From assembly GCF_013488225.1 (NCBI RefSeq), contig NZ_CP041240.1:62001-126000 (forward strand): 64,000 nucleotides of DNA, written 5' to 3'. The first letter of the stretch is position 1. Each line of letters starts with the position of its first letter. The translations under genes were made by a program, and so were the position numbers. The notes beneath the pieces were generated by a model. It made no database searches, was not told the origin of the DNA, and saw only the letters and a program-made list of their open reading frames with translations. Below are positions 1 through 64,000 of this stretch, one piece after another. This stretch comes from Sinorhizobium mexicanum (lineage in GTDB: Bacteria > Pseudomonadota > Alphaproteobacteria > Rhizobiales > Rhizobiaceae).

Positions 1-266
1 TCGTGGATGAGGCCGCCCATCGCCAGCAGATTGTCCTGGTTTTCATTCATGATGCCGCTCCACGTCGGATCATTGGTTTTCTGGCCAATGAGGTGGAACT
101 GAACTGTGCCCTGGTCGTTGGCGATCTGCTCGTCGCTGGGGGCCTGAGCATCGGTCTTGGCCAGCATCAGAGGCTTGGCATAAAAGAAGGTGCGTGCTGC
201 GTCGTAGCTCTTGTTCGAATAGCTCTGTTCATGTTCCTGGACATTCACTGCGGATACGCTCGGCAT
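1..266 (-). CDS. Partial protein of unknown function, N-terminal part only
   Basis: An open frame on the minus strand begins with ATG at 266 and runs off the left edge without a stop, giving 88 residues (start MPSVSAVNVQEHEQSYS). A textbook ribosome site, GTAGGAGG, lies 6 bases before the ATG, so the start is well supported. The visible part is hydrophilic, rich in N, Q and D, and has no signal peptide or membrane segment. I do not recognise the family. The 135 bases between it and the next gene show no clear nod box or RpoN site. Confidence 0.6.
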   Translation of the reverse strand, partial: MPSVSAVNVQEHEQSYSNKSYDAARTFFYAKPLMLAKTDAQAPSDEQIANDQGTVQFHLIGQKTNDPTWSGIMNENQDNLLAMGGLIH

Positions 267-401
267 ACTTGCCTCCTACGGTGAGATTTGAACGTTGCTC
301 CGAGAGCCTTCGGGCTTTCCCCGTAAAACTAATGGGTGTAATAATCCCTTTGAATGCTCTCATTAGCTGTATATCAGGTTGTTTCGGTCTCCACCTTTGC
401 C

Positions 402-1403
402 TCAGACAGGCTTTTCTCTGCGGAATGCCATTTTGCGGTAGAGGAGCGGCGGGAGGCCATGAACGGACTTGAACGCCGTCGAGAAGTTGTTGCTGTTCTC
501 GTAACCCAGCGTTTCGGCAATCTTGCTGACGCTTTCGTTGCCGCTGCGCAAGCGCCTGGCCGCCTCGGCCATCCGATAGTGGCGTAGCCAGGTGATGGGC
601 CCGCAGCCAAAGGAAGTTTCAAAGCGGTTAACGAGCGTTGTCCTGTTGGTGCCGACTATCCGCGCCAGCTCGCTCAACGGAATCTGCCGAGCGACGCGCT
701 GCACCAGCAGATCACATGACTTCTGCACGAGCGGGTCGGCGGAGAAGAACAGCGCAGCAGACCGTTGCTCGATCTGAGCGACGCAGGCTCCAAGCCGGCT
801 TACCACTTCCTGCTCTATCAGCGGCCACAGCAGGTAGTCCAAAAATCCGCTGGCGAAAACCGCGCTACGATGCAGGCCGGTTTCGGAAACGAGTGCCAGT
901 TGCATGAGTTCGGGAGGGAGTCTTGCAGGCTGGTGCTCGTGTTGATGCGGCAGGCGGCAATCGACGATGAGGATTTGCGCCGAACGCCCCGGTCGCAACA
1001 TTCGGTGATCGATCACGTCGACCCGCCGCAATGAATTTGCCATTTGCGACAGAGAATTTGCCGCTACCGGATCCGAGCCAAGATACGCAGCCAAAAAGGA
1101 AGCATGCACCTCGAAGAGCACCTTGAGAATGTGGCCTGCCGAAAGCTTGACCCAGGGCTGATTGGACGGTTGGGGGACGCGGGAGCCCCGGCTTGCATGG
1201 AGGGTTTGAGCGCAGGAATCTTTGCAATCAACGCGTCTTGGATGGAAGAAAATATCAACCGTTGGGTGAACAAACCAATACCCTACTTCCGCGACTGTCT
1301 CGGCGAGGAGACCCGATCCCGGTCGGACGACTCGCCGGGGCGGTAGCAATGGGCACAAGGGCAGCGGCAGCGCTGAGCACGCGGAAGCCGATCTCACGAG
1401 CAC
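402..1403 (-). CDS. AraC-family transcriptional regulator (PchR-like HTH)
   Basis: Predicted DNA-binding regulator. The last ~95 residues form a double helix-turn-helix of the AraC/XylS type: LSELARIVGTNRTTLVNRF, then a second helix pair around VSKIAETLGYENSNNFSTAFK. The spacing and the SRTTL-like recognition helix resemble PchR-type siderophore regulators. The N-terminal half does not match a cupin that I can recognise. The open frame starts at 1403, but its first ~100 residues are poor in typical domain features and no good ribosome site decides the start. An internal ATG at 1043 is an alternative. Neighbours are unrelated, so the target is unknown. Confidence 0.7.
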   Translation of the reverse strand: MLVRSASACSALPLPLCPLLPPRRVVRPGSGLLAETVAEVGYWFVHPTVDIFFHPRRVDCKDSCAQTLHASRGSRVPQPSNQPWVKLSAGHILKVLFEVHASFLAAYLGSDPVAANSLSQMANSLRRVDVIDHRMLRPGRSAQILIVDCRLPHQHEHQPARLPPELMQLALVSETGLHRSAVFASGFLDYLLWPLIEQEVVSRLGACVAQIEQRSAALFFSADPLVQKSCDLLVQRVARQIPLSELARIVGTNRTTLVNRFETSFGCGPITWLRHYRMAEAARRLRSGNESVSKIAETLGYENSNNFSTAFKSVHGLPPLLYRKMAFRREKPV

Positions 1404-1609
1404 AAGAGGGAGGCTGTGTGGGGGCGCCGGTGGGAATTTCCGTCGTCGAAGAGAGGAGACACAGGCAAGCTTGAGGTCGAATGGGATACGGTCTTGTTTA
1501 CCGGATAGGCAATCAGATCATCGAAGCGGGTGGCTGAAATCGCCGGCGGGGCGTCCGTGTGGTGCACGACTCCTGATGGGATTTCGATTGGTTCTTGGTC
1601 CCGCTCTAC

Positions 1610-1630
1610 GTTGCGAAATTTCGTAGCAAC
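1610..1630. promoter_or_regulatory. Palindromic site upstream of the second AraC gene
   Basis: GTTGC at 1610-1614 and GCAAC at 1626-1630 flank a perfect 10-bp palindrome CGAAATTTCG (1614-1623). It lies about 200 bp before the AraC gene at 1836 in the 430-bp gap between two regulator genes. It could be an operator for either; this is inference only. The rest of the gap (1404-1835) holds no gene that I can support. Confidence 0.35.
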
Positions 1631-1835
1631 CCGGCTAGCCCGGCATGGCACCTTCTTCTTTTCTATATTAGCGCTGTCGTATAAATTTACCTGCTCAGCT
1701 TGCTATTGGGTACAGAACGGGCGAGATGCAGACAGCGCGCCGCAATCGGACTGCACGCGCACATCTTTGGGTCAGGTCCTCGGCCATTGAACCAGCAGGA
1801 ACGATAAAAGCAGCAATACTGAACCTGGAGAATAC

Positions 1836-2852
1836 ATGATGGAAAATAGCGCCGGTGATGCCGTTTTTCGATATCGCGGCTCAACGTTCGATAGCATGAT
1901 CGAAACCCTGGGAGGGGTTTTCGGCACATTCGATGCCGAGCTCGTCGGCCGTGCTCAAGACTTTCATTGGGCGATCGATCTTTCGGCCTGTGAAAGCGCA
2001 GCATTGATTACTGGGTACCATCAGACAGGGTTTCAGTTCCGCGCTCAGGGGGCTTCCGATGCAACAGAGCACCTATCGATCGTAGTGCCGCGCAGAGGTG
2101 GCATGGGGGTCACGTACGGTTCGCGCATCGCCGAGGCCGGACAAGGGAAATTGCTTCTTTACCGGAATTTCGAGCCTGGCGGCATCTCAATGCACGGGCA
2201 ATCCAATCTCATAGACGAGTTGGTGCTTGATTGGTCCTTGATCCAACGGACCATTGGCGAAACTTTCGATGTGCCGTTTAATGGCTCGCTCGACCTGTTG
2301 CCCGAATTGGATCTGTCAACGCCAGTTGGCAGGACAATCGGCAATATTACGGAAGCGGTCATCGACGGAATACGCGATAATGGCCCCCTTACTCATTCTC
2401 CCGTAGCGATGGCACATATTACGCAGGCACTAGCCGACGTGGTAATAAGGATGGTGCCTCATCGGTTGTCGCATTTACTGGATAAGAAGCCTTGCATGAT
2501 TGCTCCCGGCCATGTCCGCCGCGGGATCGAGTTCATGTGTGCCAATATCAACCGTCCGATTACAATGCCAATGGTGGCAGATGCAGTGGGTGTTTCCACC
2601 AGAGCACTCGAAGCGGGTTTTCGTGCTTTCAAGGATACTACGCCTGCTGCCTATCTACAGATGCTTCGGTTACGCGCTGCACGGGAGGACCTGCTCGATC
2701 CAGAGAACCGTATGCTTTTGAAAGAAATCTGCCTGAAATGGGGGTTCTTTCAGTTCGGGAGGTTCTCCGCAGTTTATAGGGCGCACTATGGAGAAAATCC
2801 GTCCGAGACAAGGAGACGCGTCGGCGGATCATATTCTCGTAGGTCCTCCTGA
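1836..2852 (+). CDS. AraC-family transcriptional regulator
   Basis: A 338-residue regulator with an N-terminal ligand/dimer domain (AraC-binding-like, ~1-210) and a C-terminal AraC helix-turn-helix (~230-330). The first helix pair is around ITMPMVADAVGVSTRALEAGFR. The second, around EICLKWGFFQFGRFSAVYRAHYGENPSE, carries the typical GF-x-GRFS-x-Y signature. The start follows GGAGA and ATGATG, so the first or second ATG may be used. The length is normal for the FeaR-like branch. Its orientation toward nodD may be coincidental; nothing shows that it controls symbiosis genes. Confidence 0.8.
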   Translation: MMENSAGDAVFRYRGSTFDSMIETLGGVFGTFDAELVGRAQDFHWAIDLSACESAALITGYHQTGFQFRAQGASDATEHLSIVVPRRGGMGVTYGSRIAEAGQGKLLLYRNFEPGGISMHGQSNLIDELVLDWSLIQRTIGETFDVPFNGSLDLLPELDLSTPVGRTIGNITEAVIDGIRDNGPLTHSPVAMAHITQALADVVIRMVPHRLSHLLDKKPCMIAPGHVRRGIEFMCANINRPITMPMVADAVGVSTRALEAGFRAFKDTTPAAYLQMLRLRAAREDLLDPENRMLLKEICLKWGFFQFGRFSAVYRAHYGENPSETRRRVGGSYSRRSS

Positions 2853-3344
2853 CAAAGCGGATGAACGAGCCCACGAGGCGCGTGAATCGGAAGAAGCCAT
2901 GCCGTGGATATGCCTCTGCGTCGGCGGATGATCGCCGTTGGTGCCGCTCACTTTCTCCTCGCCAGCATCCGTCGCTCAGCCGCTTCCACAGCGGCCAATT
3001 TGTCGTCCGCTTCACGGATGAACTTCGCAAGCGGCCAAGGGGCGCTCCTCGTAGTTTGACCGCCTTAATCGGTGTCGTCGACCGCCAGAAGCTCTTGACC
3101 GAACAGGTCGAACTATCGGCACACGATGACGAAAGTCCGACCGTTCACTCGCTGAAAGTCGGCGCGACGCGAGGCTAGATCGCTAGCATTGCCCGAGCAC
3201 GGCGCGTCCGCAATCCGACACGCCGTATTCAAATTCGCGTTCAATATGCAATTCGCGAATGAAAGTTTCCATACCCCGTCTCTGCACTGTGAAAATGTCA
3301 ATTTGTATTACTAATAAACGGTGCTGATAGGTCGGATGGCATAC
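2853..3344. other. Intergenic region before nodD, no supported gene
   Basis: About 490 bases without a convincing gene. Short open frames here lack recognisable domains. AATTCGCG occurs twice (3232-3239 and 3250-3257), which could be a regulator site. No full nod box faces away from nodD, unlike the classical nodD-nodABC divergent arrangement. Confidence 0.4.
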
Positions 3345-3360
3345 ATCCACGGTATGGATA
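3345..3360 (+). promoter_or_regulatory. Half nod box (ATC-N9-GAT) just before nodD
   Basis: ATCCACGGTATGGATA fits the left half of the nod box consensus and contains the NodD recognition motif ATC-N9-GAT exactly. The right half (AAACAATCGATTTT) is missing. It ends 7 bases before the nodD start codon. Known NodD proteins bind such motifs, so autoregulation by blocking the start region is a reasonable inference. Confidence 0.5.
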
Positions 3361-3367
3361 AAGAGAC

Positions 3368-4342
3368 ATGCGGTTCAAGGGTCTTGATCTAAATCTCCTC
3401 GTCGCGCTCGACGCTCTGATGGCCGAGCGTAACCTCACGGCGGCGGCACGCAGCATCAACCTGAGCCAGCCAGCGATGAGCGCGGCCGTCGCGCGGTTGC
3501 GCACCTACTTCCGTGATGAGCTGTTTACGATGGCTGGCCGCGAATTTATCCCTACGCCGCGTGCGGAAGGGCTCGCCTCCGCGGTGCGCGAGGCTCTGCT
3601 GCACGTTCAGCTCTCGATCATTTCCTGGGAGCCGTTTAACCCGGCTCAGTCGGATCGTCGTTTCAGAATCGTTCTTTCCGATTACGTCACACTCGTCTTT
3701 TTTGAAAGGATCGTGGAGCGTGCGGCGCGTGAAGCTCCCGCCGTCAGTTTCGAATTTCGGCCTCCCACCGACGACAATGAGGACCTTCTCCGGCGCGGCG
3801 ATGTCGATCTGGTAATTCTCCCGGAAATCTTGATGTCGAACGCTCATCCTCGCGCGAAATTGTTCGACGATGTACACGTGTGCGTCGGTTGTCGCACGAA
3901 CGAGCAACTGTCGGAGCCACTTACATTCGACAGATACATGTCGATGGGCCACGTTGTGGTCAAGTTCGGGAATAGCCGGAGGCCAGGCATCGAGGAATGG
4001 TATTTGCTCGAGCATGGTCTCAAGAGACGTACCGACGTCGTCCTACAGGGCTTCAGCATGATTCCGCCCATGCTGGTGGGGACCGAGCGTATAGGAACCA
4101 TGCCTCTACGGCTGGCGCAGCATTTCGCAAAGACAATTCCTCTGCAGATCGTCGAACTTCCGCTGCCACTTCCCCCATTCACCGAGGCTGTCCAATGGCC
4201 TGCCCTTCACGATAGTGACCCGGCAAGCCTGTGGATGCGCGAGATGTTAGTGCAGGAAGCGTCCCGTATGAGTTCGCCGCTTGCCACGGCCGAGCCCCTG
4301 ATCAACCCGGACCAACACGAGTATTGTCCGGCTCACCTCTGA
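3368..4342 (+). CDS. nodD: NodD, LysR-family nodulation activator
   Basis: LysR-type regulator that, with plant flavonoids, activates nod-box promoters. The N-terminus [23 protein letters not shown] and the helix-turn-helix [21 protein letters not shown] are nearly diagnostic for NodD. The C-terminal end keeps the NodD signature [27 protein letters not shown] stretch ([19 protein letters not shown]). At 324 residues it is slightly longer than most NodD (about 308-322). It carries no recognisable nod operon immediately beside it. Its likely targets in this window are the nod boxes before the nolF, nodO-like and nodM genes. Which nodD copy it is (nodD1, D2 or D3) cannot be told. Confidence 0.95.
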
Positions 4343-4689
4343 TCCACAAACCTCATCGGGGCCAGGGCTGTAAAATGGGTCGCGCGGCACCCCTTGATGG
4401 CGAAGCGCGTCAATGCCGCCGGTACGCTTGTCCGTTCCCCACGCAACCTTGGCGGCGCCTCAATCATGAAGGGACATCTGGCGGGATCGCCCCACGACGC
4501 TCGAACGCTGCGGCGAACTAGCGGGCGAGAAGCTGCGCAGCCGCGGATCCGACGTCCTTCGGCGTCGCCCAACGCGTGCTGACGGTTCCCATAAAACGGG
4601 GGCTCATCGAGGTGAGATACCACCTCACTAAGGCCGAAGTGGACGCCTCATTGATGCGCCCAATCCAAGGACGTCCCCGTGGTCGGCGT

Positions 4690-5040
4690 GACCGCACGTT
4701 TTCACTGTTCCTGGCGCGGACCGGCGCGCTCGTCCCCGAAGCTGGGCGAACTGGTAGAGCGTCTCGTAGCTGACGGAAATCGACGCTCGAGCCGCATGCG
4801 GCCGGCGATCTGCCGTGGCGACCAGCCATCCATGATCCGCTCGATCACCGATTGGCACACATCGGAGAACCGGGCGAGCTTGCGCGGCTTGGCTCTGCGC
4901 TCACGCGCCATCTCGTTGGCGGTCACGCAATAATAGTAGCCGCTCAGATCCGGCATCTGAGGGTCCTCAAAAGCATTGCGCTTGAGCTCGCGGAAAATCG
5001 CCGAGCTAGGATGGGCCATGGGGGCCCCAACTCGCATCCG
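4690..5040 (-). pseudogene. IS30-family transposase remnant
   Basis: The minus strand encodes an IS30-type N-terminal stretch (IFRELKRN, then YYCVTANEMARERRAKPRKL and SVIERIMDGWSPRQIAGRMRLE). This is followed by a frameshift near 4790-4800 into VSYETLYQFA and then loss of similarity. The catalytic DDE part is absent, and no terminal repeats could be identified. It is a dead insertion fragment between nodD and the omptin gene, a sign of past rearrangement. The bases 4343-4690 hold further short open frames that I cannot assign. Confidence 0.7.
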
Positions 5041-5125
5041 TTCGAAATCGAAGCTGGTAGGTGAGGATCACTTCGGCTTCGGGTACGGTCGACGACCAAG
5101 CGCCCTTCGTGTTGAGTAAGCGCAG

Positions 5126-5141
5126 TGTCACACTCTCGACA
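5126..5141 (+). promoter_or_regulatory. NifA upstream activator site (TGT-N10-ACA)
   Basis: TGTCACACTCTCGACA fits the NifA enhancer TGT-N10-ACA exactly. It lies 63 bp before the GG of the -24 element at 5205, a usual distance. The same TGTC...GACA form and the same spacing recur before the M16 peptidase operon. Confidence 0.6.
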
Positions 5142-5177
5142 AATGTCGGACATCGAACGAGGCCATCAATGCCATCT

Positions 5178-5195
5178 CATTGTTTTAAAACAATG
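5178..5195. repeat. Perfect 18-bp palindrome between NifA site and -24 element
   Basis: CATTGTTTTAAAACAATG is a perfect palindrome, AT-rich in a GC-rich region. It sits between the putative NifA site and the RpoN promoter, where DNA bending normally occurs. It does not fit FixK/FnrN (TTGAT-N4-ATCAA) or NifA spacing. It may be a bend, a repressor site, or an insertion-sequence scar. Confidence 0.5.
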
Positions 5196-5203
5196 TTGCC
5201 GTG

Positions 5204-5219
5204 TGGCACGATACATGCT
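5204..5219 (+). promoter_or_regulatory. RpoN (-24/-12) promoter for the omptin gene
   Basis: TGGCACGATACATGCT matches the TGGCACG-N4-TTGCW consensus at all but one base, with GG at 5205 and GC at 5217 (GG-N10-GC). It points toward the omptin gene and would leave a leader of about 230 bases. With the NifA site upstream it forms a complete NifA/RpoN-type promoter by sequence. Confidence 0.6.
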
Positions 5220-5458
5220 TCGACGTCGGCAAAGCGCTGAGCCAAGGAGGAGAAAACATCCCACGATAGCCCGGCGAAGATGGGGTCGCCGCCCGTGAAC
5301 TGAGCCGATGAAGGGTTTTGCACATTGTGCCCAGCTTGCAGGCTGCGCCCGCGTGAGGGACTGAGGAAGGATGGCCAACCTGTTTTCGGCCCTGCAGCGC
5401 GGCAACAGAACTGCCCTTGTCACGGCCAATCGGATCAACTCTTCAGGAAAGGGGGCAA

Positions 5459-6628
5459 ATGACACTTCACATCGGGGTATGTTGGCAAGAAGCACATGGG
5501 CGCCATGCGTCAAACGTTGTTGATTCACCAGAGTGCCATTCCATTCCGCATCATCCACATTCACACGACGTGATCCCGCCGGCGAGCAAGTCGCAGCGAG
5601 GCGATTCTGCAGCGATGCTGGCTGGCAAATCGGAAAATTCGGCGCGATCACCGGTACGCACCGCGGCGGCTGGAACGCACAACTTGACGTCATTGGCAGT
5701 CTTTGCTTTCGGCGCTTTCTGCGCAACTTTGACAGTCGCCACAGCGGCGGAAGAAACAATCTATGCTGCGCCCGACAGTAGCCTTGTGATGGGTTTAGGG
5801 TACCTTCGGCTCAAGGGTAACGAGCTTGTCTACAGCGCTGCGGGCAATCGTATCAGCCACTTGATCTGGGAAACCGACGCCCCAGTTCTGACGACGGGCT
5901 TCAAGGCTGAGCTTGTTGACAACTGGACTATCTCAGCTAGCGCCGCCATCGGCTTTTCCGGCGATAGCCACATGGAGGACTATGATTGGACCGAACCTTG
6001 GGGCTTTGGTCGGGGGGATTGGTCGCATCGGTCGATCCACTCCCATACTGACCTTGACCGTTACATCAACCTTGACATCGCCGCAGGCCGAGACTTTGTG
6101 ATCAACGATGCGACGGCTATTAACCTGCACGGCGGTTTCAAATACACCGATGTGAAGTGGACCGCCTTTGGTGGCTCGTTCACCTACAGTGTCGATGGCT
6201 TCCGGGACACGACGTTCCACCTCCCGGATAGCGAACGTGGCATTAGCTACGAACAGCAATACCCGGGCGTTTTCCTCGGCGTAGAAGCGACCACGAAATT
6301 CGGCAATTGGACCCTCTCTGCTCTGCTGCGCAGCGGCGTCAGCGTCGATGCCGGTGATGTTGACAATCACTGGCACCGGAAAGTGCGTTTCGAAGAAGAG
6401 TTCAGCACGCTGCTTTTCGTTTCGGTCGGCGCCAAGGCAATTTATCAGGTGACCGACCGCGTCAGCCTCTTCCTGGCCGGCAATCTCGATAGGTACTTCC
6501 GCGAGAAAGCTGAGGCGACGGAGTACGACAGGTCGACGAGCCCACCAAGAGTCAATGTCGGCAACGACTTCGCCGGCATGGACCTCTACGCCTTCACCCT
6601 ATCGTCCGGATTCAAATTCAAGTTCTAA
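5459..6628 (+). CDS. Omptin-family outer-membrane aspartyl protease
   Basis: Ten-stranded outer-membrane beta-barrel protease whose active site faces the outside. Numbered on the longer open frame that begins with TTG at 5417, the catalytic residues of OmpT are all present: the Asp-Asp pair in HMEDYDW (188, 190) and Asp-His in VDNHWH (316, 318). Other omptin blocks are kept: GGSFTYS, GFRDTTF, SERGISYEQ and the C-terminal AGMDLYAFTLSSGF, ending in an aromatic residue as barrels do. ATG at 5459 is chosen because AGGAAAGG precedes it; this gives 389 residues with an unusually long N-terminal extension before the hydrophobic signal segment (LTSLAVFAFGAFCATLTVATA, cleavage near AEE). An internal ATG at 5615 would give an ordinary signal peptide. 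Omptins are best known from enterobacterial pathogens; expression in the nodule would be unusual. Confidence 0.85.
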   Translation: MTLHIGVCWQEAHGRHASNVVDSPECHSIPHHPHSHDVIPPASKSQRGDSAAMLAGKSENSARSPVRTAAAGTHNLTSLAVFAFGAFCATLTVATAAEETIYAAPDSSLVMGLGYLRLKGNELVYSAAGNRISHLIWETDAPVLTTGFKAELVDNWTISASAAIGFSGDSHMEDYDWTEPWGFGRGDWSHRSIHSHTDLDRYINLDIAAGRDFVINDATAINLHGGFKYTDVKWTAFGGSFTYSVDGFRDTTFHLPDSERGISYEQQYPGVFLGVEATTKFGNWTLSALLRSGVSVDAGDVDNHWHRKVRFEEEFSTLLFVSVGAKAIYQVTDRVSLFLAGNLDRYFREKAEATEYDRSTSPPRVNVGNDFAGMDLYAFTLSSGFKFKF

Positions 6629-6632
6629 GGAG

Positions 6633-6657
6633 CCACCGTTGCGACTTGGGACGGTGG
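6633..6657 (+). terminator. Inverted repeat after the omptin gene, weak terminator
   Basis: CCACCGT (6633-6639) and ACGGTGG (6651-6657) form a 7-bp stem with an 11-base loop, starting 4 bases after the stop codon. No T-run follows, so intrinsic termination is uncertain. Confidence 0.45.
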
Positions 6658-6826
6658 TCAGCTGCGAGGCTAACTGCATTACGGTGTTGCTTTCAGCAGT
6701 TTTCTTGAGGTCCTGCAAAAGTTTCTCGGTCAGGAAAAGTGAACACAGCTTTAGTTACCGGCGGTTAGGGATATCGTTGGTCTCGAGATTTAGCTTCAAG
6801 CACCGGTGACCCTATGAGGTAGCCGA

Positions 6827-7030
6827 TCAGACGGATCTGACGTTTTCCGCTTTCGACTTCCCGGTCTTGCGGTCCTGGCCAAGGTCATAGCTGACCTTCT
6901 GACCGTCGCGAAGCAGATTCCCACCCTGCACAGCCGAAACATGGACGAACACGTCCGCTCCGCCATTGTCGGGCGTAATGAAGCCAAAGCCCTTGTCCTG
7001 GTTGAAAAATTTTACGGTACCGGTCGCCAT
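6827..7030 (-). CDS. Cold-shock protein, CspA family
   Basis: A 67-residue single-strand nucleic-acid-binding protein with both RNA-binding motifs: [12 protein letters not shown] (RNP1-like) and DVFVHVSAV (RNP2-like). It would act as an RNA chaperone in the cytoplasm. The open frame begins MFMATG; the second ATG at 7030 is preferred because CSPs start M-A-x-G-x-V-K and GAGG directly abuts the first ATG. It stands alone; the ~230 bases upstream could be a long regulated leader, typical for csp genes. It ends VRSV, slightly longer than enterobacterial CspA. Confidence 0.92.
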
Positions 7031-7353
7031 GAACATCCTCGTGAGCTGAGCGGCGTCGGCGCCGCCGGCGAAGCTTATTCGCTGCTGCCCGCGCCTGCAA
7101 CCGCGTTTCTTGAATGAACAACCTTAAGGAAGTCCTGTCTTGAAGCGTCGCGGGCCCATATGGGAGACTGAAAATCAGGTCCAACACGCTTGCTCGTGCT
7201 CGAGGTGCCATCCGGTGGGCTGGTGACCCCATCTCAAGATCATTTGTCTATGTCCTTCATTCGAGCTGCTCACATTCGCTCTGGCGGTCAGACCGCCTTT
7301 CCGCCAGAGCTGATCTCATGCTGCCGCGGGATCGTAGTGACCACTCTTGGTCA

Positions 7354-7838
7354 CTAACGTCCAGGCGATACGGGGATTCGATTGGCGAGGGCGACCGTGA
7401 TCAGCATCGGCGGCTTTCTGCCGATGTCTTGCCGGGCTTTTCGTTCGGTCGAATGCCGGCTCGGTGTCAGTCCCATCCAGCCGGAGAAATCCTGCACATG
7501 AAGATCTCTGCTGGCGCAGCGAGGGCAGTGGCGATAACGGGTCCTAATCCAGGAATGGCCATCAATCGCTTGGCGACATCTTCGCGTCGGGCCCTGCAAG
7601 CGATTTCCTGATCCAGCTCGCGCACCTTGTCGACGAGTGCGCGCAGAGAAAAAGCAGGCACTGGCGGTGATGTTCGGAAACGCGATGTGCAGGTCGGCAG
7701 CGTAGCCACTCGTTCTTCGCGGCGCGGATCGGTTCGATATCGATTCAACTTTCGAACGGCAGAGAGGCTGGAGCACATCGCGAATGGGAGAAACATCACG
7801 CCATCCAGCGTCAATTGATCCATGCTTTGGGGTCGCAA
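7354..7838 (-). pseudogene. IS110-family transposase remnant
   Basis: Two minus-strand frames together show the C-terminal (transposase_20) part of an IS110-type enzyme: LRALVDKVRELDQEIACRAR, VAKRLMAIPGLGPVIATALAA, then in another frame FSGWMGLTPSRHSTE and MLITVALANR. The helix-hairpin-helix IPGLGPV is intact, but the DEDD N-terminal domain is missing and at least one frameshift separates the pieces. It is a decayed mobile element. Confidence 0.7.
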
Positions 7839-7891
7839 ATGTGGGGGAGGAGCCTTCCACGAGGACGCGAGAGGCAGCCGATGGGGCGAGA

Positions 7892-8188
7892 CTAGGTGAA
7901 TACCGAGACGAGGACGGACAGCCAGATCAAAACGACTCCCAACGCTAACGCTCGCCTGGCGGCTATGACCTTCTCGTCGCCGTCATTTGCAACGGGGGTC
8001 GTCACAATCCAGGGCACCGAGCCAAGCGCTGCAAATCCGGCGAGCGCCAAAATCACAATGACAAGATCGGCGTTGCTCCAGGCGTCGGGCTCATACAATC
8101 CCCAGTAGCCAAGGAACGCCATCCCCACTGCGAACATGGTGGCGGAGGCAGAGCAAAGTCCTGCAACAGCACCTGATGGCGCACGCAT
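7892..8188 (-). CDS. Small membrane protein of unknown function
   Basis: A 98-residue protein starting at ATG 8188 behind the strong ribosome site AAAGGAGG. It has three hydrophobic stretches long enough to cross the membrane: near residues 8-28, 42-63 and 80-98. Between them lies a short polar loop with PVANDGDEK. The reading frame can be extended upstream, but the ribosome site decides this start. It follows a small Cys-rich ORF on the same strand with 25 bases between. I do not recognise a family. Confidence 0.6.
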   Translation of the reverse strand: MRAPSGAVAGLCSASATMFAVGMAFLGYWGLYEPDAWSNADLVIVILALAGFAALGSVPWIVTTPVANDGDEKVIAARRALALGVVLIWLSVLVSVFT

Positions 8189-8213
8189 GTAGCCTCCTTT
8201 CCGTGAGGTCAAT

Positions 8214-8402
8214 TCAATGGCGATATCCAATGATGGTGCAGACCGCCTTTGCACATATGTGGCAATGCGCCGTCTCATCCTGATCGGGTTTTTCCGCGCA
8301 GTTGGTGCACGAGGATTCACGTACGTCGCATATAAGTTCATTGATTCGGAATCGAAGTTCAACATTCTTGTTGATCGGGACAATCTTCCCGGCTGACGAC
8401 AA
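8214..8402 (-). CDS. Small Cys-rich protein (two Cys-x2-Cys pairs), uncertain
   Basis: A 62-residue frame with CTNC and CHIC motifs spaced like a small zinc ribbon near the C-terminus, preceded by a possible alpha-helical stretch (ELRFRINELICDVRESS). The start would be TTG at 8402 with no good ribosome site, so the exact 5' end is unsure. It lies just upstream of the small membrane protein and could share a transcript. The regular Cys spacing is the main argument that it is real. Confidence 0.4.
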   Translation of the reverse strand: MSSAGKIVPINKNVELRFRINELICDVRESSCTNCAEKPDQDETAHCHICAKAVCTIIGYRH

Positions 8403-8496
8403 GGAGAGCCGCGTTCAACAAAGCCGCGGCGGCATCAACTGTGTAGCTTTGCACTCAGGGGATTTGGGCTCCGCAAACAGCGCGACGCCCGTTCCG

Positions 8497-8739
8497 CTAG
8501 TTCAGTAGGAACGTGGAGGTTGGCACTCGAAGTGCAGCAGCGATGCGCCGGAGCCTGCCCGGGTCGACATCAGCACCTATTTCAATCCTTGTGATTTCGG
8601 CGCCAGTCAGGCCACAGGTTATTGCAAGGTCCTCAACGCTATATCCCACCGCTTCGCGAGATCGCCGAACCGCGGCTGCTATACCGCCGTGGCCTCGGTC
8701 TGCGACGGGCGCCCTTATATCTCTCATTGAAGTTGTCAT
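8497..8739 (-). CDS. Small XRE-type helix-turn-helix protein
   Basis: An 80-residue protein almost entirely made of a Cro/CI-like HTH: AAVRRSREAVGYSVEDLAITCGLTGAEITRIEIG, followed by a typical DVDPGRLRRIAAALRVPTSTFL helix pair. It would bind DNA as a dimer. GAGGGA lies at good distance before the ATG. The target is unknown. The small size and position among remnants fit a leftover regulator from a mobile element or a stand-alone repressor. Confidence 0.65.
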   Translation of the reverse strand: MTTSMRDIRAPVADRGHGGIAAAVRRSREAVGYSVEDLAITCGLTGAEITRIEIGADVDPGRLRRIAAALRVPTSTFLLN

Positions 8740-9351
8740 GGGTCGATCCCTCGATGGTGCGCCCTAAGCGAGCCGGCCGTCACAGGAGGTCGGGCAGACA
8801 GGATGATGTTGTTGCAGCGCAATATAAGGACAATAAGTATGATGAATATAAGGCAGGCGCTGGTGTCCGGCGAGCGGTGGGTGGGGCAATGGCTGGAGAG
8901 GCATCCTTCTGTCGAGATCGTAAGCCGAAACCGTAGCGGATTTATGCGTACTCGCGAGGCGCCGCAAACACGTCAGATGGCAGATCCGTTCCATCTAGGA
9001 ATAGACGAGCCTTTCCGGCCGCGCCACAGGACGAGCACCGCTGCCGATAGGAGTGTCAGGGGTGCGCCGTGGCGCCCTACCGAGGGCGTATGCCAACCCG
9101 TAGGGCGCGTGGCCGGTTGCCGTGTCTTGAGCACCTGCAAACTGGCAGATAATCAATTGGCAAATGTTGCGGTACAGCCAGTTAGAGATCCGCTAAGGTA
9201 CCTCGGCCCTGGCGCAGGGCTGCACGGGGCAACTGACGACCGTGCAGGTGGAGCGTTTCGACGACAACCTGCCGGAGATCCGGGCCTTCGACCCGCCGGC
9301 ATGATGGCTGTTCGAGGCCCAACGTGCCCGGCCCAACGGGGGATCCATCGT
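8740..9351. other. Gene-poor region between HTH gene and AraC gene
   Basis: About 610 bases. A long plus-strand open frame crosses it but shows no recognisable domain and continues antisense into the AraC gene, so it is not called. A short piece near 9200-9300 (QLTTVQVERFDDNLPEIRAFDPP in one frame) could be a gene fragment. No RNA gene or repeat was recognised. Confidence 0.4.
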
Positions 9352-10182
9352 TCAGCTCTGCACCTTTTGAAAGGCGGAGCCCGTTGGCGCGCTTGCGCTT
9401 TCTATGACATGGCGGCGCATGTAAGCTTGGGGACTACTGCCCATTTCGATGCGGAACGCATACACGAAAGCCGATGTCGAGCCGTAACCAAGCTCCATGG
9501 CGACTTGTGTTACGCCCAGACCACCGCCCAGAAGCTCTATTGCACGGAAGAGCCGAAGGCGCCGTCTCCATGAGCGCAGGCTCATGCCCAGCTCCGTGTT
9601 GAAGCGGCGCGCCAATGTTCGGGGCGAAATATTCAGCGCCAGCCCCCATTCCTCCGGGCTTCGGTCATCCGTCGGGTCCAGATAGAGCGCCTCGCACAGC
9701 GCGGTCAACGGCTTGTTGCGCGGCCATGGCAAAGCCGATGGCAGCGGCTGGACCCGCACGAGCTGATCGAGGATGAGGGCGGTCACGCGACCTGAATAGC
9801 CATCTCCTTCCGGCTCGCCCTCGAGTTCCGTGGCCTCGATGATCAAGGCCTGCAGCAAGGGTGACATCATGAAGATCGTCGGGACCCTCGGTAAGTTTGC
9901 GCCGGCTGCATCCGCGATCCAGAGGCTTCGAAATACCGCGCCGAGAAGCGAGCCGACGCGGTGCACGACGCCGGTCGGCAACCACACTGCCTGATCCGGC
10001 GTGATCACGAAGGATTGGGCTTCCGTGTAAACCGTCAGCACGCCGGAGATCGCATAGACCAGCTGGTGCCAGGTATGGGAGTGGTCCGGAAAATAATGAC
10101 GCGCGGGAATGGATTGCGCTCGCACGGTGATCGGTTGAGGAGGACGAACCCCGGGTGGCGCGGTGATCGGATGCCAGATCAT
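9352..10182 (-). CDS. AraC-family regulator with cupin sensor (NimR-like)
   Basis: A 276-residue regulator. The N-terminal cupin (~20-100) is visible in HYFPDHSHTWHQLVYAISGVLTV and PDQAVWLPTGVVHRV. The C-terminal AraC HTH has NISPRTLARRFNTELGMSLRSWRRRLRLFRAIELL and VTQVAMELGYGSTSAFVYAFR. It is divergent from an MFS exporter 166 bp away, the classic arrangement of the NimR/NimT (YeaM/YeaN) pair, so local control of that exporter is the best guess. The ligand is unknown. Confidence 0.85.
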   Translation of the reverse strand: MIWHPITAPPGVRPPQPITVRAQSIPARHYFPDHSHTWHQLVYAISGVLTVYTEAQSFVITPDQAVWLPTGVVHRVGSLLGAVFRSLWIADAAGANLPRVPTIFMMSPLLQALIIEATELEGEPEGDGYSGRVTALILDQLVRVQPLPSALPWPRNKPLTALCEALYLDPTDDRSPEEWGLALNISPRTLARRFNTELGMSLRSWRRRLRLFRAIELLGGGLGVTQVAMELGYGSTSAFVYAFRIEMGSSPQAYMRRHVIESASAPTGSAFQKVQS

Positions 10183-10240
10183 GTTTATCTCTCGTTTTGG
10201 CAGGTACTCTACATAGATTGTCGGTCCATTGAAATACAGC

Positions 10241-10275
10241 CAAATCGAAATTCGCTAATCTTTGGTCAAATCGAA
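10241..10275. promoter_or_regulatory. Direct repeat CAAATCGAA x2, likely AraC operator
   Basis: CAAATCGAA occurs at 10241-10249 and again at 10267-10275 on the same strand, 26 bp apart, in the divergent promoter region between the AraC gene and the MFS gene. AraC-type regulators bind direct repeats of this sort. Assignment to the neighbouring regulator is inference. Confidence 0.5.
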
Positions 10276-10348
10276 TGCCAAGTGCCTTTTCCGCCCGACG
10301 CGACCAGACCTCGCGCCGGACCAGTCCTCTCATGCCCTGTGAAGCCGG

Positions 10349-11575
10349 ATGTCAGAAATTACCGCAAGCAAAGTGCTCGAACCCGCTGCCTCTTCTCATT
10401 ATGACGCCGCACGCGGCAACCTTGCGAGGCTGACCATTGCACAGGCGTTGGGGGGCGCGAATTCGGCCGTCATCTATTCCACCGGGGCGATCGCCGGAAA
10501 CACGCTTGCTCCTACCCCCGCGCTCGCCACGATGCCGATATCGATGTTCGTGGTGGGGATGGCGGTCTCGACGCTGCCCGCCGGTGCCATCGCGCAACAC
10601 TACGGCCGCCGTACGGCATTTCTGGTTGGGACGGGCTGCGGCGTGCTCGTCGGGTTGCTGGCGGCGGTCGCGGTGGTGATCGGCTCATTCTGGCTATACT
10701 GCGCCGCGACGTTCTTCGGGGGCGTCTATGCCGCCGTAGTGCTTTCCTTCCGTTTCGCGGCCGCAGACTGCGTGCCGGCTGAACGGCGCCCACGCGCCCT
10801 GTCCTTCGTCATGGCGGGCGGTGTCGTCGCCGGGGTGATCGGGCCGCAGCTTGTCAACAACACCATGTATCTCTGGATGCCGCATATGTTCGCGGCGAGC
10901 TACCTCGCACAGGCGGCGGTGGCGGCACTCTCCGCACTGCTACTGATCGGCGTTCGCCTTCCGGTGCCGACCAAGGTGGAGGCCGCGGGCGGTCGTCCCG
11001 TTGGTGTTATAGCCCGCCAGCCCCGGTTCATCACGGCGGTCATCTGCGGGGTCGTCTCCTACCTGCTCATGAACTTCCTGATGACCGCGGCACCCTTGGC
11101 CATGCAGCTCTGCGGCCTGTCGCAGGAGTCCTCCAACCTCGCCATTCAATGGCACGTGGTCGCGATGTATGCCCCAAGTTTCTTCACCGGTCGGCTGATC
11201 ACGCGCTTCGGCGCACCCCGCGTGGTCATGACGGGCCTGGTGCTGACGGGCATCTCCGCGGCCGTCGGATTGACGGGGGTCGATGTGGCGCATTTCTGGA
11301 TCACCCTGATCGTGCTCGGTGTCGGCTGGAACTTCGGTTTCCTCGGTGCGTCGGCCCTGGTGCTCGAGTGTCACCGCCCCGAGGAAAAGGCGCGGGTTCA
11401 GTCGCTCAATGACTTCGCCGTATTCGGGACGATGACTCTCGGCTCATTTCTCTCCGGAGGCCTCCTGACGGCATACGGCTGGAACACCATCCTCGCGCTC
11501 TCCTTCATTCCCCTCGTGCTCGCCCTTTTTGCGCTGGGCGGGACCTATGTGCGCGGTGCGGCGGGGTCGCGGTGA
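10349..11575 (+). CDS. Major facilitator superfamily transporter
   Basis: A 408-residue inner-membrane transporter with about 12 hydrophobic helices. The MFS loop-2/3 motif is visible (GAIAQHYGRRTAFLVGTGCG) with the second-half counterpart at TGRLITRFGAPRVVM. The family resembles drug/metabolite exporters. It is divergently arranged with a cupin-AraC regulator, which probably induces it. The next gene downstream is an enolase-superfamily pseudogene, 46 bases after the stop. The substrate cannot be read from sequence. Confidence 0.85.
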   Translation: MSEITASKVLEPAASSHYDAARGNLARLTIAQALGGANSAVIYSTGAIAGNTLAPTPALATMPISMFVVGMAVSTLPAGAIAQHYGRRTAFLVGTGCGVLVGLLAAVAVVIGSFWLYCAATFFGGVYAAVVLSFRFAAADCVPAERRPRALSFVMAGGVVAGVIGPQLVNNTMYLWMPHMFAASYLAQAAVAALSALLLIGVRLPVPTKVEAAGGRPVGVIARQPRFITAVICGVVSYLLMNFLMTAAPLAMQLCGLSQESSNLAIQWHVVAMYAPSFFTGRLITRFGAPRVVMTGLVLTGISAAVGLTGVDVAHFWITLIVLGVGWNFGFLGASALVLECHRPEEKARVQSLNDFAVFGTMTLGSFLSGGLLTAYGWNTILALSFIPLVLALFALGGTYVRGAAGSR

Positions 11576-11629
11576 CTGCGATAGGCGCAACCTCAACGAC
11601 CGGGTGAAACGCTAGCTGGAGTGGCCGCA

Positions 11630-12756
11630 ATGAAGATAACCAAAGTCGAAACGCTGGAAATCGACCTCTCCGGACAGAATGGCATCGCGCTCTGGCGACC
11701 CATCTTCGCGCGCATCCACACCGATGAGGGCATCACCGGGCTCGGTGAGGCTGCACTGGCGTTCGGAACGGCATCCGAAGCCGTGGGGCCGATGATCGTC
11801 AAGCTCGCCGAGCGTTTCGTTCTCGGTCATGACCCGAACGACACCGAGACCCTATGGGAGCACATGCTGCGCCAATCTTTCTGGGCGCAAGGCGGCGGAC
11901 CGGTGATCTTCGGCGCCATGAGCGCGCTTGATGCAGCGCTCTGGGACATCAAGGGCAAGGCTGCCGGGCTGCCGGTGCACCGCCTGCTCGGGGCGAAAAC
12001 GCCGGAACCGCTACGCTGCTATGCGAGCCAATTGCATTTCGGCTGGGAGGCGGAGCACAGGATGCACGACGACCCAGCCGAATACCGCGAAACCGCGCAG
12101 AAAGTGCGGGAAGAGGGGTATGGCTGCGTCAAGCTCTGTCCCCTCTATGTCGCGGCGGGCGGCGGACGTGCACGGCATCGTGGTCTTCTGACACCGCAAA
12201 ACCGCAAGCTGGCGAAGGCCCGAATGGAAGCCATCCGGGAAGGGGTTGGGTCGGATGTCGATGTCATCATCGAACTGAATGGACCGACCTCGACCGCATC
12301 CGCGCTTCAGATCGCGGATATGTTCGCTGACTTCGGCGTGCTCTTCATCGAAGAACCGACCCACTACAACAGCCCCGAAGCCCATCTGAAGGTGGCGGCG
12401 CGTTCGTCGATCCCGATGGCGACCGGGCTTCCTGCCCTATCTGCAGGCCGGCGCCATTTCCGAAGGCATGAAGATCGCGCATCTCGCGCATGCCTTCGAC
12501 GTCGGGGTTCAGGCGTATGTCTGCGGCTCGCCGCTCTGCTCGGCGGTCGCGCTTCAATTCGAAGCGGCCATCCCGAATTTCGAGATCCACGAGCACCCAC
12601 ACCTTTGCGCTCAAGTCCTGCAATCGCGACCTGTTCGAGGAAGACCTCCAACCGGTCAACGGCCGGTTGGTGGTGCCGACTGAACCGGGCTTCGGGATGA
12701 CTCTGAGGAAGGATGCCGAACAGCGCATGGAAATTGCCTCGGTCAGTCTGAGGTGA
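11630..12756 (+). pseudogene. Mandelate racemase / muconate lactonizing enzyme family, frameshifted
   Basis: Enolase-superfamily sugar-acid dehydratase or racemase, now broken. The N-terminal capping domain and first barrel half are intact from MKITKVETLEI to IPMATG (~265 residues), including FIEEP with its metal-binding Glu. After 12420 the frame is lost: FLPYLQAGAISEGMKIAHLAHAFDVGVQ continues in another frame, and RDLFEEDLQPVNGRLVVPTEPGFGM in a third. The segment that normally joins G-E-R to the next metal/His block is shortened, so there is a deletion plus two frameshifts. The likely former role was catabolism of a sugar acid beside the MFS and ABC transporters. Confidence 0.8.
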
Positions 12757-12859
12757 AGAAGGATCACCGCACGTGGAGCAAACCGACAGGAGGATTGAAC
12801 AGAACTCAGCAACGGCACTCAAAATTAAGTTTCGCTAACAAAACCAATGGGGAACGAAA

Positions 12860-13876
12860 ATGAAGAAATCTCTATTCCTGGTAACACTCGGCGCAGTGGC
12901 TCTCCTATCCGGCACGGCTACAGCGGGCACGCTCGACGAGGTAAAGGCGCGCGGCAAACTCAATTGCGGCGTCAGTTCGGGTACCGCAGGCTTTTCAGCT
13001 CCCGACGCGAAGGGTGTATGGCAGGGCTTCGACGTCGCATTCTGCCGGGCCGTCGCTGCGGCCGTGCTCGGCGATCCGATGAAGGTCGAGTTTGTTCCGA
13101 CAACCGGACAGACCCGCTTCACCGCCCTTGCCTCGGGCGAGATCGATCTGCTCTCGCGCGCCACCACCTGGACCTTTTCGCGCGACACGGACCTTAAGCT
13201 CACCTTCGCGGGCACCAACTTCTATGACGGGCAGGCCTTCCTGGTAAAGAAGGAGCTTGGTGTCTCCTCGGCCAAGGATCTCAACGGCGCTACCGTCTGC
13301 ATCCAGTCCGGCACCACCACCGAGCTCAACCTTGCGGAATATTTCCGCATCAACAAAATGACCTACGAACCGGTGCCGGTCGATTCAAGCGCCGAAGGCG
13401 AGCGCCAATATCAGGCGGGAGCGTGCGACGTCTATACAAGCGACGGCTCCGACCTTGCCTCGGTGCGCGCCAGTTTCCCAAACCCATCCGATCACGTCAT
13501 CCTGCCCGAAATCATCTCGAAGGAACCGCTTGGACCGATCGTGCGCCAGGGTGACGAGCAGTGGGCGGACATCGTGCACTGGACGCAGAGCGCGCTTTTC
13601 GCCGCCGAGGAACTGGGCGTGACCAAGGCCAATGCCGACCAGCTCGCCGATGACTCGGACAATCCGGAAATCAACCGGCTTCTCGGCAAGGAGGGCGATC
13701 TCGGCAAGATGCTGGGTCTCGATGTCGAATGGGCCAGGCGTGCTATCGCGGCCGGCGGAAACTACGGCGAGATCTTCGCTGCCAATCTCGGCGATCAAAC
13801 GCCTATCCGCCTCGAGCGGGGGCTCAACGCGCTCTGGACCAAGGGCGGCCTGATGTACGCCCAGCCGTTCCGGTGA
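12860..13876 (+). CDS. Periplasmic amino-acid-binding protein (AapJ-type ABC)
   Basis: Solute-binding component of a general/polar L-amino-acid ABC importer. A Sec signal peptide is clear (MKKSLFLVTLGAVALLSGTATA, cut near AGT). The mature protein starts TLDEVKARGKLNCGVSSGTAGFS, and the motif SRATTWTFSRDTDL is typical of the AapJ/BztA branch (~338 residues). It is the first gene of a four-gene set with two permeases and an ATPase, all on the plus strand. The rhizobial aap system proper is usually elsewhere, so this is likely a paralogue. Ribosome site: GGGGAACGAAA. Confidence 0.88.
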   Translation: MKKSLFLVTLGAVALLSGTATAGTLDEVKARGKLNCGVSSGTAGFSAPDAKGVWQGFDVAFCRAVAAAVLGDPMKVEFVPTTGQTRFTALASGEIDLLSRATTWTFSRDTDLKLTFAGTNFYDGQAFLVKKELGVSSAKDLNGATVCIQSGTTTELNLAEYFRINKMTYEPVPVDSSAEGERQYQAGACDVYTSDGSDLASVRASFPNPSDHVILPEIISKEPLGPIVRQGDEQWADIVHWTQSALFAAEELGVTKANADQLADDSDNPEINRLLGKEGDLGKMLGLDVEWARRAIAAGGNYGEIFAANLGDQTPIRLERGLNALWTKGGLMYAQPFR

Positions 13877-13998
13877 GAACGCCCTTGTGGCGCGCGGTTT
13901 GAAGACCGCGCGCCCTTCCTGACGAAACGCATGACCGCGCTGCATCCCGCCGTCACCGGCATGGGGAACGCTGCGACGTACTTGCAGGGATTTCGCCA

Positions 13999-15258
13999 AT
14001 GACAAACGCAATCGCTTTTCCGACGCGGGAGCCGCACCAGGCTTTTCATTTGAGCATGCTTCTCAACGATAGTCGGTACCGCTCCTACACGATCCAGATC
14101 TTCGTTCTGATGTGCCTCATGCTGGGGATTGCCTGGCTGGTGGACAACACGGTGCGCAACCTCGCGCTTCTGGGCAAGGATTTCTCCTTCTCATTTCTGT
14201 GGAGCACCGCGGGCTACGACATCAATCAGCGGCTCATAGAATACGACACGCAGATGACCCACGGCCGCGCAGCTCTTGTGGGGCTCTTGAACACGGTCGT
14301 CCTCGGTGTTCTGTCCTGCGCTCTGGCGACGATCATTGGTGTAGTTGCCGGTGTGCTTCGGCTGTCCGGCAATCCGATCGTGGCGCGGCTGATGGCCGTC
14401 TATGTCGAGGTCTTCCGAAACATTCCGCTCTTACTCTGGATCCTCGTCTTCGGCGCGATCATGAGCGAGGCCGTGCCGGCGCCAAACGCATTCAAAGGCG
14501 AGAATGCCACCGCGAGCATGATCTTCGGCGCGGTAGCCATTACCAATCGCGGCGTGTTCATTCCCGAGCCGCTGTTTACCCGTGGTCTCGGTACGCTCAA
14601 TCTCGGAATCGTTGAGCCGAGCCTGAACGCCATCGCAGTCCTGGTGGTCGTCATTGCGTGCGTCCTCGTCAGTCGGGTACTGGTGCGCCATGCCAACCGG
14701 GAGCAGAGCCAGACTGGTGTCAGGCCGGTGATTTGGTGGAAGACCATTACCGTCCTACTCGCCCCGCCGCTCCTTCTCTGGGCGCTCGGCTTTCATCTCG
14801 GCTATCCCGAACTGCGTGGTTTCAATTTCCAGGGCGGAGTGCAGCTTCGAAATTCGCTGATCGCAATGTGGCTTGGGCTCAGCATCTACACCGGCGCCTT
14901 CATTGCCGAGAACGTGCGTGCAGGCATTCTGGCCATCTCGAAGGGCCAGACCGAGGCCGCCCATGCACTCGGCCTTCGGCCGGGTAAGACAATGCGGCTG
15001 GTGATCCTGCCGCAGGCGCTTCGGGTCATCGTGCCGCCGCTGATCTCGCAATATCTCAACATCACCAAGAACACCTCGCTCGGGTTGGCGGTCGGCTACA
15101 TGGACCTGCGCTCGACGCTCGGCGGGATCACGATCAACCAGACCGGTCGCGAACTCGAAGGAATGCTGCTGCTCATGCTGATCTACCTGTCGCTGAGCCT
15201 GATCATCTCCGGGTCGATGAACGCCTACAATGCCCGCGTCGGGCTGAAGGAGCGTTGA
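13999..15258 (+). CDS. Amino-acid ABC permease (AapQ-type)
   Basis: A 419-residue inner-membrane subunit with about eight hydrophobic segments. The ABC permease EAA motif is in the C-terminal half (EAAHALGLRPGKTMRLVILPQALRV). The N-terminal block ALVGLLNTVVLGVLSCALATIIG and VYVEVFRNIPLLLWIL are typical for polar amino-acid permeases. It pairs with the next gene, one base apart, to form a heterodimer. It lies 122 bases after the binding-protein gene. Confidence 0.88.
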   Translation: MTNAIAFPTREPHQAFHLSMLLNDSRYRSYTIQIFVLMCLMLGIAWLVDNTVRNLALLGKDFSFSFLWSTAGYDINQRLIEYDTQMTHGRAALVGLLNTVVLGVLSCALATIIGVVAGVLRLSGNPIVARLMAVYVEVFRNIPLLLWILVFGAIMSEAVPAPNAFKGENATASMIFGAVAITNRGVFIPEPLFTRGLGTLNLGIVEPSLNAIAVLVVVIACVLVSRVLVRHANREQSQTGVRPVIWWKTITVLLAPPLLLWALGFHLGYPELRGFNFQGGVQLRNSLIAMWLGLSIYTGAFIAENVRAGILAISKGQTEAAHALGLRPGKTMRLVILPQALRVIVPPLISQYLNITKNTSLGLAVGYMDLRSTLGGITINQTGRELEGMLLLMLIYLSLSLIISGSMNAYNARVGLKER

Positions 15259-15259
15259 T

Positions 15260-16549
15260 ATGAGCGAACGCAATCCTGCCTTTGTCCGCGGCGAGATGCT
15301 GCCCGCGCGCGAGCCGCCCGCCGGTCAGACGGGTCTGCTCAAGTTGCTGCGCGAGAATTTCTTCAAAGACTGGCTGAGCGCACTCCTGACGGTGATGTCA
15401 CTCATCGTATCGGTCTGGTTCGTCTGCTCAGTGTTTCCTTGGCTGTTCGACTCCGTCTGGTACGCGCATTCGCTCAGTGAATGTCGTGAGATCCTCAATG
15501 GCGCGGAGGGCGCTTGCTTTGCGGTGATCCGCGATCGTTGGACGCAGCTTCTGTTCGGCTTCTATCCGCCCGTGCAGTATTGGCGGCCGGTACTTGCCTT
15601 CGCGCTGATGGTCGTGGCGCTGGCGCCGATCCTGTTCCCGCCTGTGCCGCGCAGGCTGCTCCGGTTCAGCGTCGTCTTCCCAGGCCTCGCCTACTGGCTG
15701 ATCTGGGGCGGAACCCTTTGGCTTCCTGTCGTGGTCTATGGAGGCTTTGCCGTCGGAGCAGTCTTGTTGCGGATGACGGCGCGGCTCGGTGCAGGTCTTG
15801 GCGCGGGGCTGGCAATTGTGAGTGTGCTGACCTGGTGGTTCGTCGCGCCGGGGCCGGTCACGACGGTGCTCGAGCAGCTTCTGCCGCTGTCGCTTGCCCC
15901 CGTCGCCTCGCGCGAAATGGGCGGATTCCTGCTGTCGATCGTCATCGGGGTCACCGGCATTTCCTTGTCGCTGCCTCTTGGCATCGTTCTGGCGCTGGGG
16001 CGGCGCTCGAAAATGCCGCTCGTGAAGACGATCAGCGTCGTCTTCATCGAGTTCATCCGCGGTGTGCCGCTGATCACGCTGCTGTTCACCGCCTCGCTGC
16101 TCCTCAACTACTTCCTGCCGCCGGGAACGAACTTCGACCTAATCCTGCGCGTGATCATCATGGTGACTCTGTTTGCCACCGCCTATATGGCCGAGGTGAT
16201 CCGTGGCGGTTTGGCGGCCCTGCCTCGAGGTCAGTATGAGGCGGCCGAAGCGCTCGGCCTCGACTATTGGAAGGCGCAGCGGCTGGTCATCATGCCGCAG
16301 GCGCTCAAGATCTCGATCCCCGGCATCGTCAATTCCTTCATCGGCCTCTTCAAAGACACGACCCTGGTCGTCTTTATCGGTCTCCTGGACCCGATCGCGC
16401 TTTCCAATTCGATCCGGGCGGCGACCGACTGGCAGGGGATCTACTGGGAGCTCTTCATCTTCATCGGCGCCCTGTTCTTCGTCTTCTGCTTCGGCATGTC
16501 GCGCTACTCGATGCATCTCGAGCGCCGACTCAAAACCGACCACCGTTAA
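15260..16549 (+). CDS. Amino-acid ABC permease (AapM-type)
   Basis: A 429-residue partner permease. The C-terminal domain holds the EAA loop (YEAAEALGLDYWKAQRLVIMPQALKI) and FIEFIRGVPLITLLF, hallmarks of HisM/GlnP-type subunits. The extra N-terminal helices match the long AapM/BztC class. The start overlaps the end of the upstream permease within two bases, implying translational coupling. It is followed by the ATPase after 12 bases. Confidence 0.88.
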   Translation: MSERNPAFVRGEMLPAREPPAGQTGLLKLLRENFFKDWLSALLTVMSLIVSVWFVCSVFPWLFDSVWYAHSLSECREILNGAEGACFAVIRDRWTQLLFGFYPPVQYWRPVLAFALMVVALAPILFPPVPRRLLRFSVVFPGLAYWLIWGGTLWLPVVVYGGFAVGAVLLRMTARLGAGLGAGLAIVSVLTWWFVAPGPVTTVLEQLLPLSLAPVASREMGGFLLSIVIGVTGISLSLPLGIVLALGRRSKMPLVKTISVVFIEFIRGVPLITLLFTASLLLNYFLPPGTNFDLILRVIIMVTLFATAYMAEVIRGGLAALPRGQYEAAEALGLDYWKAQRLVIMPQALKISIPGIVNSFIGLFKDTTLVVFIGLLDPIALSNSIRAATDWQGIYWELFIFIGALFFVFCFGMSRYSMHLERRLKTDHR

Positions 16550-16561
16550 GGAGCCATCACC

Positions 16562-17350
16562 ATGGAACCGCATATTGAAACCGTGATCGATCGCAACCGA
16601 ATGATGGTGTCGGACGAGATCGCGATCCGGATCGAGAACATGAACAAGTGGTACGGAAATTACCACGTCCTTCGCGACATCAACCTCACTGTGAGGCGCG
16701 GCGAGCGCATCGTCATCGCGGGGCCCTCCGGATCGGGAAAATCGACGATGATCCGCTGCATCAACCGCCTCGAAGAGCATCAGGCGGGCCGAATAGTCGT
16801 CGACGGGATCGAACTGTCTTCGGACCTGAAGGACATCGACAAGGTGCGTTCGGAAGTGGGCATGGTGTTCCAGCACTTCAATCTCTTCCCGCACCTGACC
16901 ATCCTCGAAAATTGCACGCTTGCTCCGATCTGGGTACGCGAGATCCCCAGCAAGGACGCCATCGACGCGGCGATGCACTTCCTGGAGAAGGTCAAGATCC
17001 CCGAGCAGGCACACAAATATCCCGGCCAGCTATCGGGAGGACAGCAGCAGCGGGTGGCGATCGCCCGTTCGCTCTGCATGAAGCCGAAGATTATGCTCTT
17101 CGACGAGCCGACCTCTGCGCTCGACCCCGAGATGATCAAGGAGGTGCTCGACACGATGATCGAGCTTGCCGAAGAGGGAATGACCATGCTCTGCGTCACG
17201 CACGAAATGGGTTTCGCGCAAGCGGTGGCCAATCGGGTGGTCTTCATGGACCAGGGGCAGATCGTCGAAGAGAATAATCCGCACGACTTCTTCACTAACC
17301 CCCAGTCTGAGCGCACCCGGCTGTTTCTCAGTCAGATCCTCTGGCACTGA
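16562..17350 (+). CDS. Amino-acid ABC ATPase (AapP-type)
   Basis: A 262-residue nucleotide-binding subunit energising the importer from the cytoplasmic face. Walker [11 protein letters not shown]-loop [11 protein letters not shown], signature [15 protein letters not shown], Walker [13 protein letters not shown] and the switch His in CVTHEMGFA are all intact. The leader of ~20 residues before [17 protein letters not shown] is usual for AapP. A possible later start cannot be excluded. Confidence 0.9.
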
Positions 17351-17465
17351 AATCGATCTGCGCCGACCGGCAGCTCAATGCGAACCTTCCAGTTCGGCCA
17401 TCAGGTGGCCTCTGTGAGGAAGTTTCAAAACTGGCGCCACTGACCAATCCAACTTGAGGTCCCCT

Positions 17466-18671
17466 ATGAATATTCGCGCACACACAAACTGCCTAGATGA
17501 GTTGATCGATCGCCGCGGCTCGAATTCGCTGAAATGGGATTGTGCGAAGGCGTTCCTACCGCCGGAGGCGGCGAATGCCGATCCGCTGCCGATGTGGGTC
17601 GCCGACATGGATTTCCGCACGCCCCAGCCGGTGATCGATGCGCTGGTCGGGGCCGCGCAGGCCGGTATGTTCGGCTACTCCGCCGGCACGCGTGAGAGCT
17701 ACATTGACGCCGTGACCGGCTGGCAACAGCGCCGCTTCGGCTTCGAGGTCGTACCCGACTGGGTGGTGCCGGTCTCAGGCGTGATCACTGCGCTCAAGAC
17801 CATCGTGCAGGCCTTTTCGGCTCCAGGCGACAGTGTCCTGATCCAGCCGCCGGTCTATGCGCATTTCCACGACGACGTGCTCCTCAACGGACGGCTTCCC
17901 ATCAGTGCGCCGCTCATCCGGACCGAGACCGGCTATCGCTACGACGCCGGCGTATTCGAGGCTGCGATCCGCCCGAACACGAAGATCTTCATCCTCTCGA
18001 ACCCGCACAATCCGACGGGGAATGTCTGGACGGAAGATGAACTGCGCAGCATGGGCGAGATCTGCGCCCGCCGCGGAATTCTCGTTGTCTCCGATGAAAT
18101 TCACCAGGACCTGATCATGAACCCGGCCCGCCGGCATGTGCCGTTCGCCAGCCTGTCCGCGGCGTTCGCGGAGCAGTCGATCACCTGCACCGCGCCCTCC
18201 AAGACCTTCAACCTGCCGGGCCTGCAATGCGCGAATGCCTTCATTCCCAACCCGCGCCTTAGGGCAGAATTCAAGCGCCAGTTGGAGCGCAACCTCTACC
18301 CCAAGGTGAACTCGATGGGCATGGTTGCCACCGAGGCCGCCTACACCTATGGCGAGACGTGGCTTGAAAGCCTTCTTGCCTATGTCCGGGCCAATCACGC
18401 GCATTTCGCGAGCGAGATCAACGGACTGAACGCCGGCCTCAAGGTGCTTCCGGCGGACGCACTTTATCTGGCGTGGATGGATTGCCGGGCTTTGGGCCTG
18501 GATGCCGTAGCGCTCGAGACGTTCATGCTGACCACGGCGCGGATTTGGCTCGACAAGGGGCAGAAGTTCGGCATGGAGGGGCATGGCTATTTGCGTGTGA
18601 ACCTCGGCTGTCCGCGGGCCACGGTGGACGAGGCGATTGCCCGGCTCAAGGCTGCCGTTGCAGTGGGATAG
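17466..18671 (+). CDS. PLP-dependent aminotransferase/C-S lyase, MalY/PatB family
   Basis: Fold-type I pyridoxal-phosphate enzyme, probably a cystathionine beta-lyase-like C-S lyase or an aminotransferase. ATG at 17466 is chosen (GAGGTCCCCT before it), giving 401 residues. Motifs: LPMWVADMDF near the N-terminus, SNPHNPTG, VVSDEIHQDL, and the PLP lysine in APSKTFNLPGLQ (~237). It lies 115 bases after the ABC ATPase on the same strand, so it may process the imported sulfur or amino-acid substrate; this is inference. It converges on the cupin gene. Confidence 0.85.
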   Translation: MNIRAHTNCLDELIDRRGSNSLKWDCAKAFLPPEAANADPLPMWVADMDFRTPQPVIDALVGAAQAGMFGYSAGTRESYIDAVTGWQQRRFGFEVVPDWVVPVSGVITALKTIVQAFSAPGDSVLIQPPVYAHFHDDVLLNGRLPISAPLIRTETGYRYDAGVFEAAIRPNTKIFILSNPHNPTGNVWTEDELRSMGEICARRGILVVSDEIHQDLIMNPARRHVPFASLSAAFAEQSITCTAPSKTFNLPGLQCANAFIPNPRLRAEFKRQLERNLYPKVNSMGMVATEAAYTYGETWLESLLAYVRANHAHFASEINGLNAGLKVLPADALYLAWMDCRALGLDAVALETFMLTTARIWLDKGQKFGMEGHGYLRVNLGCPRATVDEAIARLKAAVAVG

Positions 18672-18709
18672 CCGTGCCGCAACGGCGGGGCCTAAGTTTC
18701 AGCGGTGTT

Positions 18710-19384
18710 TCAAGCCTGCAGCACGTCCGGGTGCTGAAGGGGCGCATCCTTGATCCAGATATCAGCGCCCTCGGGTCCGGTCATCGCCTCAAGCGGCAGG
18801 CCAGCGGGCAAACGCCCCCAGCTCTGCGCTTCCAGTTGCTCGGCGCCAACTGTCAGGCTGCCGGAAAGCACGAGGAATTCGAGGCCGCGGAAATTTTCGA
18901 CCGTTATGGTGGCCTCGGGCCGCCAGCGCTCGATCGATACGCGTTCCTGCCCGTCGTCGAACAGGATACGCGCTGCCTCGGCTCCCTCGCGCAAGGGTGC
19001 TGTCTCACCCTCGCCAGGCTGGCGAACGATCTGCGTTTCGTCGCCTTCGCGATACTGCCAGAGACGCACGAAGATCGTGCAGCCATCCTTCGACGCCGGC
19101 ACATGGGAGGTGCCGGGCGGGTTGCGGAAGTAGCAGCCTGCGGGATAGTCACCGTGTTCGTCCTGGAACGTGCCCTCGAGCACGAGAATTTCCTCGCCGC
19201 CGCTATGGACGTGGCGGGGGAAGGCGCTTCCCGGCGCATAGCGCACGATCGTGGTGGCGCGCGCAACTTCGCCGCCGACGCGATAGAGCATGCGGCGATC
19301 GACGCCGGCGGACGGACTGGCGACCCAGTCGAGCTTGGCCGAATGGACGATAACCGGTTTCGTCAGGTCTTCATTGATGCGCAT
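18710..19384 (-). CDS. ChrR-like double-cupin protein
   Basis: A 224-residue cytoplasmic protein with a metal-binding cupin in the first half (APGSAFPRHVHSGGEEILVLEGTFQDEHGDYPAGCYFRNPPGTSH) and a weaker second cupin after residue 140 (VENFRGLEFLVLSGSLTV). The His-x-His...Glu...His pattern is that of ChrR/cupin_7 proteins, seen as anti-sigma C-terminal domains or oxygenase-like sensors. No sigma factor is adjacent. Its start overlaps the end of the alcohol dehydrogenase gene by 14 bases, so both belong to one operon. Confidence 0.75.
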   Translation of the reverse strand: MRINEDLTKPVIVHSAKLDWVASPSAGVDRRMLYRVGGEVARATTIVRYAPGSAFPRHVHSGGEEILVLEGTFQDEHGDYPAGCYFRNPPGTSHVPASKDGCTIFVRLWQYREGDETQIVRQPGEGETAPLREGAEAARILFDDGQERVSIERWRPEATITVENFRGLEFLVLSGSLTVGAEQLEAQSWGRLPAGLPLEAMTGPEGADIWIKDAPLQHPDVLQA

Positions 19385-20411
19385 TGATCTGGTCTCCCAT
19401 CGTGAGCACGGTCCGGAACTTCGCGTCCCCGGATCTCATCTTCTGGACGGCTTCCTGGGCTCTCTCCAGCGGCATGGTCTCGATCATCGGTCGCACACCC
19501 GTAAGCACACTGAAATCAAGCGTCTTTTCGTTCTCATACGGGGAGCCGGTGATCGAGCCGATAATGCCCCGCTCAGCCCCCACCAGGTATCCTGTCGAGA
19601 CCGGCAGTGGATCCTTGCCGACGCCAAGCACGATCAGACGCCCCTCCGGCTGTAGCGCGGGCATCAGCGCGGTAACGGCTGTCGGATTGCCGGTCGTGGT
19701 CAGGATCGCTTTCGCGCCGCCCAACCCGTTCAGCACATCTGCGGCGTTTTCGCTCTCCATGTCGATGTAGCGATGCGCGCCCAGGTTCAACGAATCGGTG
19801 GCGATATCCTCGCCTCGACCTACCGCCACCACCCGAAATCCCATCCTGCGGGCATATTGGAGCGCCATGTGGCCGAGGCCTCCGATTCCGAGAATGGCGA
19901 CGGTGTCACCCGCTTCGGCGCCCGATTTTTTCAAGGCATTGAACGTGGCGACACCCGCGCAGAGGATGGGTGCCGCTTCTTCTGACGACAATTCGTCCGG
20001 GATAGAGACAAGGCCTGCTGCACGCGCGATCATCATCTCGGCATAGCCGCCGTCGCAGGAAGATCCGACAATCGGTCGGTTGCGGCAGAGGTTGAAACGT
20101 CCTCGCCGGCACTCGCCGCATTCGTTGCAATGACCGCCCAGACGGCCAACGCCGACGCGCTGTCCCACCTTCCAGATCGATGGCGTGTTTGGACCGAGTG
20201 CTACGATGCAGCCGACGACCTCGTGACCGGGAACACGAGGCGGATCCAGCGCCGGATCGGCCCGGTCGATATCGCTGGCATCGGCGCCGCAGATACCGCA
20301 GGCTTCGACGGCGATCAGCACCTCATTCACCCCTGGCTCCGGCGTTGGCCGCTCCACCAGTTCCAGACGACCGGGTGTCGTGACCTGCATGGCTCGATAG
20401 GTAGTCTTCAT
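19371..20411 (-). CDS. Zinc-dependent alcohol dehydrogenase (MDR family)
   Basis: A 346-residue NAD(P)-dependent dehydrogenase. Catalytic zinc ligands appear in EACGICGAD and PGHEVVG. The structural zinc loop has four cysteines in CNECGECRRGRFNLC, and the Rossmann motif is GIGGLGHMALQYA. Residues after 240 show the usual C-terminal pattern. It lies in an operon with an upstream FAD amine oxidase (4 bases apart) and the downstream cupin. The aldehyde/alcohol substrate is unknown; it may reduce or oxidise the product of the oxidase. Confidence 0.88.
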   Translation of the reverse strand: MKTTYRAMQVTTPGRLELVERPTPEPGVNEVLIAVEACGICGADASDIDRADPALDPPRVPGHEVVGCIVALGPNTPSIWKVGQRVGVGRLGGHCNECGECRRGRFNLCRNRPIVGSSCDGGYAEMMIARAAGLVSIPDELSSEEAAPILCAGVATFNALKKSGAEAGDTVAILGIGGLGHMALQYARRMGFRVVAVGRGEDIATDSLNLGAHRYIDMESENAADVLNGLGGAKAILTTTGNPTAVTALMPALQPEGRLIVLGVGKDPLPVSTGYLVGAERGIIGSITGSPYENEKTLDFSVLTGVRPMIETMPLERAQEAVQKMRSGDAKFRTVLTMGDQINAHQ

Positions 20412-20415
20412 GGTT

Positions 20416-21567
20416 TCAATTCCCCACGGTTTGGGATGCTTCGGTGAAAGCCGTGAATGTGTGCGTCTCGACCTTGCTCAGTCTGCCGATGAGTTCGGTT
20501 GTGATCCGGGTGGCGGCTTCGACCGCACCGGCCAGGTACCCAGGTTCACTGATGCTGGTTTCGCTCCCGGCGAGCGAAATATAATCGCGCCATTTTCCGT
20601 TGACCCATGGCCGTCGATCGGGGGTGGGATGGCCACCGGCCTGCCTGTCGTCCGCAGTTGCAGTCAACGGGTCGTCCGTCCAGTCCTTGAACAATGTCGC
20701 GCGGGGACTGGTGGCCTCCGGCCCGAACATGTGGGCGAGTTGCTGAACCGAAGCGGCGATGATTGCATCGCGTCCGACCGATGCGCGCTCACCCGCCGGG
20801 ACGCCGACGAAGCCAAAAAGCGCGGCTCGGCCCGAGGCGGTTGTCGCATCGTGAATCTCAACCAGGGGCCCCACCATGCTTTGCGCCGTTCCCGAGAGGC
20901 CGGCGTCGCGCCAGAATGGGCGGTCATAGAGTGCGAAGAACTTGGCATGTGGCGCCATCCAGGTCGGGGTTTTCCGCCATCGCTCGGCTGTCGCGTAGTC
21001 GAGCGCTGGCGAAAACAAAAACTTTGCCTCGATGAGACGCGGCGGCAGTGCGAACAGAACATGCGCCGCCTGCTCTTTATGGGACGACCCGCTCGCATCG
21101 ACGTACTGCACAACGACGCCTTCGCCGTCGAGCGAGACGTGCGTCACGCGGGCATTCAGTTGAATGCTTTTTGCGGGCAGGCTTTCGGCAAGCGTCGATA
21201 TGATCGCACCCGTGCCCCCGACGAGCCGCATGGACTGCGGTTCCTGCCGTATTCCGCGATAGCGCTGAGGAGCTTCGCGGGACATCCGCTGAAAGATCAC
21301 GTCGCCATCGCTGTTCTGCTCGAAGTAGTTCAGCCCGAGATGGTGGACGAAGTTGCAGAGCGCTGGCTGCATGTCGGGCCAAAACCACGAGGGGCCAAGA
21401 TCGAAGCCGTCGCCCGATGGTTCACCGCTGGCGTCGATGGAGAGAATGCGTCCGCCCAGGCGCTCACGGGCCTCAAGAAGCTGAAAGCCGAGGCCGGCTT
21501 GATGGAGGAGCCGGGCCGCGGTCAGGCCTGCAAGCCCGCCGCCAACGATCAGAATGGATTGTGACAA
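20416..21567 (-). CDS. FAD-dependent amine oxidase / flavin-containing monoamine oxidase family
   Basis: A 383-residue flavoenzyme. The dinucleotide motif ILIVGGGLAGLTAARLL is at the very N-terminus, LEARERLGGRI follows, LVGGTGAII marks the second conserved block, and the C-terminal FAD loop is ISLAGSETSISEPGYLAGAVEAATR. Such enzymes oxidise amines to aldehydes with H2O2. Next to an alcohol dehydrogenase this suggests a short amine-degradation route; the substrate is unknown. The start at 21567 is preceded by GAGGAGCT. Confidence 0.85.
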   Translation of the reverse strand: MSQSILIVGGGLAGLTAARLLHQAGLGFQLLEARERLGGRILSIDASGEPSGDGFDLGPSWFWPDMQPALCNFVHHLGLNYFEQNSDGDVIFQRMSREAPQRYRGIRQEPQSMRLVGGTGAIISTLAESLPAKSIQLNARVTHVSLDGEGVVVQYVDASGSSHKEQAAHVLFALPPRLIEAKFLFSPALDYATAERWRKTPTWMAPHAKFFALYDRPFWRDAGLSGTAQSMVGPLVEIHDATTASGRAALFGFVGVPAGERASVGRDAIIAASVQQLAHMFGPEATSPRATLFKDWTDDPLTATADDRQAGGHPTPDRRPWVNGKWRDYISLAGSETSISEPGYLAGAVEAATRITTELIGRLSKVETHTFTAFTEASQTVGN

Positions 21568-21626
21568 GGGACAGCTCCTCGTGAAGAGTGAGGGCCGGAT
21601 ATCCGGGCCCTCCAGTACAGCCGGGC

Positions 21627-21860
21627 TTAGGCCACGGCGTAGATGCGGACTTCCGGGGCGGCGGCCAGAAGCGGCTTCAGACCCTCGACGACATCGTCGT
21701 TAAACAGCGCGCTTTCGAGATAGGACTTTGCGTCTAGGACACTGTTGAATCCGTGAAGGACCTGAACAAGTGGGTGACCGGTCGCGAACCTCACGACGTC
21801 GAGATTCCGCACTCGCTCGACCCGGAGTCCGGTCGCAACCTTGCTACTCGCATGTGACAT
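21627..21860 (-). CDS. Small hypothetical protein
   Basis: A 77-residue protein starting MSHASSKVATGLRVERVRNLD. It has a mixed alpha/beta look (VVRFATGHPLVQVLHGF, then acidic FNDDVVEGLKPLL) without cysteines or a signal peptide. It sits between the TPR gene and the amine oxidase gene on the same strand, 8 bases after the TPR stop, which favours a real gene. The ribosome site is weak. I do not recognise the family. Confidence 0.55.
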   Translation of the reverse strand: MSHASSKVATGLRVERVRNLDVVRFATGHPLVQVLHGFNSVLDAKSYLESALFNDDVVEGLKPLLAAAPEVRIYAVA

Positions 21861-21868
21861 AGGGATCT

Positions 21869-23188
21869 TCACGCTGCGAGCAGGCCGTGCCAGCGCGTGT
21901 CGCGCGGCGACGGGCGACGATGAAGGCGGCGGTCGAGCAGCGCACGGGCCTTCACGGCTTCGCCGCTCCGCATGAGGGCGAGGAGGAGCATGTCTTCGAT
22001 CATCTCGCGCTGGGCGCCACTGCCGCCGATGCGCGCGACGTCGACTGCGACCGGCTCCAGGATTCGGGCGCAGCCTGCGTAATCCTCGTCGGCAAAGGAC
22101 AAGGCGGCGCGGCAGATCGCCGGTACGACTGGCCCCGCGGCCAAGGCTCCGGCATCGATCAAGCCAGTCAACACCTGCACACGTTGCTCGACTGCAGCCT
22201 TGTCGCCGACTGCCGCCGCGATTATGGCCATGTGGACATCCGCGAAGGCGAAGCCGGCCTTCTGGAAATATTCCCCGGAATAGGTGGCCGCCGCCGCCCA
22301 CAGCCCCGCCGGCACCGTGTGGCCATAGGCCTGGAGCCGCCACAGGAAGGAGGCCGTGTCGCTGACCACGTTGACCGGCATTCCGGCCGTAACCGATGGC
22401 TGGATGCAATCCGCGTAGATCGCCAGCGCGCGTTCCGGATCATCCCGCTCCAGGGCGCCCAGCGCCGCGTGCCAGGCGATGTGCCCGTGGAGGATGCCGG
22501 TGCGGTCGTAGCGAGGCAGCCAGTCCGCGATTAGCCTCTCGGCGTCCTCGCCCGCGCCGCCCTCGTACATGGCGTGCGACAGCGCGTGCGCCGCGTTCGC
22601 GTTGTTGGTTCTGAGATCGTAACCACGCTGCGTGAGAGCTCGGCCGAGCGTCACGTTGCCGTTCTCGGCATGAGCCCAGCCTCGGTAGGTGACGAACCAC
22701 CAATCGTCGACGCTGAAATGCCGGGCGTGGCGCTCACAGAGATCTACACGCGCCTGGTCGTGATCCGCCATCCCCGAGAAGGCGAGGAGCCCGAAGGCAC
22801 CAAGAGGCAGCGAGAGGATCAGGATGTCCCGCGGCCAGCTGTCGGCGTGCGCGAGCGCCCGCTGCAGCGCCTTTGCCGACTGGCCGTTGATGGCAAGCGA
22901 AAGGACCTCCACATGGCTCCGCTCCCTCTCGGTCCCGCGCCGGGCGACGATCTCTTCCGCCGTCGCGATTCGCGCCTTCGCCTCGGTCAGTTCCGTGCGG
23001 ATGGCGTGCAGGCGTGCGCGTGCCGCATGGGCGAGAGCGAAATCCGGGTCTGCTGCGATGGCCGCCTCCAAGGCTTCCGCGGTGCCGGGCCAAGTCGACA
23101 GGAGCAGGTCGACCCCCTCCCGATAGTGTTCTGCCGCGAGATCGGATGTCGTCGAGAGTGGTAGGCCACGGCTGTCGAGGTGGGTCAT
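21869..23188 (-). CDS. Tetratricopeptide-repeat protein (TPR-like, ~440 aa)
   Basis: A helical-repeat protein without a signal peptide, probably cytoplasmic. Repeated Ala-rich helix pairs are seen throughout: EALEAAIAADPDFALAHAAR, ALQRALAHADSWPRD, AHALSHAMYEGGAGEDA, and ALERDDPERALAIYADC. The length and pattern fit the ~440-residue TPR family often called tetratricopeptide-38-like. ATG at 23188 is chosen because GAGGACC precedes it; an upstream in-frame start at 23221 is less likely. A good -10 box, TATAAT, lies at 23244-23239 on the minus strand. It leads the TPR/hypothetical/oxidase/dehydrogenase/cupin run. Confidence 0.78.
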   Translation of the reverse strand: MTHLDSRGLPLSTTSDLAAEHYREGVDLLLSTWPGTAEALEAAIAADPDFALAHAARARLHAIRTELTEAKARIATAEEIVARRGTERERSHVEVLSLAINGQSAKALQRALAHADSWPRDILILSLPLGAFGLLAFSGMADHDQARVDLCERHARHFSVDDWWFVTYRGWAHAENGNVTLGRALTQRGYDLRTNNANAAHALSHAMYEGGAGEDAERLIADWLPRYDRTGILHGHIAWHAALGALERDDPERALAIYADCIQPSVTAGMPVNVVSDTASFLWRLQAYGHTVPAGLWAAAATYSGEYFQKAGFAFADVHMAIIAAAVGDKAAVEQRVQVLTGLIDAGALAAGPVVPAICRAALSFADEDYAGCARILEPVAVDVARIGGSGAQREMIEDMLLLALMRSGEAVKARALLDRRLHRRPSPRDTRWHGLLAA

Positions 23189-23238
23189 GGCAGGGTCCTC
23201 ATTCCAGGATCGGGCACGCATCAGCGCCCATTTCGGCG

Positions 23239-23244
23239 ATTATA
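23239..23244 (-). promoter_or_regulatory. TATAAT -10 box for the TPR operon
   Basis: On the minus strand TATAAT stands 51 bases before the chosen ATG of the TPR gene. A matching -35 box is poor (AATACA at 17-bp spacing), so this is a weak promoter call. The rest of the gap to 23547 has no gene. Confidence 0.4.
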
Positions 23245-23547
23245 CGGGATTGCCCCCTGGCTGTATTTTGACAGTCTGCCAATTTATGTAGAAGCCCCGC
23301 CAAACTGTGTCTGGACAAGACATTGGGAGACGATCCGCGCAGCAGCTCGCCGGGCGCCGCCCCTTCGATGGCTTGAGTTGACCGATCGACAATTGCACTG
23401 CCTCGTGAGGAGGTGCCATTCCGGCGCAATGGCGCGTCCGGCAACGCTGCGGAGCACTCGCGAGATAGCGAAGCCAGAGGAACCTGATAGTCACGGCGTT
23501 GCCGTAAGGCTTGCTGTTGCCAAGTTTCCCTGTGCGCTGAAGGCCAA

Positions 23548-24594
23548 TCAGTTTGCGCGTAGCCCCTGCGATGTAAACAAGTGGACCCTTTTTATGTCGG
23601 GGGCGACCATGACCGTCTGGCCGGGTTGAAGATCGATCCGGTCGCGCAGCACGAGGTTCACGTCTGCCGGGCCGAGCTTCGCCAGCACATGTGTTTCGGA
23701 CCCGGTCGGCTCGACCACGACCACACCAGCGGGGACACCATGCTCGCCAATCGTCAGATGTTCCGGACGGACACCGTAGACCGCCGCCGTCCCGCCTTGA
23801 TAGCCATCGGGTAGTGGAAGCGCTACCCCGCCATCGGTGACAAACTGCCCATTGGCGATTGCCCCCTCGAAGAGGTTCATCGCAGGCGAGCCGATGAAGG
23901 TTGCGACGAAGGTGTTGGCGGGCCGGTCGTAAAGTTCCAACGGTTTACCGATCTGCTCGACGTTGCCGCCACGCATGACGACGATCCGGTCGGCCATCGT
24001 CATCGCCTCGATCTGGTCGTGGGTGACGTAGACCGTGCTGGTTTTCAGCCGCTGATGCAGGTCCTTGATTTCGGCGCGCATGGTGACGCGGAGCTTCGCG
24101 TCAAGGTTCGAAAGCGGCTCGTCAAAAAGGTAGACCTGCGGCTGGCGGACGATCGCCCGTCCCATCGCGACGCGCTGCCGCTGGCCACCGGAAAGCTGTT
24201 TCGGCAGGCGATCGAGCAGCGGCCCGAGCGCCAGGATGTCGGCAGCTTCGCGCACGCTCTTTTCGATCGTGGCCCTGTCCTGGCCCTTCAGCTTAAGCGC
24301 GAAGCCCATGTTTTCCGCAACGGTCATGTGCGGATAAAGGGCATAGCTCTGGAAGACCATGGCGATGTCACGCTCCTTCGGAGCCACGTCGTTGACGATG
24401 CGGCCACCGATGCGGATCTGGCCGCCGCTGATGTCCTCAAGTCCCGCAAGCATGCGCAACAGGGTCGACTTGCCACAGCCGGAAGGGCCGACGAGGGTGA
24501 CGAACTCACCATCTTCGATGTTCATGGAGATGTCATGAATCACCGGAACGGCGCCGTATTGTTTGCGAACCTGATCCATTGAGACGGATGCCAT
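23548..24594 (-). CDS. Sugar ABC transporter ATPase (MsmK/UgpC family)
   Basis: A 348-residue nucleotide-binding subunit for a carbohydrate importer. Walker A GPSGCGKST, signature LSGGQRQRVAMGRAI, Walker B VYLFDEPLSNLD and switch His in YVTHDQIEAMT are intact. A C-terminal OB-fold (TOBE) regulatory domain follows (~240-348). It is the last gene of the fructan operon, 24 bases after the GH32 gene. It should energise the two permeases encoded upstream. Confidence 0.92.
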   Translation of the reverse strand: MASVSMDQVRKQYGAVPVIHDISMNIEDGEFVTLVGPSGCGKSTLLRMLAGLEDISGGQIRIGGRIVNDVAPKERDIAMVFQSYALYPHMTVAENMGFALKLKGQDRATIEKSVREAADILALGPLLDRLPKQLSGGQRQRVAMGRAIVRQPQVYLFDEPLSNLDAKLRVTMRAEIKDLHQRLKTSTVYVTHDQIEAMTMADRIVVMRGGNVEQIGKPLELYDRPANTFVATFIGSPAMNLFEGAIANGQFVTDGGVALPLPDGYQGGTAAVYGVRPEHLTIGEHGVPAGVVVVEPTGSETHVLAKLGPADVNLVLRDRIDLQPGQTVMVAPDIKRVHLFTSQGLRAN

Positions 24595-24618
24595 GAAATT
24601 TCTCCTTTTGAGTCTCAG

Positions 24619-26340
24619 CTAGAGCTTGAGCTGCCAGATCTTTGCGGCGGCGACATTGCCTTTGGGCGCGCTGAGGTAGGCGGAACGAACGCCTGCAAAT
24701 CCGTGCAAACGCTTGGTCCCGGTCCAGCGACCGTTATCGGCAAAAACCTCGATCGACCCCATGTCGAGGAAGATGCGAAGCGTCGAGGGCGTTGCCCCGG
24801 CTGCGATGTAGCGGGGCAGCAATTTGCCGTCGGGAACGTCGTAGACGATGCTCAGGCCCTCCGGATCGAGCCGGACACCGAGCTCGACGTCGGGATGGTC
24901 GAATTCGAGATCGAAGGCGGCGCCGGGGGCGGCGAGATCGATCACGATCTCAACCGCTCCGTTGGCGAGTTCCACCTTGTCTCCGCAAAGCAGTCGGCGC
25001 TCGTCGATCAAATCTTGGCGCAAGCTGTCGACCTCATCGACCGGTGGGGTCAGCAACACACCCTCATCAAGCAGTACCCGGCGGGGGAGCGTCATGGCGG
25101 TGGGAAAATCGATCCTCTTCGAAATCTCCGTCCAATTCGCAAGCCACGCAATGCCCACGGGGCCGGAATGGTCGACGAAGGCCTGGAAGGCATAGGCGTC
25201 GGTGGCAAAATCGAGTTCCTGCTCGAATTCCTTGACGAAGGTGCTGCCGTCGAAGCGGCCGACGGTTGCAAGCGTTATGTTGCGTCGCGCCGTTGCCGGA
25301 TCGCGGCTGGTGAGCAGTCCGAAGATCAGCGCCCAACGGGTTTGCGGATCGTCGGCAGGACCACCGAGCGGCACCATGCAAGGGCATTCGGCCGCCGTCA
25401 TGCCGAAGCGGTTCTCGCGGTGAAGAGTCCCGACGAAGCTCCAGCCAACCGCGGCGTCCGGATCGGCTGTCTCGTAGAGCAGGATTACTCCCCCCGCGTG
25501 ATCGCGGCTGCCAAGGAGCATCTTCCAGCGGCCGTCCGGACCTTTGATCACGTAGGGGTCACGGAAATCGAGCGTCAGGTCGAGGCCGGCCGGCCGTTCC
25601 GGCAGGATGATCTCCGCCGGACCGGCGCTGATCTGGTCGCGACTGACGGCAGTCAACTGGATCTGCTCTTCCGGCTCGCGGTCCTTGACCTGCTGGGTGA
25701 AGAAGACACGGATCCCGGGATCCTCTCCCGCAAGGGGAATTGCCGAGCCGGAGAAGGCGCCGCCGCGGCCGTCCGCGCGGGCCGAGAGTCCCTCCGACGG
25801 AAACAGAAAGATCGGCAGGTGCTTCCAGCGAAGATAGTCGTCCGAGACTGCATGGCCCCAATGCATTGTGTTCCAGCGGAGGCTATGGGGATAGTGCTGA
25901 TAGAAGAGATGAACCTTGTCGCCGAAACGGCCGAAACCGTTCGGGTCGTTCATCCAGCCGAAAGGCGGGCGGAAGTGATAGCTGCCGGGGACGGGGGGTG
26001 TCGAATTGGCCTCGCCGCTGTAAAGAACAACGATGCCTTTTTCCAAGACGTCCGCTTCCGAAAAAGCATAGACGATGGAGAGTTTGGTGGTCCTGGCGTC
26101 ATAGCTGAAAGAGGTTTCGCCGGCGGTTTCGATCAGCAGCGCCCGAAACTCGAACTCCTCGGTGTTTCGCGCCGTTATGCGACCAATTTCCTGTCCGTCC
26201 TCGCTCGCTTTCAGCTCGGCCGGCGTACCCGTATCGACTGGCTTCAGCCACGCATGCAGCGTGGTCCCGGCGGCAAGCGCGGCCCTCAGCGTTTTCAGGC
26301 TGCCGTCGAGAAGGGAAGAGGGGGGCGTATGGCCTGTCAT
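24619..26340 (-). CDS. Glycoside hydrolase family 32 (sucrose/fructan hydrolase)
   Basis: A 573-residue beta-fructosidase that splits sucrose, levan or inulin-type oligosaccharides. All three active-site blocks are present: WMNDPNG with nucleophile Asp132, RDP (260-262), and the acid/base Glu318 in AAECP. After the five-bladed propeller comes a C-terminal beta-sandwich with SIEVFADNGRW. The first ~115 residues are an extra N-terminal beta-rich domain, possibly sugar-binding. No signal peptide is seen, so it likely acts in the cytoplasm on sugars imported by the neighbouring ABC system. Its stop is 3 bases before the permease stop/start boundary. Confidence 0.92.
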   Translation of the reverse strand: MTGHTPPSSLLDGSLKTLRAALAAGTTLHAWLKPVDTGTPAELKASEDGQEIGRITARNTEEFEFRALLIETAGETSFSYDARTTKLSIVYAFSEADVLEKGIVVLYSGEANSTPPVPGSYHFRPPFGWMNDPNGFGRFGDKVHLFYQHYPHSLRWNTMHWGHAVSDDYLRWKHLPIFLFPSEGLSARADGRGGAFSGSAIPLAGEDPGIRVFFTQQVKDREPEEQIQLTAVSRDQISAGPAEIILPERPAGLDLTLDFRDPYVIKGPDGRWKMLLGSRDHAGGVILLYETADPDAAVGWSFVGTLHRENRFGMTAAECPCMVPLGGPADDPQTRWALIFGLLTSRDPATARRNITLATVGRFDGSTFVKEFEQELDFATDAYAFQAFVDHSGPVGIAWLANWTEISKRIDFPTAMTLPRRVLLDEGVLLTPPVDEVDSLRQDLIDERRLLCGDKVELANGAVEIVIDLAAPGAAFDLEFDHPDVELGVRLDPEGLSIVYDVPDGKLLPRYIAAGATPSTLRIFLDMGSIEVFADNGRWTGTKRLHGFAGVRSAYLSAPKGNVAAAKIWQLKL

Positions 26341-26343
26341 TGA

Positions 26344-27237
26344 TCAACCTTTCACGGCGGAGCCAATAAAGGAACTCACGAACCAGCGCTGGAAGGCGAG
26401 GTAGAGAGCGAGGATCGGGATCATCATCAGGACGGACGCCGCCATGGCGCGGTCCCAATAGATGCTGTCCTGACCGAAGAAGGTGGCGATGGCGACAGCG
26501 ATCGGTCGGGCATAGTCGGTCTGCGTTACCAGGATGGGCCAGAGATACTGGTTCCATGTCTCGATGCCCATGAGGATCGATACGGTGGCGAGCGCCGGCA
26601 GGCTCAAGGGCAGGAAGATCGAACGGTAGATGCGGAAGACCGAGGCGCCATCCATTTCGGCCGCTTCGAAGAGCTCTTTCGGAAGCTGGGCGAAGAACTG
26701 GTAGAACAGGAAGATGTAAAGGGGGCTGGCGATCCAGGGGACGATCTGCACCGCAAACGTGTCGGTCATGCTGGCGCGCGAAACCATGATGACGAGCGGC
26801 ATGATGATGCTCTCCTGCGGGATCACATAGAGAGCAATGACCAGGGACAGGACCAGGGCGCGGCCGCGCAGCGAACCCCAGGCGAGCACGAAGCCCGCCA
26901 TCGAATTGACGACCAGGCCAGCGCCGACCGTGCAGGCGAGAATGAACAGCGAGTTCAGAAGATAGCGGCCGAAGGCGAGCTCACCTGAGAGATTGCTCAC
27001 TTCCGCGAAATTGGAGAGTGTCGGGTTGGAGACCCAAAAGGCTCGGAAACTGCCCATGTCGGCCAGAATCTGAAAGCGGTCGTCCTTGAGGCTGGCGATC
27101 AAGAGCATGAACAGCGGCGACACGATAACGAGCGCGATAACGAGGATGCACGCTGTCTGAACGAGGCGCAGCGAACCGATCGCGGAGCGCTCGCGCTTTG
27201 CCTCTGTCTGCAAGGTGGGGATAGCGAGATCAGACAT
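26344..27237 (-). CDS. Sugar ABC permease (MalG-type)
   Basis: A 297-residue inner-membrane subunit with six predicted helices. The EAA motif is EAAEMDGASVFRIYRSIFLPLSLPAL, followed by the C-terminal FVSSFIGSAVKG typical of MalG-like proteins. It overlaps the upstream MalF-type permease gene by 8 bases, so the two are coupled. Substrate is inferred from the GH32 gene next door: fructo-oligosaccharides or sucrose. Confidence 0.92.
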   Translation of the reverse strand: MSDLAIPTLQTEAKRERSAIGSLRLVQTACILVIALVIVSPLFMLLIASLKDDRFQILADMGSFRAFWVSNPTLSNFAEVSNLSGELAFGRYLLNSLFILACTVGAGLVVNSMAGFVLAWGSLRGRALVLSLVIALYVIPQESIIMPLVIMVSRASMTDTFAVQIVPWIASPLYIFLFYQFFAQLPKELFEAAEMDGASVFRIYRSIFLPLSLPALATVSILMGIETWNQYLWPILVTQTDYARPIAVAIATFFGQDSIYWDRAMAASVLMMIPILALYLAFQRWFVSSFIGSAVKG

Positions 27238-28171
27238 CGAAACGCCTCAGGAGTTGGCGCTGCACGAGCGCGATAACGAGAACGATGAGGAAGAGAATGA
27301 CCGAGACGGCCGAGGCGTAACCAAGCTTTTGCTCTTCGAAGCCGGCGCGCACCATGTAGTGGACGACAGTTTCGGTGCTGCTTTTCGGGCCGCCCTGGGT
27401 CAGGATCGCCACCTGGGTATAAAGCTTGAAAGCTTGGATGGTGGTGATCACCAGAACGAAGACATGCGTGGGTCTCAGGCCCGGCATGGTGACGTGCCAG
27501 AAGCGCTGCAATGCGTTGGCGCCGTCGATCCTGGCAGCATCGTAGAGTTCATCAGGAATGCCCTGGAGGCCGGCGAGATAGACGATCATCTGAAAGCCGT
27601 ATGCCTGCCAGGCCGACAGCAGGACGATCGAGAACATCGCCCAGTTCGGGTCGCCGAGCCAGTCGATCGGCTCGATGCGGCCACCGGAGAGGAAGCCGAT
27701 CACCTGATTGAGGGGGCCGGTCGGATACTGGAAGAGCGTGCCCCAGATCACACAGACGACGACCATCGACGTAATCGCCGGCAGGAAGAACACGCCGCGG
27801 AAGAAATTGCGGAACGGAAGCTTCTGGTGGAGCAGCAGTGCGGTGGCGAAAGCCAGGCCGCACTGCACCGGAAGGATCCAGAAGGTGAAGCGCGAGACGT
27901 TCCAGAGTGACGTCCAGAAGAGATCATCCTTGAAGATGCGCAGGAAGTTAGTGAAACCGATGAAACGGGCGGGGGTCGGGCGCGGCACCAGTGGCTGGTT
28001 GGTCATCGCCGTCCAGAACGACAGGAGAAATGGCACGACGAGGAAGATCGTCAGCAAGACCACTGCAGGAGCGAGCATGCCGACTTCCTGGAACAGGCGG
28101 CCTCTGTCTCTCAGCCGTGCTGGGCGTGCTGCGACAGCCGTTGCTGGCAGCGCCGGTTGCTGCAAGGTCAT
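27230..28171 (-). CDS. Sugar ABC permease (MalF-type)
   Basis: A 313-residue inner-membrane subunit, six helices, with the EAA-like loop YDAARIDGANALQRFWHVTMPGLRP. It carries a proline- and arginine-rich cytoplasmic N-terminus (PARLRDRGRL). It should heterodimerise with the MalG-type subunit. It lies 80 bases downstream of the binding-protein gene, and the ATG follows GAGGAGAT. Confidence 0.92.
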   Translation of the reverse strand: MTLQQPALPATAVAARPARLRDRGRLFQEVGMLAPAVVLLTIFLVVPFLLSFWTAMTNQPLVPRPTPARFIGFTNFLRIFKDDLFWTSLWNVSRFTFWILPVQCGLAFATALLLHQKLPFRNFFRGVFFLPAITSMVVVCVIWGTLFQYPTGPLNQVIGFLSGGRIEPIDWLGDPNWAMFSIVLLSAWQAYGFQMIVYLAGLQGIPDELYDAARIDGANALQRFWHVTMPGLRPTHVFVLVITTIQAFKLYTQVAILTQGGPKSSTETVVHYMVRAGFEEQKLGYASAVSVILFLIVLVIALVQRQLLRRFDV

Positions 28172-28251
28172 GATCTCCTCCTCATTTGAAAACGCATCGC
28201 TTGTTCAATCGGCGGCCGCGCGCCTTTGCGCCACGCGGCCGCACGCGAGCG

Positions 28252-29535
28252 CTATTGCTGTTCGTCGAAGGGCGGATAACCGTCGTTCTCTTCGATATCC
28301 TCGTCGATCTTCTCGGCTGCCGCGGTGAGTGCAGCCTTGACGTCGCCGCCATTGAAGATCTCGTCCACCGCTCCCATGAAGGCCGAGGTGATGATCGGAT
28401 AAGCCGGATGCGGGGGGCGTGCGACCGCCGTCTTAGATGCCTGCTCGAAGGCCACCGCCATCGGGCCGCCGTCGGCGTAAAGCGGTGAATCTGCGGCGAA
28501 GCTCTTCAAGCCGGGATAGGCGGAATCCTCTTTCGCATAATCTCGGAATACCTTGTCCTTGAGCATGAAGCTGACGAACTTGCCGGCGATATCCGGATGT
28601 TCGGAGGCGGTGGTGATGCCCCAGATCCAGGTACCGTTCGGGCTGGCGCCCTTCGGCCCGAACTTCGGCAGCGGCATGACGACGATGTCGTCCTTCATCG
28701 AGGCGGCAGCTTCGGCATAGAACCAGTGGCCGCCGAGCGCGAGCGCGGCTGGGTGTCCTTCGGCAAAGAACTGGTTGGTGCCGGAGGATTGCGGCACCAC
28801 CCATCCGTTCGTCACCCATTTCTGCATCATCGTCAGCGCCTCGACGCAAGGATCGCTGTCGAGTGTGCCGACAGACTTCCATGTCTTCCGGTCGATCAGA
28901 TCGCAACCGGCCGATTGCAGGATCGGGCCATAAGCATAGGTAATCCATTCGGTTTTGATGCCGTAGCCGCGGAAGGTGTCGATCGGCCATTTGACGCCAT
29001 CGAGCTTCGAGAGCTTTTCGAGGTAACCCTCGAATTCCTCGCGCGTCCAGGCGTCATCGACGCCCTTCGGGATGCGTGCGCCGATCGCTTCGAGATATTT
29101 CCTGTTGCCGTAGAGGACGACGGAGGAGTCGGTCAGCCCGACGGCGTAAAGCTCCTTGTCGATCGGGTAGGTGCCCTGCGCGACGTTGGATTCGGTCATA
29201 TCGTCGATGACGTCCTTGTCTACCAGCGGCTCGATCGGCTGCAGGTAGCCCGACCAGACGTAGTTGGCGAGGAAGGGCGCGTCGAGTTCCATGACGTCAG
29301 GCAATTGCTTGGACATCACCGCGGCGCTGAACTTCTCGTTGTAGGCGTCGTGGGGAGCGTAGATGAGCTCGATGTCGACATCCGGGTTGGCGGTCTCGAA
29401 ACGCTTGGCAACTTCACCATAGGTCGAGACCCAGCCGGGATCGCCCTGGTGCATCACGTGAATGACGGTTTTTGCCTCGGCCAAGCCGCCGAGCGCGATA
29501 GACGCCATCAGGAACGAAAGTAAACGATTACCCAT
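28252..29535 (-). CDS. Sugar ABC solute-binding protein
   Basis: Periplasmic binding protein of the importer, 427 residues. A signal peptide is visible (RLLSFLMASIALGGLAEA, cleavage near AKT). The mature part has the family-1 sugar-binding pattern (VIHVMHQGDPGWVSTYGEVAKRF, LPDVMELDAPFLANYV). The start is taken as ATG 29535; a GTG directly before it is possible. The ribosome site GAGGAGAAACAG is strong. The first codons overlap a LacI-type operator. It is the first gene after the LacI regulator. Confidence 0.9.
   Translation of the reverse strand: MGNRLLSFLMASIALGGLAEAKTVIHVMHQGDPGWVSTYGEVAKRFETANPDVDIELIYAPHDAYNEKFSAAVMSKQLPDVMELDAPFLANYVWSGYLQPIEPLVDKDVIDDMTESNVAQGTYPIDKELYAVGLTDSSVVLYGNRKYLEAIGARIPKGVDDAWTREEFEGYLEKLSKLDGVKWPIDTFRGYGIKTEWITYAYGPILQSAGCDLIDRKTWKSVGTLDSDPCVEALTMMQKWVTNGWVVPQSSGTNQFFAEGHPAALALGGHWFYAEAAASMKDDIVVMPLPKFGPKGASPNGTWIWGITTASEHPDIAGKFVSFMLKDKVFRDYAKEDSAYPGLKSFAADSPLYADGGPMAVAFEQASKTAVARPPHPAYPIITSAFMGAVDEIFNGGDVKAALTAAAEKIDEDIEENDGYPPFDEQQ
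29520..29531. promoter_or_regulatory. LacI-type operator in the start of the binding-protein gene
   Basis: GTAAACGATTAC is a near-palindrome with a central CG, the usual LacI-family shape, and sits just inside the binding-protein coding start. A related site with the same AACGATTACCCAT core precedes the lacI gene. Its position would allow roadblock repression. Confidence 0.5.
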
Positions 29536-29576
29536 CACTGTTTCTCCTCCTCAACAGGTTTTACGTGGCTATTGAT

Positions 29577-30581
29577 TTATACGGATGACCGCTCCACCAT
29601 TTGGAACGGAAGCTTGTGAACCTCGCCTGGGGTCGTGTCGCCGGCAAGCAGGATCTCCGCGGCCATGCGGCCCATCGCCCGATGCGGCAGGGCCATGGTC
29701 GTCAAGGGCGGATCGAGACGCGATGCAATATCGACCTGATTGTCGAAGCTGGCGACGGCGACGTCGTCGGGGATTTGCGCCCCAACCCGGCGCAATGCCG
29801 CATAGACCTCCATCGCCACACGGTCGTTGCCGCACAGGATGGCATCCGGCCGGTCGGGCCCACTCATCAGCTCGGTGATGTGGGACAGAACGAGGCTGTG
29901 CGCTCTGTCGCTGTAAATCGCTCTGCGGACCGCCGGCAGCACCCGGGCGCCGCGACCATCGAAGCCCGCCTCGGCGATCGCCTGCCGGAACCCCGCTTCG
30001 CGCAATTCGCCGGCAAGCAGGCCGGGTAGGTTGATGAAGGCGATATTCCTGCGTCCGGCCTCGATCAGGTAACTGGTAATGTCACGCGCGGCGCTAAGCT
30101 CATCGGGCACCAGTGCGGTCACCCGGTCGCTCGCTTCGCGGCAATTGATCATCACCCCGACGGCCTCTGCAAAGTCCTCGGGCAGCGCCACGATCTTGTG
30201 GTACATGGCGGCATAAGCGATCGCCCGCGGGCGAAAGCGGCGCACGTCCTCGATCACCGCGCCCACATCGCGGCTGCCGTTCAGGGTCATCGCAAAAACG
30301 GCCATGTCAGAGGCTCGCGCCGCGCCATCGAGCCCCCGGATGATTTCCGTCGCGAAAGGGGAGGTGATCAACTCGTCGGCAACGACGCCGATCAGCGGCA
30401 TCCAACCCTGCCGCATGCTGCGTGCGGCGAGGTTAGTGACGTAGCCGAGTTCCTCGGCTATCTCCTTGATGCGCTGCCTGGTCGTTTCGGCCATGCGGGC
30501 CGAGCCGCCGTGCAGCGCGCCGGAAACCGTCTTGACGGAGACGCCCGCGCGTTCGGCAATGTCGTTGAGGGAGACGGTCAC
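29577..30581 (-). CDS. LacI-family repressor of the fructan operon
   Basis: A 334-residue regulator. The N-terminal LacI HTH is complete (SLNDIAERAGVSVKTVSGALHG, then the hinge-helix region around RIKEIAEELGYVTNLAARS). The rest is a periplasmic-binding-protein-like sugar sensor. GTG at 30581 is the start. It is the first gene of the operon, 41 bases before the binding protein. Predicted to bind the two similar sites at 29520 and 30594 and to release in the presence of a fructose-containing sugar. Confidence 0.92.
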   Translation of the reverse strand: MTVSLNDIAERAGVSVKTVSGALHGGSARMAETTRQRIKEIAEELGYVTNLAARSMRQGWMPLIGVVADELITSPFATEIIRGLDGAARASDMAVFAMTLNGSRDVGAVIEDVRRFRPRAIAYAAMYHKIVALPEDFAEAVGVMINCREASDRVTALVPDELSAARDITSYLIEAGRRNIAFINLPGLLAGELREAGFRQAIAEAGFDGRGARVLPAVRRAIYSDRAHSLVLSHITELMSGPDRPDAILCGNDRVAMEVYAALRRVGAQIPDDVAVASFDNQVDIASRLDPPLTTMALPHRAMGRMAAEILLAGDTTPGEVHKLPFQMVERSSV

Positions 30582-30593
30582 GGCTTCACCAAG

Positions 30594-30607
30594 GGTTAAC
30601 GATTACC
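30594..30607. promoter_or_regulatory. LacI-type operator upstream of the repressor gene
   Basis: GGTTAACGATTACC, an imperfect palindrome centred on CG, lies 12 bases before the GTG start of the repressor gene. It shares AACGATTACCCAT with the second site at the binding-protein start. Autoregulation and looping between both are plausible. Confidence 0.55.
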
Positions 30608-30970
30608 CATATCTAACATTCACCAAGGCTCAAGTCAAATCGAGCAACATCGCTTTGTTGACGGAGCTCACTTCATCATCGCGCGGGACCAGGGGTGTCG
30701 ATTTTCAGAGCGAACGCGGCGCAGCCTGGTACAGGCCCGACTCCCGGCCGGGACGCTGTCCGGTTGACGGCAGATAAAACAGCGAGAAGCTTCATGGGGG
30801 CAACCGGATCAAGAATATCGGCCGTATCATTCGTCGGAGAGCCGACCTTATGATCGATCGCCTGCGTCCTCATCAGGTCGGCCAGGCGGTCCGTTGTGAA
30901 AAGGGCATGCCCCTGCCAAGCCCCTGTACGGGCTCTACGGCACAGACAGGTACGGGGCTTTGGGAAATAA
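30608..30970. other. Intergenic region between lacI and nolG ends
   Basis: About 360 bases lying upstream of the LacI gene and downstream of nolG. A minus-strand open frame here overlaps the nolG 3' end and looks like a shadow. No nodN-like gene follows nolG, in contrast to the known S. meliloti nolFGHI-nodN order. The promoter of the fructan operon should lie near 30610-30660. Confidence 0.4.
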
Positions 30971-33900
30971 TCAGCTCTGGCCATGTCCTCGAGCGGCGGG
31001 GCTACGTTTGAAGGCAATCGGCTCGCAATTGTCGAATGCATCCGTTTCCTGCCCGGCGGTTTCGTTGCGTGCCTGCGTCCGGCGTCCGAGCCGTTTCAGT
31101 GCCTCAAGCAGGTCGTCGACGAACGTGAAGATGATGGGGATGACAATAAGGCTGAGTAGCGTTGATGTCATTACGCCGCCGATCACCACGATGGCCATCG
31201 GCTGTCGGAAACTTGAATCGCCTCCCGTCAGGCTCAAAGCAACCGGGAGCATGCCCGATGCCATGGCGATGGTCGTCATGACAATGGGACGCCCGCGCTT
31301 GTGGCAGGCATCGACGAGTGCATCGAACCGCGACATTCCCTGGCGGCGCGACATGATCGCGTATTCGACCAGAAGGATCGAGTTCTTCGTCACCACGCCC
31401 ATGAGCATCAGCAACCCGATGACCGCCGGCATCGAGAAGCTGGTTCCTGTCACCACTAGCGGCAGCAGTGCGCCTCCGAGCGAAAGCGGAAGGGCCATGA
31501 GGATGGTGAACGGTTGCAGGAAATCGTGGAAGAGCAGGACGAGCACCGCATAGACGCAGAACACGCCGATCGCCATTGCAAGAGCGAAGCTTTGGAACAG
31601 TTCCGAACTGCGCTGAAGTTCTCCTTGCTTCACGAGCCTGACGCCCGCCGGCAGGTGCTCAAGAGCCGGCAGCGCCTTTGCCTCGCGATAGACGTCGCCC
31701 AGGATACGGCCGTTGAGCTCGACGGAAAGAGTCATGTTGCGCATCTGATCGATGCGATCGATCTCGGAAGGACTTCCGCCGATACGTATGTCGGCGATTG
31801 ATCCCAGATCGACGCTGCCATGGGTTCCGGGCACCCTTATGTTCCTGATGTCGTCGAGATTTGTGCGTGCCTCGGGCTTGAAGCGGACGACGATGGGGAT
31901 TTGCCGCTGAGGCAGATTGAGCTTTGGCAGTGCGGAAGAGTAGTCTCCACGTGTCGCAACGCGCACGGCTTCCGCGATGGCGCTTGACGTCACCCCGAGT
32001 GCGGCTGCGCGTACAAAGTCCGGGGTGATCTGAACCTCAGGCGCCTGCCTCGAAGCGGTCGAAGTCACCGCTCCGATCCCGTTGAGCGTTCGGAGTTGCT
32101 CCTCAAGCGCCTCGGTTGCTTCGTCAAGGGCATTGGAGTCGTCGCTTGCAAGGGTGATGACGAGCTGCGTGCCGTGGCCACCGTTGTCGACCGCAACCCG
32201 CACGCCGGGGAGCACCGAGAGGGCCGAGCGGATATCCTTTTCGATCTCTGACTGCTTGCGGTCTCGTTCGTTAATGGGCGTCAGCATGACGTCGAGCGTG
32301 GCTGTTCCGATACTGATCGCCGGGCCATCACCCGATGATGCTGAACCGACCGACGAGAAGACATGCGTCACATCGCGCAGCTTGCTTACGATGTCCGCCG
32401 CCTTCGTGGCCGTTGTGTCCATTTGGTCGATCGTGGCTCCGGGCTGCTGGGTCAGCGTCACCCGGGTCCGGGCGTCGTCGGCAGCCGGCAGGAAGCCGGA
32501 TTTCAGGAAAGGGATGGTGGAAAGCGAGAGTGCGACGAAGACTGCGGTCACGAGGAGCGTTTTCTTCCTGTGCTTCAAAGACGCCTTCACAATCGCCATG
32601 TAGGCACGCATGAACCGCCCATCCTTTTGCTGGGTGGAATGCGGCTTCATGAAATAGGCTGCCATCATCGGCGTTAGCAGGCGCGCAACGATCAGCGAGG
32701 CGAGTACGGCGACTGCGGCGGTGATGCCGAACTGCCGGAAGAGCAGCCCGGATATGCCGCCCATGAATGCCGTCGGCACAAAGACCGCGACGAGGGTGAG
32801 CGTGGTCGCGACCACCGCTAACCAGATCTCATTGGCCGCTTCGAGGGCTGCATCAATCGGTCGTTTGCCCATCTGGAGGTGGCGAGCGATGTTTTCGATC
32901 TCCACGATGGCATCGTCGACAAGAATGCCGACCACCAGCGACAGTGCAAGCAGAGTGATGACATTGAGGCTGAAGTCAGCGGCGTACATTATGAGGAAGG
33001 TCGGTACGACCGACAATGGCAGCGTCACGGCCGACAAGATCGTCGCGCGCCAATCCCGCAGGAAGAGCCAGACCACCACGACGGCGAGGATCGCCCCCTC
33101 GTACAGCATGTGCATCGAACCATGATAGTTCTCGAGGACCGCCCCGACGGTGCTGTAGACTTTATCGATCTGCACGTCGGGATGTTTGGCGGCGAACTGT
33201 GCTACCACCCCGTCGAGGTCGGCAGCAACGCCGGTGTCCGAGAACCCGTTCGAGCGCTTGATCGCGACAGCGATCACTGGCTGGCCGTCGAGATAGGCAA
33301 GCGACGACCGGTCCGCGAAGCTGTCAGTGACGGAAGCGACATCGTCAAGACGGACCTGCTGGCCGTTGGGCAGCGGAACTTGCAGTCCCTTGAGGGCTTC
33401 GACGGATGCGACGGCGCCGAGCGTCCGCAACGTCTGGCGGGCTCCGCCGATTTCTCCAAGCCCACCCGACGTATCAACCTGGACCGACTTCAACTGTGCT
33501 GAAACAGTCGCTGCAGTGACCCCGAGCGACGCCATCGTTGTGGGATCGAGGTCGACATGGACTTCGCGATCGATCCCGCCGACGCGACTCACCTGTCCCA
33601 CTCCCGGCACCGACAGGAGTGCCTTCGTCATGTCGTTGTCGATGAACCAGGAAAGCTCGGTCTCACTAAGATGAGACGAACGGACCGCGTAGGTGACCAG
33701 CGCGGCGCTCTGCAGGGTAACTTTGGTGACGCTCGGCGTCTGCATCTGCGCCGGGAGATCCCCCTTCGCACTGTCGACAGCATTGCGGACCTCGTTTAAA
33801 GCTTCATCGGTGTTCTTCTCCAGCTCGAAGGTGACGCTGAGTGAGACGGTTCCGTCGGTGATCGTTGTGGCGATGTGGTTGAGATGACTCAACGAGGCCA

Positions 33901-34111
33901 CCCGGTGCTCGATAATGCGTGCAACCTCCGTTTCGAGCTGCGCCGGCGCCGCGCCCTCGAGTGTCGCGGTGATGTTGATCCTCGGAAGGTCCATATCGGG
34001 GAAATATTGAACCGGCAGGCGTTCGAAAGCCAATATCCCGCCGATCGTGAGCATTGCGAAGAGCAGTATCGCCGGTATGGGATTGAGTATCGACCAGGCG
34101 GAGAAATTCAT
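30971..34111 (-). CDS. nolG: NolG-type RND inner-membrane transporter
   Basis: A 1046-residue resistance-nodulation-division pump with two repeats of a large periplasmic loop and about 12 membrane helices. RND landmarks are visible: MNFSAWSILNPIPAILLFAML at the N-terminus, the proton-relay helix LALSLVVGILVDDAIVEIENI, and a second half ending VGLLMLMGVVTKNSILLVEYA. The N-terminus matches NolG closely as I remember it. Together with the overlapping nolF gene it should export a signal or compound, possibly linked to Nod factor. It is coupled to nolF by a one-base overlap and lies behind a nod box. A generic HAE1/MexB-type pump is the alternative if the nod box is ignored. Confidence 0.85.
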   Translation of the reverse strand: MNFSAWSILNPIPAILLFAMLTIGGILAFERLPVQYFPDMDLPRINITATLEGAAPAQLETEVARIIEHRVASLSHLNHIATTITDGTVSLSVTFELEKNTDEALNEVRNAVDSAKGDLPAQMQTPSVTKVTLQSAALVTYAVRSSHLSETELSWFIDNDMTKALLSVPGVGQVSRVGGIDREVHVDLDPTTMASLGVTAATVSAQLKSVQVDTSGGLGEIGGARQTLRTLGAVASVEALKGLQVPLPNGQQVRLDDVASVTDSFADRSSLAYLDGQPVIAVAIKRSNGFSDTGVAADLDGVVAQFAAKHPDVQIDKVYSTVGAVLENYHGSMHMLYEGAILAVVVVWLFLRDWRATILSAVTLPLSVVPTFLIMYAADFSLNVITLLALSLVVGILVDDAIVEIENIARHLQMGKRPIDAALEAANEIWLAVVATTLTLVAVFVPTAFMGGISGLLFRQFGITAAVAVLASLIVARLLTPMMAAYFMKPHSTQQKDGRFMRAYMAIVKASLKHRKKTLLVTAVFVALSLSTIPFLKSGFLPAADDARTRVTLTQQPGATIDQMDTTATKAADIVSKLRDVTHVFSSVGSASSGDGPAISIGTATLDVMLTPINERDRKQSEIEKDIRSALSVLPGVRVAVDNGGHGTQLVITLASDDSNALDEATEALEEQLRTLNGIGAVTSTASRQAPEVQITPDFVRAAALGVTSSAIAEAVRVATRGDYSSALPKLNLPQRQIPIVVRFKPEARTNLDDIRNIRVPGTHGSVDLGSIADIRIGGSPSEIDRIDQMRNMTLSVELNGRILGDVYREAKALPALEHLPAGVRLVKQGELQRSSELFQSFALAMAIGVFCVYAVLVLLFHDFLQPFTILMALPLSLGGALLPLVVTGTSFSMPAVIGLLMLMGVVTKNSILLVEYAIMSRRQGMSRFDALVDACHKRGRPIVMTTIAMASGMLPVALSLTGGDSSFRQPMAIVVIGGVMTSTLLSLIVIPIIFTFVDDLLEALKRLGRRTQARNETAGQETDAFDNCEPIAFKRSPAARGHGQS

Positions 34112-35181
34112 CAGCCTTGCTCGGCGACATTCACGAGGTCGTTGTCCGACAGAAACGCTCCGCCCGATGCCACGATCCTCGAGGACTGATTTATGCCGGA
34201 GAGAATCTCGACTTCGCCGTTTTTGTGGCGGCCCGTCTCCGCCCGGACCCGTCGCACCCGCCTGTCGTTGCCGATCGTAAAGACGTAGCTCATGCCGTCG
34301 CGGAACACGATCGCTGTCTCGGGAACCGTGAGGGCCGAAGTCGTCTTTAGCTCGATGCTGCCGGTGACATAAAGACCGACCGGCGGATGGACGTCGGCGG
34401 GAAGCGTGACATAGACGATTGCGCGGCCGGTCTCGGTGCTGACAGACGGTCCGACAAGTCTCACCTTGCCCTGAACGGGGCGCTCATCCGGGACGTTGAT
34501 CCTGACGCTCAATCCTTCCGAAATGCGTGACAGGAAGCGTGCCGAAACTTCAGCCTGCCACTCGACGCGCTGCTGACGGACTAGGCGGAACAGCTCGGTG
34601 CCAGTGGAAACGACTGCGCCGAGATTGGCGGTGCGTGACGTTATCAGCCCGTCGTCTACGGCAGTGACAGTCGTCTGAGCGAGCTTGATCTTCTGGCTGT
34701 CGAGCGCGGCCTGTTGGGATTCGAGGCTTGCTATTGCCATCTGTTCGTCAGTTAAACGCTCGGCGACCTTCTCATCCGAAATTGCTCCCGAGGGCCCAAG
34801 CTGCCGGGCTCGGTCCGCGTTCGCCTTGGCCTTTGCTAAATCTGCCTTGGCGGTTTCGACGGCTGCGGCTTGCTTTCGAAGGTCCGCCAGCACGCTCTGC
34901 TGCGAAAGCTGGACCAGCGTCTGACCCTTGGTCACAACCGATCCGACATCGACCAGAACGTCCGTTACGCGAAGCCCGCTCGTCTCGGAGGCGATGACCG
35001 CTTCCTGCCAAGGTTTGAGCCATCCGCTTGCAGGAATTGTTTCCGGCCACTCCCGCAGCGCCGGCGTTACCAGCGATACCGTAAGTGCAGGTGCTGCCAG
35101 CTGATCCGCCATGGCACTCCCGAAGGGAAGCAGTGCTGCACAGAAAAGAACACTGGCGAGTGGGATGGACGGCTTCCTCAA
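34111..35181 (-). CDS. nolF: NolF-type membrane-fusion protein
   Basis: A 356-residue periplasmic adaptor for the NolG pump. It starts with TTG at 35181 (GAGGA 8 bases before), has a signal peptide (IPLASVLFCAALLPFGSAMA), then the HlyD/AcrA layout: barrel-sandwich (VIASETSGLRVTDVLVDVGSVVTKGQTLVQL), coiled-coil hairpin (VETAKADLAKAKANADRARQLG...), lipoyl half, and beta-barrel. It follows a nod box and one small unknown ORF, so control by NodD is likely. The S. meliloti counterpart is nod-regulated too. Confidence 0.85.
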   Translation of the reverse strand: MRKPSIPLASVLFCAALLPFGSAMADQLAAPALTVSLVTPALREWPETIPASGWLKPWQEAVIASETSGLRVTDVLVDVGSVVTKGQTLVQLSQQSVLADLRKQAAAVETAKADLAKAKANADRARQLGPSGAISDEKVAERLTDEQMAIASLESQQAALDSQKIKLAQTTVTAVDDGLITSRTANLGAVVSTGTELFRLVRQQRVEWQAEVSARFLSRISEGLSVRINVPDERPVQGKVRLVGPSVSTETGRAIVYVTLPADVHPPVGLYVTGSIELKTTSALTVPETAIVFRDGMSYVFTIGNDRRVRRVRAETGRHKNGEVEILSGINQSSRIVASGGAFLSDNDLVNVAEQG

Positions 35182-35206
35182 CTATAAATCCTCGTAGTTC
35201 ACGGCG

Positions 35207-35521
35207 TCAGCACATTGCCGAATCCGCGCGAGCGCCATGGAGTTGTTCTTTTTGCTCGATCGCGGTGAGATGGGGTGCGGCATTGATCCTAGGCCCGATG
35301 TCACCGTGTCCAGGAGCAGCCGGCCACACGATAACCATGCATTCGGAGCGCTGCGTCCGCGGGGGCGCGGTCAGGCTGGAAACCTGGTCATTGTCGGAGT
35401 CGAGGCACTGTAACCGGTCGAGGAGAGTTTCGTGCAGGTGTTTCAACCGGTTCAGGGCGGCATCGAGCCGCCGAAGCGAAGTTTCCCCTTCGCCCGACCG
35501 GGCCTGACCTGTGTTCACCAT
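35207..35521 (-). CDS. Small ORF between nod box and nolF, unknown
   Basis: A 104-residue frame from ATG 35521 (MVNTGQARSGEGETSLRRLDAALNRLKHLHETLLDRLQCLD). The first 45 residues look like an amphipathic helix or coiled coil; the rest has no recognisable domain. It is the only substantial frame between the nod box and nolF and ends 26 bases before the nolF start, the arrangement of a first operon gene. No strong ribosome site is seen, so it may be a leader or a fossil. A 35-codon frame (35622-35515) precedes it. Confidence 0.4.
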   Translation of the reverse strand: MVNTGQARSGEGETSLRRLDAALNRLKHLHETLLDRLQCLDSDNDQVSSLTAPPRTQRSECMVIVWPAAPGHGDIGPRINAAPHLTAIEQKEQLHGARADSAMC

Positions 35522-35635
35522 TGCTGTCTCGTCGGTAGCCAATCAAGAGAGTGCATGCTGGTGCCCGCCGGCAGCTCCTCACCATGCATGCCGCTCCGCC
35601 TTCGGATCACGTTTATCTTCATGCAACAGGCCGTA

Positions 35636-35683
35636 GCATAATCACAATCGATTGTTTGGATGGGGGTCATCGATGCCATGGAT
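35636..35683 (-). promoter_or_regulatory. nod box upstream of nolFG
   Basis: Read on the minus strand the site begins ATCCATGGCATCGATG, continues ATCCAAACAATCGATT and has both ATC-N9-GAT motifs exact (ATC-CATGGCATC-GAT and ATC-CAAACAATC-GAT). Only the 3' ten bases (normally TTACCAATCY) diverge. It points toward the small ORF, nolF and nolG. The fit over 41 of the 48 bases is nearly complete. Confidence 0.85.
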
Positions 35684-35689
35684 ATATCG

Positions 35690-36491
35690 GGGTGAAATGT
35701 CCGGCATCGGTCAGCCTGATCGCCGCGGTGCTCGATCACCACGGCCTTGCCAATCCGGGTGGCAAGAGGCGGTGATCTCGCCCCAACATTGGGTCGAGTT
35801 GCGGGGGCCGTAAAACAAAGGCTTGTGGCACTCACCGTCAAAAGTACCTCCACAGTCGGTTGGGGCACCGATCTCCTTCACTCCGCCGTCGAAAAGAAAT
35901 CGGCCGTGCGGTACGGGTAAGACTTGCGCCTGTCCCCGGGATCCCACGCAAGCACCATGCCAAGCGACACCCCGGGGTTACGGTCGTGAGGGCGCTTAGG
36001 ATTTCAGCGGCGAGCATTTGTATCGCAGCATTCCACGCGGGCGGCTCGCTGCTGGTGAGAGGCTCTGCACCGATAGGATGCGTCCAGATAATACGGCAAT
36101 CCGTCCGACAACCTCCTCAAACCCTGCCTGAACTCCGTGCTGGCGGAACCAAAAAATGTTGCCGCACAGGCGGATAGACGTGGGCTGCAATTGCGGTGGC
36201 GTCTCTTGCGATTCCTTTGCCTAAAGAGGTCTTGCTTCCCACCATCGATTTCCGTCAGCGGAGAACGGGGCGGTTGTTTCGCTCAGTACGCGGCGCATGG
36301 TGGCCCCTGTCGGCGCGCTTACTTGAACTCGGGAGTGCAGCCCAGCTTACAGCCCGGTCGCGGATCTGCGCTGATGCGCGATATTTTGCGCCGCTTGGCT
36401 TATGGGTCACCAAGGGTAACGAATCGTTGTAGCGTGGGAACGAACACGAGGGGTTTGCGGTTCTGAGTACGATCTTCGAGGAGGTCCGAAA
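35690..36491. other. Gene-poor stretch before the DUF982 gene
   Basis: About 800 bases with several short open frames on both strands, none with a recognisable domain or a good ribosome site. One minus frame near 35711-35947 encodes a Cys-containing stretch (GAPTDCGGTFDGECHKPLF) that might be a fragment. No RpoN site with correct GG-N10-GC spacing was found. Confidence 0.4.
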
Positions 36492-36785
36492 ATGAGAGAA
36501 ATGCCATGGCGTGCCCCTGTGTGGGTGACGTTGCAAAACGGCATGAAGCGCCAGTTCTGCGGGCCCTACGACGCACTTGATTTCCTGGAGAATGAATGGC
36601 CGAGGCAGGGGATGCCGCACGCACGAGCGGTGCAAGTCTGCCGTGAAGCGTTGCATCACTCCGAATATGCGAATTCCGCAAGGAATTGCTTCATAGCGGC
36701 ATGCGTTGAAGCGTCACTTGCATACAGCGAAGCTGAGAATCTGGGCTCTCGCGCCGAAGCGAAGATGGTGAGCCGGCACAGATAA
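36492..36785 (+). CDS. DUF982-domain protein
   Basis: A 97-residue protein of the DUF982 family, common in many copies in rhizobia. The conserved core is VTLQNGMKRQFCGPYDALDFLENEWP, followed by a second helix block ARAVQVCREALHHSEYANSARNCFIAACVEA. No catalytic residues are known. The ATG follows GGAGGTCCGAAA. Its function is unknown; it stands alone between nolFG and the nodO-like gene. Confidence 0.85.
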   Translation: MREMPWRAPVWVTLQNGMKRQFCGPYDALDFLENEWPRQGMPHARAVQVCREALHHSEYANSARNCFIAACVEASLAYSEAENLGSRAEAKMVSRHR

Positions 36786-37031
36786 GCTGGGCTGGCAGAG
36801 CCGTGGCTTCTTCAAATTTAAATGCGAGCGGCATGCCCTCGAGTTGTTCTCAGGTTCCGGGCATGATGGCGCGCGTCGCCAAGCCGAGCGGCATTTGGGT
36901 GGTGGGGCATGCCGATCGAACGCTTCCGACCATGCCATCTTCAGGAGTATTGGGTTTGCGACCAGCGGACTCACCGGCAAGCTGAAAAACGCTGTGTCCG
37001 CTGGGCGCTAAGCCCATGGCAAGCAGCGGAA

Positions 37032-37859
37032 TCAGACGAATGTGAAGTCCGACGCGGTCAGATGGAGATTGGCAAGGTTGCCCACACTGTGCACATCAGA
37101 AAGGTGAATCAATTCGTCCACGCTGTTAGCCGAGGTGACATAGGCGAGGTTGGCCGTGTGGGTCTTGAAGTCGTGGTAGACTATGATGTCGCCAACGGCC
37201 TCGCCGGAAATCGCCCTCGCGGCGGCTGAGCCACTGGCGAAACTCTGGTCGGTGATCACCACGACGTGCTCGCCCTTCGCACCCGAGGCAGCGCCGCTGT
37301 AGAAGGTGTCCACCGGGTAGCCCGACTGCACGCTGGCGTGGTTAATGAAGTTCGCGCCAAAGCCGTCGTTGTAGAGGCCCGCCGCATCGAAGGCGAAGGT
37401 ATCCTGAGCCGGGTCGAAATCGAGGATGGTGGAGATATCCGGGTCTGGCCCCTGTTTGGGGAACACCCCTGGCATCGGGTTGTGGGACCCGCGCGCCGGG
37501 TTGTGGAACTGGAACACGAACATGTCGCCCCCTTCGCCCCCTTTCAGCCAATCCCTACCGTCACCGACGAAGAGAACATCATCGCCGGCTCCACCGGAGA
37601 GATAGTCATTGTCCTCGCCGGCAACGCGAGGTTTGTCGCGGCCGTTGTCGCCGGAGAGATAGTCGCTGCCCTCTTCGCCGTAGACTTGGTCATTACCCGC
37701 GCCGCCGAGGACCCGGTCATTTCCCGCGCCGCCGAAGGCCCGGTCAGTGCCCGCACGAGAGTCGATCCAGTCATTGCCGGCGAAATCGATGATCACATCG
37801 TCGCCATTGCTGCCGAAGAGGGTGTCCGCGCCATCGTTGCCCCGGAAAAACTTTTCCAT
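37032..37859 (-). CDS. nodO: NodO-like secreted Ca-binding RTX protein
   Basis: A 275-residue protein with no N-terminal signal and about eight RTX nonapeptides (GGAGNDRVLGGAGND, GGAGDDVLFVGDGRDWLKGGEGGD) in the first ~115 residues, which bind calcium. The C-terminal half is repeat-free and ends ASDFTFV, like type I secretion signals. NodO of R. leguminosarum is of similar length and architecture and is secreted by a type I system (PrsDE), which is not in this window. The decisive context is a nod box 64 bases upstream. AAGGAG precedes the ATG well. If not NodO, it is another RTX protein recruited to the nod regulon. Confidence 0.75.
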   Translation of the reverse strand: MEKFFRGNDGADTLFGSNGDDVIIDFAGNDWIDSRAGTDRAFGGAGNDRVLGGAGNDQVYGEEGSDYLSGDNGRDKPRVAGEDNDYLSGGAGDDVLFVGDGRDWLKGGEGGDMFVFQFHNPARGSHNPMPGVFPKQGPDPDISTILDFDPAQDTFAFDAAGLYNDGFGANFINHASVQSGYPVDTFYSGAASGAKGEHVVVITDQSFASGSAAARAISGEAVGDIIVYHDFKTHTANLAYVTSANSVDELIHLSDVHSVGNLANLHLTASDFTFV

Positions 37860-37922
37860 CGCAAATACTCCTTAGTGATTCAATGCCCGACCGCCCGTGA
37901 CGCCTTCATACTCCTCGCTGGA

Positions 37923-37970
37923 CACTTGGCGTAATCGATTGTTTTGATAGAATGTATCCACGTGATGGAT
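37923..37970 (-). promoter_or_regulatory. nod box upstream of the nodO-like gene
   Basis: On the minus strand it reads ATCCATCACGTGGATACA, then ATCAAAACAATCGATTAC. Both ATC-N9-GAT motifs are exact (ATC-CATCACGTG-GAT and ATC-AAAACAATC-GAT), and the AAACAATCGATT core is complete. It faces the RTX gene start at 37859. Confidence 0.88.
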
Positions 37971-38347
37971 GTATATCTTCTTCACCTTCGATCTGTTCTT
38001 TTTCGACGGGCACGACCTGCGTCGGTTGCCGCTTCGCAAACGCCGACGGCTGCTTCCAGGGCCGTGGCAGCCACGGCTGAAGCCGCTTGGTGACGACATG
38101 AAACCCGCGGCCTTGATCAATCTGGCCAAAACGCGCCGGCGTCGATGGAGGCATCTCGCGACGGCGTGTATCTCGACGCCCTGACGCTCCATTGACCTGA
38201 AAAAATGCTCATCTGACAAAGGCAATGCGCAGTACCACTTGGCCCGACAGGACGATGCAAATGCTTCCGTTTTCGCGAGCTGGTGGAGCTATTGACACGC
38301 GCAGGTCGTGGTTACATGTTGCTACTAATGCAGTTTGGGGACTTTGA

Positions 38348-38860
38348 ATGAAACGTGCCCTGTGTGCGGTCTTAGTTGCAGTAATTGGTATAGTTGTCTT
38401 CAATGCTGTGTCGGCGACTTGGCCGGCGTACCGCGCCAAGAAGGAAGATCCACGGAACAATAAGGTGATGCTGTGGGTGTACCATCAGTACGCCGTCAAT
38501 CCGAACGTCATCGTTTTGGACCTTTGGAATCTCGACTCCAACGCCACCATGGCTGACGTTGATCGCGTTTTGTTTGACACGGCCGCCGCGCTTAAGGCGC
38601 GCTCCCTTACGTCCGTTTCATTGGCATTTCGAGGCCGCGAAAAGTTCGAAATGAAAGGAGACTACTTTAAAAAGCTGGGTGACGAGAGAGAATGGCAGAA
38701 TCCGGTGTACACGATGAGAACGATGCCCGAGAACTTGTACACTCCGGACGGCCGCCCTGCGTTTGACACTTGGACTGGCGGATGGCTAGGCGTTATCAGA
38801 GAGCAGATGGATGACCACAATGAGTTTCATCGCGCCTGGTACATCGAAGATTTGACCTGA
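38348..38860 (+). CDS. Hypothetical protein with N-terminal membrane anchor
   Basis: A 170-residue protein with one hydrophobic N-terminal segment (CAVLVAVIGIVVFNAVSATW) that may be an uncleaved anchor or signal. The rest is soluble and mixed, with conserved-looking blocks VSLAFRGREKFEMKGDYFKKLGDERE and NPVYTMRTMPENLYTPDGRPAFDTWTG. I do not know the family or role. A possible sigma-70 promoter (TTGACA at 38292, weak -10 after 17 bases) precedes it. The lower GC and AAA-rich codons suggest it may have been acquired. Confidence 0.65.
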   Translation: MKRALCAVLVAVIGIVVFNAVSATWPAYRAKKEDPRNNKVMLWVYHQYAVNPNVIVLDLWNLDSNATMADVDRVLFDTAAALKARSLTSVSLAFRGREKFEMKGDYFKKLGDEREWQNPVYTMRTMPENLYTPDGRPAFDTWTGGWLGVIREQMDDHNEFHRAWYIEDLT

Positions 38861-39376
38861 CCTGAGCCAAATTTCCCCCACCACCACTTCAGCGCATTTC
38901 AACACTCCCATCCGCACTATTTGCCGTCGTGGCCCCGCCTGAAGCCGGTTTACGAGATCGAGCTTGCCCGTTTCTGTGGATGGCAAAGCGAATGGCGGAT
39001 GCTTGGGCTGGCTTAGGCATACCCGCCTCCGAAAGGGCAAGACCTTCTGGCCGAACATACAGGTAGAACCCGGTCGTATGACAGCGAGGGCAACAGCTAC
39101 TCTCTGGGGCGCTGGACTAATTCATCTAGTGCTCATTCTGTCGATGGCGAAGGAAATTCGTGCACGATCACCTACCCCGAATCAGTGATCGGCTGTGGCT
39201 AGTGACGCCGTAGCGCACGGAGTCGCGGCTGGGCATCGGCGTTGTTCTTAGCGGGCCATCTTGATTGCGAGGAAGCGATCCCGCATCGGAGTCGTTGGGG
39301 CGACGGCCCCGCACGAGAAGCTGTCAGGAGTCCGTTGCGCTAGTCAGGCCTGCAACAAGTCGATGTCGCTTGGCAT
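38861..39376. other. Intergenic region before the NifA/RpoN-like promoter
   Basis: Roughly 515 bases between the unknown membrane-anchored protein and the NifA site. Only short frames without recognised domains are present. No nod box, tRNA or repeat was recognised. Confidence 0.4.
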
Positions 39377-39392
39377 TGTCTGACATACGACA
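39377..39392 (+). promoter_or_regulatory. NifA upstream activator site
   Basis: TGTCTGACATACGACA fits TGT-N10-ACA exactly, and is extended by CATTGTC...GACAATG, a 7-bp inverted repeat. It lies 61 bases before the GG of the RpoN promoter at 39454, the same geometry as before the omptin gene. Confidence 0.65.
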
Positions 39393-39452
39393 ATGTTGGA
39401 CATGGCGAGACTGCGGTTCAATCGAACACGCTGGTTTAAAAGAGTTTTCCTT

Positions 39453-39468
39453 CGGCACGCATATTGCT
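39453..39468 (+). promoter_or_regulatory. RpoN (-24/-12) promoter for M16 peptidase operon
   Basis: CGGCACGCATATTGCT matches TGGCACG-N4-TTGCW except for the first base, with GG at 39454 and GC at 39466. A transcript would start near 39480 and run into the small ORF and the two peptidase genes. Confidence 0.7.
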
Positions 39469-39523
39469 TCAGGCATCTGCAGACGCGTCATGGGATCAAA
39501 GATAAACGCGCGGAGATGTCGAA

Positions 39524-39913
39524 ATGTTACCATCATGCTTTTTGTCAGTGCCTTCGTCCGGTCATTCCATAGCTGGACGTTCCAGATGCCGTAGAGGCAA
39601 GGGCCCGAATCCGCCAAGCAACAGTCGAGCCGACGCTGCACGCGCGCTCCTGCCGCGGTTGTCCTCGCGCGGACGCAACGATCACTATGGCCTGCCTACC
39701 GGCAATGTTCCAGGAGGGCCCATCCGGCTGATTGGGGATGAGGCGTTCGCCTACCGCCGGCCCATTCATGGTGGGCACCAGTCCATGCTGGTCGATGTCG
39801 CCAAGGGCGTGAAGCGGCCCGCCTTCGATCCGGCCCTCCTGGCTGCGGTGCCAAATAGGTCAAGCCACAACAGCTGTAATGCCAACCATCTTCGCTTGGA
39901 GGGCGGCCGATGA
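39524..39913 (+). CDS. Small ORF overlapping the M16 peptidase start, unknown
   Basis: A 129-codon frame whose stop TGA overlaps the ATG of the peptidase gene (ATGA at 39910), the signature of translational coupling. The second half reads [22 protein letters not shown], then [23 protein letters not shown]; the first half is arginine/serine-rich and may be untranslated, with a shorter product from ATG 39785 (42 residues). It is the first frame after the RpoN promoter. No family is recognised. A precursor peptide processed by the peptidases is one idea; an accidental frame is the other. Confidence 0.35.
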
Positions 39914-41307
39914 TTCATGGAAGAATAAATTCGCGTATACGTGCATTTGCCCTGAGCATGGTTGCGCTGCAAACTCTGATGACCTTCGAAGCGGCTGCCG
40001 TCGAGGCCCCCCGAGGCGAATCCGAGATCGGAAATTTCCTGCTGAGCAACGGCATGGAGGTGGTCGTCATACCCGATCACCGGGCGCCGACTGTCACGCA
40101 GATGGTTTTTTACAAAGCCGGCAACGCCGATGAGCCACCCGGCAAATCGGGCATTGCTCATTTCTTGGAACATCTCATGTTCAAGGGCACGAGCAAGCAC
40201 CCGGCGGGCGAGTTTGACGCAAAGGTCGCAGAGATCGGCGGGGAGGAGAACGCCTTCACGTCGTCCGACTACACCGCCTACTATCAGACTGTCACGCCGG
40301 ATGCGCTCGGGACGATGATGGAATTCGAAGCTGACCGGATGCGTCATCTCGTGCTCACGGACGCGGTGATCGTGCCGGAGCGCGATGTCATTCTCCAGGA
40401 GCGGCGCTTGAGGGTCGAAGACAATCCGGAGGGGCTTCTCGAGGAGGAGACACAGGCGACGCTCTATCAGAATCACCCTTACCGTATCCCGGTCATCGGC
40501 TGGATGCACGAGATGGAACAGCTCAATCGCAGGGACGCCGTGGCGTTCTACGATCGCTACTACGCCCCGAACAACGCCATACTGGTCGTGGCAGGCGATG
40601 TGGACGCCGGAACGGTGTGGTGGCTCGCGGACAAGACCTACGGGGCCATACCGCGCGGCCCGGACCTGCCGCAGCGGGTGAGGCCGCAGGAGCCGGTGCA
40701 GAACACCAAACGAACGGTCGTGCTCACCGACCCGCGCGTGACCGTACCGAGCTTCGAAAAGTCGTGGGTGGCGCCCTGCTACAGAATAACCGAGCCGGGT
40801 GAAGCGGAAGCCCTTGATCTTCTGGCGGAAATTCTTGGCGGAGGAACGCGGAGCCGGATCAATCAGGAATTGGTGGTGAAACAGGGAATTGCCTCCTGGG
40901 GCGGCGCCTATTTCCAGGGAAGATCGCTCGATCCGTCCAGCTTCACGATCTATGGCTCGCCGCGGGGCGAGGCGACGATCGAGGCGGTGGAAGACGCGCT
41001 CGACGCTGAAGTCCGGAAAATCATCGAGACCGGTGTTACCGATGTTGAACTGGAGAAGGGCAAGAACCGCTTGGTGCGCTCGATGATCTTCGCACGCGAC
41101 AGCCAGACGGGAATGGCCAGCATCTACGGGAAGGCGCTTGCGACGGGCAGTACTGTTTACGACTTAGAGGCATGGCCGTTGAGGGTCCGCGCGGTAACTG
41201 CGGCGCAGGTGCAGGCGGTTGCCAGAAGATATCTTAATCCGGACCGATCGGTGGCGGGATATCTGTTGCCGCGGGAAAGCGCGACCTCAGGAGACAAAAG
41301 CCGATGA
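39910..41307 (+). CDS. M16 zinc metallopeptidase, catalytic subunit (y4wA-like)
   Basis: A 465-residue pitrilysin-family peptidase, likely exported: an N-terminal hydrophobic stretch ([21 protein letters not shown]) resembles a signal peptide. The inverted zinc motif is HFLEH (His84, Glu87, His88), and the third ligand Glu is in the [10 protein letters not shown] region about 75 residues later. It pairs with the next gene, which lacks the motif, the usual alpha/beta heterodimer of bacterial M16B enzymes. Recalled relatives are the y4wA/y4wB proteases on the NGR234 symbiotic plasmid; this is memory, not a search. The NifA/RpoN-like promoter upstream suggests nodule expression. Confidence 0.85.
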
Positions 41308-42647
41308 CAATGTTCAACCGACTGCCGATCGGTGCCGCCAAGCCACTGCTCGTCGCGCTCGTACTCTTAGGCCTTGCCGCGATGCCGGCTCGGGCGGCCA
41401 TGACCATCCAGGAAGTCAGGACATCGAGCGGGATCAAGGCCTGGCTGGTGGAAGACTATTCGATACCGATCGTCACCGTTCGGTTCGCCTTCCGGGGCGG
41501 GAGCACGCAGGATCCTTCCGGTAAGGAGGGCCTTGCCAATCTCATGGCCGGGTTGTTCGACGAAGGGGCCGGCGACCTTGACCGAGAAGCCTTCCAGGAG
41601 CGGCTGGACGATGCTGGCGCCGAGATGCGGTTCGACGCCGGGCGCGATGCGGTCTACGGCTCCATGCGAGTGCTTGCCGATCAAAAGGATGTTGCGTTCG
41701 ATCTTCTCCGGCTGGCCATCGAGCAGCCACGCTTCGACCAAGGACCGATGGATCGCATCCGCGCTCAGATCGTCTCCGGCATCACCGCGGAGGCCAAGGA
41801 TCCGGAGGCGGTCGCAAAGATCGCATGGGGGAAGGCGCTCTATGGCGAGCATCCGTACTCCCGGCAGGACGAAGGCACCGAGCAGACCCTTGCCACTGCC
41901 AAACCTTCCGATCTTAAGGAGCTTCGCAAGCGGCTTTTCGCGCGCGGCAACCTGACCATCGCCGTGGCGGGAGCGATCGACGCGGGTGCGCTCAAGCGCG
42001 ATCTGGATCGGATATTCGGCGGGTTGCCTGCTGAACCCTCCCTGGTGCCGGTTGCAGAAACCGCGCCCAAGCTGGCGCAGGAGGTTCGCATCCCGTATGA
42101 CCTGCCCCAGACTGGGCTGCGCCTGGCTTATGCCGGGGTCAGCGACAAAGACCCGCGGTTCTTCGCAGCCTATCTGATGAACCACATCCTCGGGGGAGAA
42201 GCGTTCACGTCCAGGCTCTGGAACGAGGTGCGCGAGAAGCGGGGGCTCGCTTATCACATCGGATCTACCCTTGTGAACAACGACCATGCCTCGGCGCTCG
42301 TTATCGGCACGGGGACCCGCCCGGATCGGGCCGCAGAGACGCTGTCCCTCGTTCGCGCCGAGGTGAGGCGGATGGCGGAGGAGGGCGTCAGCGAGGAAGA
42401 GCTCGAAGCAGCGAAGAAAAACGTCATCGGCGGTTACGCCGTCGACCATCTCAACTCATCCAGCGCGATCGCCAACACTCTGGTCGCAATCCAGATGGAA
42501 GATCTCGGCATCGACTACATCGAGCGGCGGAAACAGCTGATCCAGGCAGTAACCGTGGAGGATGTCCGGTCGGTCGCAAAACAGCTTCTCTCCGCTGACC
42601 CCGCCGTGATGATCGTCGGAGCGCCGCTCGAGGGAAGGAAAGGATAA
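41304..42647 (+). CDS. M16 peptidase-like non-catalytic subunit (y4wB-like)
   Basis: A 447-residue M16 homologue with a signal peptide ([19 protein letters not shown]). At the position of HxxEH it has [13 protein letters not shown], so zinc binding is lost. The C-terminal half keeps the substrate-binding R/Y region ([20 protein letters not shown]). It overlaps the catalytic gene by 4 bases and should form a clamshell heterodimer with it in the periplasm. The substrate is unknown. Confidence 0.85.
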
Positions 42648-42943
42648 CGGGGCCACAGGGAAGCTCGCCCCGTCGGCAGCGGCCGGGCCGAGCTTCTCCA
42701 TCGCCATGGGCGGCTGGCCGGGCCTGCGCACCTCCTTGTGTTAAGCGTAGCGTGCGACTCAGCAACACCGGCAGCAAGGGAATCGTGACATCTGCTCAGT
42801 GGTGTGCACTGTCCAGAAGCCTGCGAAATCTGCAGAATCCTGCGTCCGACTTGCGCTGCCGAATGCAAGGCATGTGAACCAAGCTCGGCCGGCGCCACCG
42901 TCGCACACTGCAGATACCGGTCGCAGATGCCGGGCACACGGCG
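42648..42943. other. Convergent gap between M16 pair and hemN
   Basis: About 300 bases. GGGGC and GCCCC just after the peptidase stop could form a short hairpin, but no T-run follows. No gene is supported here. Confidence 0.4.
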
Positions 42944-44338
42944 CTAGTAGGGGGCGCGGTCGAGATATGCGTCAAATGCGGCAGCGACAGCTCGAAGCAC
43001 AAAGCGATGCTCCTGCCGCACGCGGACGAAACCATTATCAATGTCCACGATCCCGTCCTCGGCCAACATCGCCAAGCGCTCAGCTGGATCAACAAAGAGG
43101 ATCGGATCAAATCCATGAGCGGCGCAGATTGCCGGCACGTCCGCCTCTAAATTGCACATGAGCCGCTCGATGATCTCGGCTCGCACGCGATCTTCCCCGG
43201 TGAGACGGCAGCCCCTTGATGTCGCAAGGTGGCCAGCTGCGATGTGCCGGCTGTACGAACTCTGAGTGACTTCGTTCTGGACATACCCTTCGCCGAGACG
43301 ACCGATAGCCGACGCGCCGAAGCCGATCAGGGTTTGGCATGTGTCGGCCGAGTAGCCCAGGGAATTGCGCCGCAGGCGTCCGGCTCTCTGCGCCAGCGCG
43401 AGCTCGTCATCCGGCAACGCGAAATGGTCGAGCCCGATCTGGCGATACCCGGCGGCAACCAGCGTGTCGGCCACGGCCGCTGCCTGTTGCGCGCGGGCAG
43501 CCGCGTCCGGTAGTGCCATCTCATCGATCAGGCGCTGATTTTTTCTGTAGGAAGGAACGTGCGCGTAACCGAACACCGCAAACCGGTCGGGGCGCATCGT
43601 GATTGCCGTCGTTGCGCTCTCGACACAGGACTGCACTGTTTGATGCGGGAGACCGTACATGAGGTCGAAATTGATGCGGCTTACTTTATGCTGGCGCAGG
43701 TTCTCGACGGCAGCCCTCACTTGCGCCTCGCTCTGGACTCGATTGATCGCCTTTTGGACAATGGGATCGAAGCTCTGCACGCCGAGGCTCGCGCGGTTCA
43801 CCTCCGCTGCGTCCAAGGCTTCGGCCATTTCCGTGGTGAACGTGCGCGGGTCGATCTCCACGGCGACGGTAGCCGCTTTCTCGAATGCGAAGCGGCGGCG
43901 CAGGAGTTCCATTAGGGCGAGAAACTCCGCTGGCGGCATGATGGTTGGCGATCCGCCTCCGAAATGCACGTCTCTCACGGTTAGTGCCTGCGGCGCCTGC
44001 GCCGCAACTAAGCGGATTTCCGTATGTAGCATCGCCAGGTAATCGACGATCGACGCATCCCGACGAGTGATGCTGGTAGGAAAGCCGCAGTACCAGCACA
44101 TCGACCGACAGAATGGAACGTGGAGATAGATCGACACAGCATCGTCAGTTGCCAGGACTTTCAGCCATTCTTCGCAGGCCTTGGTGCCGACCGCCTGGGA
44201 AAACTCCGGTACGGTTGGATAGATCGTGTACCAAGGCAGGCGGGCATCATAATACTTTGTATGGAGGGAGGTCGGCGGCGTTATGCTGGCTGACTTTCGT
44301 CCCCACTCGGACCGAGAGGATGTCCAGATCCCTCGCAT
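42944..44338 (-). CDS. hemN: Oxygen-independent coproporphyrinogen III oxidase
   Basis: Radical-SAM enzyme of haem synthesis that works without oxygen, converting coproporphyrinogen III to protoporphyrinogen IX; needed in micro-oxic nodules. The 4Fe-4S motif is HVPFCRSMCWYCGF (Cys77, 81, 84 from the chosen start), followed by HFGGGSP. ATG at 44338 is chosen because AAGGAGAGAGG lies directly before it, giving 464 residues, the normal HemN length; the frame extends upstream to 44470. N-terminal YYDARLPWYTIYPTVPEF is the HemN, not HemW, signature. It is divergent from hupS. No FixK/FnrN box was seen upstream. Confidence 0.92.
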   Translation of the reverse strand: MRGIWTSSRSEWGRKSASITPPTSLHTKYYDARLPWYTIYPTVPEFSQAVGTKACEEWLKVLATDDAVSIYLHVPFCRSMCWYCGFPTSITRRDASIVDYLAMLHTEIRLVAAQAPQALTVRDVHFGGGSPTIMPPAEFLALMELLRRRFAFEKAATVAVEIDPRTFTTEMAEALDAAEVNRASLGVQSFDPIVQKAINRVQSEAQVRAAVENLRQHKVSRINFDLMYGLPHQTVQSCVESATTAITMRPDRFAVFGYAHVPSYRKNQRLIDEMALPDAAARAQQAAAVADTLVAAGYRQIGLDHFALPDDELALAQRAGRLRRNSLGYSADTCQTLIGFGASAIGRLGEGYVQNEVTQSSYSRHIAAGHLATSRGCRLTGEDRVRAEIIERLMCNLEADVPAICAAHGFDPILFVDPAERLAMLAEDGIVDIDNGFVRVRQEHRFVLRAVAAAFDAYLDRAPY

Positions 44339-44560
44339 CCTCTCTCCTTGCATCGAACGGGATCCCGTGCCCAGGATGCTTTTTTGGCCGTCAGCCATCA
44401 CCGTTTTCCGCCACCTGAATGCCATTCGGCAATGCCCGCCGCCTTTCAAGCATGGAGGTTCAAAACTCATGCCGATTGCGCTGCAGGTATCGACAAACCG
44501 ATTTCGCGGTAGTTCTCAGCTTATTAGCGTTCAACTGAAAAAGAGCCGTCGAACGAATTA

Positions 44561-44576
44561 TGTCGCGCGTTCGACA
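44561..44576 (+). promoter_or_regulatory. NifA-type activator site upstream of hupS
   Basis: TGTCGCGCGTTCGACA fits TGT-N10-ACA exactly. Its right half plus flank, CGTTCGACAAATA, recurs at 44633-44645, where the left half (GAC instead of TGT) is imperfect. It lies about 325 bases before the candidate -24 element, farther than usual, so it may also serve hemN or work through DNA bending. Confidence 0.5.
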
Positions 44577-44900
44577 AATACGACAGAATTGTCGGCAATC
44601 ACCCTCATCGGCCTGAATTGGCGACGACCAGTCGTTCGACAAATAGGCACACGTAGCCGAGGGCTCATCGGGGGAGTGAGACAGCCTATGTCCGTTTCAC
44701 TCGAAACGATGTTGACGAAAGCCGCGGGACCACCGGAAGCGCCGAAGACGAACTCGATTGATGAGCCGTTATCTGCGATCTCGCATGTCGTTTGAGGACG
44801 ACGATCGCGATCTTTGCACGCCAATCCGCTTCGGTTCTCCTCTGTGAAATAGATAATTCGCGACGATGCGCTAGCGACAGAGTGGTCGGTGAACTGGGAC

Positions 44901-44916
44901 CGGTCCGTTTCTTGCA
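44901..44916 (+). promoter_or_regulatory. Candidate RpoN promoter of hupSL
   Basis: CGGTCCGTTTCTTGCA has GG at 44902 and GC at 44914 (GG-N10-GC) and a perfect TTGCA -12 part; the -24 part GGTCCG differs from GGCACG. It lies 74 bases before the hupS start. In R. leguminosarum the hupSL promoter is known to be NifA/RpoN-dependent, which supports the call. Confidence 0.55.
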
Positions 44917-44989
44917 GAATCTCCCTGCGACTGAGCCGGTTGCCGATCCGGACGTTTGAATCGGGGGGCCGGATTGCTGGAGGAGCGCG

Positions 44990-46069
44990 ATGGCAACTGT
45001 TGAAACCTTCTATGGCGTCATTCGCAGCCAGGGGATCACCCGGCGCAGCTTCACCAAATTCTGCAGTCTGACGGCTGCGAGCCTTGGCCTCGGTCCGGGT
45101 GCGGCGACCGCCATGGCAGAGGCGCTCGAGACCAAGGAACGCGTGCCCGTCATCTGGATGCACGGGCTCGAATGCACCTGCTGCTCGGAAAGCTTCATCC
45201 GTTCGGCCCATCCGTTGGTAAAGGATGTCGTGCTGTCGATGATCTCGCTCGATTACGATGAGATGATTATGGCCGCTGCCGGCCATCAGGCCGAGGCCAT
45301 TCTCGAGGAAACCAAGGCGAAGTATAAGGGCAAGTACATCCTGGCCGTCGAGGGCAATGCGCCGCTCAATGAGAACGGCATGTTCTGCATCGACGGTGGA
45401 CGGCCATTCGTCGAGAAGCTGAAGTGGATGGCAGAGGACGCGATGGCGGTGATCGCCTGGGGCACCTGTGCCTCCTGGGGCTGCGTACAGGCGGCTAGAC
45501 CGAACCCGACCCAGGCGACCCCGATCGACAAGGTAATCCGCGGCAAGCCGATCATCAAGGTTCCCGGCTGTCCCCCGATCGCCGAGGTGATGACCGGCGT
45601 CGTCACCTTCATCACCACTTTCGCCAAGCTGCCCGAGCTCGACCGTCAAGGGCGGCCGAAGATGTTCTATTCGCAGCGCATCCACGACAAATGTTATCGT
45701 CGCCCCCACTTCGACGCCGGCCAGTTCGTGGAGGAGTGGGACGACGAGGGCGCGCGCAAGGGCTACTGTCTCTACAAGACGGGCTGCAAGGGGCCGACGA
45801 CCTATAACGCCTGTTCCACGGTGCGCTGGAACGAAGGCGTCTCTTTCCCGATCCAGTCGGGCCATGGCTGCATCGGTTGCGCCGAGAAAGGCTTCTGGGA
45901 CCAGGGCAGCTTCTATGACCGGCTGACCAACGTCCACCCGTTCGGCATCGAGGCCAATGCCGACAAGATCGGCTTGACCGCTGCGGGGGTCGTCGGTGGT
46001 GCGATCGCCGCGCATGCCGCGGTCACTGTCGTCAAGCGCGTAACCACGAAGCGCGAAGCCGACGCATAA
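44990..46069 (+). CDS. hupS: Uptake [NiFe]-hydrogenase small subunit
   Basis: Electron-transfer subunit carrying three Fe-S clusters. A Tat signal is present (TRRSFTKF, Arg18-Arg19, then a hydrophobic stretch), so the folded dimer is exported with HupL. Cysteines in [25 protein letters not shown], and later [12 protein letters not shown] and [12 protein letters not shown] match the group 1 pattern. A C-terminal hydrophobic helix ([20 protein letters not shown]) anchors it in the membrane. At 359 residues it is full length. It is first in the hup operon and oxidises H2 released by nitrogenase. Confidence 0.97.
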
Positions 46070-46092
46070 TGCTCAGACCAGGAAACACCTCA

Positions 46093-47880
46093 ATGAAGAT
46101 CGAAACTCCAAACGGCTTCACGCTGGACAAGTCCGGCAAGCGCATCGTCGTCGATCCCTTCACCCGCATCGAGGGCCATATGCGGATCGAGGTCAATGTC
46201 GACGAGAACAACATCATCCGCAACGCCGTGTCGACGGGCACGATGTGGCGCGGCATCGAGGTCATCCTCAAGAACCGCGATCCGCGCGACGCTTGGGCGT
46301 TCACCGAGCGCATCTGTGGCGTCTGCACGGGCACGCACGCCTTGACGTCGGTGCGAGCGGTGGAAAACGCCCTCGGCATCACCATTCCCGAAAACGCCAA
46401 TTCCATCCGCAACCTCATGCAGCTTGCCCTGCAGGTGCATGACCACGTGGTGCACTTCTATCACCTGCACGCCCTCGACTGGGTGGACGTCGTCTCGTCG
46501 CTTTCGGCCGACCCCAAGGCGACGTCGGCGCTGGCACAGTCGGTATCCGATTGGCCGCTCTCCTCGCCGGGTTATTTCAAGGACATCCAGACGCGGCTCA
46601 AGAAATTCATCGAGTCGGGTCAGCCCGGTCCGTTCAAGAACGGCTATTGGGGCAACGCTTCCTACAAACTGCCGCCCGAGGCAAACCTGATGGCGTTGGC
46701 GCACTATCTCGAGGCGCTCGATTTCCAGAAGGAGATCGTCAAGATCCACTCGATCTTCGGAGGAAAGAACCCGCATCCGAACTGGCTCGTCGGTGGCGTG
46801 CCCTGTCCGATCAATATTGACGGAACCGGTGGCGTCGGCGCTATCAACATGGAACGGCTGAATGTGGTCACCTCGGTCATCGACCAGCTGATCGAGTTCA
46901 ACGACAAAGTCTACATCCCCGACATCATGGCCATCGGCTCCTTCTACAAGGACTGGCTCTATGGCGGCGGCCTCTCCGGCAAGAATGTGCTCGCCTATGG
47001 CGACGTGCCGGAGCACGCCAACGACTATTCGGATGCGAGCCTGAAGTTGCCGCAGGGCGTGATCATCAACGGCAATCTCGCGGAAGTGCATCCGGTGGAC
47101 CTTGCCGATCCCGAGGAGATCCAGGAATTCGTGACCCACTCCTGGTACAAATATCCTGACGAAAGCAAAGGCCTGCATCCCTTTGACGGCACCGAGCCGC
47201 AATACGAGCTCGGGCCCAACGCCAGGGGCACCAAGACCAATATCGAACAGCTTGACGAGGGTGCGAAATATTCCTGGATCAAGGCGCCGCGCTGGCGCGG
47301 CCATGCCATGGAGGTCGGGCCGCTTGCGCGCTGGGTCATCGGATACGCCCAGAACAAGGCCGAGTTCAAGGATCCGGTCGACAAGGTGCTCAAGGATCTC
47401 GGCCTGCCGGTATCGGCGCTCTTCTCGACGCTTGGCCGCACTGCCGCCCGCGCGCTCGAATCAAGCTGGGCCGGCCACCAGATGCGCTACTTCCAGAACA
47501 AGCTGATCGCCAATATCAGGGCCGGCAACTCTTCCACGGCCAATGTCGACAAGTGGAAGCCGGAAACGTGGCCCAAGGAGGTCAAGGGCGTCGGCTTCAC
47601 GGAGGCGCCGCGCGGTGCCCTCGCGCATTGGATCAAGATCAAGGAGGGCAGGATCGAAAATTACCAGTGTGTCGTTCCCACGACATGGAACGCCAGTCCA
47701 CGTGATCCGGCCGGCAACATCGGCGCCTTCGAGGCGTCGCTGATGGATACGCCGATGTCCGACCCCGCTCAGCCGCTTGAAATCCTGAGGACCATCCATT
47801 CCTTCGATCCGTGCCTGGCATGCTCGACCCATGTCATGAGCCCGGACGGGCAGGAAAGGGCCAGGGTCCAGGTCCGCTGA
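46093..47880 (+). CDS. hupL: Uptake [NiFe]-hydrogenase large subunit
   Basis: Catalytic subunit, 595 residues from ATG 46093 ([18 protein letters not shown] is the conserved start; the frame also reaches back to 46069). The Ni-Fe centre ligands are Cys75/Cys78 in [10 protein letters not shown] and Cys574/Cys577 in DPCLACSTH. The last 15 residues after His580 are the peptide removed by HupD during maturation. It forms the periplasm-facing dimer with HupS and passes electrons via HupC to the quinone pool. Confidence 0.97.
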
Positions 47881-47891
47881 GGAGGTCGGCG

Positions 47892-48605
47892 ATGAAGATC
47901 CATCAATCCCCGGCCGCCGACGCCAACAGCGAAAAGGCCATCGAGCAGAGCGTCTACTTCTACCAGGCGCCGGTGCGCCTGTGGCACTGGGGCAACGCCT
48001 TTTCGATCCTGACGCTCGCTCTGACCGGCTATTTCATAGGCTCGCCGCTGCCGTCCGTTTCCGGCGACGCGAGCGCCAACTACCTGATGGGTCATATCCG
48101 CTTCGTCCACTTCGCGGCGGCGCAGACCCTTTCTGTGCTTCTGATCCTGCGGCTCTATTGGGTTTTCGTGGGCAATGTGCATGCCCGCCAGATCTTCTAC
48201 GTGCCCATGCGCGGCCGTTTCTGGAAGGAGTGTTTGCATGAAGTGCGCGGGTATATGTTCATGGCCCGCCAACCGAAGAGACATGTCGGCCATAACCCAC
48301 TGGCGCGGCTCACCATGTTCCTCATGTTTACCCTGCCGCTGTTCTTCATGGTGATCACTGGCTTTGCGCTCTACAGCGAAGGCGCCGGCCGCGACAGTTG
48401 GGAATATGTGCTTTTCGGCTGGGTGTTCTCGATCTGGCCGAATAGCCAGGTTATCCACACCCTCCATCATCTCGGCATGTGGGTCATACTCGTCTTCGTG
48501 ATCGTCCACATCTATGTGGCGGTACGCGAGGACATCATGAGTCGGCAAAGCGTCATCTCGTCGATGATCTCGGGCGAGCGGCTCTTCAAGGACGTGGAGG
48601 ACTAG
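47892..48605 (+). CDS. hupC: Hydrogenase b-type cytochrome
   Basis: Membrane cytochrome b of 237 residues that takes electrons from HupSL to quinone. ATG 47892 follows GGAGG. Four helices carry the haem histidines: RLWHWGNAFSILTL, RFVHFAAAQTL, and IHTLHHLGMWVILVFVIVHIY. It follows hupL after 11 bases. Confidence 0.95.
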   Translation: MKIHQSPAADANSEKAIEQSVYFYQAPVRLWHWGNAFSILTLALTGYFIGSPLPSVSGDASANYLMGHIRFVHFAAAQTLSVLLILRLYWVFVGNVHARQIFYVPMRGRFWKECLHEVRGYMFMARQPKRHVGHNPLARLTMFLMFTLPLFFMVITGFALYSEGAGRDSWEYVLFGWVFSIWPNSQVIHTLHHLGMWVILVFVIVHIYVAVREDIMSRQSVISSMISGERLFKDVED

Positions 48606-48630
48606 ACGGTTGCTCCATCGTCAACCGGCC

Positions 48631-49212
48631 ATGCGCCCCGCGCCCCGCGTCCTCGTTCTCGGAATCGGCAATATCCTGTGGGCCGACGAGGGGTTCGGCG
48701 TGCGTGCGGTCGAAGCCTTCCACAAGGCTTACGAAGTACCTGCCAACGTGACCATCCTCGACGGCGGCACACAGGGCCTTCACCTGGTTCAGTTCGTCAA
48801 CGAACACGATCGGCTCATCGTCTTCGACGCCATCGACTACGGCCTCGTACCAGGCACGATGAAGGTGGTGGAGGACGATGAAGTGCCGAAGTTTACCAGC
48901 GCCAAGAAAATGAGCCTACACCAGACCGGCTTCCAGGAAGTGCTGAGCGCGGCAGACCTCATGGGGGACTACCCGGAGCGCCTGACCCTGATCGGTTGCC
49001 AGCCCCTTGATCTCGAAGACTGGGGTGGTCCGCTGACGGCGCCGGTCAGGGCCGTCATTCCCGCGGCTGTCGAAACCGCCGTCCGGATATTGCGGGACTG
49101 GGGCGTCGCCGTTGCCGTGAGGCGGAAGAGAGCGGTGGTTCCGCCGCTCCTCGAAAACGATATCGACCTTGAAAACTATGAGCGCCGTGCCGAGCCGGCG
49201 GCGTCGAACTAG
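48631..49212 (+). CDS. hupD: Hydrogenase maturation protease
   Basis: Ni-dependent endopeptidase that trims the HupL C-terminus after nickel insertion. Family blocks: LGIGNILWADEGFGVRAVE (first metal ligand Glu in DEGFG), VFDAIDYG (Asp) and SLHQTGFQEVL (His). ATG 48631 is preferred; an upstream TTG at 48610 is possible. 193 residues is the normal length. Ribosome site is not obvious, suggesting coupling to hupC, which ends 25 bases before. Confidence 0.93.
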   Translation: MRPAPRVLVLGIGNILWADEGFGVRAVEAFHKAYEVPANVTILDGGTQGLHLVQFVNEHDRLIVFDAIDYGLVPGTMKVVEDDEVPKFTSAKKMSLHQTGFQEVLSAADLMGDYPERLTLIGCQPLDLEDWGGPLTAPVRAVIPAAVETAVRILRDWGVAVAVRRKRAVVPPLLENDIDLENYERRAEPAASN

Positions 49213-49367
49213 GAAGAGGGATCGCCATGGCGGCGCTTGCCGCGCTGTGCCGGCGCGCCTCGGCTTGCCGGCTGCGCATCTCTTGAGGGGGCTGTTCGGA
49301 TTCGCACGGCCGGCCCCGTGCCTGGACTCCCGATTTTGCAAGATCGGAACGACAGAGGAGGAGTATT
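49213..49367. other. hupD-hupF gap where hupE is normally found; hupE absent
   Basis: In R. leguminosarum the order is hupSLCDEFGHIJK. Here only 155 bases separate hupD from hupF, and none of the three plus frames shows the six-helix HupE nickel permease. A short ATG frame of 19 codons (MAALAALCRRASACRLRIS) begins here but has no similarity that I can claim. Confidence 0.7.
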
Positions 49368-49664
49368 ATGTGCATCGGCATTCCCATGCGGGTTGTCGCC
49401 GCCAATGAGTTCGTTGCTGAGTGCGAGCGTCATGGCGCAATATCCTCGATCTCCCTCTTGCTTGTCGGCCCACAGCCGTCCGGAACCCATGTCCTCACTC
49501 ATCTCGGCTCCGCCATCCGCGTGCTCGGTGCCGACGAGGCACGCGCGATCGACGACGCGCTTGCCGGCCTCGCCGAAGCCAGCGAGGGCCGCGCCTTCGA
49601 GACGTTCTTTGACGATCTCGTTTCCCGCGAGCCCGAATTGCCGCGGCATCTTCGCACCGAGTGA
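49368..49664 (+). CDS. hupF: HupF, HypC-family hydrogenase chaperone
   Basis: A 98-residue HypC paralogue. The essential N-terminal MCIGIPMRV with Cys2 is present. It is longer than HypC by a ~20-residue C-terminal tail, as is typical for HupF. It is thought to protect or deliver the large-subunit precursor during Ni-Fe centre assembly. The ribosome site GAGGAGGAG is strong. Confidence 0.95.
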   Translation: MCIGIPMRVVAANEFVAECERHGAISSISLLLVGPQPSGTHVLTHLGSAIRVLGADEARAIDDALAGLAEASEGRAFETFFDDLVSREPELPRHLRTE

Positions 49665-49747
49665 AACGAACACGTCCAGACTGGAAATCGACGTTGCCGC
49701 CGATTGTCGCTTTTCCCTACAGATCAAAGGAACAACTTTCCTCGGTC

Positions 49748-49763
49748 TGGCACGTCGCTTGCA
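49748..49763 (+). promoter_or_regulatory. Consensus RpoN promoter between hupF and hupG
   Basis: TGGCACGTCGCTTGCA agrees with TGGCACG-N4-TTGCW at every fixed base (GG at 49749, GC at 49761). It lies 45 bases before the hupG start. A near NifA site, TGT at 49705 and ACA at 49719, has 11 instead of 10 bases between the halves. It is a better match than the promoter before hupS. Confidence 0.6.
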
Positions 49764-49808
49764 AAACATCCTTCGCAACATCCTGCCTGCTGATTTGTGG
49801 AGGAGAAA

Positions 49809-50263
49809 ATGCCATCTATTCTGGTCCCCACCGTGAGCGAGCGGGCGCGATGCGTCGCCGACAACACGACCATCGATGGGTTCCTCTTCCCGCCGGCGGG
49901 CGAACCCGACAACCACCCCATGCTGTTCCCCGCCCATGATTCAACGCAGCGGGCCGAGGCCGATGATGTCGCCGTCGTTCCTCTCGAATTCCCGCCGTTC
50001 TTCCAGGGCCGCCTGCGCGGCCCTGTGATTGGCCGCGCCGCCGAGGGCAAGCTCAGCCCCGGTTCGACGTCGTCTTGCGGCATTTGGTTGCTATGCAACG
50101 GAAGCGGCCGGTGAACGTGCTCGGCGAGGTTCACGATCGGTCGCAATATGCCTGGAAGCTCGGCGACCGCCTTTCGCCCGACGCGTCAGTCACGGTGCAC
50201 TCAGGCGGGCCGAAGGTCGAGACGCCGGCTTTTGGGTCGCCCCGGAAGCTTAGGGGGCGGTGA
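49809..50263 (+). pseudogene. hupG: hupG (HyaE family), frameshifted
   Basis: Thioredoxin-fold-like hydrogenase assembly protein, thought to act on the small-subunit precursor. Frame 1 gives PSILVPTVSERARCVADNTTIDGFL, EADDVAVVPLEFPPFFQGRLRGPVIGRAAEGKLSP. After the run CCCC at 50057-50060 the sequence continues in the next frame as RFDVVLRHLVAMQRKRPVNVLG, then SPDASVTVHSGGPKVETPAF. Reinserting one C restores the frame, so it is a one-base deletion or a sequencing error in a homopolymer. If real, HupG is truncated to ~105 residues. The restored frame ends overlapping the hupH start (TGATG). Confidence 0.8.
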
Positions 50264-51051
50264 TGACGGTGATAGCCGCCGAACCGCCTCGCAAGCTCAA
50301 TCTCCTCGCGACAAGCAACGCGGAGGAGCTGGTCCGCCGATGCTGGAGGACAGCGCTGCTCCTGCCGGGGCTGGCCGATGCGCTCGCGGTTCAGAAGGCT
50401 GACCGGCCGTGCCGGCTGTTCGACATCACCGACTATCCCGAGCACGACAAGGAACTGATCACCCACATTCTCGGTGAGGGCGAGGTTGCCGCTGTCGCGA
50501 TGCTGGAGAACGGCATCACCGCTCAGATGCAGGAGGCTGTCATGGCCGGCGTCTGGCGGATCCGCTTCACCGCCGCCGGAGGCCACCTCGTTGGCGACTA
50601 TATCGAGGTGGGGAGCATTCCCGCCGCTGTCACGCAGGCCTGTTCCGGACTACCGGCATCGATCAGCCATGGCGCCGCGCCGGCAGGCGCCATGAATGTC
50701 ATGCCCGTGCTCACTGAGATCGGTGACCGCATCACCCGTCATCGCGACGGCGATCCGGCCCATGTCATCACCTTGTCGCTCTTCCCCATGAGCCCGGAAG
50801 ACATGGTCTTCCTGCAAAATTCACTGGGTGTCGGGCCGGTGCGGCTCACCTCGCGCGGATACGGAGCCTGCCGCATCGTCGCGACCGGCACACGCAATGT
50901 CTGGTCGGTCCAGTTCTGTAACGCCATGGACATGATCATCCTCGATACGCTGGAGATCTGCGACATACCCTCGGCCGCCATTGCCGTCGAGGAGGATTTC
51001 CATGACTCGGAGATGCGGCTTCGCGAGATGGAGGAGGCCTATTTCAAATGA
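50263..51051 (+). CDS. hupH: HupH, hydrogenase assembly protein (HyaF family)
   Basis: A 262-residue accessory protein of the HupH/HyaF family, involved in maturation of the small subunit. Characteristic parts: LITHILGEGEVAAVAMLENG, WRIRFTAAGGHLVGDYIEVGSIP, and near the C-terminus WSVQFCNAMDMIILDTLEICDIP. The ATG at 50263 overlaps the hupG stop; a GTG directly before is possible. It overlaps hupI by 4 bases. Confidence 0.93.
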   Translation: MTVIAAEPPRKLNLLATSNAEELVRRCWRTALLLPGLADALAVQKADRPCRLFDITDYPEHDKELITHILGEGEVAAVAMLENGITAQMQEAVMAGVWRIRFTAAGGHLVGDYIEVGSIPAAVTQACSGLPASISHGAAPAGAMNVMPVLTEIGDRITRHRDGDPAHVITLSLFPMSPEDMVFLQNSLGVGPVRLTSRGYGACRIVATGTRNVWSVQFCNAMDMIILDTLEICDIPSAAIAVEEDFHDSEMRLREMEEAYFK

Positions 51052-51260
51052 GCGCCTTCGACAATTTCGGCAAGTGCGAGACCGTATCTGGCGACCGGAT
51101 GGAATGCAGTATCTGCTGGCGCGTCTATGCTCCCGCCGCCGGCGACCCGGTCTCGCAGTTCCCACCGAGCACGCCGTTTGCCGACCTGCCGGAGGAATGG
51201 AGCTGCCCGAATTGCGATGCGCTGCGAACGAAGTTCATGAGGTTGGGCGGTGATGGCTGA
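51048..51260 (+). CDS. hupI: HupI, rubredoxin-like protein
   Basis: A 70-residue rubredoxin with the two Cys-x2-Cys knuckles CSIC and CPNC holding one iron, separated by [27 protein letters not shown]. It is thought to protect hydrogenase assembly against oxygen or to take part in Fe-S cluster redox. It overlaps hupH at its start and hupJ at its end. Confidence 0.95.
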
Positions 51261-51774
51261 CAGCATCAAGGGAGCCGAACCCAATCCGGCGCTGGCGCTC
51301 GGCCAACGGTTAGAAGCCCGCTATCGACACATTCACGCAACCGCCATGACTGATGTGCCGATCTGCAATCCCGCACTCACAGTCGCGGCTACAGGCTTCC
51401 GAAGCTATCGCGGCCGCGCCTTCGGTATTGTGACCACGCCATGGTTCATGAATCTCGTGGCCGTGGACCTGCCTGACGGGGCACCTGCCGCGCCCGTCGC
51501 CACCGGCACGACCCTCAGTATCGGCCTGCCCGCGGGCGAAGTCGAATTCATAGCCGGCGAACTCCATGCGATCGGCCGCGTCGATTCTTGCGCGCTGCTC
51601 TCGCCGGTCTTCGAATTCGCCACGATGGAATCTGCGCTGCAAATGGCGGAAGAGGCCGCCCGCGCCTTTTTCGATCCCGCCACGCTCGAACCGGCGTCGG
51701 AACCACGCGCTGTCGTCAATCGGCGGTACCTGTTGCGCGGACATTTCCGCCGGCGCGAAGAGGCGTTGCAATGA
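51253..51774 (+). CDS. hupJ: HupJ, hydrogenase accessory protein
   Basis: A 173-residue protein of the HupJ (HoxT-like) family, recognised by [31 protein letters not shown] and the invariant PWFMNL core. Its exact step in hydrogenase maturation is not settled; knockouts in relatives lower activity. The start (ATG 51253, with GTG 51250 as alternative) overlaps hupI; its stop overlaps the hupK ATG. Confidence 0.93.
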
Positions 51775-52883
51775 CGTTCCTTCGCGGGCCAGGCACGATC
51801 AGGATCGAGGTGACGGTGTCGCGCGCAGTTGCTTGTTCCGTCGCCGTTAAGGCGAACCGCCCGCAGGGACTAACTCGTATGTTCGTCGGCCGCAGGCCGG
51901 AGGACGCGCCCAGACTCGCACGGCAGGTGTTTTCGCTCTGTGGCTTTTCGCAATCGGTTGCCTCCAGGCTCGCGGTTCTCAAAGCGGCGGATCTGCCGAT
52001 GGGTGAAGGGGAGCGCGCCGCCGCCGCCGCAGGTCTGCACGCGGAACGGATCTTCGAAACACTGCGGGCGCTGATCCTCCATTGGCCGTCGCCATTGCCG
52101 GCTGAGCTCGCGGCGGCCGCAGGCGGATATCTGCGAGAGGCACTGGCCGCCTCACAAGCGATCATTGCGGAGGCGAGTACCGGCAAGATCAACCCCCAAC
52201 ACCTCGCTTCGGCGATCGCTCGCCTCTGCTCGGCGGCTGCGGCGATGGGAATTTCCGGCCCGGACGACATGCCGGTGTCGGGATCGGTCTGCGCAGCAAT
52301 GCTGAAAGATATAGACGATGATCGGGTTTTCGCTGGCCGGAGACCCGACGCGCTGAGCGTCGAAGATGATCTGGAGGTCATCGCCCGGCTTTGTGATGAT
52401 CCCGATTATACGAGACTCCCGCATCTTCCCGGCCGGGTTGTCGAAACGGGGGCCTACGCCCGGCGCGCAGCGGCGGGAGCTTGCGCGATCTCCCATCTCG
52501 CGCAGCGGTTCCTGGCCCGGATTGGCGATGTCCGGTTCTGCCTCGGGCAACTCACGGCTCTCGCCGGTACCGGCGAAGATGGCTGGGCAACACTCGCCTG
52601 CGGCGGACCGACGTCGGGCGCGGGCGGTTACGGCGCCGTGGAATGCGCGCGCGGCCGGCTCTATCATCAAGCAGAGATAGGCGATGACGGCAGGCTTTCG
52701 GCCTATCGCATCCTTGCCCCGACAGAATGGAACTTTCACCCGGCCGGTCCTTTCGTCGAAACTCTTCTGGGGTCGCGGATCGGCTCCGACCATTCCGCTA
52801 CCCGGTCTGTCTCCCGGCTCGCCGTCCTGTTCGACCCTTGCGTGGCCATCGAAGTCGCTATCCGCGAGGCCGCCCATGCATGA
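51771..52883 (+). CDS. hupK: HupK, hydrogenase maturation protein
   Basis: A 370-residue protein related to the large subunit but without the full set of Ni-ligand cysteines. Domains: N-terminal [13 protein letters not shown], central [15 protein letters not shown], and C-terminal [34 protein letters not shown], followed by [10 protein letters not shown], which mimics the hydrogenase C-terminal DPC motif. It is believed to act as a scaffold for Fe(CN)2CO delivery. Overlaps hupJ and hypA. Confidence 0.93.
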
Positions 52884-53217
52884 AATGTCACTGATGGAAA
52901 GCGTGATCGAGATCATCTGCGGGACCGCGCGCCTGAATGGTGCAAGGCGGGTCAAGTCGGTCCGTCTCGATGTCGGCGTACTGAGCCACGTCGATCCCAA
53001 CGCGTTGCTCTTCTGTTACGACGCAGTGCGGCGCGGCACGCTCGCGGATCGCGCGAGGCTCGAGATCAACCGCATCACCGGCGAGGGCTGGTGCCTCGAT
53101 TGCGGCACGACAGTTGCTTTGAAGGAACGGTTCGGCGCCTGCCCGCATTGCGGGCGCCATCGCGTGCAAATGACGGCAGGCGACGAATTGAAAATCAGGG
53201 ACATGGAGGTGATTTGA
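52876..53217 (+). CDS. hypA: HypA, nickel metallochaperone
   Basis: A 113-residue nickel-delivery protein. MHEMSLMES supplies the His2 nickel site and CLDC...CPHC (about 34 residues after the middle) the structural zinc. It works with HypB to insert nickel in HupL. The ATG overlaps the hupK stop and its own stop overlaps the hypB ATG. Confidence 0.96.
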
Positions 53218-54086
53218 TGTGTACAGTATGTGGTTGCGGGACATCGCCTGTCGAAGGCCACAAGCACGAGGCGGACAGCCACGGCGTTGGGCCCGACCAT
53301 GACCATCATCACCCCCATGGTCACGATCATCATTCTCACCATCATGCAGAGGACGGCCCAGCCGACTGCCGCCAGGGCATTGCCGGCGTGCATGTTCCTG
53401 GCATGAGCCAGGAACGGATTATCCAGGTCGAGACGGAGATCCTCTCCAAGAACGACGCCTATGCCACCGAAAATCGGAGCTATTTCGTAGACCAAGGCGT
53501 TTTCGCGCTCAACTTCGTCTCCAGCCCGGGCTCGGGCAAGACCACACTCCTTGTGCGGACGATCAGCGAGCTTAAGGAGCGTGTTACGATCAATGTCATC
53601 GAAGGCGACCAGCAGACCTCGAATGACGCGGCCCGCATTCGCGAGACAGGCGCCCGCGCAGTTCAGATCAACACCGGCAAGGGATGCCATCTCGACGCCC
53701 ATATGGTCGGCCATGCGATCGAGGATCTCGCGCCTGAGCTGGGCTCTGTGCTCTTCATCGAGAATGTCGGTAATCTGGTCTGTCCCGCCGCTTTCGATCT
53801 CGGCGAGGCTCACAAGGTCGTGGTGCTCTCGGTCACCGAGGGCGAGGACAAGCCGCTCAAATATCCCGATATGTTCGCCGCCGCCGACCTGATGATCCTC
53901 AATAAGGCGGACCTGCTTCCGCATCTCGAGTTCGATGTCGGGCTCTGCATTTCCAACGCGCTGCTTGTCAATCCGCGGCTGCAGACGCTGATTGTCTCCG
54001 CCCGCACGGGGGAGGGGATGCGGGCCCTATACGGCTGGCTCGAAGCATCCGCTGCGCGGCAGGATAAGCAATCGAAGGTGGTGTGA
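53217..54086 (+). CDS. hypB: HypB, nickel-binding GTPase
   Basis: A 289-residue GTPase. The N-terminus carries the high-affinity metal motif MCTVCGCG, followed by a histidine-rich nickel store ([17 protein letters not shown] around residues 30-48). The G-domain shows [34 protein letters not shown], and LNKADLLP. The nickel store may compensate in part for the missing hupE permease. Overlaps hypA by one base, and hypF begins 3 bases downstream. Confidence 0.97.
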
Positions 54087-54089
54087 ACA

Positions 54090-56366
54090 ATGGCGCGGGT
54101 GCTCGCACGACCGATCGAAAGCCGGGTCCGGCGGCTGCGGCTGCGCGTGCGCGGTACCGTGCAGGGCGTCGGCTTCCGGCCTTTCGTCTACAGGCTCGCG
54201 CGCGAGATGCGGCTCTCCGGATTTGTCCTTAATGACAGTGAGGGCGTGCTGATCGAGATCGAGGGCTTGGATCCAGACCGCTTCGGCGAGGCGATCCGAA
54301 CCCGGGCGCCGCCGCTCGCCCGCATCGATGCTGTGGACGTGCTGGAGCTGCCGCCGACCGGCGGCGGTCGGTTCGAGATCCTCGATAGCCTCGACGGCAG
54401 AAGTGCGACCCGTATCGGCGCCGACGCCGCGATTTGCGCGGAATGCCGGCGGGAGCTCACGGATCCGGGGAGCCGGTTTTTTGGCTATCCCTTCGTCAAC
54501 TGTACCCAATGCGGGCCGCGCTTCACCATAACCAGCGCGCTTCCTTACGACCGGGCCCAGACCTCGATGGCCTCGTTTTCGATGTGTGATGCCTGCGCGG
54601 CGGACTATGTCGACCCGGAGAGCCGTCGCTTCCACGCCGAGCCAGTTGCTTGTCCTGAGTGTGGTCCGAGCCTCAGCCATCCAGTCGCCGAGTTGGCGGC
54701 GCGGCTTGAAGGCGGCGCGATCGTCGCACTGAAGGGGGTCGGCGGGTTCCACCTGTTCTGCGATGCACGCAACGATGCGGCGATCGCGCGCCTCAGGCGG
54801 CGCAAGGCCCGCGAAGAGAAGCCCTTCGCCGTCATGGTGCGGGATATCGCGGCGGCACGGCAGCTGGCGCAGCTGACGGACGCCGAAGAGTTCTTACTGA
54901 CTTCGCCGGCGAGCCCGATCGTTCTGGTAGAGGCCGTTGCCGGCAAGCTGTCCAATCTCGTTGCTCCCGGACTCGGGCGGATAGGCCTCATTGTCGCCTA
55001 CTCACCGGCGCACCTCCTCCTGTTCGATGAACTCTCCCGTCTTTCGCCGCACTGTCCCCCTGCGCTGGTCGCGACCAGCGCCAATCCCGGCGGCGAGCCG
55101 CTCGTTGCCGATAATGCGGATGCCGAGCTGCGCCTTTCCGCGATCGCCGATCTGATCGTCACCCATGATCGCGACATCGTCGCCCGCGCCGACGACTCCG
55201 TGATGCAAATTGTTGACGGCGCGCCCGCCTTCATCCGCCGCGCCCGCGGGTTCGTGCCAGAGCCCGTCGACCTCGGCGCGGACGGACCTTCCGTGATCGC
55301 CACCGGTACAGACTTCAAGAACACCGTCTGCGTCACGCGCGGTCGCGAAGCGTTTCTGTCGCAGCATGTGGGCGGCCTCGACAATGCGGAGGCGATACGC
55401 TTCCAGCGCGAAGCGGCGACCCATCTTTGTTCGATCCTTGACGTGACGCTGGAATTTGCTGTCTGCGATCTGCATCCGGATTTCCGCTCGGTGCGGATGG
55501 GGGAGAGCTTCGGTCTGCCGGTCATGCCGGTTCAGCACCATCTCGCTCATGTCGCTGCGGTGGCGGCGGAGCATCGACTCGCCGAACCGGTCCTCGGGCT
55601 CGCGCTCGACGGCCACGGTCTTGGCACCGACGGCAGCAGTTGGGGCGGCGAGATGCTTGCGGTCGAGGGACATCGCTGGCTGCGCGCAGGATCGCTCATG
55701 CCGCTGCCGCTGCCGGGTGGCGACCGGGCGGCGCGCGAACCCTGGCGCATGGGGGTCGCAGCGCTTCAGGCGGCGAACCGCATCGACCTCGCGCGGGCGC
55801 TCGAGCTCGCTCATTCCGGCGTGGCGCGATTGGCGGCGATGTTCAACCGCGGCATGCGGACCCCGGTTACGAGCAGCCTCGGTAGGCTCTTCGACGCCGT
55901 CGCGGCGATATCGGGTGTTCGCCTCGTCCAGACCTATGAGGGGCAGGCAGCGATGGAATTCGAGGCGCTGGTCCGGGCGCCGCGCTGCCTGCCCGGCGGG
56001 TATGCCATTAACGATGGAGTGCTCGACTTCCGGCCGCTCATCCTGTGTTTGGCTGAGGCAGGGATGTGCGGCACCGATGCCGCCGACCTTTTCCATGGCA
56101 CGCTGATTGCCGGCCTCGCGGATTGGGCGGCGAGCGGCGCGGCCAGCCTCGGCACGCGGCAGGTTGCGCTCGGCGGCGGATGTATGATGAACCGCGTCCT
56201 TGCGACGGGTCTGGCGCAGGCGCTGCGCGAATGCGGCCTTGAGCCATATTTGCCACGTCTGGTGCCGGCCAATGACGGCGGCGTTGCGCTTGGCCAAGCC
56301 GCCCATGCGCGGCAGGTCATCATGGCCAAACGTGCATCTGGGGAGCAGAGCCCAACATGTGCCTAG
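54090..56366 (+). CDS. hypF: HypF, carbamoyltransferase
   Basis: A 758-residue enzyme that makes the thiocarbamate used for the CN ligands of the Fe site. Domains in order: acylphosphatase (VRGTVQGVGFRPFVYRLA, ~20-100), two zinc fingers (CAECRREL...CTQCGPRF and CDACAADY...CPECGPSL, ~115-215), YrdC-like (GGFHLFCDA, ~220-390), and Kae1-like carbamoyl transferase (VQHHLAHVAAVAAEH, ~400-750, ending in LGGGCMMNRVL). Length is usual. Starts 3 bases after hypB and overlaps hypC by 10 bases. Confidence 0.97.
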   Translation: MARVLARPIESRVRRLRLRVRGTVQGVGFRPFVYRLAREMRLSGFVLNDSEGVLIEIEGLDPDRFGEAIRTRAPPLARIDAVDVLELPPTGGGRFEILDSLDGRSATRIGADAAICAECRRELTDPGSRFFGYPFVNCTQCGPRFTITSALPYDRAQTSMASFSMCDACAADYVDPESRRFHAEPVACPECGPSLSHPVAELAARLEGGAIVALKGVGGFHLFCDARNDAAIARLRRRKAREEKPFAVMVRDIAAARQLAQLTDAEEFLLTSPASPIVLVEAVAGKLSNLVAPGLGRIGLIVAYSPAHLLLFDELSRLSPHCPPALVATSANPGGEPLVADNADAELRLSAIADLIVTHDRDIVARADDSVMQIVDGAPAFIRRARGFVPEPVDLGADGPSVIATGTDFKNTVCVTRGREAFLSQHVGGLDNAEAIRFQREAATHLCSILDVTLEFAVCDLHPDFRSVRMGESFGLPVMPVQHHLAHVAAVAAEHRLAEPVLGLALDGHGLGTDGSSWGGEMLAVEGHRWLRAGSLMPLPLPGGDRAAREPWRMGVAALQAANRIDLARALELAHSGVARLAAMFNRGMRTPVTSSLGRLFDAVAAISGVRLVQTYEGQAAMEFEALVRAPRCLPGGYAINDGVLDFRPLILCLAEAGMCGTDAADLFHGTLIAGLADWAASGAASLGTRQVALGGGCMMNRVLATGLAQALRECGLEPYLPRLVPANDGGVALGQAAHARQVIMAKRASGEQSPTCA

Positions 56367-56584
56367 CCATACCGGTCGAGGTCAGGGAAGTGCTGCCCGA
56401 CGATATGGCGAGGGTCACGCTCGACGGCGTCTCGAAAATCATCTCGACGGCACTGATCAACGATGTCCGGCCGGGCGACTACGTCATCCTCCATGTCGGC
56501 TATGCGCTGACGAAGATTAATCCTGAGGAGGCGGAGCGAACGCTGGCGCTGATCCAAGAAGCCGCGATGGGTAATGCGACATGA
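56357..56584 (+). CDS. hypC: HypC, hydrogenase assembly chaperone
   Basis: A 75-residue chaperone with the required N-terminal MCLAIPVEV (Cys2) and the GDYVILHVGYALTKI core. It forms a complex with HypD to carry the Fe(CN)2CO group. Translation is coupled on both sides (10-base overlap with hypF, 4 bases with hypD). Confidence 0.97.
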   Translation: MCLAIPVEVREVLPDDMARVTLDGVSKIISTALINDVRPGDYVILHVGYALTKINPEEAERTLALIQEAAMGNAT

Positions 56585-57738
56585 AGTATATCGACGAATA
56601 TCGTAATGGAAGGCTCGCCCGCGATATTGCCCGTCAGATCGCGTTGACTGCGGATCCAGCTCGCTCCTACCACTTCATGGAGTTCTGCGGTGGACACACG
56701 CACGTGATCTCCCGCTACGGGCTTGAGGATTTGCTGCCCGACAATGTCCGGATGGTCCACGGCCCGGGTTGTCCTGTTTGCGTGCTGCCGATCGGCCGGA
56801 TCGGCGCGGCGATCGCGCTCGCGATGCGTCCCGAGATCACGCTGTGCACCTATGGCGACCTGATGCGCGTGCGGGACAAGAACGGTTGGAGCCTGCTCAA
56901 GGCCAAGGCGGCCGGCGCCGATATCCGCATGGTCTACTCGACCCTCGATGCGCTGAAGATCGCGGAAGCCGAGCCGCAGCGCGAGGTGGTGTTCTTCGCG
57001 ATCGGCTTCGAGACGACGACACCGCCAACCGCTCTCGTGCTCAAGACGGCAATCGCCAAAGGACTCGGCAATTTCTCGATCTTCTGCAACCATGTCCTGA
57101 CCCCGGCGGCAATCCACAGCATCCTGGAAAGCCCGGATGTCAGCAAGCCCGGTACGATCAAGATCGATGGCTTCATCGGCCCAGCCCATGTCAGCGCTGT
57201 GATCGGCACGAAGCCCTATGAATTCTTCGCCGAGAAATTCCGCAAACCGGTTGTGGTGGCCGGCTTCGAGCCACTCGATGTCATCCAGGCGGTCCTGATG
57301 CTCGTGCGCCAGATCAACGACGGCAGGCACGTGGTCGAAAACCAGTATATCCGCGCGGTGACCAGACTCGGCAATGTGAAGGCCCAGGCGGAGGTGGCGA
57401 ATTTCTTCGAGCTGCGCGAGAGCTTCGAATGGCGGGGCCTCGGCGAGCTGCCGTTGAGCGGCCTGCGGCTCCGGCCACGATATGCGGCCTACGATGCCGA
57501 AAATCGCTTTTCGATGGTGACCGTCACGGCCGAGGACAATCCGGCCTGCGAATGCGGCTCCATTCTGCGCGGTGTTCAAAAACCTGCCGACTGCAAGCTG
57601 TTCGGCAGGGTCTGCACGCCCGATACCCCGATGGGGTCCTGCATGGTGTCGTCGGAAGGCGCCTGCGCCGCACACTGGACCTATGGCCGCTTCCGCACGA
57701 AGGCGCGGCAACCGGATGCCGGGAGGGCGGTCGCATGA
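56581..57738 (+). CDS. hypD: HypD, Fe-S hydrogenase assembly protein
   Basis: A 385-residue scaffold for the Fe(CN)2CO group with a 4Fe-4S cluster. Motifs: MEFCGGHTHVISRYG, GPGCPVCVLP, FAIGFETTTPPTA, and C-terminal cysteines in CECGSILRGVQKPADCKLFGRVCTP. It overlaps hypC and hypE by 4 bases. Confidence 0.97.
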   Translation: MKYIDEYRNGRLARDIARQIALTADPARSYHFMEFCGGHTHVISRYGLEDLLPDNVRMVHGPGCPVCVLPIGRIGAAIALAMRPEITLCTYGDLMRVRDKNGWSLLKAKAAGADIRMVYSTLDALKIAEAEPQREVVFFAIGFETTTPPTALVLKTAIAKGLGNFSIFCNHVLTPAAIHSILESPDVSKPGTIKIDGFIGPAHVSAVIGTKPYEFFAEKFRKPVVVAGFEPLDVIQAVLMLVRQINDGRHVVENQYIRAVTRLGNVKAQAEVANFFELRESFEWRGLGELPLSGLRLRPRYAAYDAENRFSMVTVTAEDNPACECGSILRGVQKPADCKLFGRVCTPDTPMGSCMVSSEGACAAHWTYGRFRTKARQPDAGRAVA

Positions 57739-58787
57739 ACATGATGATGGAGGCGTACAGCCGAAACCTCGATGTTGCGAACGGGCACGTCGATCTCTCC
57801 CATGGCGCCGGCGGACGGGCGATGGGACAGCTCATAGAGGGTATCTTTCACAAGGCTTTCGACAACATCTGGTTGCGCGCCGGCAACGACCAGTCGGCCT
57901 TCACCGTTCCGGGCGGACGCATGGTCATGAGCACTGACGGCTATGTCGTCTCGCCGCTGTTCTTTCCCGGCGGAAATATTGGCTCGCTTGCCGTGCACGG
58001 CACGATCAACGATATCGCCATGGCCGCTGCCCGACCGCTCTATCTCTCGGCGAGCTTCATCATCGAGGAGGGCTTTCCGCTCGCCGATCTCGAACGCATC
58101 GCCGAAAGCATGGGCGTTGCTTCGCGCGGGGCCGGTGTGCCGATTATCACCGGCGACACCAAGGTCGTCGAGCGCGGCAAAGCCGACGGTGTCTTCATTT
58201 CGACGTCCGGCGTCGGCGTGGTGCCCGACGGGCTCGATCTGCGCGCCGATGCCGCCCGGCCGGGTGATGCGGTTATCCTCTCCGGCTCGATCGGTGACCA
58301 TGGCATCGCGGTGATGTCGAAACGCGAGAACCTGGAATTCGATGCGGCGGTCGTTTCCGACAGCGCCGCGCTGCACGGGCTTGTAACCGCGATGGTCGAG
58401 GCCGGTGGCAGGCAAATCCGGCTGATGCGCGATCCCACGCGCGGCGGCATCGCCGCGACGCTTAACGAAATCGCCAGCCAGTCAAAGGTCGGTTTCCATA
58501 TTGACGAGGAAGCCATCCCGGTCAAACCGGAGGTGGCCGCGGCCTGCGAGTTGCTTGGGGTCGATCCGCTCAATGTCGCCAACGAGGGCAAGCTTGTCGC
58601 CGTCGCCGCGCCGGAAGGCGCGAAAGCAATCCTGGCTGCGATGCGTGCACATCCCCTCGGGCGGGAGGCGGCGGTGGTCGGACACGTCGTGGCTGACGAC
58701 GATTGCTTCGTGCAGATGGCGACCTCGTTCGGCGGCGGCCGGATCGTCGACTGGCTGTCGGGCGAGCAATTGCCCAGGATCTGCTGA
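57735..58787 (+). CDS. hypE: HypE, carbamoyl dehydratase
   Basis: A 350-residue PurM-like ATPase that dehydrates the carbamoyl group on its own C-terminal cysteine to form the cyanide ligand. HVDLSHGAGGRAM is at the N-terminus, DPTRGGIAATLNEIA in the middle, and the protein ends in PRIC with the acceptor Cys350. It is the last hyp gene: no hypX follows, unlike R. leguminosarum. Overlaps hypD. Confidence 0.97.
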   Translation: MNMMMEAYSRNLDVANGHVDLSHGAGGRAMGQLIEGIFHKAFDNIWLRAGNDQSAFTVPGGRMVMSTDGYVVSPLFFPGGNIGSLAVHGTINDIAMAAARPLYLSASFIIEEGFPLADLERIAESMGVASRGAGVPIITGDTKVVERGKADGVFISTSGVGVVPDGLDLRADAARPGDAVILSGSIGDHGIAVMSKRENLEFDAAVVSDSAALHGLVTAMVEAGGRQIRLMRDPTRGGIAATLNEIASQSKVGFHIDEEAIPVKPEVAAACELLGVDPLNVANEGKLVAVAAPEGAKAILAAMRAHPLGREAAVVGHVVADDDCFVQMATSFGGGRIVDWLSGEQLPRIC

Positions 58788-58933
58788 GAGAGGCGAATGC
58801 GCATCCTGCTTCCTGCGACAGCTTCAATTCTCGGTCTGAGCGGCGGCATGTCGTGCGAGACGCTCGGCCGTCAGCCCGTCGAGCGCTAGCGAGGAGATTG
58901 AGGGCAGGCCCTCGAAACGCATTAGCGTCGTGC

Positions 58934-58981
58934 ATCCATGGCGCGAATGGGTGTGATCCAAAGAATCGATTTTGCCAATCT
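58934..58981 (+). promoter_or_regulatory. nod box upstream of nodM
   Basis: The site starts ATCCATGGCGCGAATGGG and continues ATCCAAAGAATCGATT, then TTGCCAATCT. The second ATC-N9-GAT is exact (ATC-CAAAGAATC-GAT); the first has AAT for GAT. The 3' end TTTTGCCAATCT is the best preserved of the three boxes in this window. It faces the nodM gene 239 bases downstream. Confidence 0.88.
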
Positions 58982-59025
58982 GTTGAGTGCAATTAGAAAG
59001 CGCTGGGCCTGACCAAACCAAGCGC

Positions 59026-59080
59026 ATGGCGGCAGGTCGATTGTCGATATGACGCTTCTGCCAGCCGCCATTTCGGCGGC
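59026..59080 (+). promoter_or_regulatory. Alternative stem-loops in the nodM leader
   Basis: GCCGCC at 59064-59069 can pair either with GGCGGC at 59075-59080 (5-base loop) or, as GCCGCCAT, with ATGGCGGC at 59026-59033. The two pairings exclude each other. No T-run follows either. They lie in the long untranslated leader between nod box and nodM. No glmS ribozyme core was recognised. Confidence 0.35.
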
Positions 59081-59219
59081 GTCACGAACGGCGACAGCAG
59101 GTGACGCGCAGCGAAAAAACGATCGCCTGTGTGAGGCGACCGGGAGCTATTGATATAGCCTCGCTCAGACGGGGTATTTGAGTACGCCGCGGCCGGCGTG
59201 GAAGGAACACGAAGAGGAT

Positions 59220-61046
59220 ATGTGCGGGATCGTAGGCATCGTCGGGCAGCAGCCGGTCTCGGAACGGCTGGTCGGTGCGTTGAAACGCCTTGAATACCGC
59301 GGCTACGATTCGGCCGGCGTTGCGACGATCGACGGTGGAGCGCTCAAGCGCCGCCGCGCAGAGGGCAAGCTGTTCAATCTCGAAGCGAGGCTGAAAGAGG
59401 AGCCGTTGGCGGGCAGCATCGGCATTGCCCACACGCGCTGGGCGACCCATGGCGCGCCGACGGAGCGCAATGCCCACCCCCATTTCACAGACGGTATCGC
59501 GGTCGTACACAACGGCATCATCGAGAATTTTGCTGAGCTGAAGGACGAACTGGCCGCGGCCGGCGCCGAGTTTCAAAGCGAGACCGACACGGAGGTCGTC
59601 GCGCATCTCCTGGCAAGGCTTCGCCGCGATGGGATCGGACGGCGCGAGGCGATGTTTGCGATGCTGAGGCGGCTGACGGGCGCATACACACTCGCTGTCC
59701 TTTTCGAAGATGATCCGCTGACCATCATGGCGGCACGTAACGGACCGCCGCTCGCGATCGGCCACGGCGAGGGCGAAATGTTCCTGGGGTCGGATGCGAT
59801 CGCCCTGGCGCCCTTCACCAATGAAATCACTTATCTGTTCGATGGCGACTGGGTGATCATCGACAAAACCGGTGTCCATATCTTTGATATCGACGGCAAT
59901 GTCGTCGCCCGGCCGCGGCAGGTTTCCTCGGACGTCGCCTATATGGTCGACAAGGGCAATCATCGCCATTTCATGGAGAAGGAAATCTACGAGCAGCCGG
60001 AGGTCATCTCCCACGCGCTCGGTCACTACATCGACTTCATCGAAAACCGTGTGACGGCTGTTTGCGATGACATCGATTTCTCCAAGGTACCGAGTCTTGC
60101 GCTTTCGGCCTGCGGTACCGCCTATCTCGCGGGGCTGATCGGCAAGTACTGGTTCGAGCGCTATGCACGCCTTCCCGTTGAAATCGATGTCGCTTCAGAG
60201 TTCCGCTATCGCGAGATCCCGCTCTCGCCGCAATCGGCCGCTCTCTTCATTTCGCAGTCGGGCGAAACGGCCGACACGCTGGCATCGCTCCGATACTGCA
60301 AGGAACACGGCCTGAAGATCGGTGCCGTCGTCAATACCCGCGAATCGACGATCGCGCGCGAGTCCGACGCCGTCTTCCCGATCCTCGCCGGTCCCGAGAT
60401 CGGCGTCGCATCGACCAAGGCGTTCACCTGCCAGCTTGCTGTGCTCGCAGCGCTTGCCGTTGGCGCCGGCCGGGCGCGGGGCACGGTCAGCGAGCAGGAA
60501 GAACAGGCGCTGGTTAGAAGCCTCGCCGAGATGCCGCGCATCATGGGCCAGGTGTTGAACAGCATCCAGCCGAAGATCGAGTCCCTGTCGCGCGAATTGT
60601 CGAAGTGCCGTGACGTGCTCTATCTCGGCCGCGGCACCAGCTTCCCGCTGGCGATGGAAGGGGCGCTGAAGCTCAAGGAGATTTCCTACATCCATGCGGA
60701 AGGCTATGCCGCTGGCGAACTGAAGCATGGCCCGATCGCGCTGATCGACGAGAACATGCCTGTCATCGTCATAGCGCCGCACGACCGTTTCTTCGACAAG
60801 ACGGTCTCGAACATGCAGGAAGTCGCCGCTCGTGGCGGGCGGATCATCCTTATCACGGACGAAGCGGGAGCCGCGGCGTCGAAGCTCGACACGATGCATA
60901 CGATCATGTTGCCGAACGTCGACGAGATCATCGCGCCGATGATCTTCGCGCTGCCGATCCAGCTCCTTGCCTATCACACGGCTGTGTTCATGGGCACCGA
61001 TGTCGATCAGCCGCGTAACCTCGCCAAGTCGGTAACGGTCGAATGA
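59220..61046 (+). CDS. nodM: NodM, glucosamine-6-phosphate synthase (GlmS paralogue)
   Basis: Glutamine:fructose-6-phosphate amidotransferase, 608 residues, supplying glucosamine-6-P for Nod-factor chitin backbone. ATG 59220 is required, because the catalytic cysteine must follow the first Met (MCGIVGIVG); the frame itself begins 14 codons earlier. Glutaminase blocks: HTRWATHGAPTERNAHPH and VVHNGIIENF. Two SIS sugar-isomerase domains follow (SACGTAYLAGL, ISQSGETADTL, STKAFTCQL; then GRGTSFPLAMEGALKLKEI) and the C-terminal DQPRNLAKSVTVE. The nod box and symbiotic neighbours favour NodM over housekeeping GlmS. Confidence 0.9.
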   Translation: MCGIVGIVGQQPVSERLVGALKRLEYRGYDSAGVATIDGGALKRRRAEGKLFNLEARLKEEPLAGSIGIAHTRWATHGAPTERNAHPHFTDGIAVVHNGIIENFAELKDELAAAGAEFQSETDTEVVAHLLARLRRDGIGRREAMFAMLRRLTGAYTLAVLFEDDPLTIMAARNGPPLAIGHGEGEMFLGSDAIALAPFTNEITYLFDGDWVIIDKTGVHIFDIDGNVVARPRQVSSDVAYMVDKGNHRHFMEKEIYEQPEVISHALGHYIDFIENRVTAVCDDIDFSKVPSLALSACGTAYLAGLIGKYWFERYARLPVEIDVASEFRYREIPLSPQSAALFISQSGETADTLASLRYCKEHGLKIGAVVNTRESTIARESDAVFPILAGPEIGVASTKAFTCQLAVLAALAVGAGRARGTVSEQEEQALVRSLAEMPRIMGQVLNSIQPKIESLSRELSKCRDVLYLGRGTSFPLAMEGALKLKEISYIHAEGYAAGELKHGPIALIDENMPVIVIAPHDRFFDKTVSNMQEVAARGGRIILITDEAGAAASKLDTMHTIMLPNVDEIIAPMIFALPIQLLAYHTAVFMGTDVDQPRNLAKSVTVE

Positions 61047-61707
61047 TCATACGGCCGGACGCACACGAAGCAGGGAGTCCAAGGCGGCTGTGACGGCTAC
61101 CGCCTAGGACGCGTCGCCTCCGAGTTGGGTCAGCTCGGAGGCGACGTCGGCAGTGGCCTGGAGTCTGACGCCGTCAACATCGCCGCAATAAAGAACTCGT
61201 TCGAGACCAGCGGGACCGGCCTTGTCTCCAGCTCATCGCTCTGTTCGCGTCTCTCTCCAATCGGTAGAGCGTGCTCCCCGGCACAAGAACCAGGCGTCCA
61301 GTCCCCGATACGGATGCGGTGTAAACTGCGAAGCGGGGGCCACGGCGACTAAAGAGCCATCCGCGCTCGAATTTCACAGTCCCGCCGCCCTGTTGAGATC
61401 GATAGGAGGCGCTCGCGCGGCGCTGCTATCGGCGGCCACCCCTGTGCAAGCCTGGCCGAACTGCTTCTACGCCTCGGCCGAGGAGGGAAAGCCGGTACGT
61501 GGGGAATGCCCGGCACACTTCAAACTCGGCTACGGGCACGGCAGATCCCCCGAACGCATGCCGCAAAACGTCTTCTCGACCGGGCACGCCGCCTTGCAGC
61601 TCGCTCAGGCGATCACTTGGACTCGTCAACGGCGCCTTTGCATGTGCAACAACGTAGTTTTCAAATTCGGAACCTTCGACGAGGGGTGTTTCCGCAGCAC
61701 CCACCAA
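61047..61707. other. Gap between nodM and bioZ, no supported gene
   Basis: About 660 bases. Short frames on both strands (for example 61222-61740 plus and 61426-61707 minus) show no recognisable domain and overlap each other. GC remains high and no insertion sequence or repeat was identified. It marks a change from symbiosis genes to the biotin operon. Confidence 0.4.
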
Positions 61708-62697
61708 CTATACCCCGAAAACGACAGCCCCTCCGGTTAAGCCGGCCCCAGCGGCGGTAAGCAACAGCTTTTCGCCCGAAACAAGTGGGCTCGTTTGATG
61801 CGAGAGCGACAGGGAAAGCGCTATGGTCGCCGCTGACGAGTTCCCATAATTGTCGATTATTCGCACTGTTCGTCCCGGGTCGATGCCGAGCTTGTCGCTG
61901 ACGGCGTCAAAAATTCGGGCATTGGCTTGGTGAGGCACGAAGCGGTCGATCCTTGTCGCGTCCAGACTGGCGGCGGCGAGCGCCCGGGCGCCGCAGGTCG
62001 CCATCATCTCAACCGCCTGCGCGAACATCTCGCGGCCATCTCGCATCGTTATCAGGAAATCCTCCGCTGGAATGCCTGAAGCGAAGGGCCGGTTGCTGCC
62101 GCCGGCAGGAATGGAGATCAGATCATAACGGCTTCCGTCCGAGGCGAGATCGACACCGAGAATGCCCTTCTCGACCTCGTCCGACGGCGCCAGCACGACG
62201 GCCCCGGCGGCATCCGCGAAAAGGACCGCGCTTGCGCGTTCGGCCGAATTGATCCTCCGGCTCAAGATATTTGCCGCCACGACCAGGACCGGCCGCCCCT
62301 GCGCGCGCACGAACCCGTCGGCAAGTGTCAGCGCATAGAGAAAGCCCGAGCAGGCGCCGGCAAGATCGATCGCACCGCTATTGGGCAAGCGAAGACGATG
62401 AGCGAGCAACGGGGCAGACGGCGGGAGAAGATGATCAGGCGTCGATGTGGCTAGCAGCGTCAGCGCAATGTCCCCGCGCGCGATGCCGGCGTCGTCGAGA
62501 GCCGCCTCTCCGGCGCTCGCCGCAAGTCCGCTGAGGGTGTCGCCATCGTCAACCCAGTGCCTCGTTCGAATACCCGTCCGGCGCTCGATCCAACCGGGCT
62601 CCAGGCCTAGTCTCGTTTCGATCTCGGCATTTTCGACGCGTCGGTCCGGCACGGCGTGGCCGAGCCCCGCAAGACGCGATGCAGGTGCGCCCCTCAT
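61708..62697 (-). CDS. bioZ: BioZ, KAS III-like pimeloyl-ACP-forming enzyme
   Basis: Beta-ketoacyl-ACP synthase III homologue of 329 residues used by rhizobia and relatives to start biotin synthesis; in Agrobacterium the reported substrate is glutaryl-CoA. The Cys-His-Asn triad is present: [22 protein letters not shown], and NYGNSSAAT. It lies downstream of bioA with a 4-base overlap, which distinguishes it from housekeeping FabH. Being last in a bio operon is typical (bioBFDAZ order). Confidence 0.9.
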
Positions 62698-63962
62698 AGC
62701 CGCCCTGCCGCAAAAAGGCCCGCCGCCTCGTCGATCGCGTCATAGGCCCGCTCGAGATCGGCAGCGGTGACGCAGTACGGCGGCATCAGGTAGATGACGT
62801 TGCCGAGCGGGCGGATCAGCAGCTTGCGCTCGCGGAAAAACGCTCGAAGGCGGGGTCCGATCTCGGACAGATAGCCGCCCTCCGGCACCACGACGTCGAG
62901 AGCGGCGATCGTGCCCATTTGCCGAAGATTGGCAAACCGGGGGTCGGATGCGAAGCGAGCGAGCCCCTTCTCATGAAGCTTCGCGAGCGCGCCGATGCGG
63001 TCCCGCACGGGCTCCTCCCGCCAAATATTGAGATTGGCAACGGCGGCCGCGCAGGCGATCGGGTTGGCGGTGTAGGAACTGGAATGGAAGAAGGTCTTGC
63101 GTCGATCCGCCGAGAGATGCGCCTCGAAGATCTCGGCGGTGCAAAGCGTCGCCGCCAGCGGCAGCGCCCCGCCTGTCAAGCCTTTCGACGTGCAGAGGAT
63201 ATCTGGCGCGATGCCTGCCTGTTCGCAGGCAAAGAGGCTGCCGGTTCGCCCCCAGCCGGTCATCACCTCGTCGGCGATCGTCAGGCAGCCGTACCGCCGG
63301 GCGAGATCCTTCAGTTCCGCAAGCAGCGACGCCCGATACATCTTCATGCCACCAGCGCCGAGAACGAGCGGTTCGATGAGGAGGGCGGCGACCTTGCCGG
63401 AACGGCATATCGCTTCGAAAGCATCGAGTGTCGCCTGATCAGAGCCTGCCTGAGGGAACGGCAGCCGATCGACTTGGAAGAGCAGCGGCTCATAGGCCGC
63501 GTTGAAGACGCCGCGCTCTCCCGCCGACATGGTGCCGATCGTGTCGCCATGATAGCTGTGCTCCATGACCACGACGCGGCTCCGTGGCTTGCCAATGTTA
63601 TGGAAAAAACCAAGCGCCATCTTCAGCGCGACCTCGACGGCGGTGGAGCCGCTGTCGGAAAAGAAGACGTGGGCGAGTCCGGCAGGCGCCACTTCGATCA
63701 GGCCCGTCGCCAGTTTCTCCGCCGGTTCGTGGGAATATTCCGCAAAAATGATCTGGTCGTAGGTTTCACAGGCCGTTCGGATCGCCTCCATGATCGCCGG
63801 ATGGCGGTGGCCGTGGGTTATCACCCACCAGGACGAGATTGCGTCGAGAATGGGCGTGCCGTCCTCGTCGATGAGATAGGCGCCCTCGGTCTTGGCGATG
63901 CGCTTCATCATCGGCTCGAGCGCATGCTGGGTAAAGGGATGCCAGATGGGTGAGCGGATCAT
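62694..63962 (-). CDS. bioA: BioA, DAPA aminotransferase
   Basis: Adenosylmethionine-8-amino-7-oxononanoate aminotransferase, 422 residues, PLP-dependent. IWHPFTQH at the N-terminus, [13 protein letters not shown], the PLP-binding [15 protein letters not shown] and the Schiff-base lysine in [14 protein letters not shown] are all diagnostic. It overlaps bioD (4 bases) upstream and bioZ (4 bases) downstream. Confidence 0.96.
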
Positions 63963-64000
63963 GCCGGCTCCTTCAGGAAAAGGCCGATATCAAAGTTCTC
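63959..64000 (-). CDS. bioD: C-terminal end of BioD (dethiobiotin synthetase), partial
   Basis: The last 13 codons ([13 protein letters not shown]) and a TGA that overlaps the bioA ATG (ATGA). The rest lies beyond the right edge. The residues suit a BioD tail, and the expected bioBFDAZ order puts bioD here; the short length limits certainty. Confidence 0.6.
   Translation of the reverse strand, partial: ENFDIGLFLKEPA

What the first reader, a model, noticed from the sequence alone, without database searches (positions are those of the whole stretch)
5126..6628. Omptin outer-membrane protease under a NifA/RpoN-like promoter
Omptins are virulence proteases in enterobacteria that cleave host peptides. 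Here a full active-site omptin has an exact NifA site, correct spacing and a near-consensus -24/-12. A surface protease made in bacteroids could cut plant nodule cysteine-rich peptides or other host defence peptides. The long N-terminal extension before the signal is also unusual.
Basis: partly seen in the sequence, partly recalled or inferred. Interest (0 to 1): 0.75.

Follow-up and report, generated by a model that had tools for sequence, protein, structure and literature searches.

The report
Surface protease under nitrogen-fixation control
A root-nodule bacterium carries, on what looks like its symbiosis plasmid, an intact outer-membrane protease of the omptin family (best known from gut pathogens) behind the switch that turns on nitrogen fixation, so it is probably made in nodules; related rhizobia repeat this in two separate protease lineages, but what it cuts there is unknown.

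Summary
Window 5459-6628 encodes an intact omptin (Pfam E 1.2e-48; its model matches OmpT and Pla) with all four catalytic residues. An exact NifA-type site (5126) lies 78 bp upstream of a 10/11 -24/-12 element (5204); such a pair arose in 4 of 20,000 shuffles. nifA, nifH and an rpoN are on the same 456-kb contig.

The promoter is conserved: in a tree of 84 omptin rows it marks 11 of 11 rows of the window's clade, 9 of 15 of a second clade (10 counting one with single-mismatch sites), and 0 of 58 others. Joining the two clades is rejected (p-AU 4e-6), so NifA control arose or moved at least twice. The promoter DNA resembles that of an OmpW gene on the same contig, which suggests promoter capture.

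Precedent: Bradyrhizobium bll1872, annotated omptin, is a listed NifA+RpoN1 target, 115-fold up in soybean bacteroids.

The NCR idea is not supported: the four clade records with a stated host are from mimosoids, and a review reports no NCRs detected in one mimosoid. More likely it trims basic peptides of any origin at the bacteroid surface. A NifA-type M16 protease pair lies in the same window (39377-42647).

The parts
5126..5141 (+). NifA-type upstream activator site, TGT-N10-ACA, exact
   Evidence: 78 bp from the -24/-12; exact at nearly the same distance (78-80 bp) in the clade-A relatives except CB3171 and CB3060
5144..5159 (+). second, degenerate NifA-type site (last base differs); exact at the same place in S. 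chiapasense, S. terangae, Sinorhizobium sp. 6-70, CB3171 and CB3060
5204..5219 (+). sigma-54 (-24/-12) element TGGCACGATACATGCT, 10/11 to TGGCAC-N5-TTGCW
5440..5461 (+). ribosome-site-like AGGAAAGGGGG and ATG 5459; block and ATG kept in the window and five relatives
5459..6628 (+). omptin-family outer-membrane protease, 389 aa from ATG 5459
5459..5683 (+). 75-aa N-terminal extension, open frame kept but weakly constrained, predicted disordered
5684..5749 (+). hydrophobic stretch and likely signal-peptide cleavage region (LTSLAVFAFGAFCATLTVATAA)
   Evidence: read by eye from the sequence; no signal-peptide program was available
5750..6628 (+). barrel domain with D174/D176/D302/H304 (389-aa numbering); S1-pocket E122 and D300 also kept
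3368..4342 (+). nodD2 homologue upstream
6827..7030 (-). cold-shock protein gene downstream; in S. terangae nodD2 and this gene are direct neighbours without an omptin

Best explanation
This is an intact omptin protease of a rhizobial symbiosis plasmid, transcribed by sigma-54 RNA polymerase under NifA, hence in low-oxygen, nitrogen-fixing bacteroids. The protein is exported through a signal peptide that follows a long disordered extension and folds into a 10-stranded barrel in the outer membrane, with the active site at the outer surface. There it most likely cuts exposed peptides or proteins after basic residues (OmpT's basic-P1 pocket residues are kept), removing host-derived or other basic peptides that reach the bacteroid surface. 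Shown here: intact omptin, catalytic residues, predicted fold, the conserved promoter module, its association with two omptin clades, nifA and rpoN on the same contig. Inferred: actual NifA dependence in this strain, that the contig is a plasmid, outer-membrane location, activity, and the class of substrate.
For: Pfam, PDB and fold matches (OmpT and Pla entries are the first 11 fold matches, TM normalised by target 0.84-0.92); model pLDDT of 90 or more for 233 of 389 residues. Catalytic pairs kept. Barrel dN/dS 0.16-0.61 in 14 pairs, 11 of them 0.2-0.4. Promoter pair in 18 of 98 loci scanned, some the same gene twice, and in 4 of 10 more. On the tree of 84 rows: 11 of 11 clade-A rows, 9 of 15 clade-B rows with exact sites plus L060 with one mismatch in each, 0 of 58 others. 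Chance: 13 of 2000 shuffled 900-bp upstream stretches; 9 modules of 10 or better in 455,676 bp of contig C3 against 0 in 340,000 bp of C1 (17 against 1 at 8 or better). Positive controls: with GA allowed at -12 the scan finds the nifH promoter; other modules lie before an ETF-domain ORF reading as FixA, a Fe-S_biosyn ORF, an OmpW ORF and a cytochrome P450 ORF. nifA and one of two rpoN genes are on C3. Precedent bll1872: NifA+RpoN1 target, 115.4-fold in soybean bacteroids, log2 -5.5 in nifA-mutant nodules.
Against: No expression data for this strain. In 5 of 15 clade-B rows (two Sinorhizobium, three R. leguminosarum) no module was found. The neighbouring omptins of Mesorhizobium (L019-L021, 2.6 kb searched) and of G147 (L038, 1.5 kb) lack it. 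OmpT's LPS contacts R138, R175 and K226 (roles recalled) align with D, Q and S, so activation by this host's LPS is uncertain. OmpT D97 aligns with H, so the P1' preference may differ. No substrate is known. bll1872's own sequence was not retrieved, and the PF01278 hits in what I take to be Bradyrhizobium were weak, so the precedent may not be a canonical omptin.
Confidence: 0.65

Rival explanations
1. The protease specifically destroys NCR peptides and so counters host control of bacteroids.
For: Omptins cut cationic antimicrobial peptides in other bacteria (recalled). [quoted passage not shown] Rhizobial peptidases that cut NCRs exist (SapA, HrrP; PMC8175422 passages). Promoter-bearing clade-B loci also come from Medicago sativa and Onobrychis strains.
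Against: The four clade-A records with a stated host are from mimosoids; no NCRs detected in Leucaena glauca according to a review passage (PMC5786577). bll1872 is induced 115-fold in soybean, which lacks NCR genes. The loci of S. meliloti R14 and S. medicae ml29 from Medicago are broken.
Confidence: 0.12
2. Internal role: envelope quality control or peptide scavenging by bacteroids, without any host target.
For: NifA-type promoters on the same contig also serve an OmpW gene and an M16 protease pair, i.e. possibly an envelope remodelling set; M. loti NifA controls an OmpW needed for a fully effective symbiosis (PMC3538637 passages).
Against: Omptin active sites face outward (recalled). Patchy occurrence, 15 of 33 genomes of the genus, and broken copies in three of the ten further loci examined fit an accessory trait better than housekeeping.
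Confidence: 0.2
3. Defence against bacteriocins or antimicrobial peptides of competing bacteria; NifA control only sets the time.
For: Omptins inactivate some colicins (recalled); symbiosis plasmids carry accessory genes (recalled).
Against: Fixing bacteroids are enclosed in plant cells with few competitors in reach (inference).
Confidence: 0.08
4. The promoter match is accidental or the gene is driven otherwise (for example by a nod box).
For: Mesorhizobium ompT genes have been reported behind putative nod boxes (PMC7643969 passages); the -12 half has A for T at one position.
Against: 4 of 20,000 shuffles; conserved in position and spacing in two clades; no nod box near it, the best score 0.585 lying within the shuffled range (maximum 0.61, consensus recalled).
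Confidence: 0.05

Closest known systems
B. diazoefficiens bll1872 (annotated omptin, NifA+RpoN1 target)
   Same: Annotated omptin family; strongly raised in bacteroids; NifA dependent (PMC6515984, PMC4926349, PMC8125078)
   Different: Sequence not seen here. Among 242 genomes of a nif-bearing genus (that of G452; taken to be Bradyrhizobium because hits of its L146 protein bear that name), 12 had only weak PF01278 hits, in open frames of 560-865 aa that read as double barrels by eye (Pfam run on one), so it may not be a canonical omptin
Mesorhizobium ompT1-3 of Lotus ICESyms
   Same: Omptins on symbiosis elements, with catalytic residue and signal sequence reported (PMC7643969 passages)
   Different: Reported behind putative nod boxes, i.e. 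early flavonoid control, not NifA; a Lotus Mesorhizobium omptin seen here (L023) lies far from clade A, but whether it is one of ompT1-3 was not tested
OmpT, pOmpT and Pla (solved omptins); plasmid records also list Epo of Erwinia
   Same: Fold, catalytic Asp-Asp/Asp-His, S1 acidic residues
   Different: 22-24% identity in the fold match; LPS contacts not kept; 75-aa N-terminal extension; sigma-54/NifA-type promoter
HrrP and SapA (rhizobial M16 peptidases that cut NCR peptides)
   Same: Rhizobial proteases shown to degrade host nodule peptides in vitro (PMC8175422 passages)
   Different: Predicted cytoplasmic zinc enzymes; this is an outer-membrane-type aspartate/histidine enzyme with a NifA-type promoter
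NifA-controlled OmpW (M. loti msi158, NGR234 y4mB)
   Same: Outer-membrane barrel under NifA (PMC3538637 passages); promoter DNA here resembles that of an OmpW gene (PF03922, 2.2e-44) on the same contig
   Different: A small channel, not a protease

Membership tests
Omptin family (PF01278) | Profile match over the whole barrel above the curated cut-off | tested here: met
   166.1 bits against 22.6, profile 6-283 of 283
Omptin family (PF01278) | Asp83-Asp85 and Asp210-His212 catalytic pairs | tested here: met
   D174, D176, D302, H304; D302 and H304 invariant, D174 and D176 in at least 90% of 37 sequences
Omptin family (PF01278) | 10-stranded outer-membrane barrel | tested here: met
   predicted barrel; OmpT 1i78_B rmsd 1.7, TM 0.92 by target; location itself inferred
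Omptin family (PF01278) | LPS contacts around R138/R175/K226 of OmpT | tested here: not met
   aligned residues D231, Q267, S316; the roles are recalled, and I do not treat them as defining the family
Omptin family (PF01278) | Proteolysis next to basic residues | not testable with these tools
   S1 residues E122 and D300 kept; activity not measured
NifA/sigma-54 regulon | TGT-N10-ACA some 60-150 bp upstream of TGGCAC-N5-TTGCW | tested here: met
NifA/sigma-54 regulon | Site conserved in orthologues | tested here: met
   11 of 11 clade-A rows; in the more distant clade B 9 of 15 exact plus one with single-mismatch sites
NifA/sigma-54 regulon | NifA and RpoN encoded in the genome | tested here: met
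   nifA at C3:350135-351799, 48% identity to a Mesorhizobium NifA; rpoN at C1:490034-491518 and C3:339293-340678
NifA/sigma-54 regulon | Expression falls in nifA and rpoN mutants | not testable with these tools
   reported only for bll1872 in the papers cited
nod-box ompT of Mesorhizobium | nod box upstream | tested here: not met
   best match 0.585, within the shuffled range (consensus recalled)
NCR-degrading peptidases | Cleavage of NCR peptides | not testable with these tools
   host data speak against it as the main role

The most novel reading that the evidence does not exclude
The NifA regulon of legume symbionts includes a dedicated envelope protease layer: a surface omptin plus an exported M16 protease pair, switched on with nitrogenase to trim basic host peptides or proteins around the bacteroid, in hosts with and without NCRs. 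Omptins were drafted into it more than once by capturing the promoters of other NifA genes.
Probability: 0.3. Interest if true: 0.8.

Novelty: new variant of a known kind. Interest (0 to 1): 0.6.

Why it matters
How bacteroids cope with host-derived peptides in legumes without known NCRs is, to my knowledge, open. A fixation-stage surface protease, recruited more than once under the nitrogenase activator, would be a concrete and deletable candidate, and it would mean that a protease family known for virulence serves a mutualist. The apparent promoter capture from an ompW-type NifA gene also shows how accessory genes may join the nitrogen-fixation regulon.

Tried and rejected
Nod-box control: 1.2 kb upstream of the omptin loci was scanned with a recalled consensus. 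Near the window gene nothing exceeded the shuffled range. Three fragment loci (L069, L071, L074) share one match of 0.756, above the controls (maximum 0.61), 705-1091 nt upstream; not followed. L023 and L052 were not among the 14 best, so the published nod-box ompT promoters were not reproduced, perhaps for want of the right consensus or genes.

Leader tied to NifA control: rejected as a rule. L057, L058 and two of three R. leguminosarum clade-B genes (L156, L162) have a long leader but no module, so the leader follows the clade, not the promoter.

One shared ancestral promoter for clades A and B: not shown. Between them blastn found only short, weak matches around the motifs (E 9e-4 to 0.04).

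Errors mended on the way: an early scan had a wrong offset in the -24/-12 pattern and found nothing (corrected in 23). Minus-strand loci were first read on the wrong strand and redone. The genus around G701 was a wrong guess for Bradyrhizobium. Rows dropped before the tree count: L003, L022, L066, L067, L069-L074 (fragments or partial; L066 has the module), L091-L100 (weak hits, no module), L015 (same gene as L054), and the broken L153, L159, L161. Several rows are the same gene twice (L018/L056, L004/L065, L055/L160 and some of the 58 others), so distinct genes are 9 in clade A and 14 in clade B.

The AU test used groups named after a first tree had been seen, which makes its p value optimistic. 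Omptin and nifH were each searched in 394 genomes of the family (53 and 23 with a match); I did not test their association. A search for y4wA with 'protease' found no paper.

Full report
What is there. The ORF at window 5417-6628 is an omptin by Pfam (1.2e-48), by sequence match to solved OmpT and Pla and by a predicted fold whose first 11 PDB matches are OmpT, pOmpT and Pla entries. The likely start is ATG 5459: a purine-rich block and the ATG are present in all six aligned sequences, the window and five relatives, and the S. chiapasense gene is annotated from the same codon. The catalytic pairs of OmpT fall on D174/D176 and D302/H304, and the acidic S1 residues E27 and D208 on E122 and D300 (roles of these residues recalled). 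The barrel is under purifying selection (dN/dS 0.16-0.61 in 14 pairs). So the protein should be an active protease that prefers a basic residue before the cut. Three OmpT residues recalled as LPS contacts are not kept, and D97 is replaced by H, so the LPS requirement and the P1' preference may differ.

The N-terminal extension. About 75 residues precede the hydrophobic stretch. The frame is open in the seven clade-A relatives compared. The dN/dS of this part is 0.6-1.01 in 9 of 14 pairs, 0.48 and 1.23 in two, above 4 in two close pairs with very few synonymous changes, and undefined in one. It is predicted disordered. Clade B has leaders of similar length but different sequence. I read it as a translated but loosely constrained leader; its function, if any, is unknown.

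The promoter. An exact NifA-type site (5126) lies 78 bp before a 10/11 sigma-54 element (5204). In dinucleotide shuffles of the 400 nt before the ATG, 4 of 20,000 reach this quality. On contig C3 (455,676 bp, taken as the symbiosis plasmid because its kin are symbiosis plasmids and it holds nifH, nifA and nodD2) 9 modules of 10 or better were found, against none in 340,000 bp of C1; at 8 or better, 17 against 1. The other modules lie before, among others, an ETF-domain ORF that reads as FixA, a Fe-S_biosyn ORF, an OmpW ORF and a cytochrome P450 ORF. As a positive control, allowing GA at -12 finds the nifH promoter with its NifA site 107 bp upstream. nifA is at C3:350135-351799, rpoN at C1:490034-491518 and C3:339293-340678, and nifH at C3:276296-277120. 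Of 98 loci scanned, 18 have the module (recount), and of 10 more.

Conservation and history. In a tree of 84 omptin rows, the module marks all 11 rows of the window's clade A and 9 of 15 rows of clade B with exact sites, plus L060 with one mismatch in each NifA site; none of the 58 others has it. In the genus search, 15 of 33 genomes have an omptin. Of 15 near-full-length loci from that search, 12 have the exact module, L060 the one-mismatch version, and L057 and L058 none. Holding A and B together is rejected (48 rows, p-AU 3.6e-6; groups named after the first tree), and the fewest changes of state on the tree are 4 (L060 counted as having it). So the promoter was gained or moved at least twice. 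The DNA suggests how, in an all-against-all comparison of 15 promoter stretches. The promoter of the second intact omptin (C3:376461) is 85.5% identical over 173 nt to that of the OmpW gene at C3:152484 (E 3e-52). The window's promoter is 67.8% identical over 143 nt to the same one (E 9e-9). The clade-B gene of R. etli Mim1 has a promoter 71% identical over 118 nt to another NifA-type promoter of this contig, at C3:407885 (E 2e-10). Between clades A and B only short, weak matches around the motifs were found. Promoter capture from existing NifA genes is the simplest reading; the direction of transfer is inferred.

Place. The gene sits between nodD2 and a cold-shock gene, next to IS30-like and integrase-like remnants. 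In S. terangae nodD2 and the cold-shock gene are direct neighbours without an omptin, so the window's copy was inserted there, or lost in S. terangae. The genome has two intact omptins and a third, fragmentary one with two in-frame TGA codons, all on the same contig.

What is known. The listing for 'omptin' and 'rhizobi' holds nine papers, and that for 'omptin', 'legume', 'symbio' six. Judging by the listings, two bear on the subject. PMC7643969 (passages) describes Mesorhizobium ompT genes behind putative nod boxes. PMC6515984 (section 18 part 1 and a passage) lists bll1872 of B. diazoefficiens, 'omptin family outer membrane protease', as a NifA+RpoN1 target that is 115.4-fold up in soybean bacteroids. 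A search for bll1872 added PMC4926349 (passages: log2 -5.5 in nifA-mutant against wild-type nodules) and PMC8125078 (passages: NifA regulon, transcript among the top ten in A. afraspera). I found no paper on a NifA-controlled omptin in Sinorhizobium or on its repeated recruitment, within searches (30 of 539 listed; 20 of 25 listed).

What it does. That it is made in fixing bacteroids is very likely, that it is an active surface protease likely, and the substrate is open. The NCR idea is weakened by hosts: the four clade-A records with a stated host come from Acaciella, Calliandra, Leucaena and Desmanthus, all in the mimosoid clade, and a review passage says no NCRs were detected in Leucaena glauca (PMC5786577). 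Against that, clade-B module-bearing records come from Mimosa, Onobrychis, Medicago and Argyrolobium strains, so some may meet NCR-producing hosts. Broken omptins were seen in S. meliloti R14, S. medicae ml29 and R. leguminosarum TA1 (not mended). A general role in clearing basic peptides at the bacteroid surface fits these facts best, but no substrate has been tested.

A wider set. The same window holds an M16 zinc-protease pair (39910-42647, Pfam) behind its own module (39377, 39453). The module is kept in the four copies examined: the window, Rhizobium CC1099, Sinorhizobium CCBAU 05631 and NGR234; 93 plasmid records have a match to this region and three of them were examined. The first protein reads as having an N-terminal hydrophobic stretch (by eye). 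Together with the omptins this hints at a NifA-controlled protease layer.

Noticed in passing
window 39377-42647 (+): Two adjacent M16 peptidase genes (pitrilysin family; homologues on pNGR234a) behind an exact NifA-type site (39377) and sigma-54 element (39453); module kept in 4 of 4 copies examined.
   Followed up: partly
G000:C3:152484 (+), L108:12565-13299: OmpW gene (PF03922, 2.2e-44) behind a twin NifA-site promoter that is 85.5% identical over 173 nt to the promoter of the second intact omptin; its N-terminal frame looks disturbed by eye.
   Followed up: partly
L141-L152: 12 of 242 genomes of one genus (g143, with hits named Bradyrhizobium) encode large proteins that seem to join an OMP_b-brl barrel to a weak omptin-like barrel with motifs such as NNEDW and RDHH; a possible two-barrel relative of omptins (Pfam run on L146 only).
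   Followed up: partly
L153, L159, L161: Omptin genes of S. meliloti R14, R. leguminosarum bv. trifolii TA1 and S. medicae ml29 are broken into pieces, suggesting repeated loss.
   Followed up: no
G000:C3:149791-150387 (-), L003: Third omptin copy of the genome, a fragment with two in-frame TGA codons.
   Followed up: no
window 4536-5006: Remnants similar to a tyrosine recombinase (about 4536-4743) and an IS30-family transposase (about 4745-5006) directly upstream of the promoter.
   Followed up: no
window 58933 (+) and about 37923-37971 (-): Strong nod-box-like matches (0.93 and 0.83 of a recalled consensus); genes behind them not examined.
   Followed up: no
L069, L071, L074: One shared nod-box-like match (0.756 of a recalled consensus, above shuffled controls) 705-1091 nt upstream of Sinorhizobium omptin fragments.
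   Followed up: no
G000:C3:304901 (-), 341758 (+), 388978 (+), 407885 (+): Further NifA-type promoters: before a cytochrome P450 gene (304901; Pfam), an ORF without Pfam match (341758), and ORFs of unclear identity (388978, 407885).
   Followed up: no
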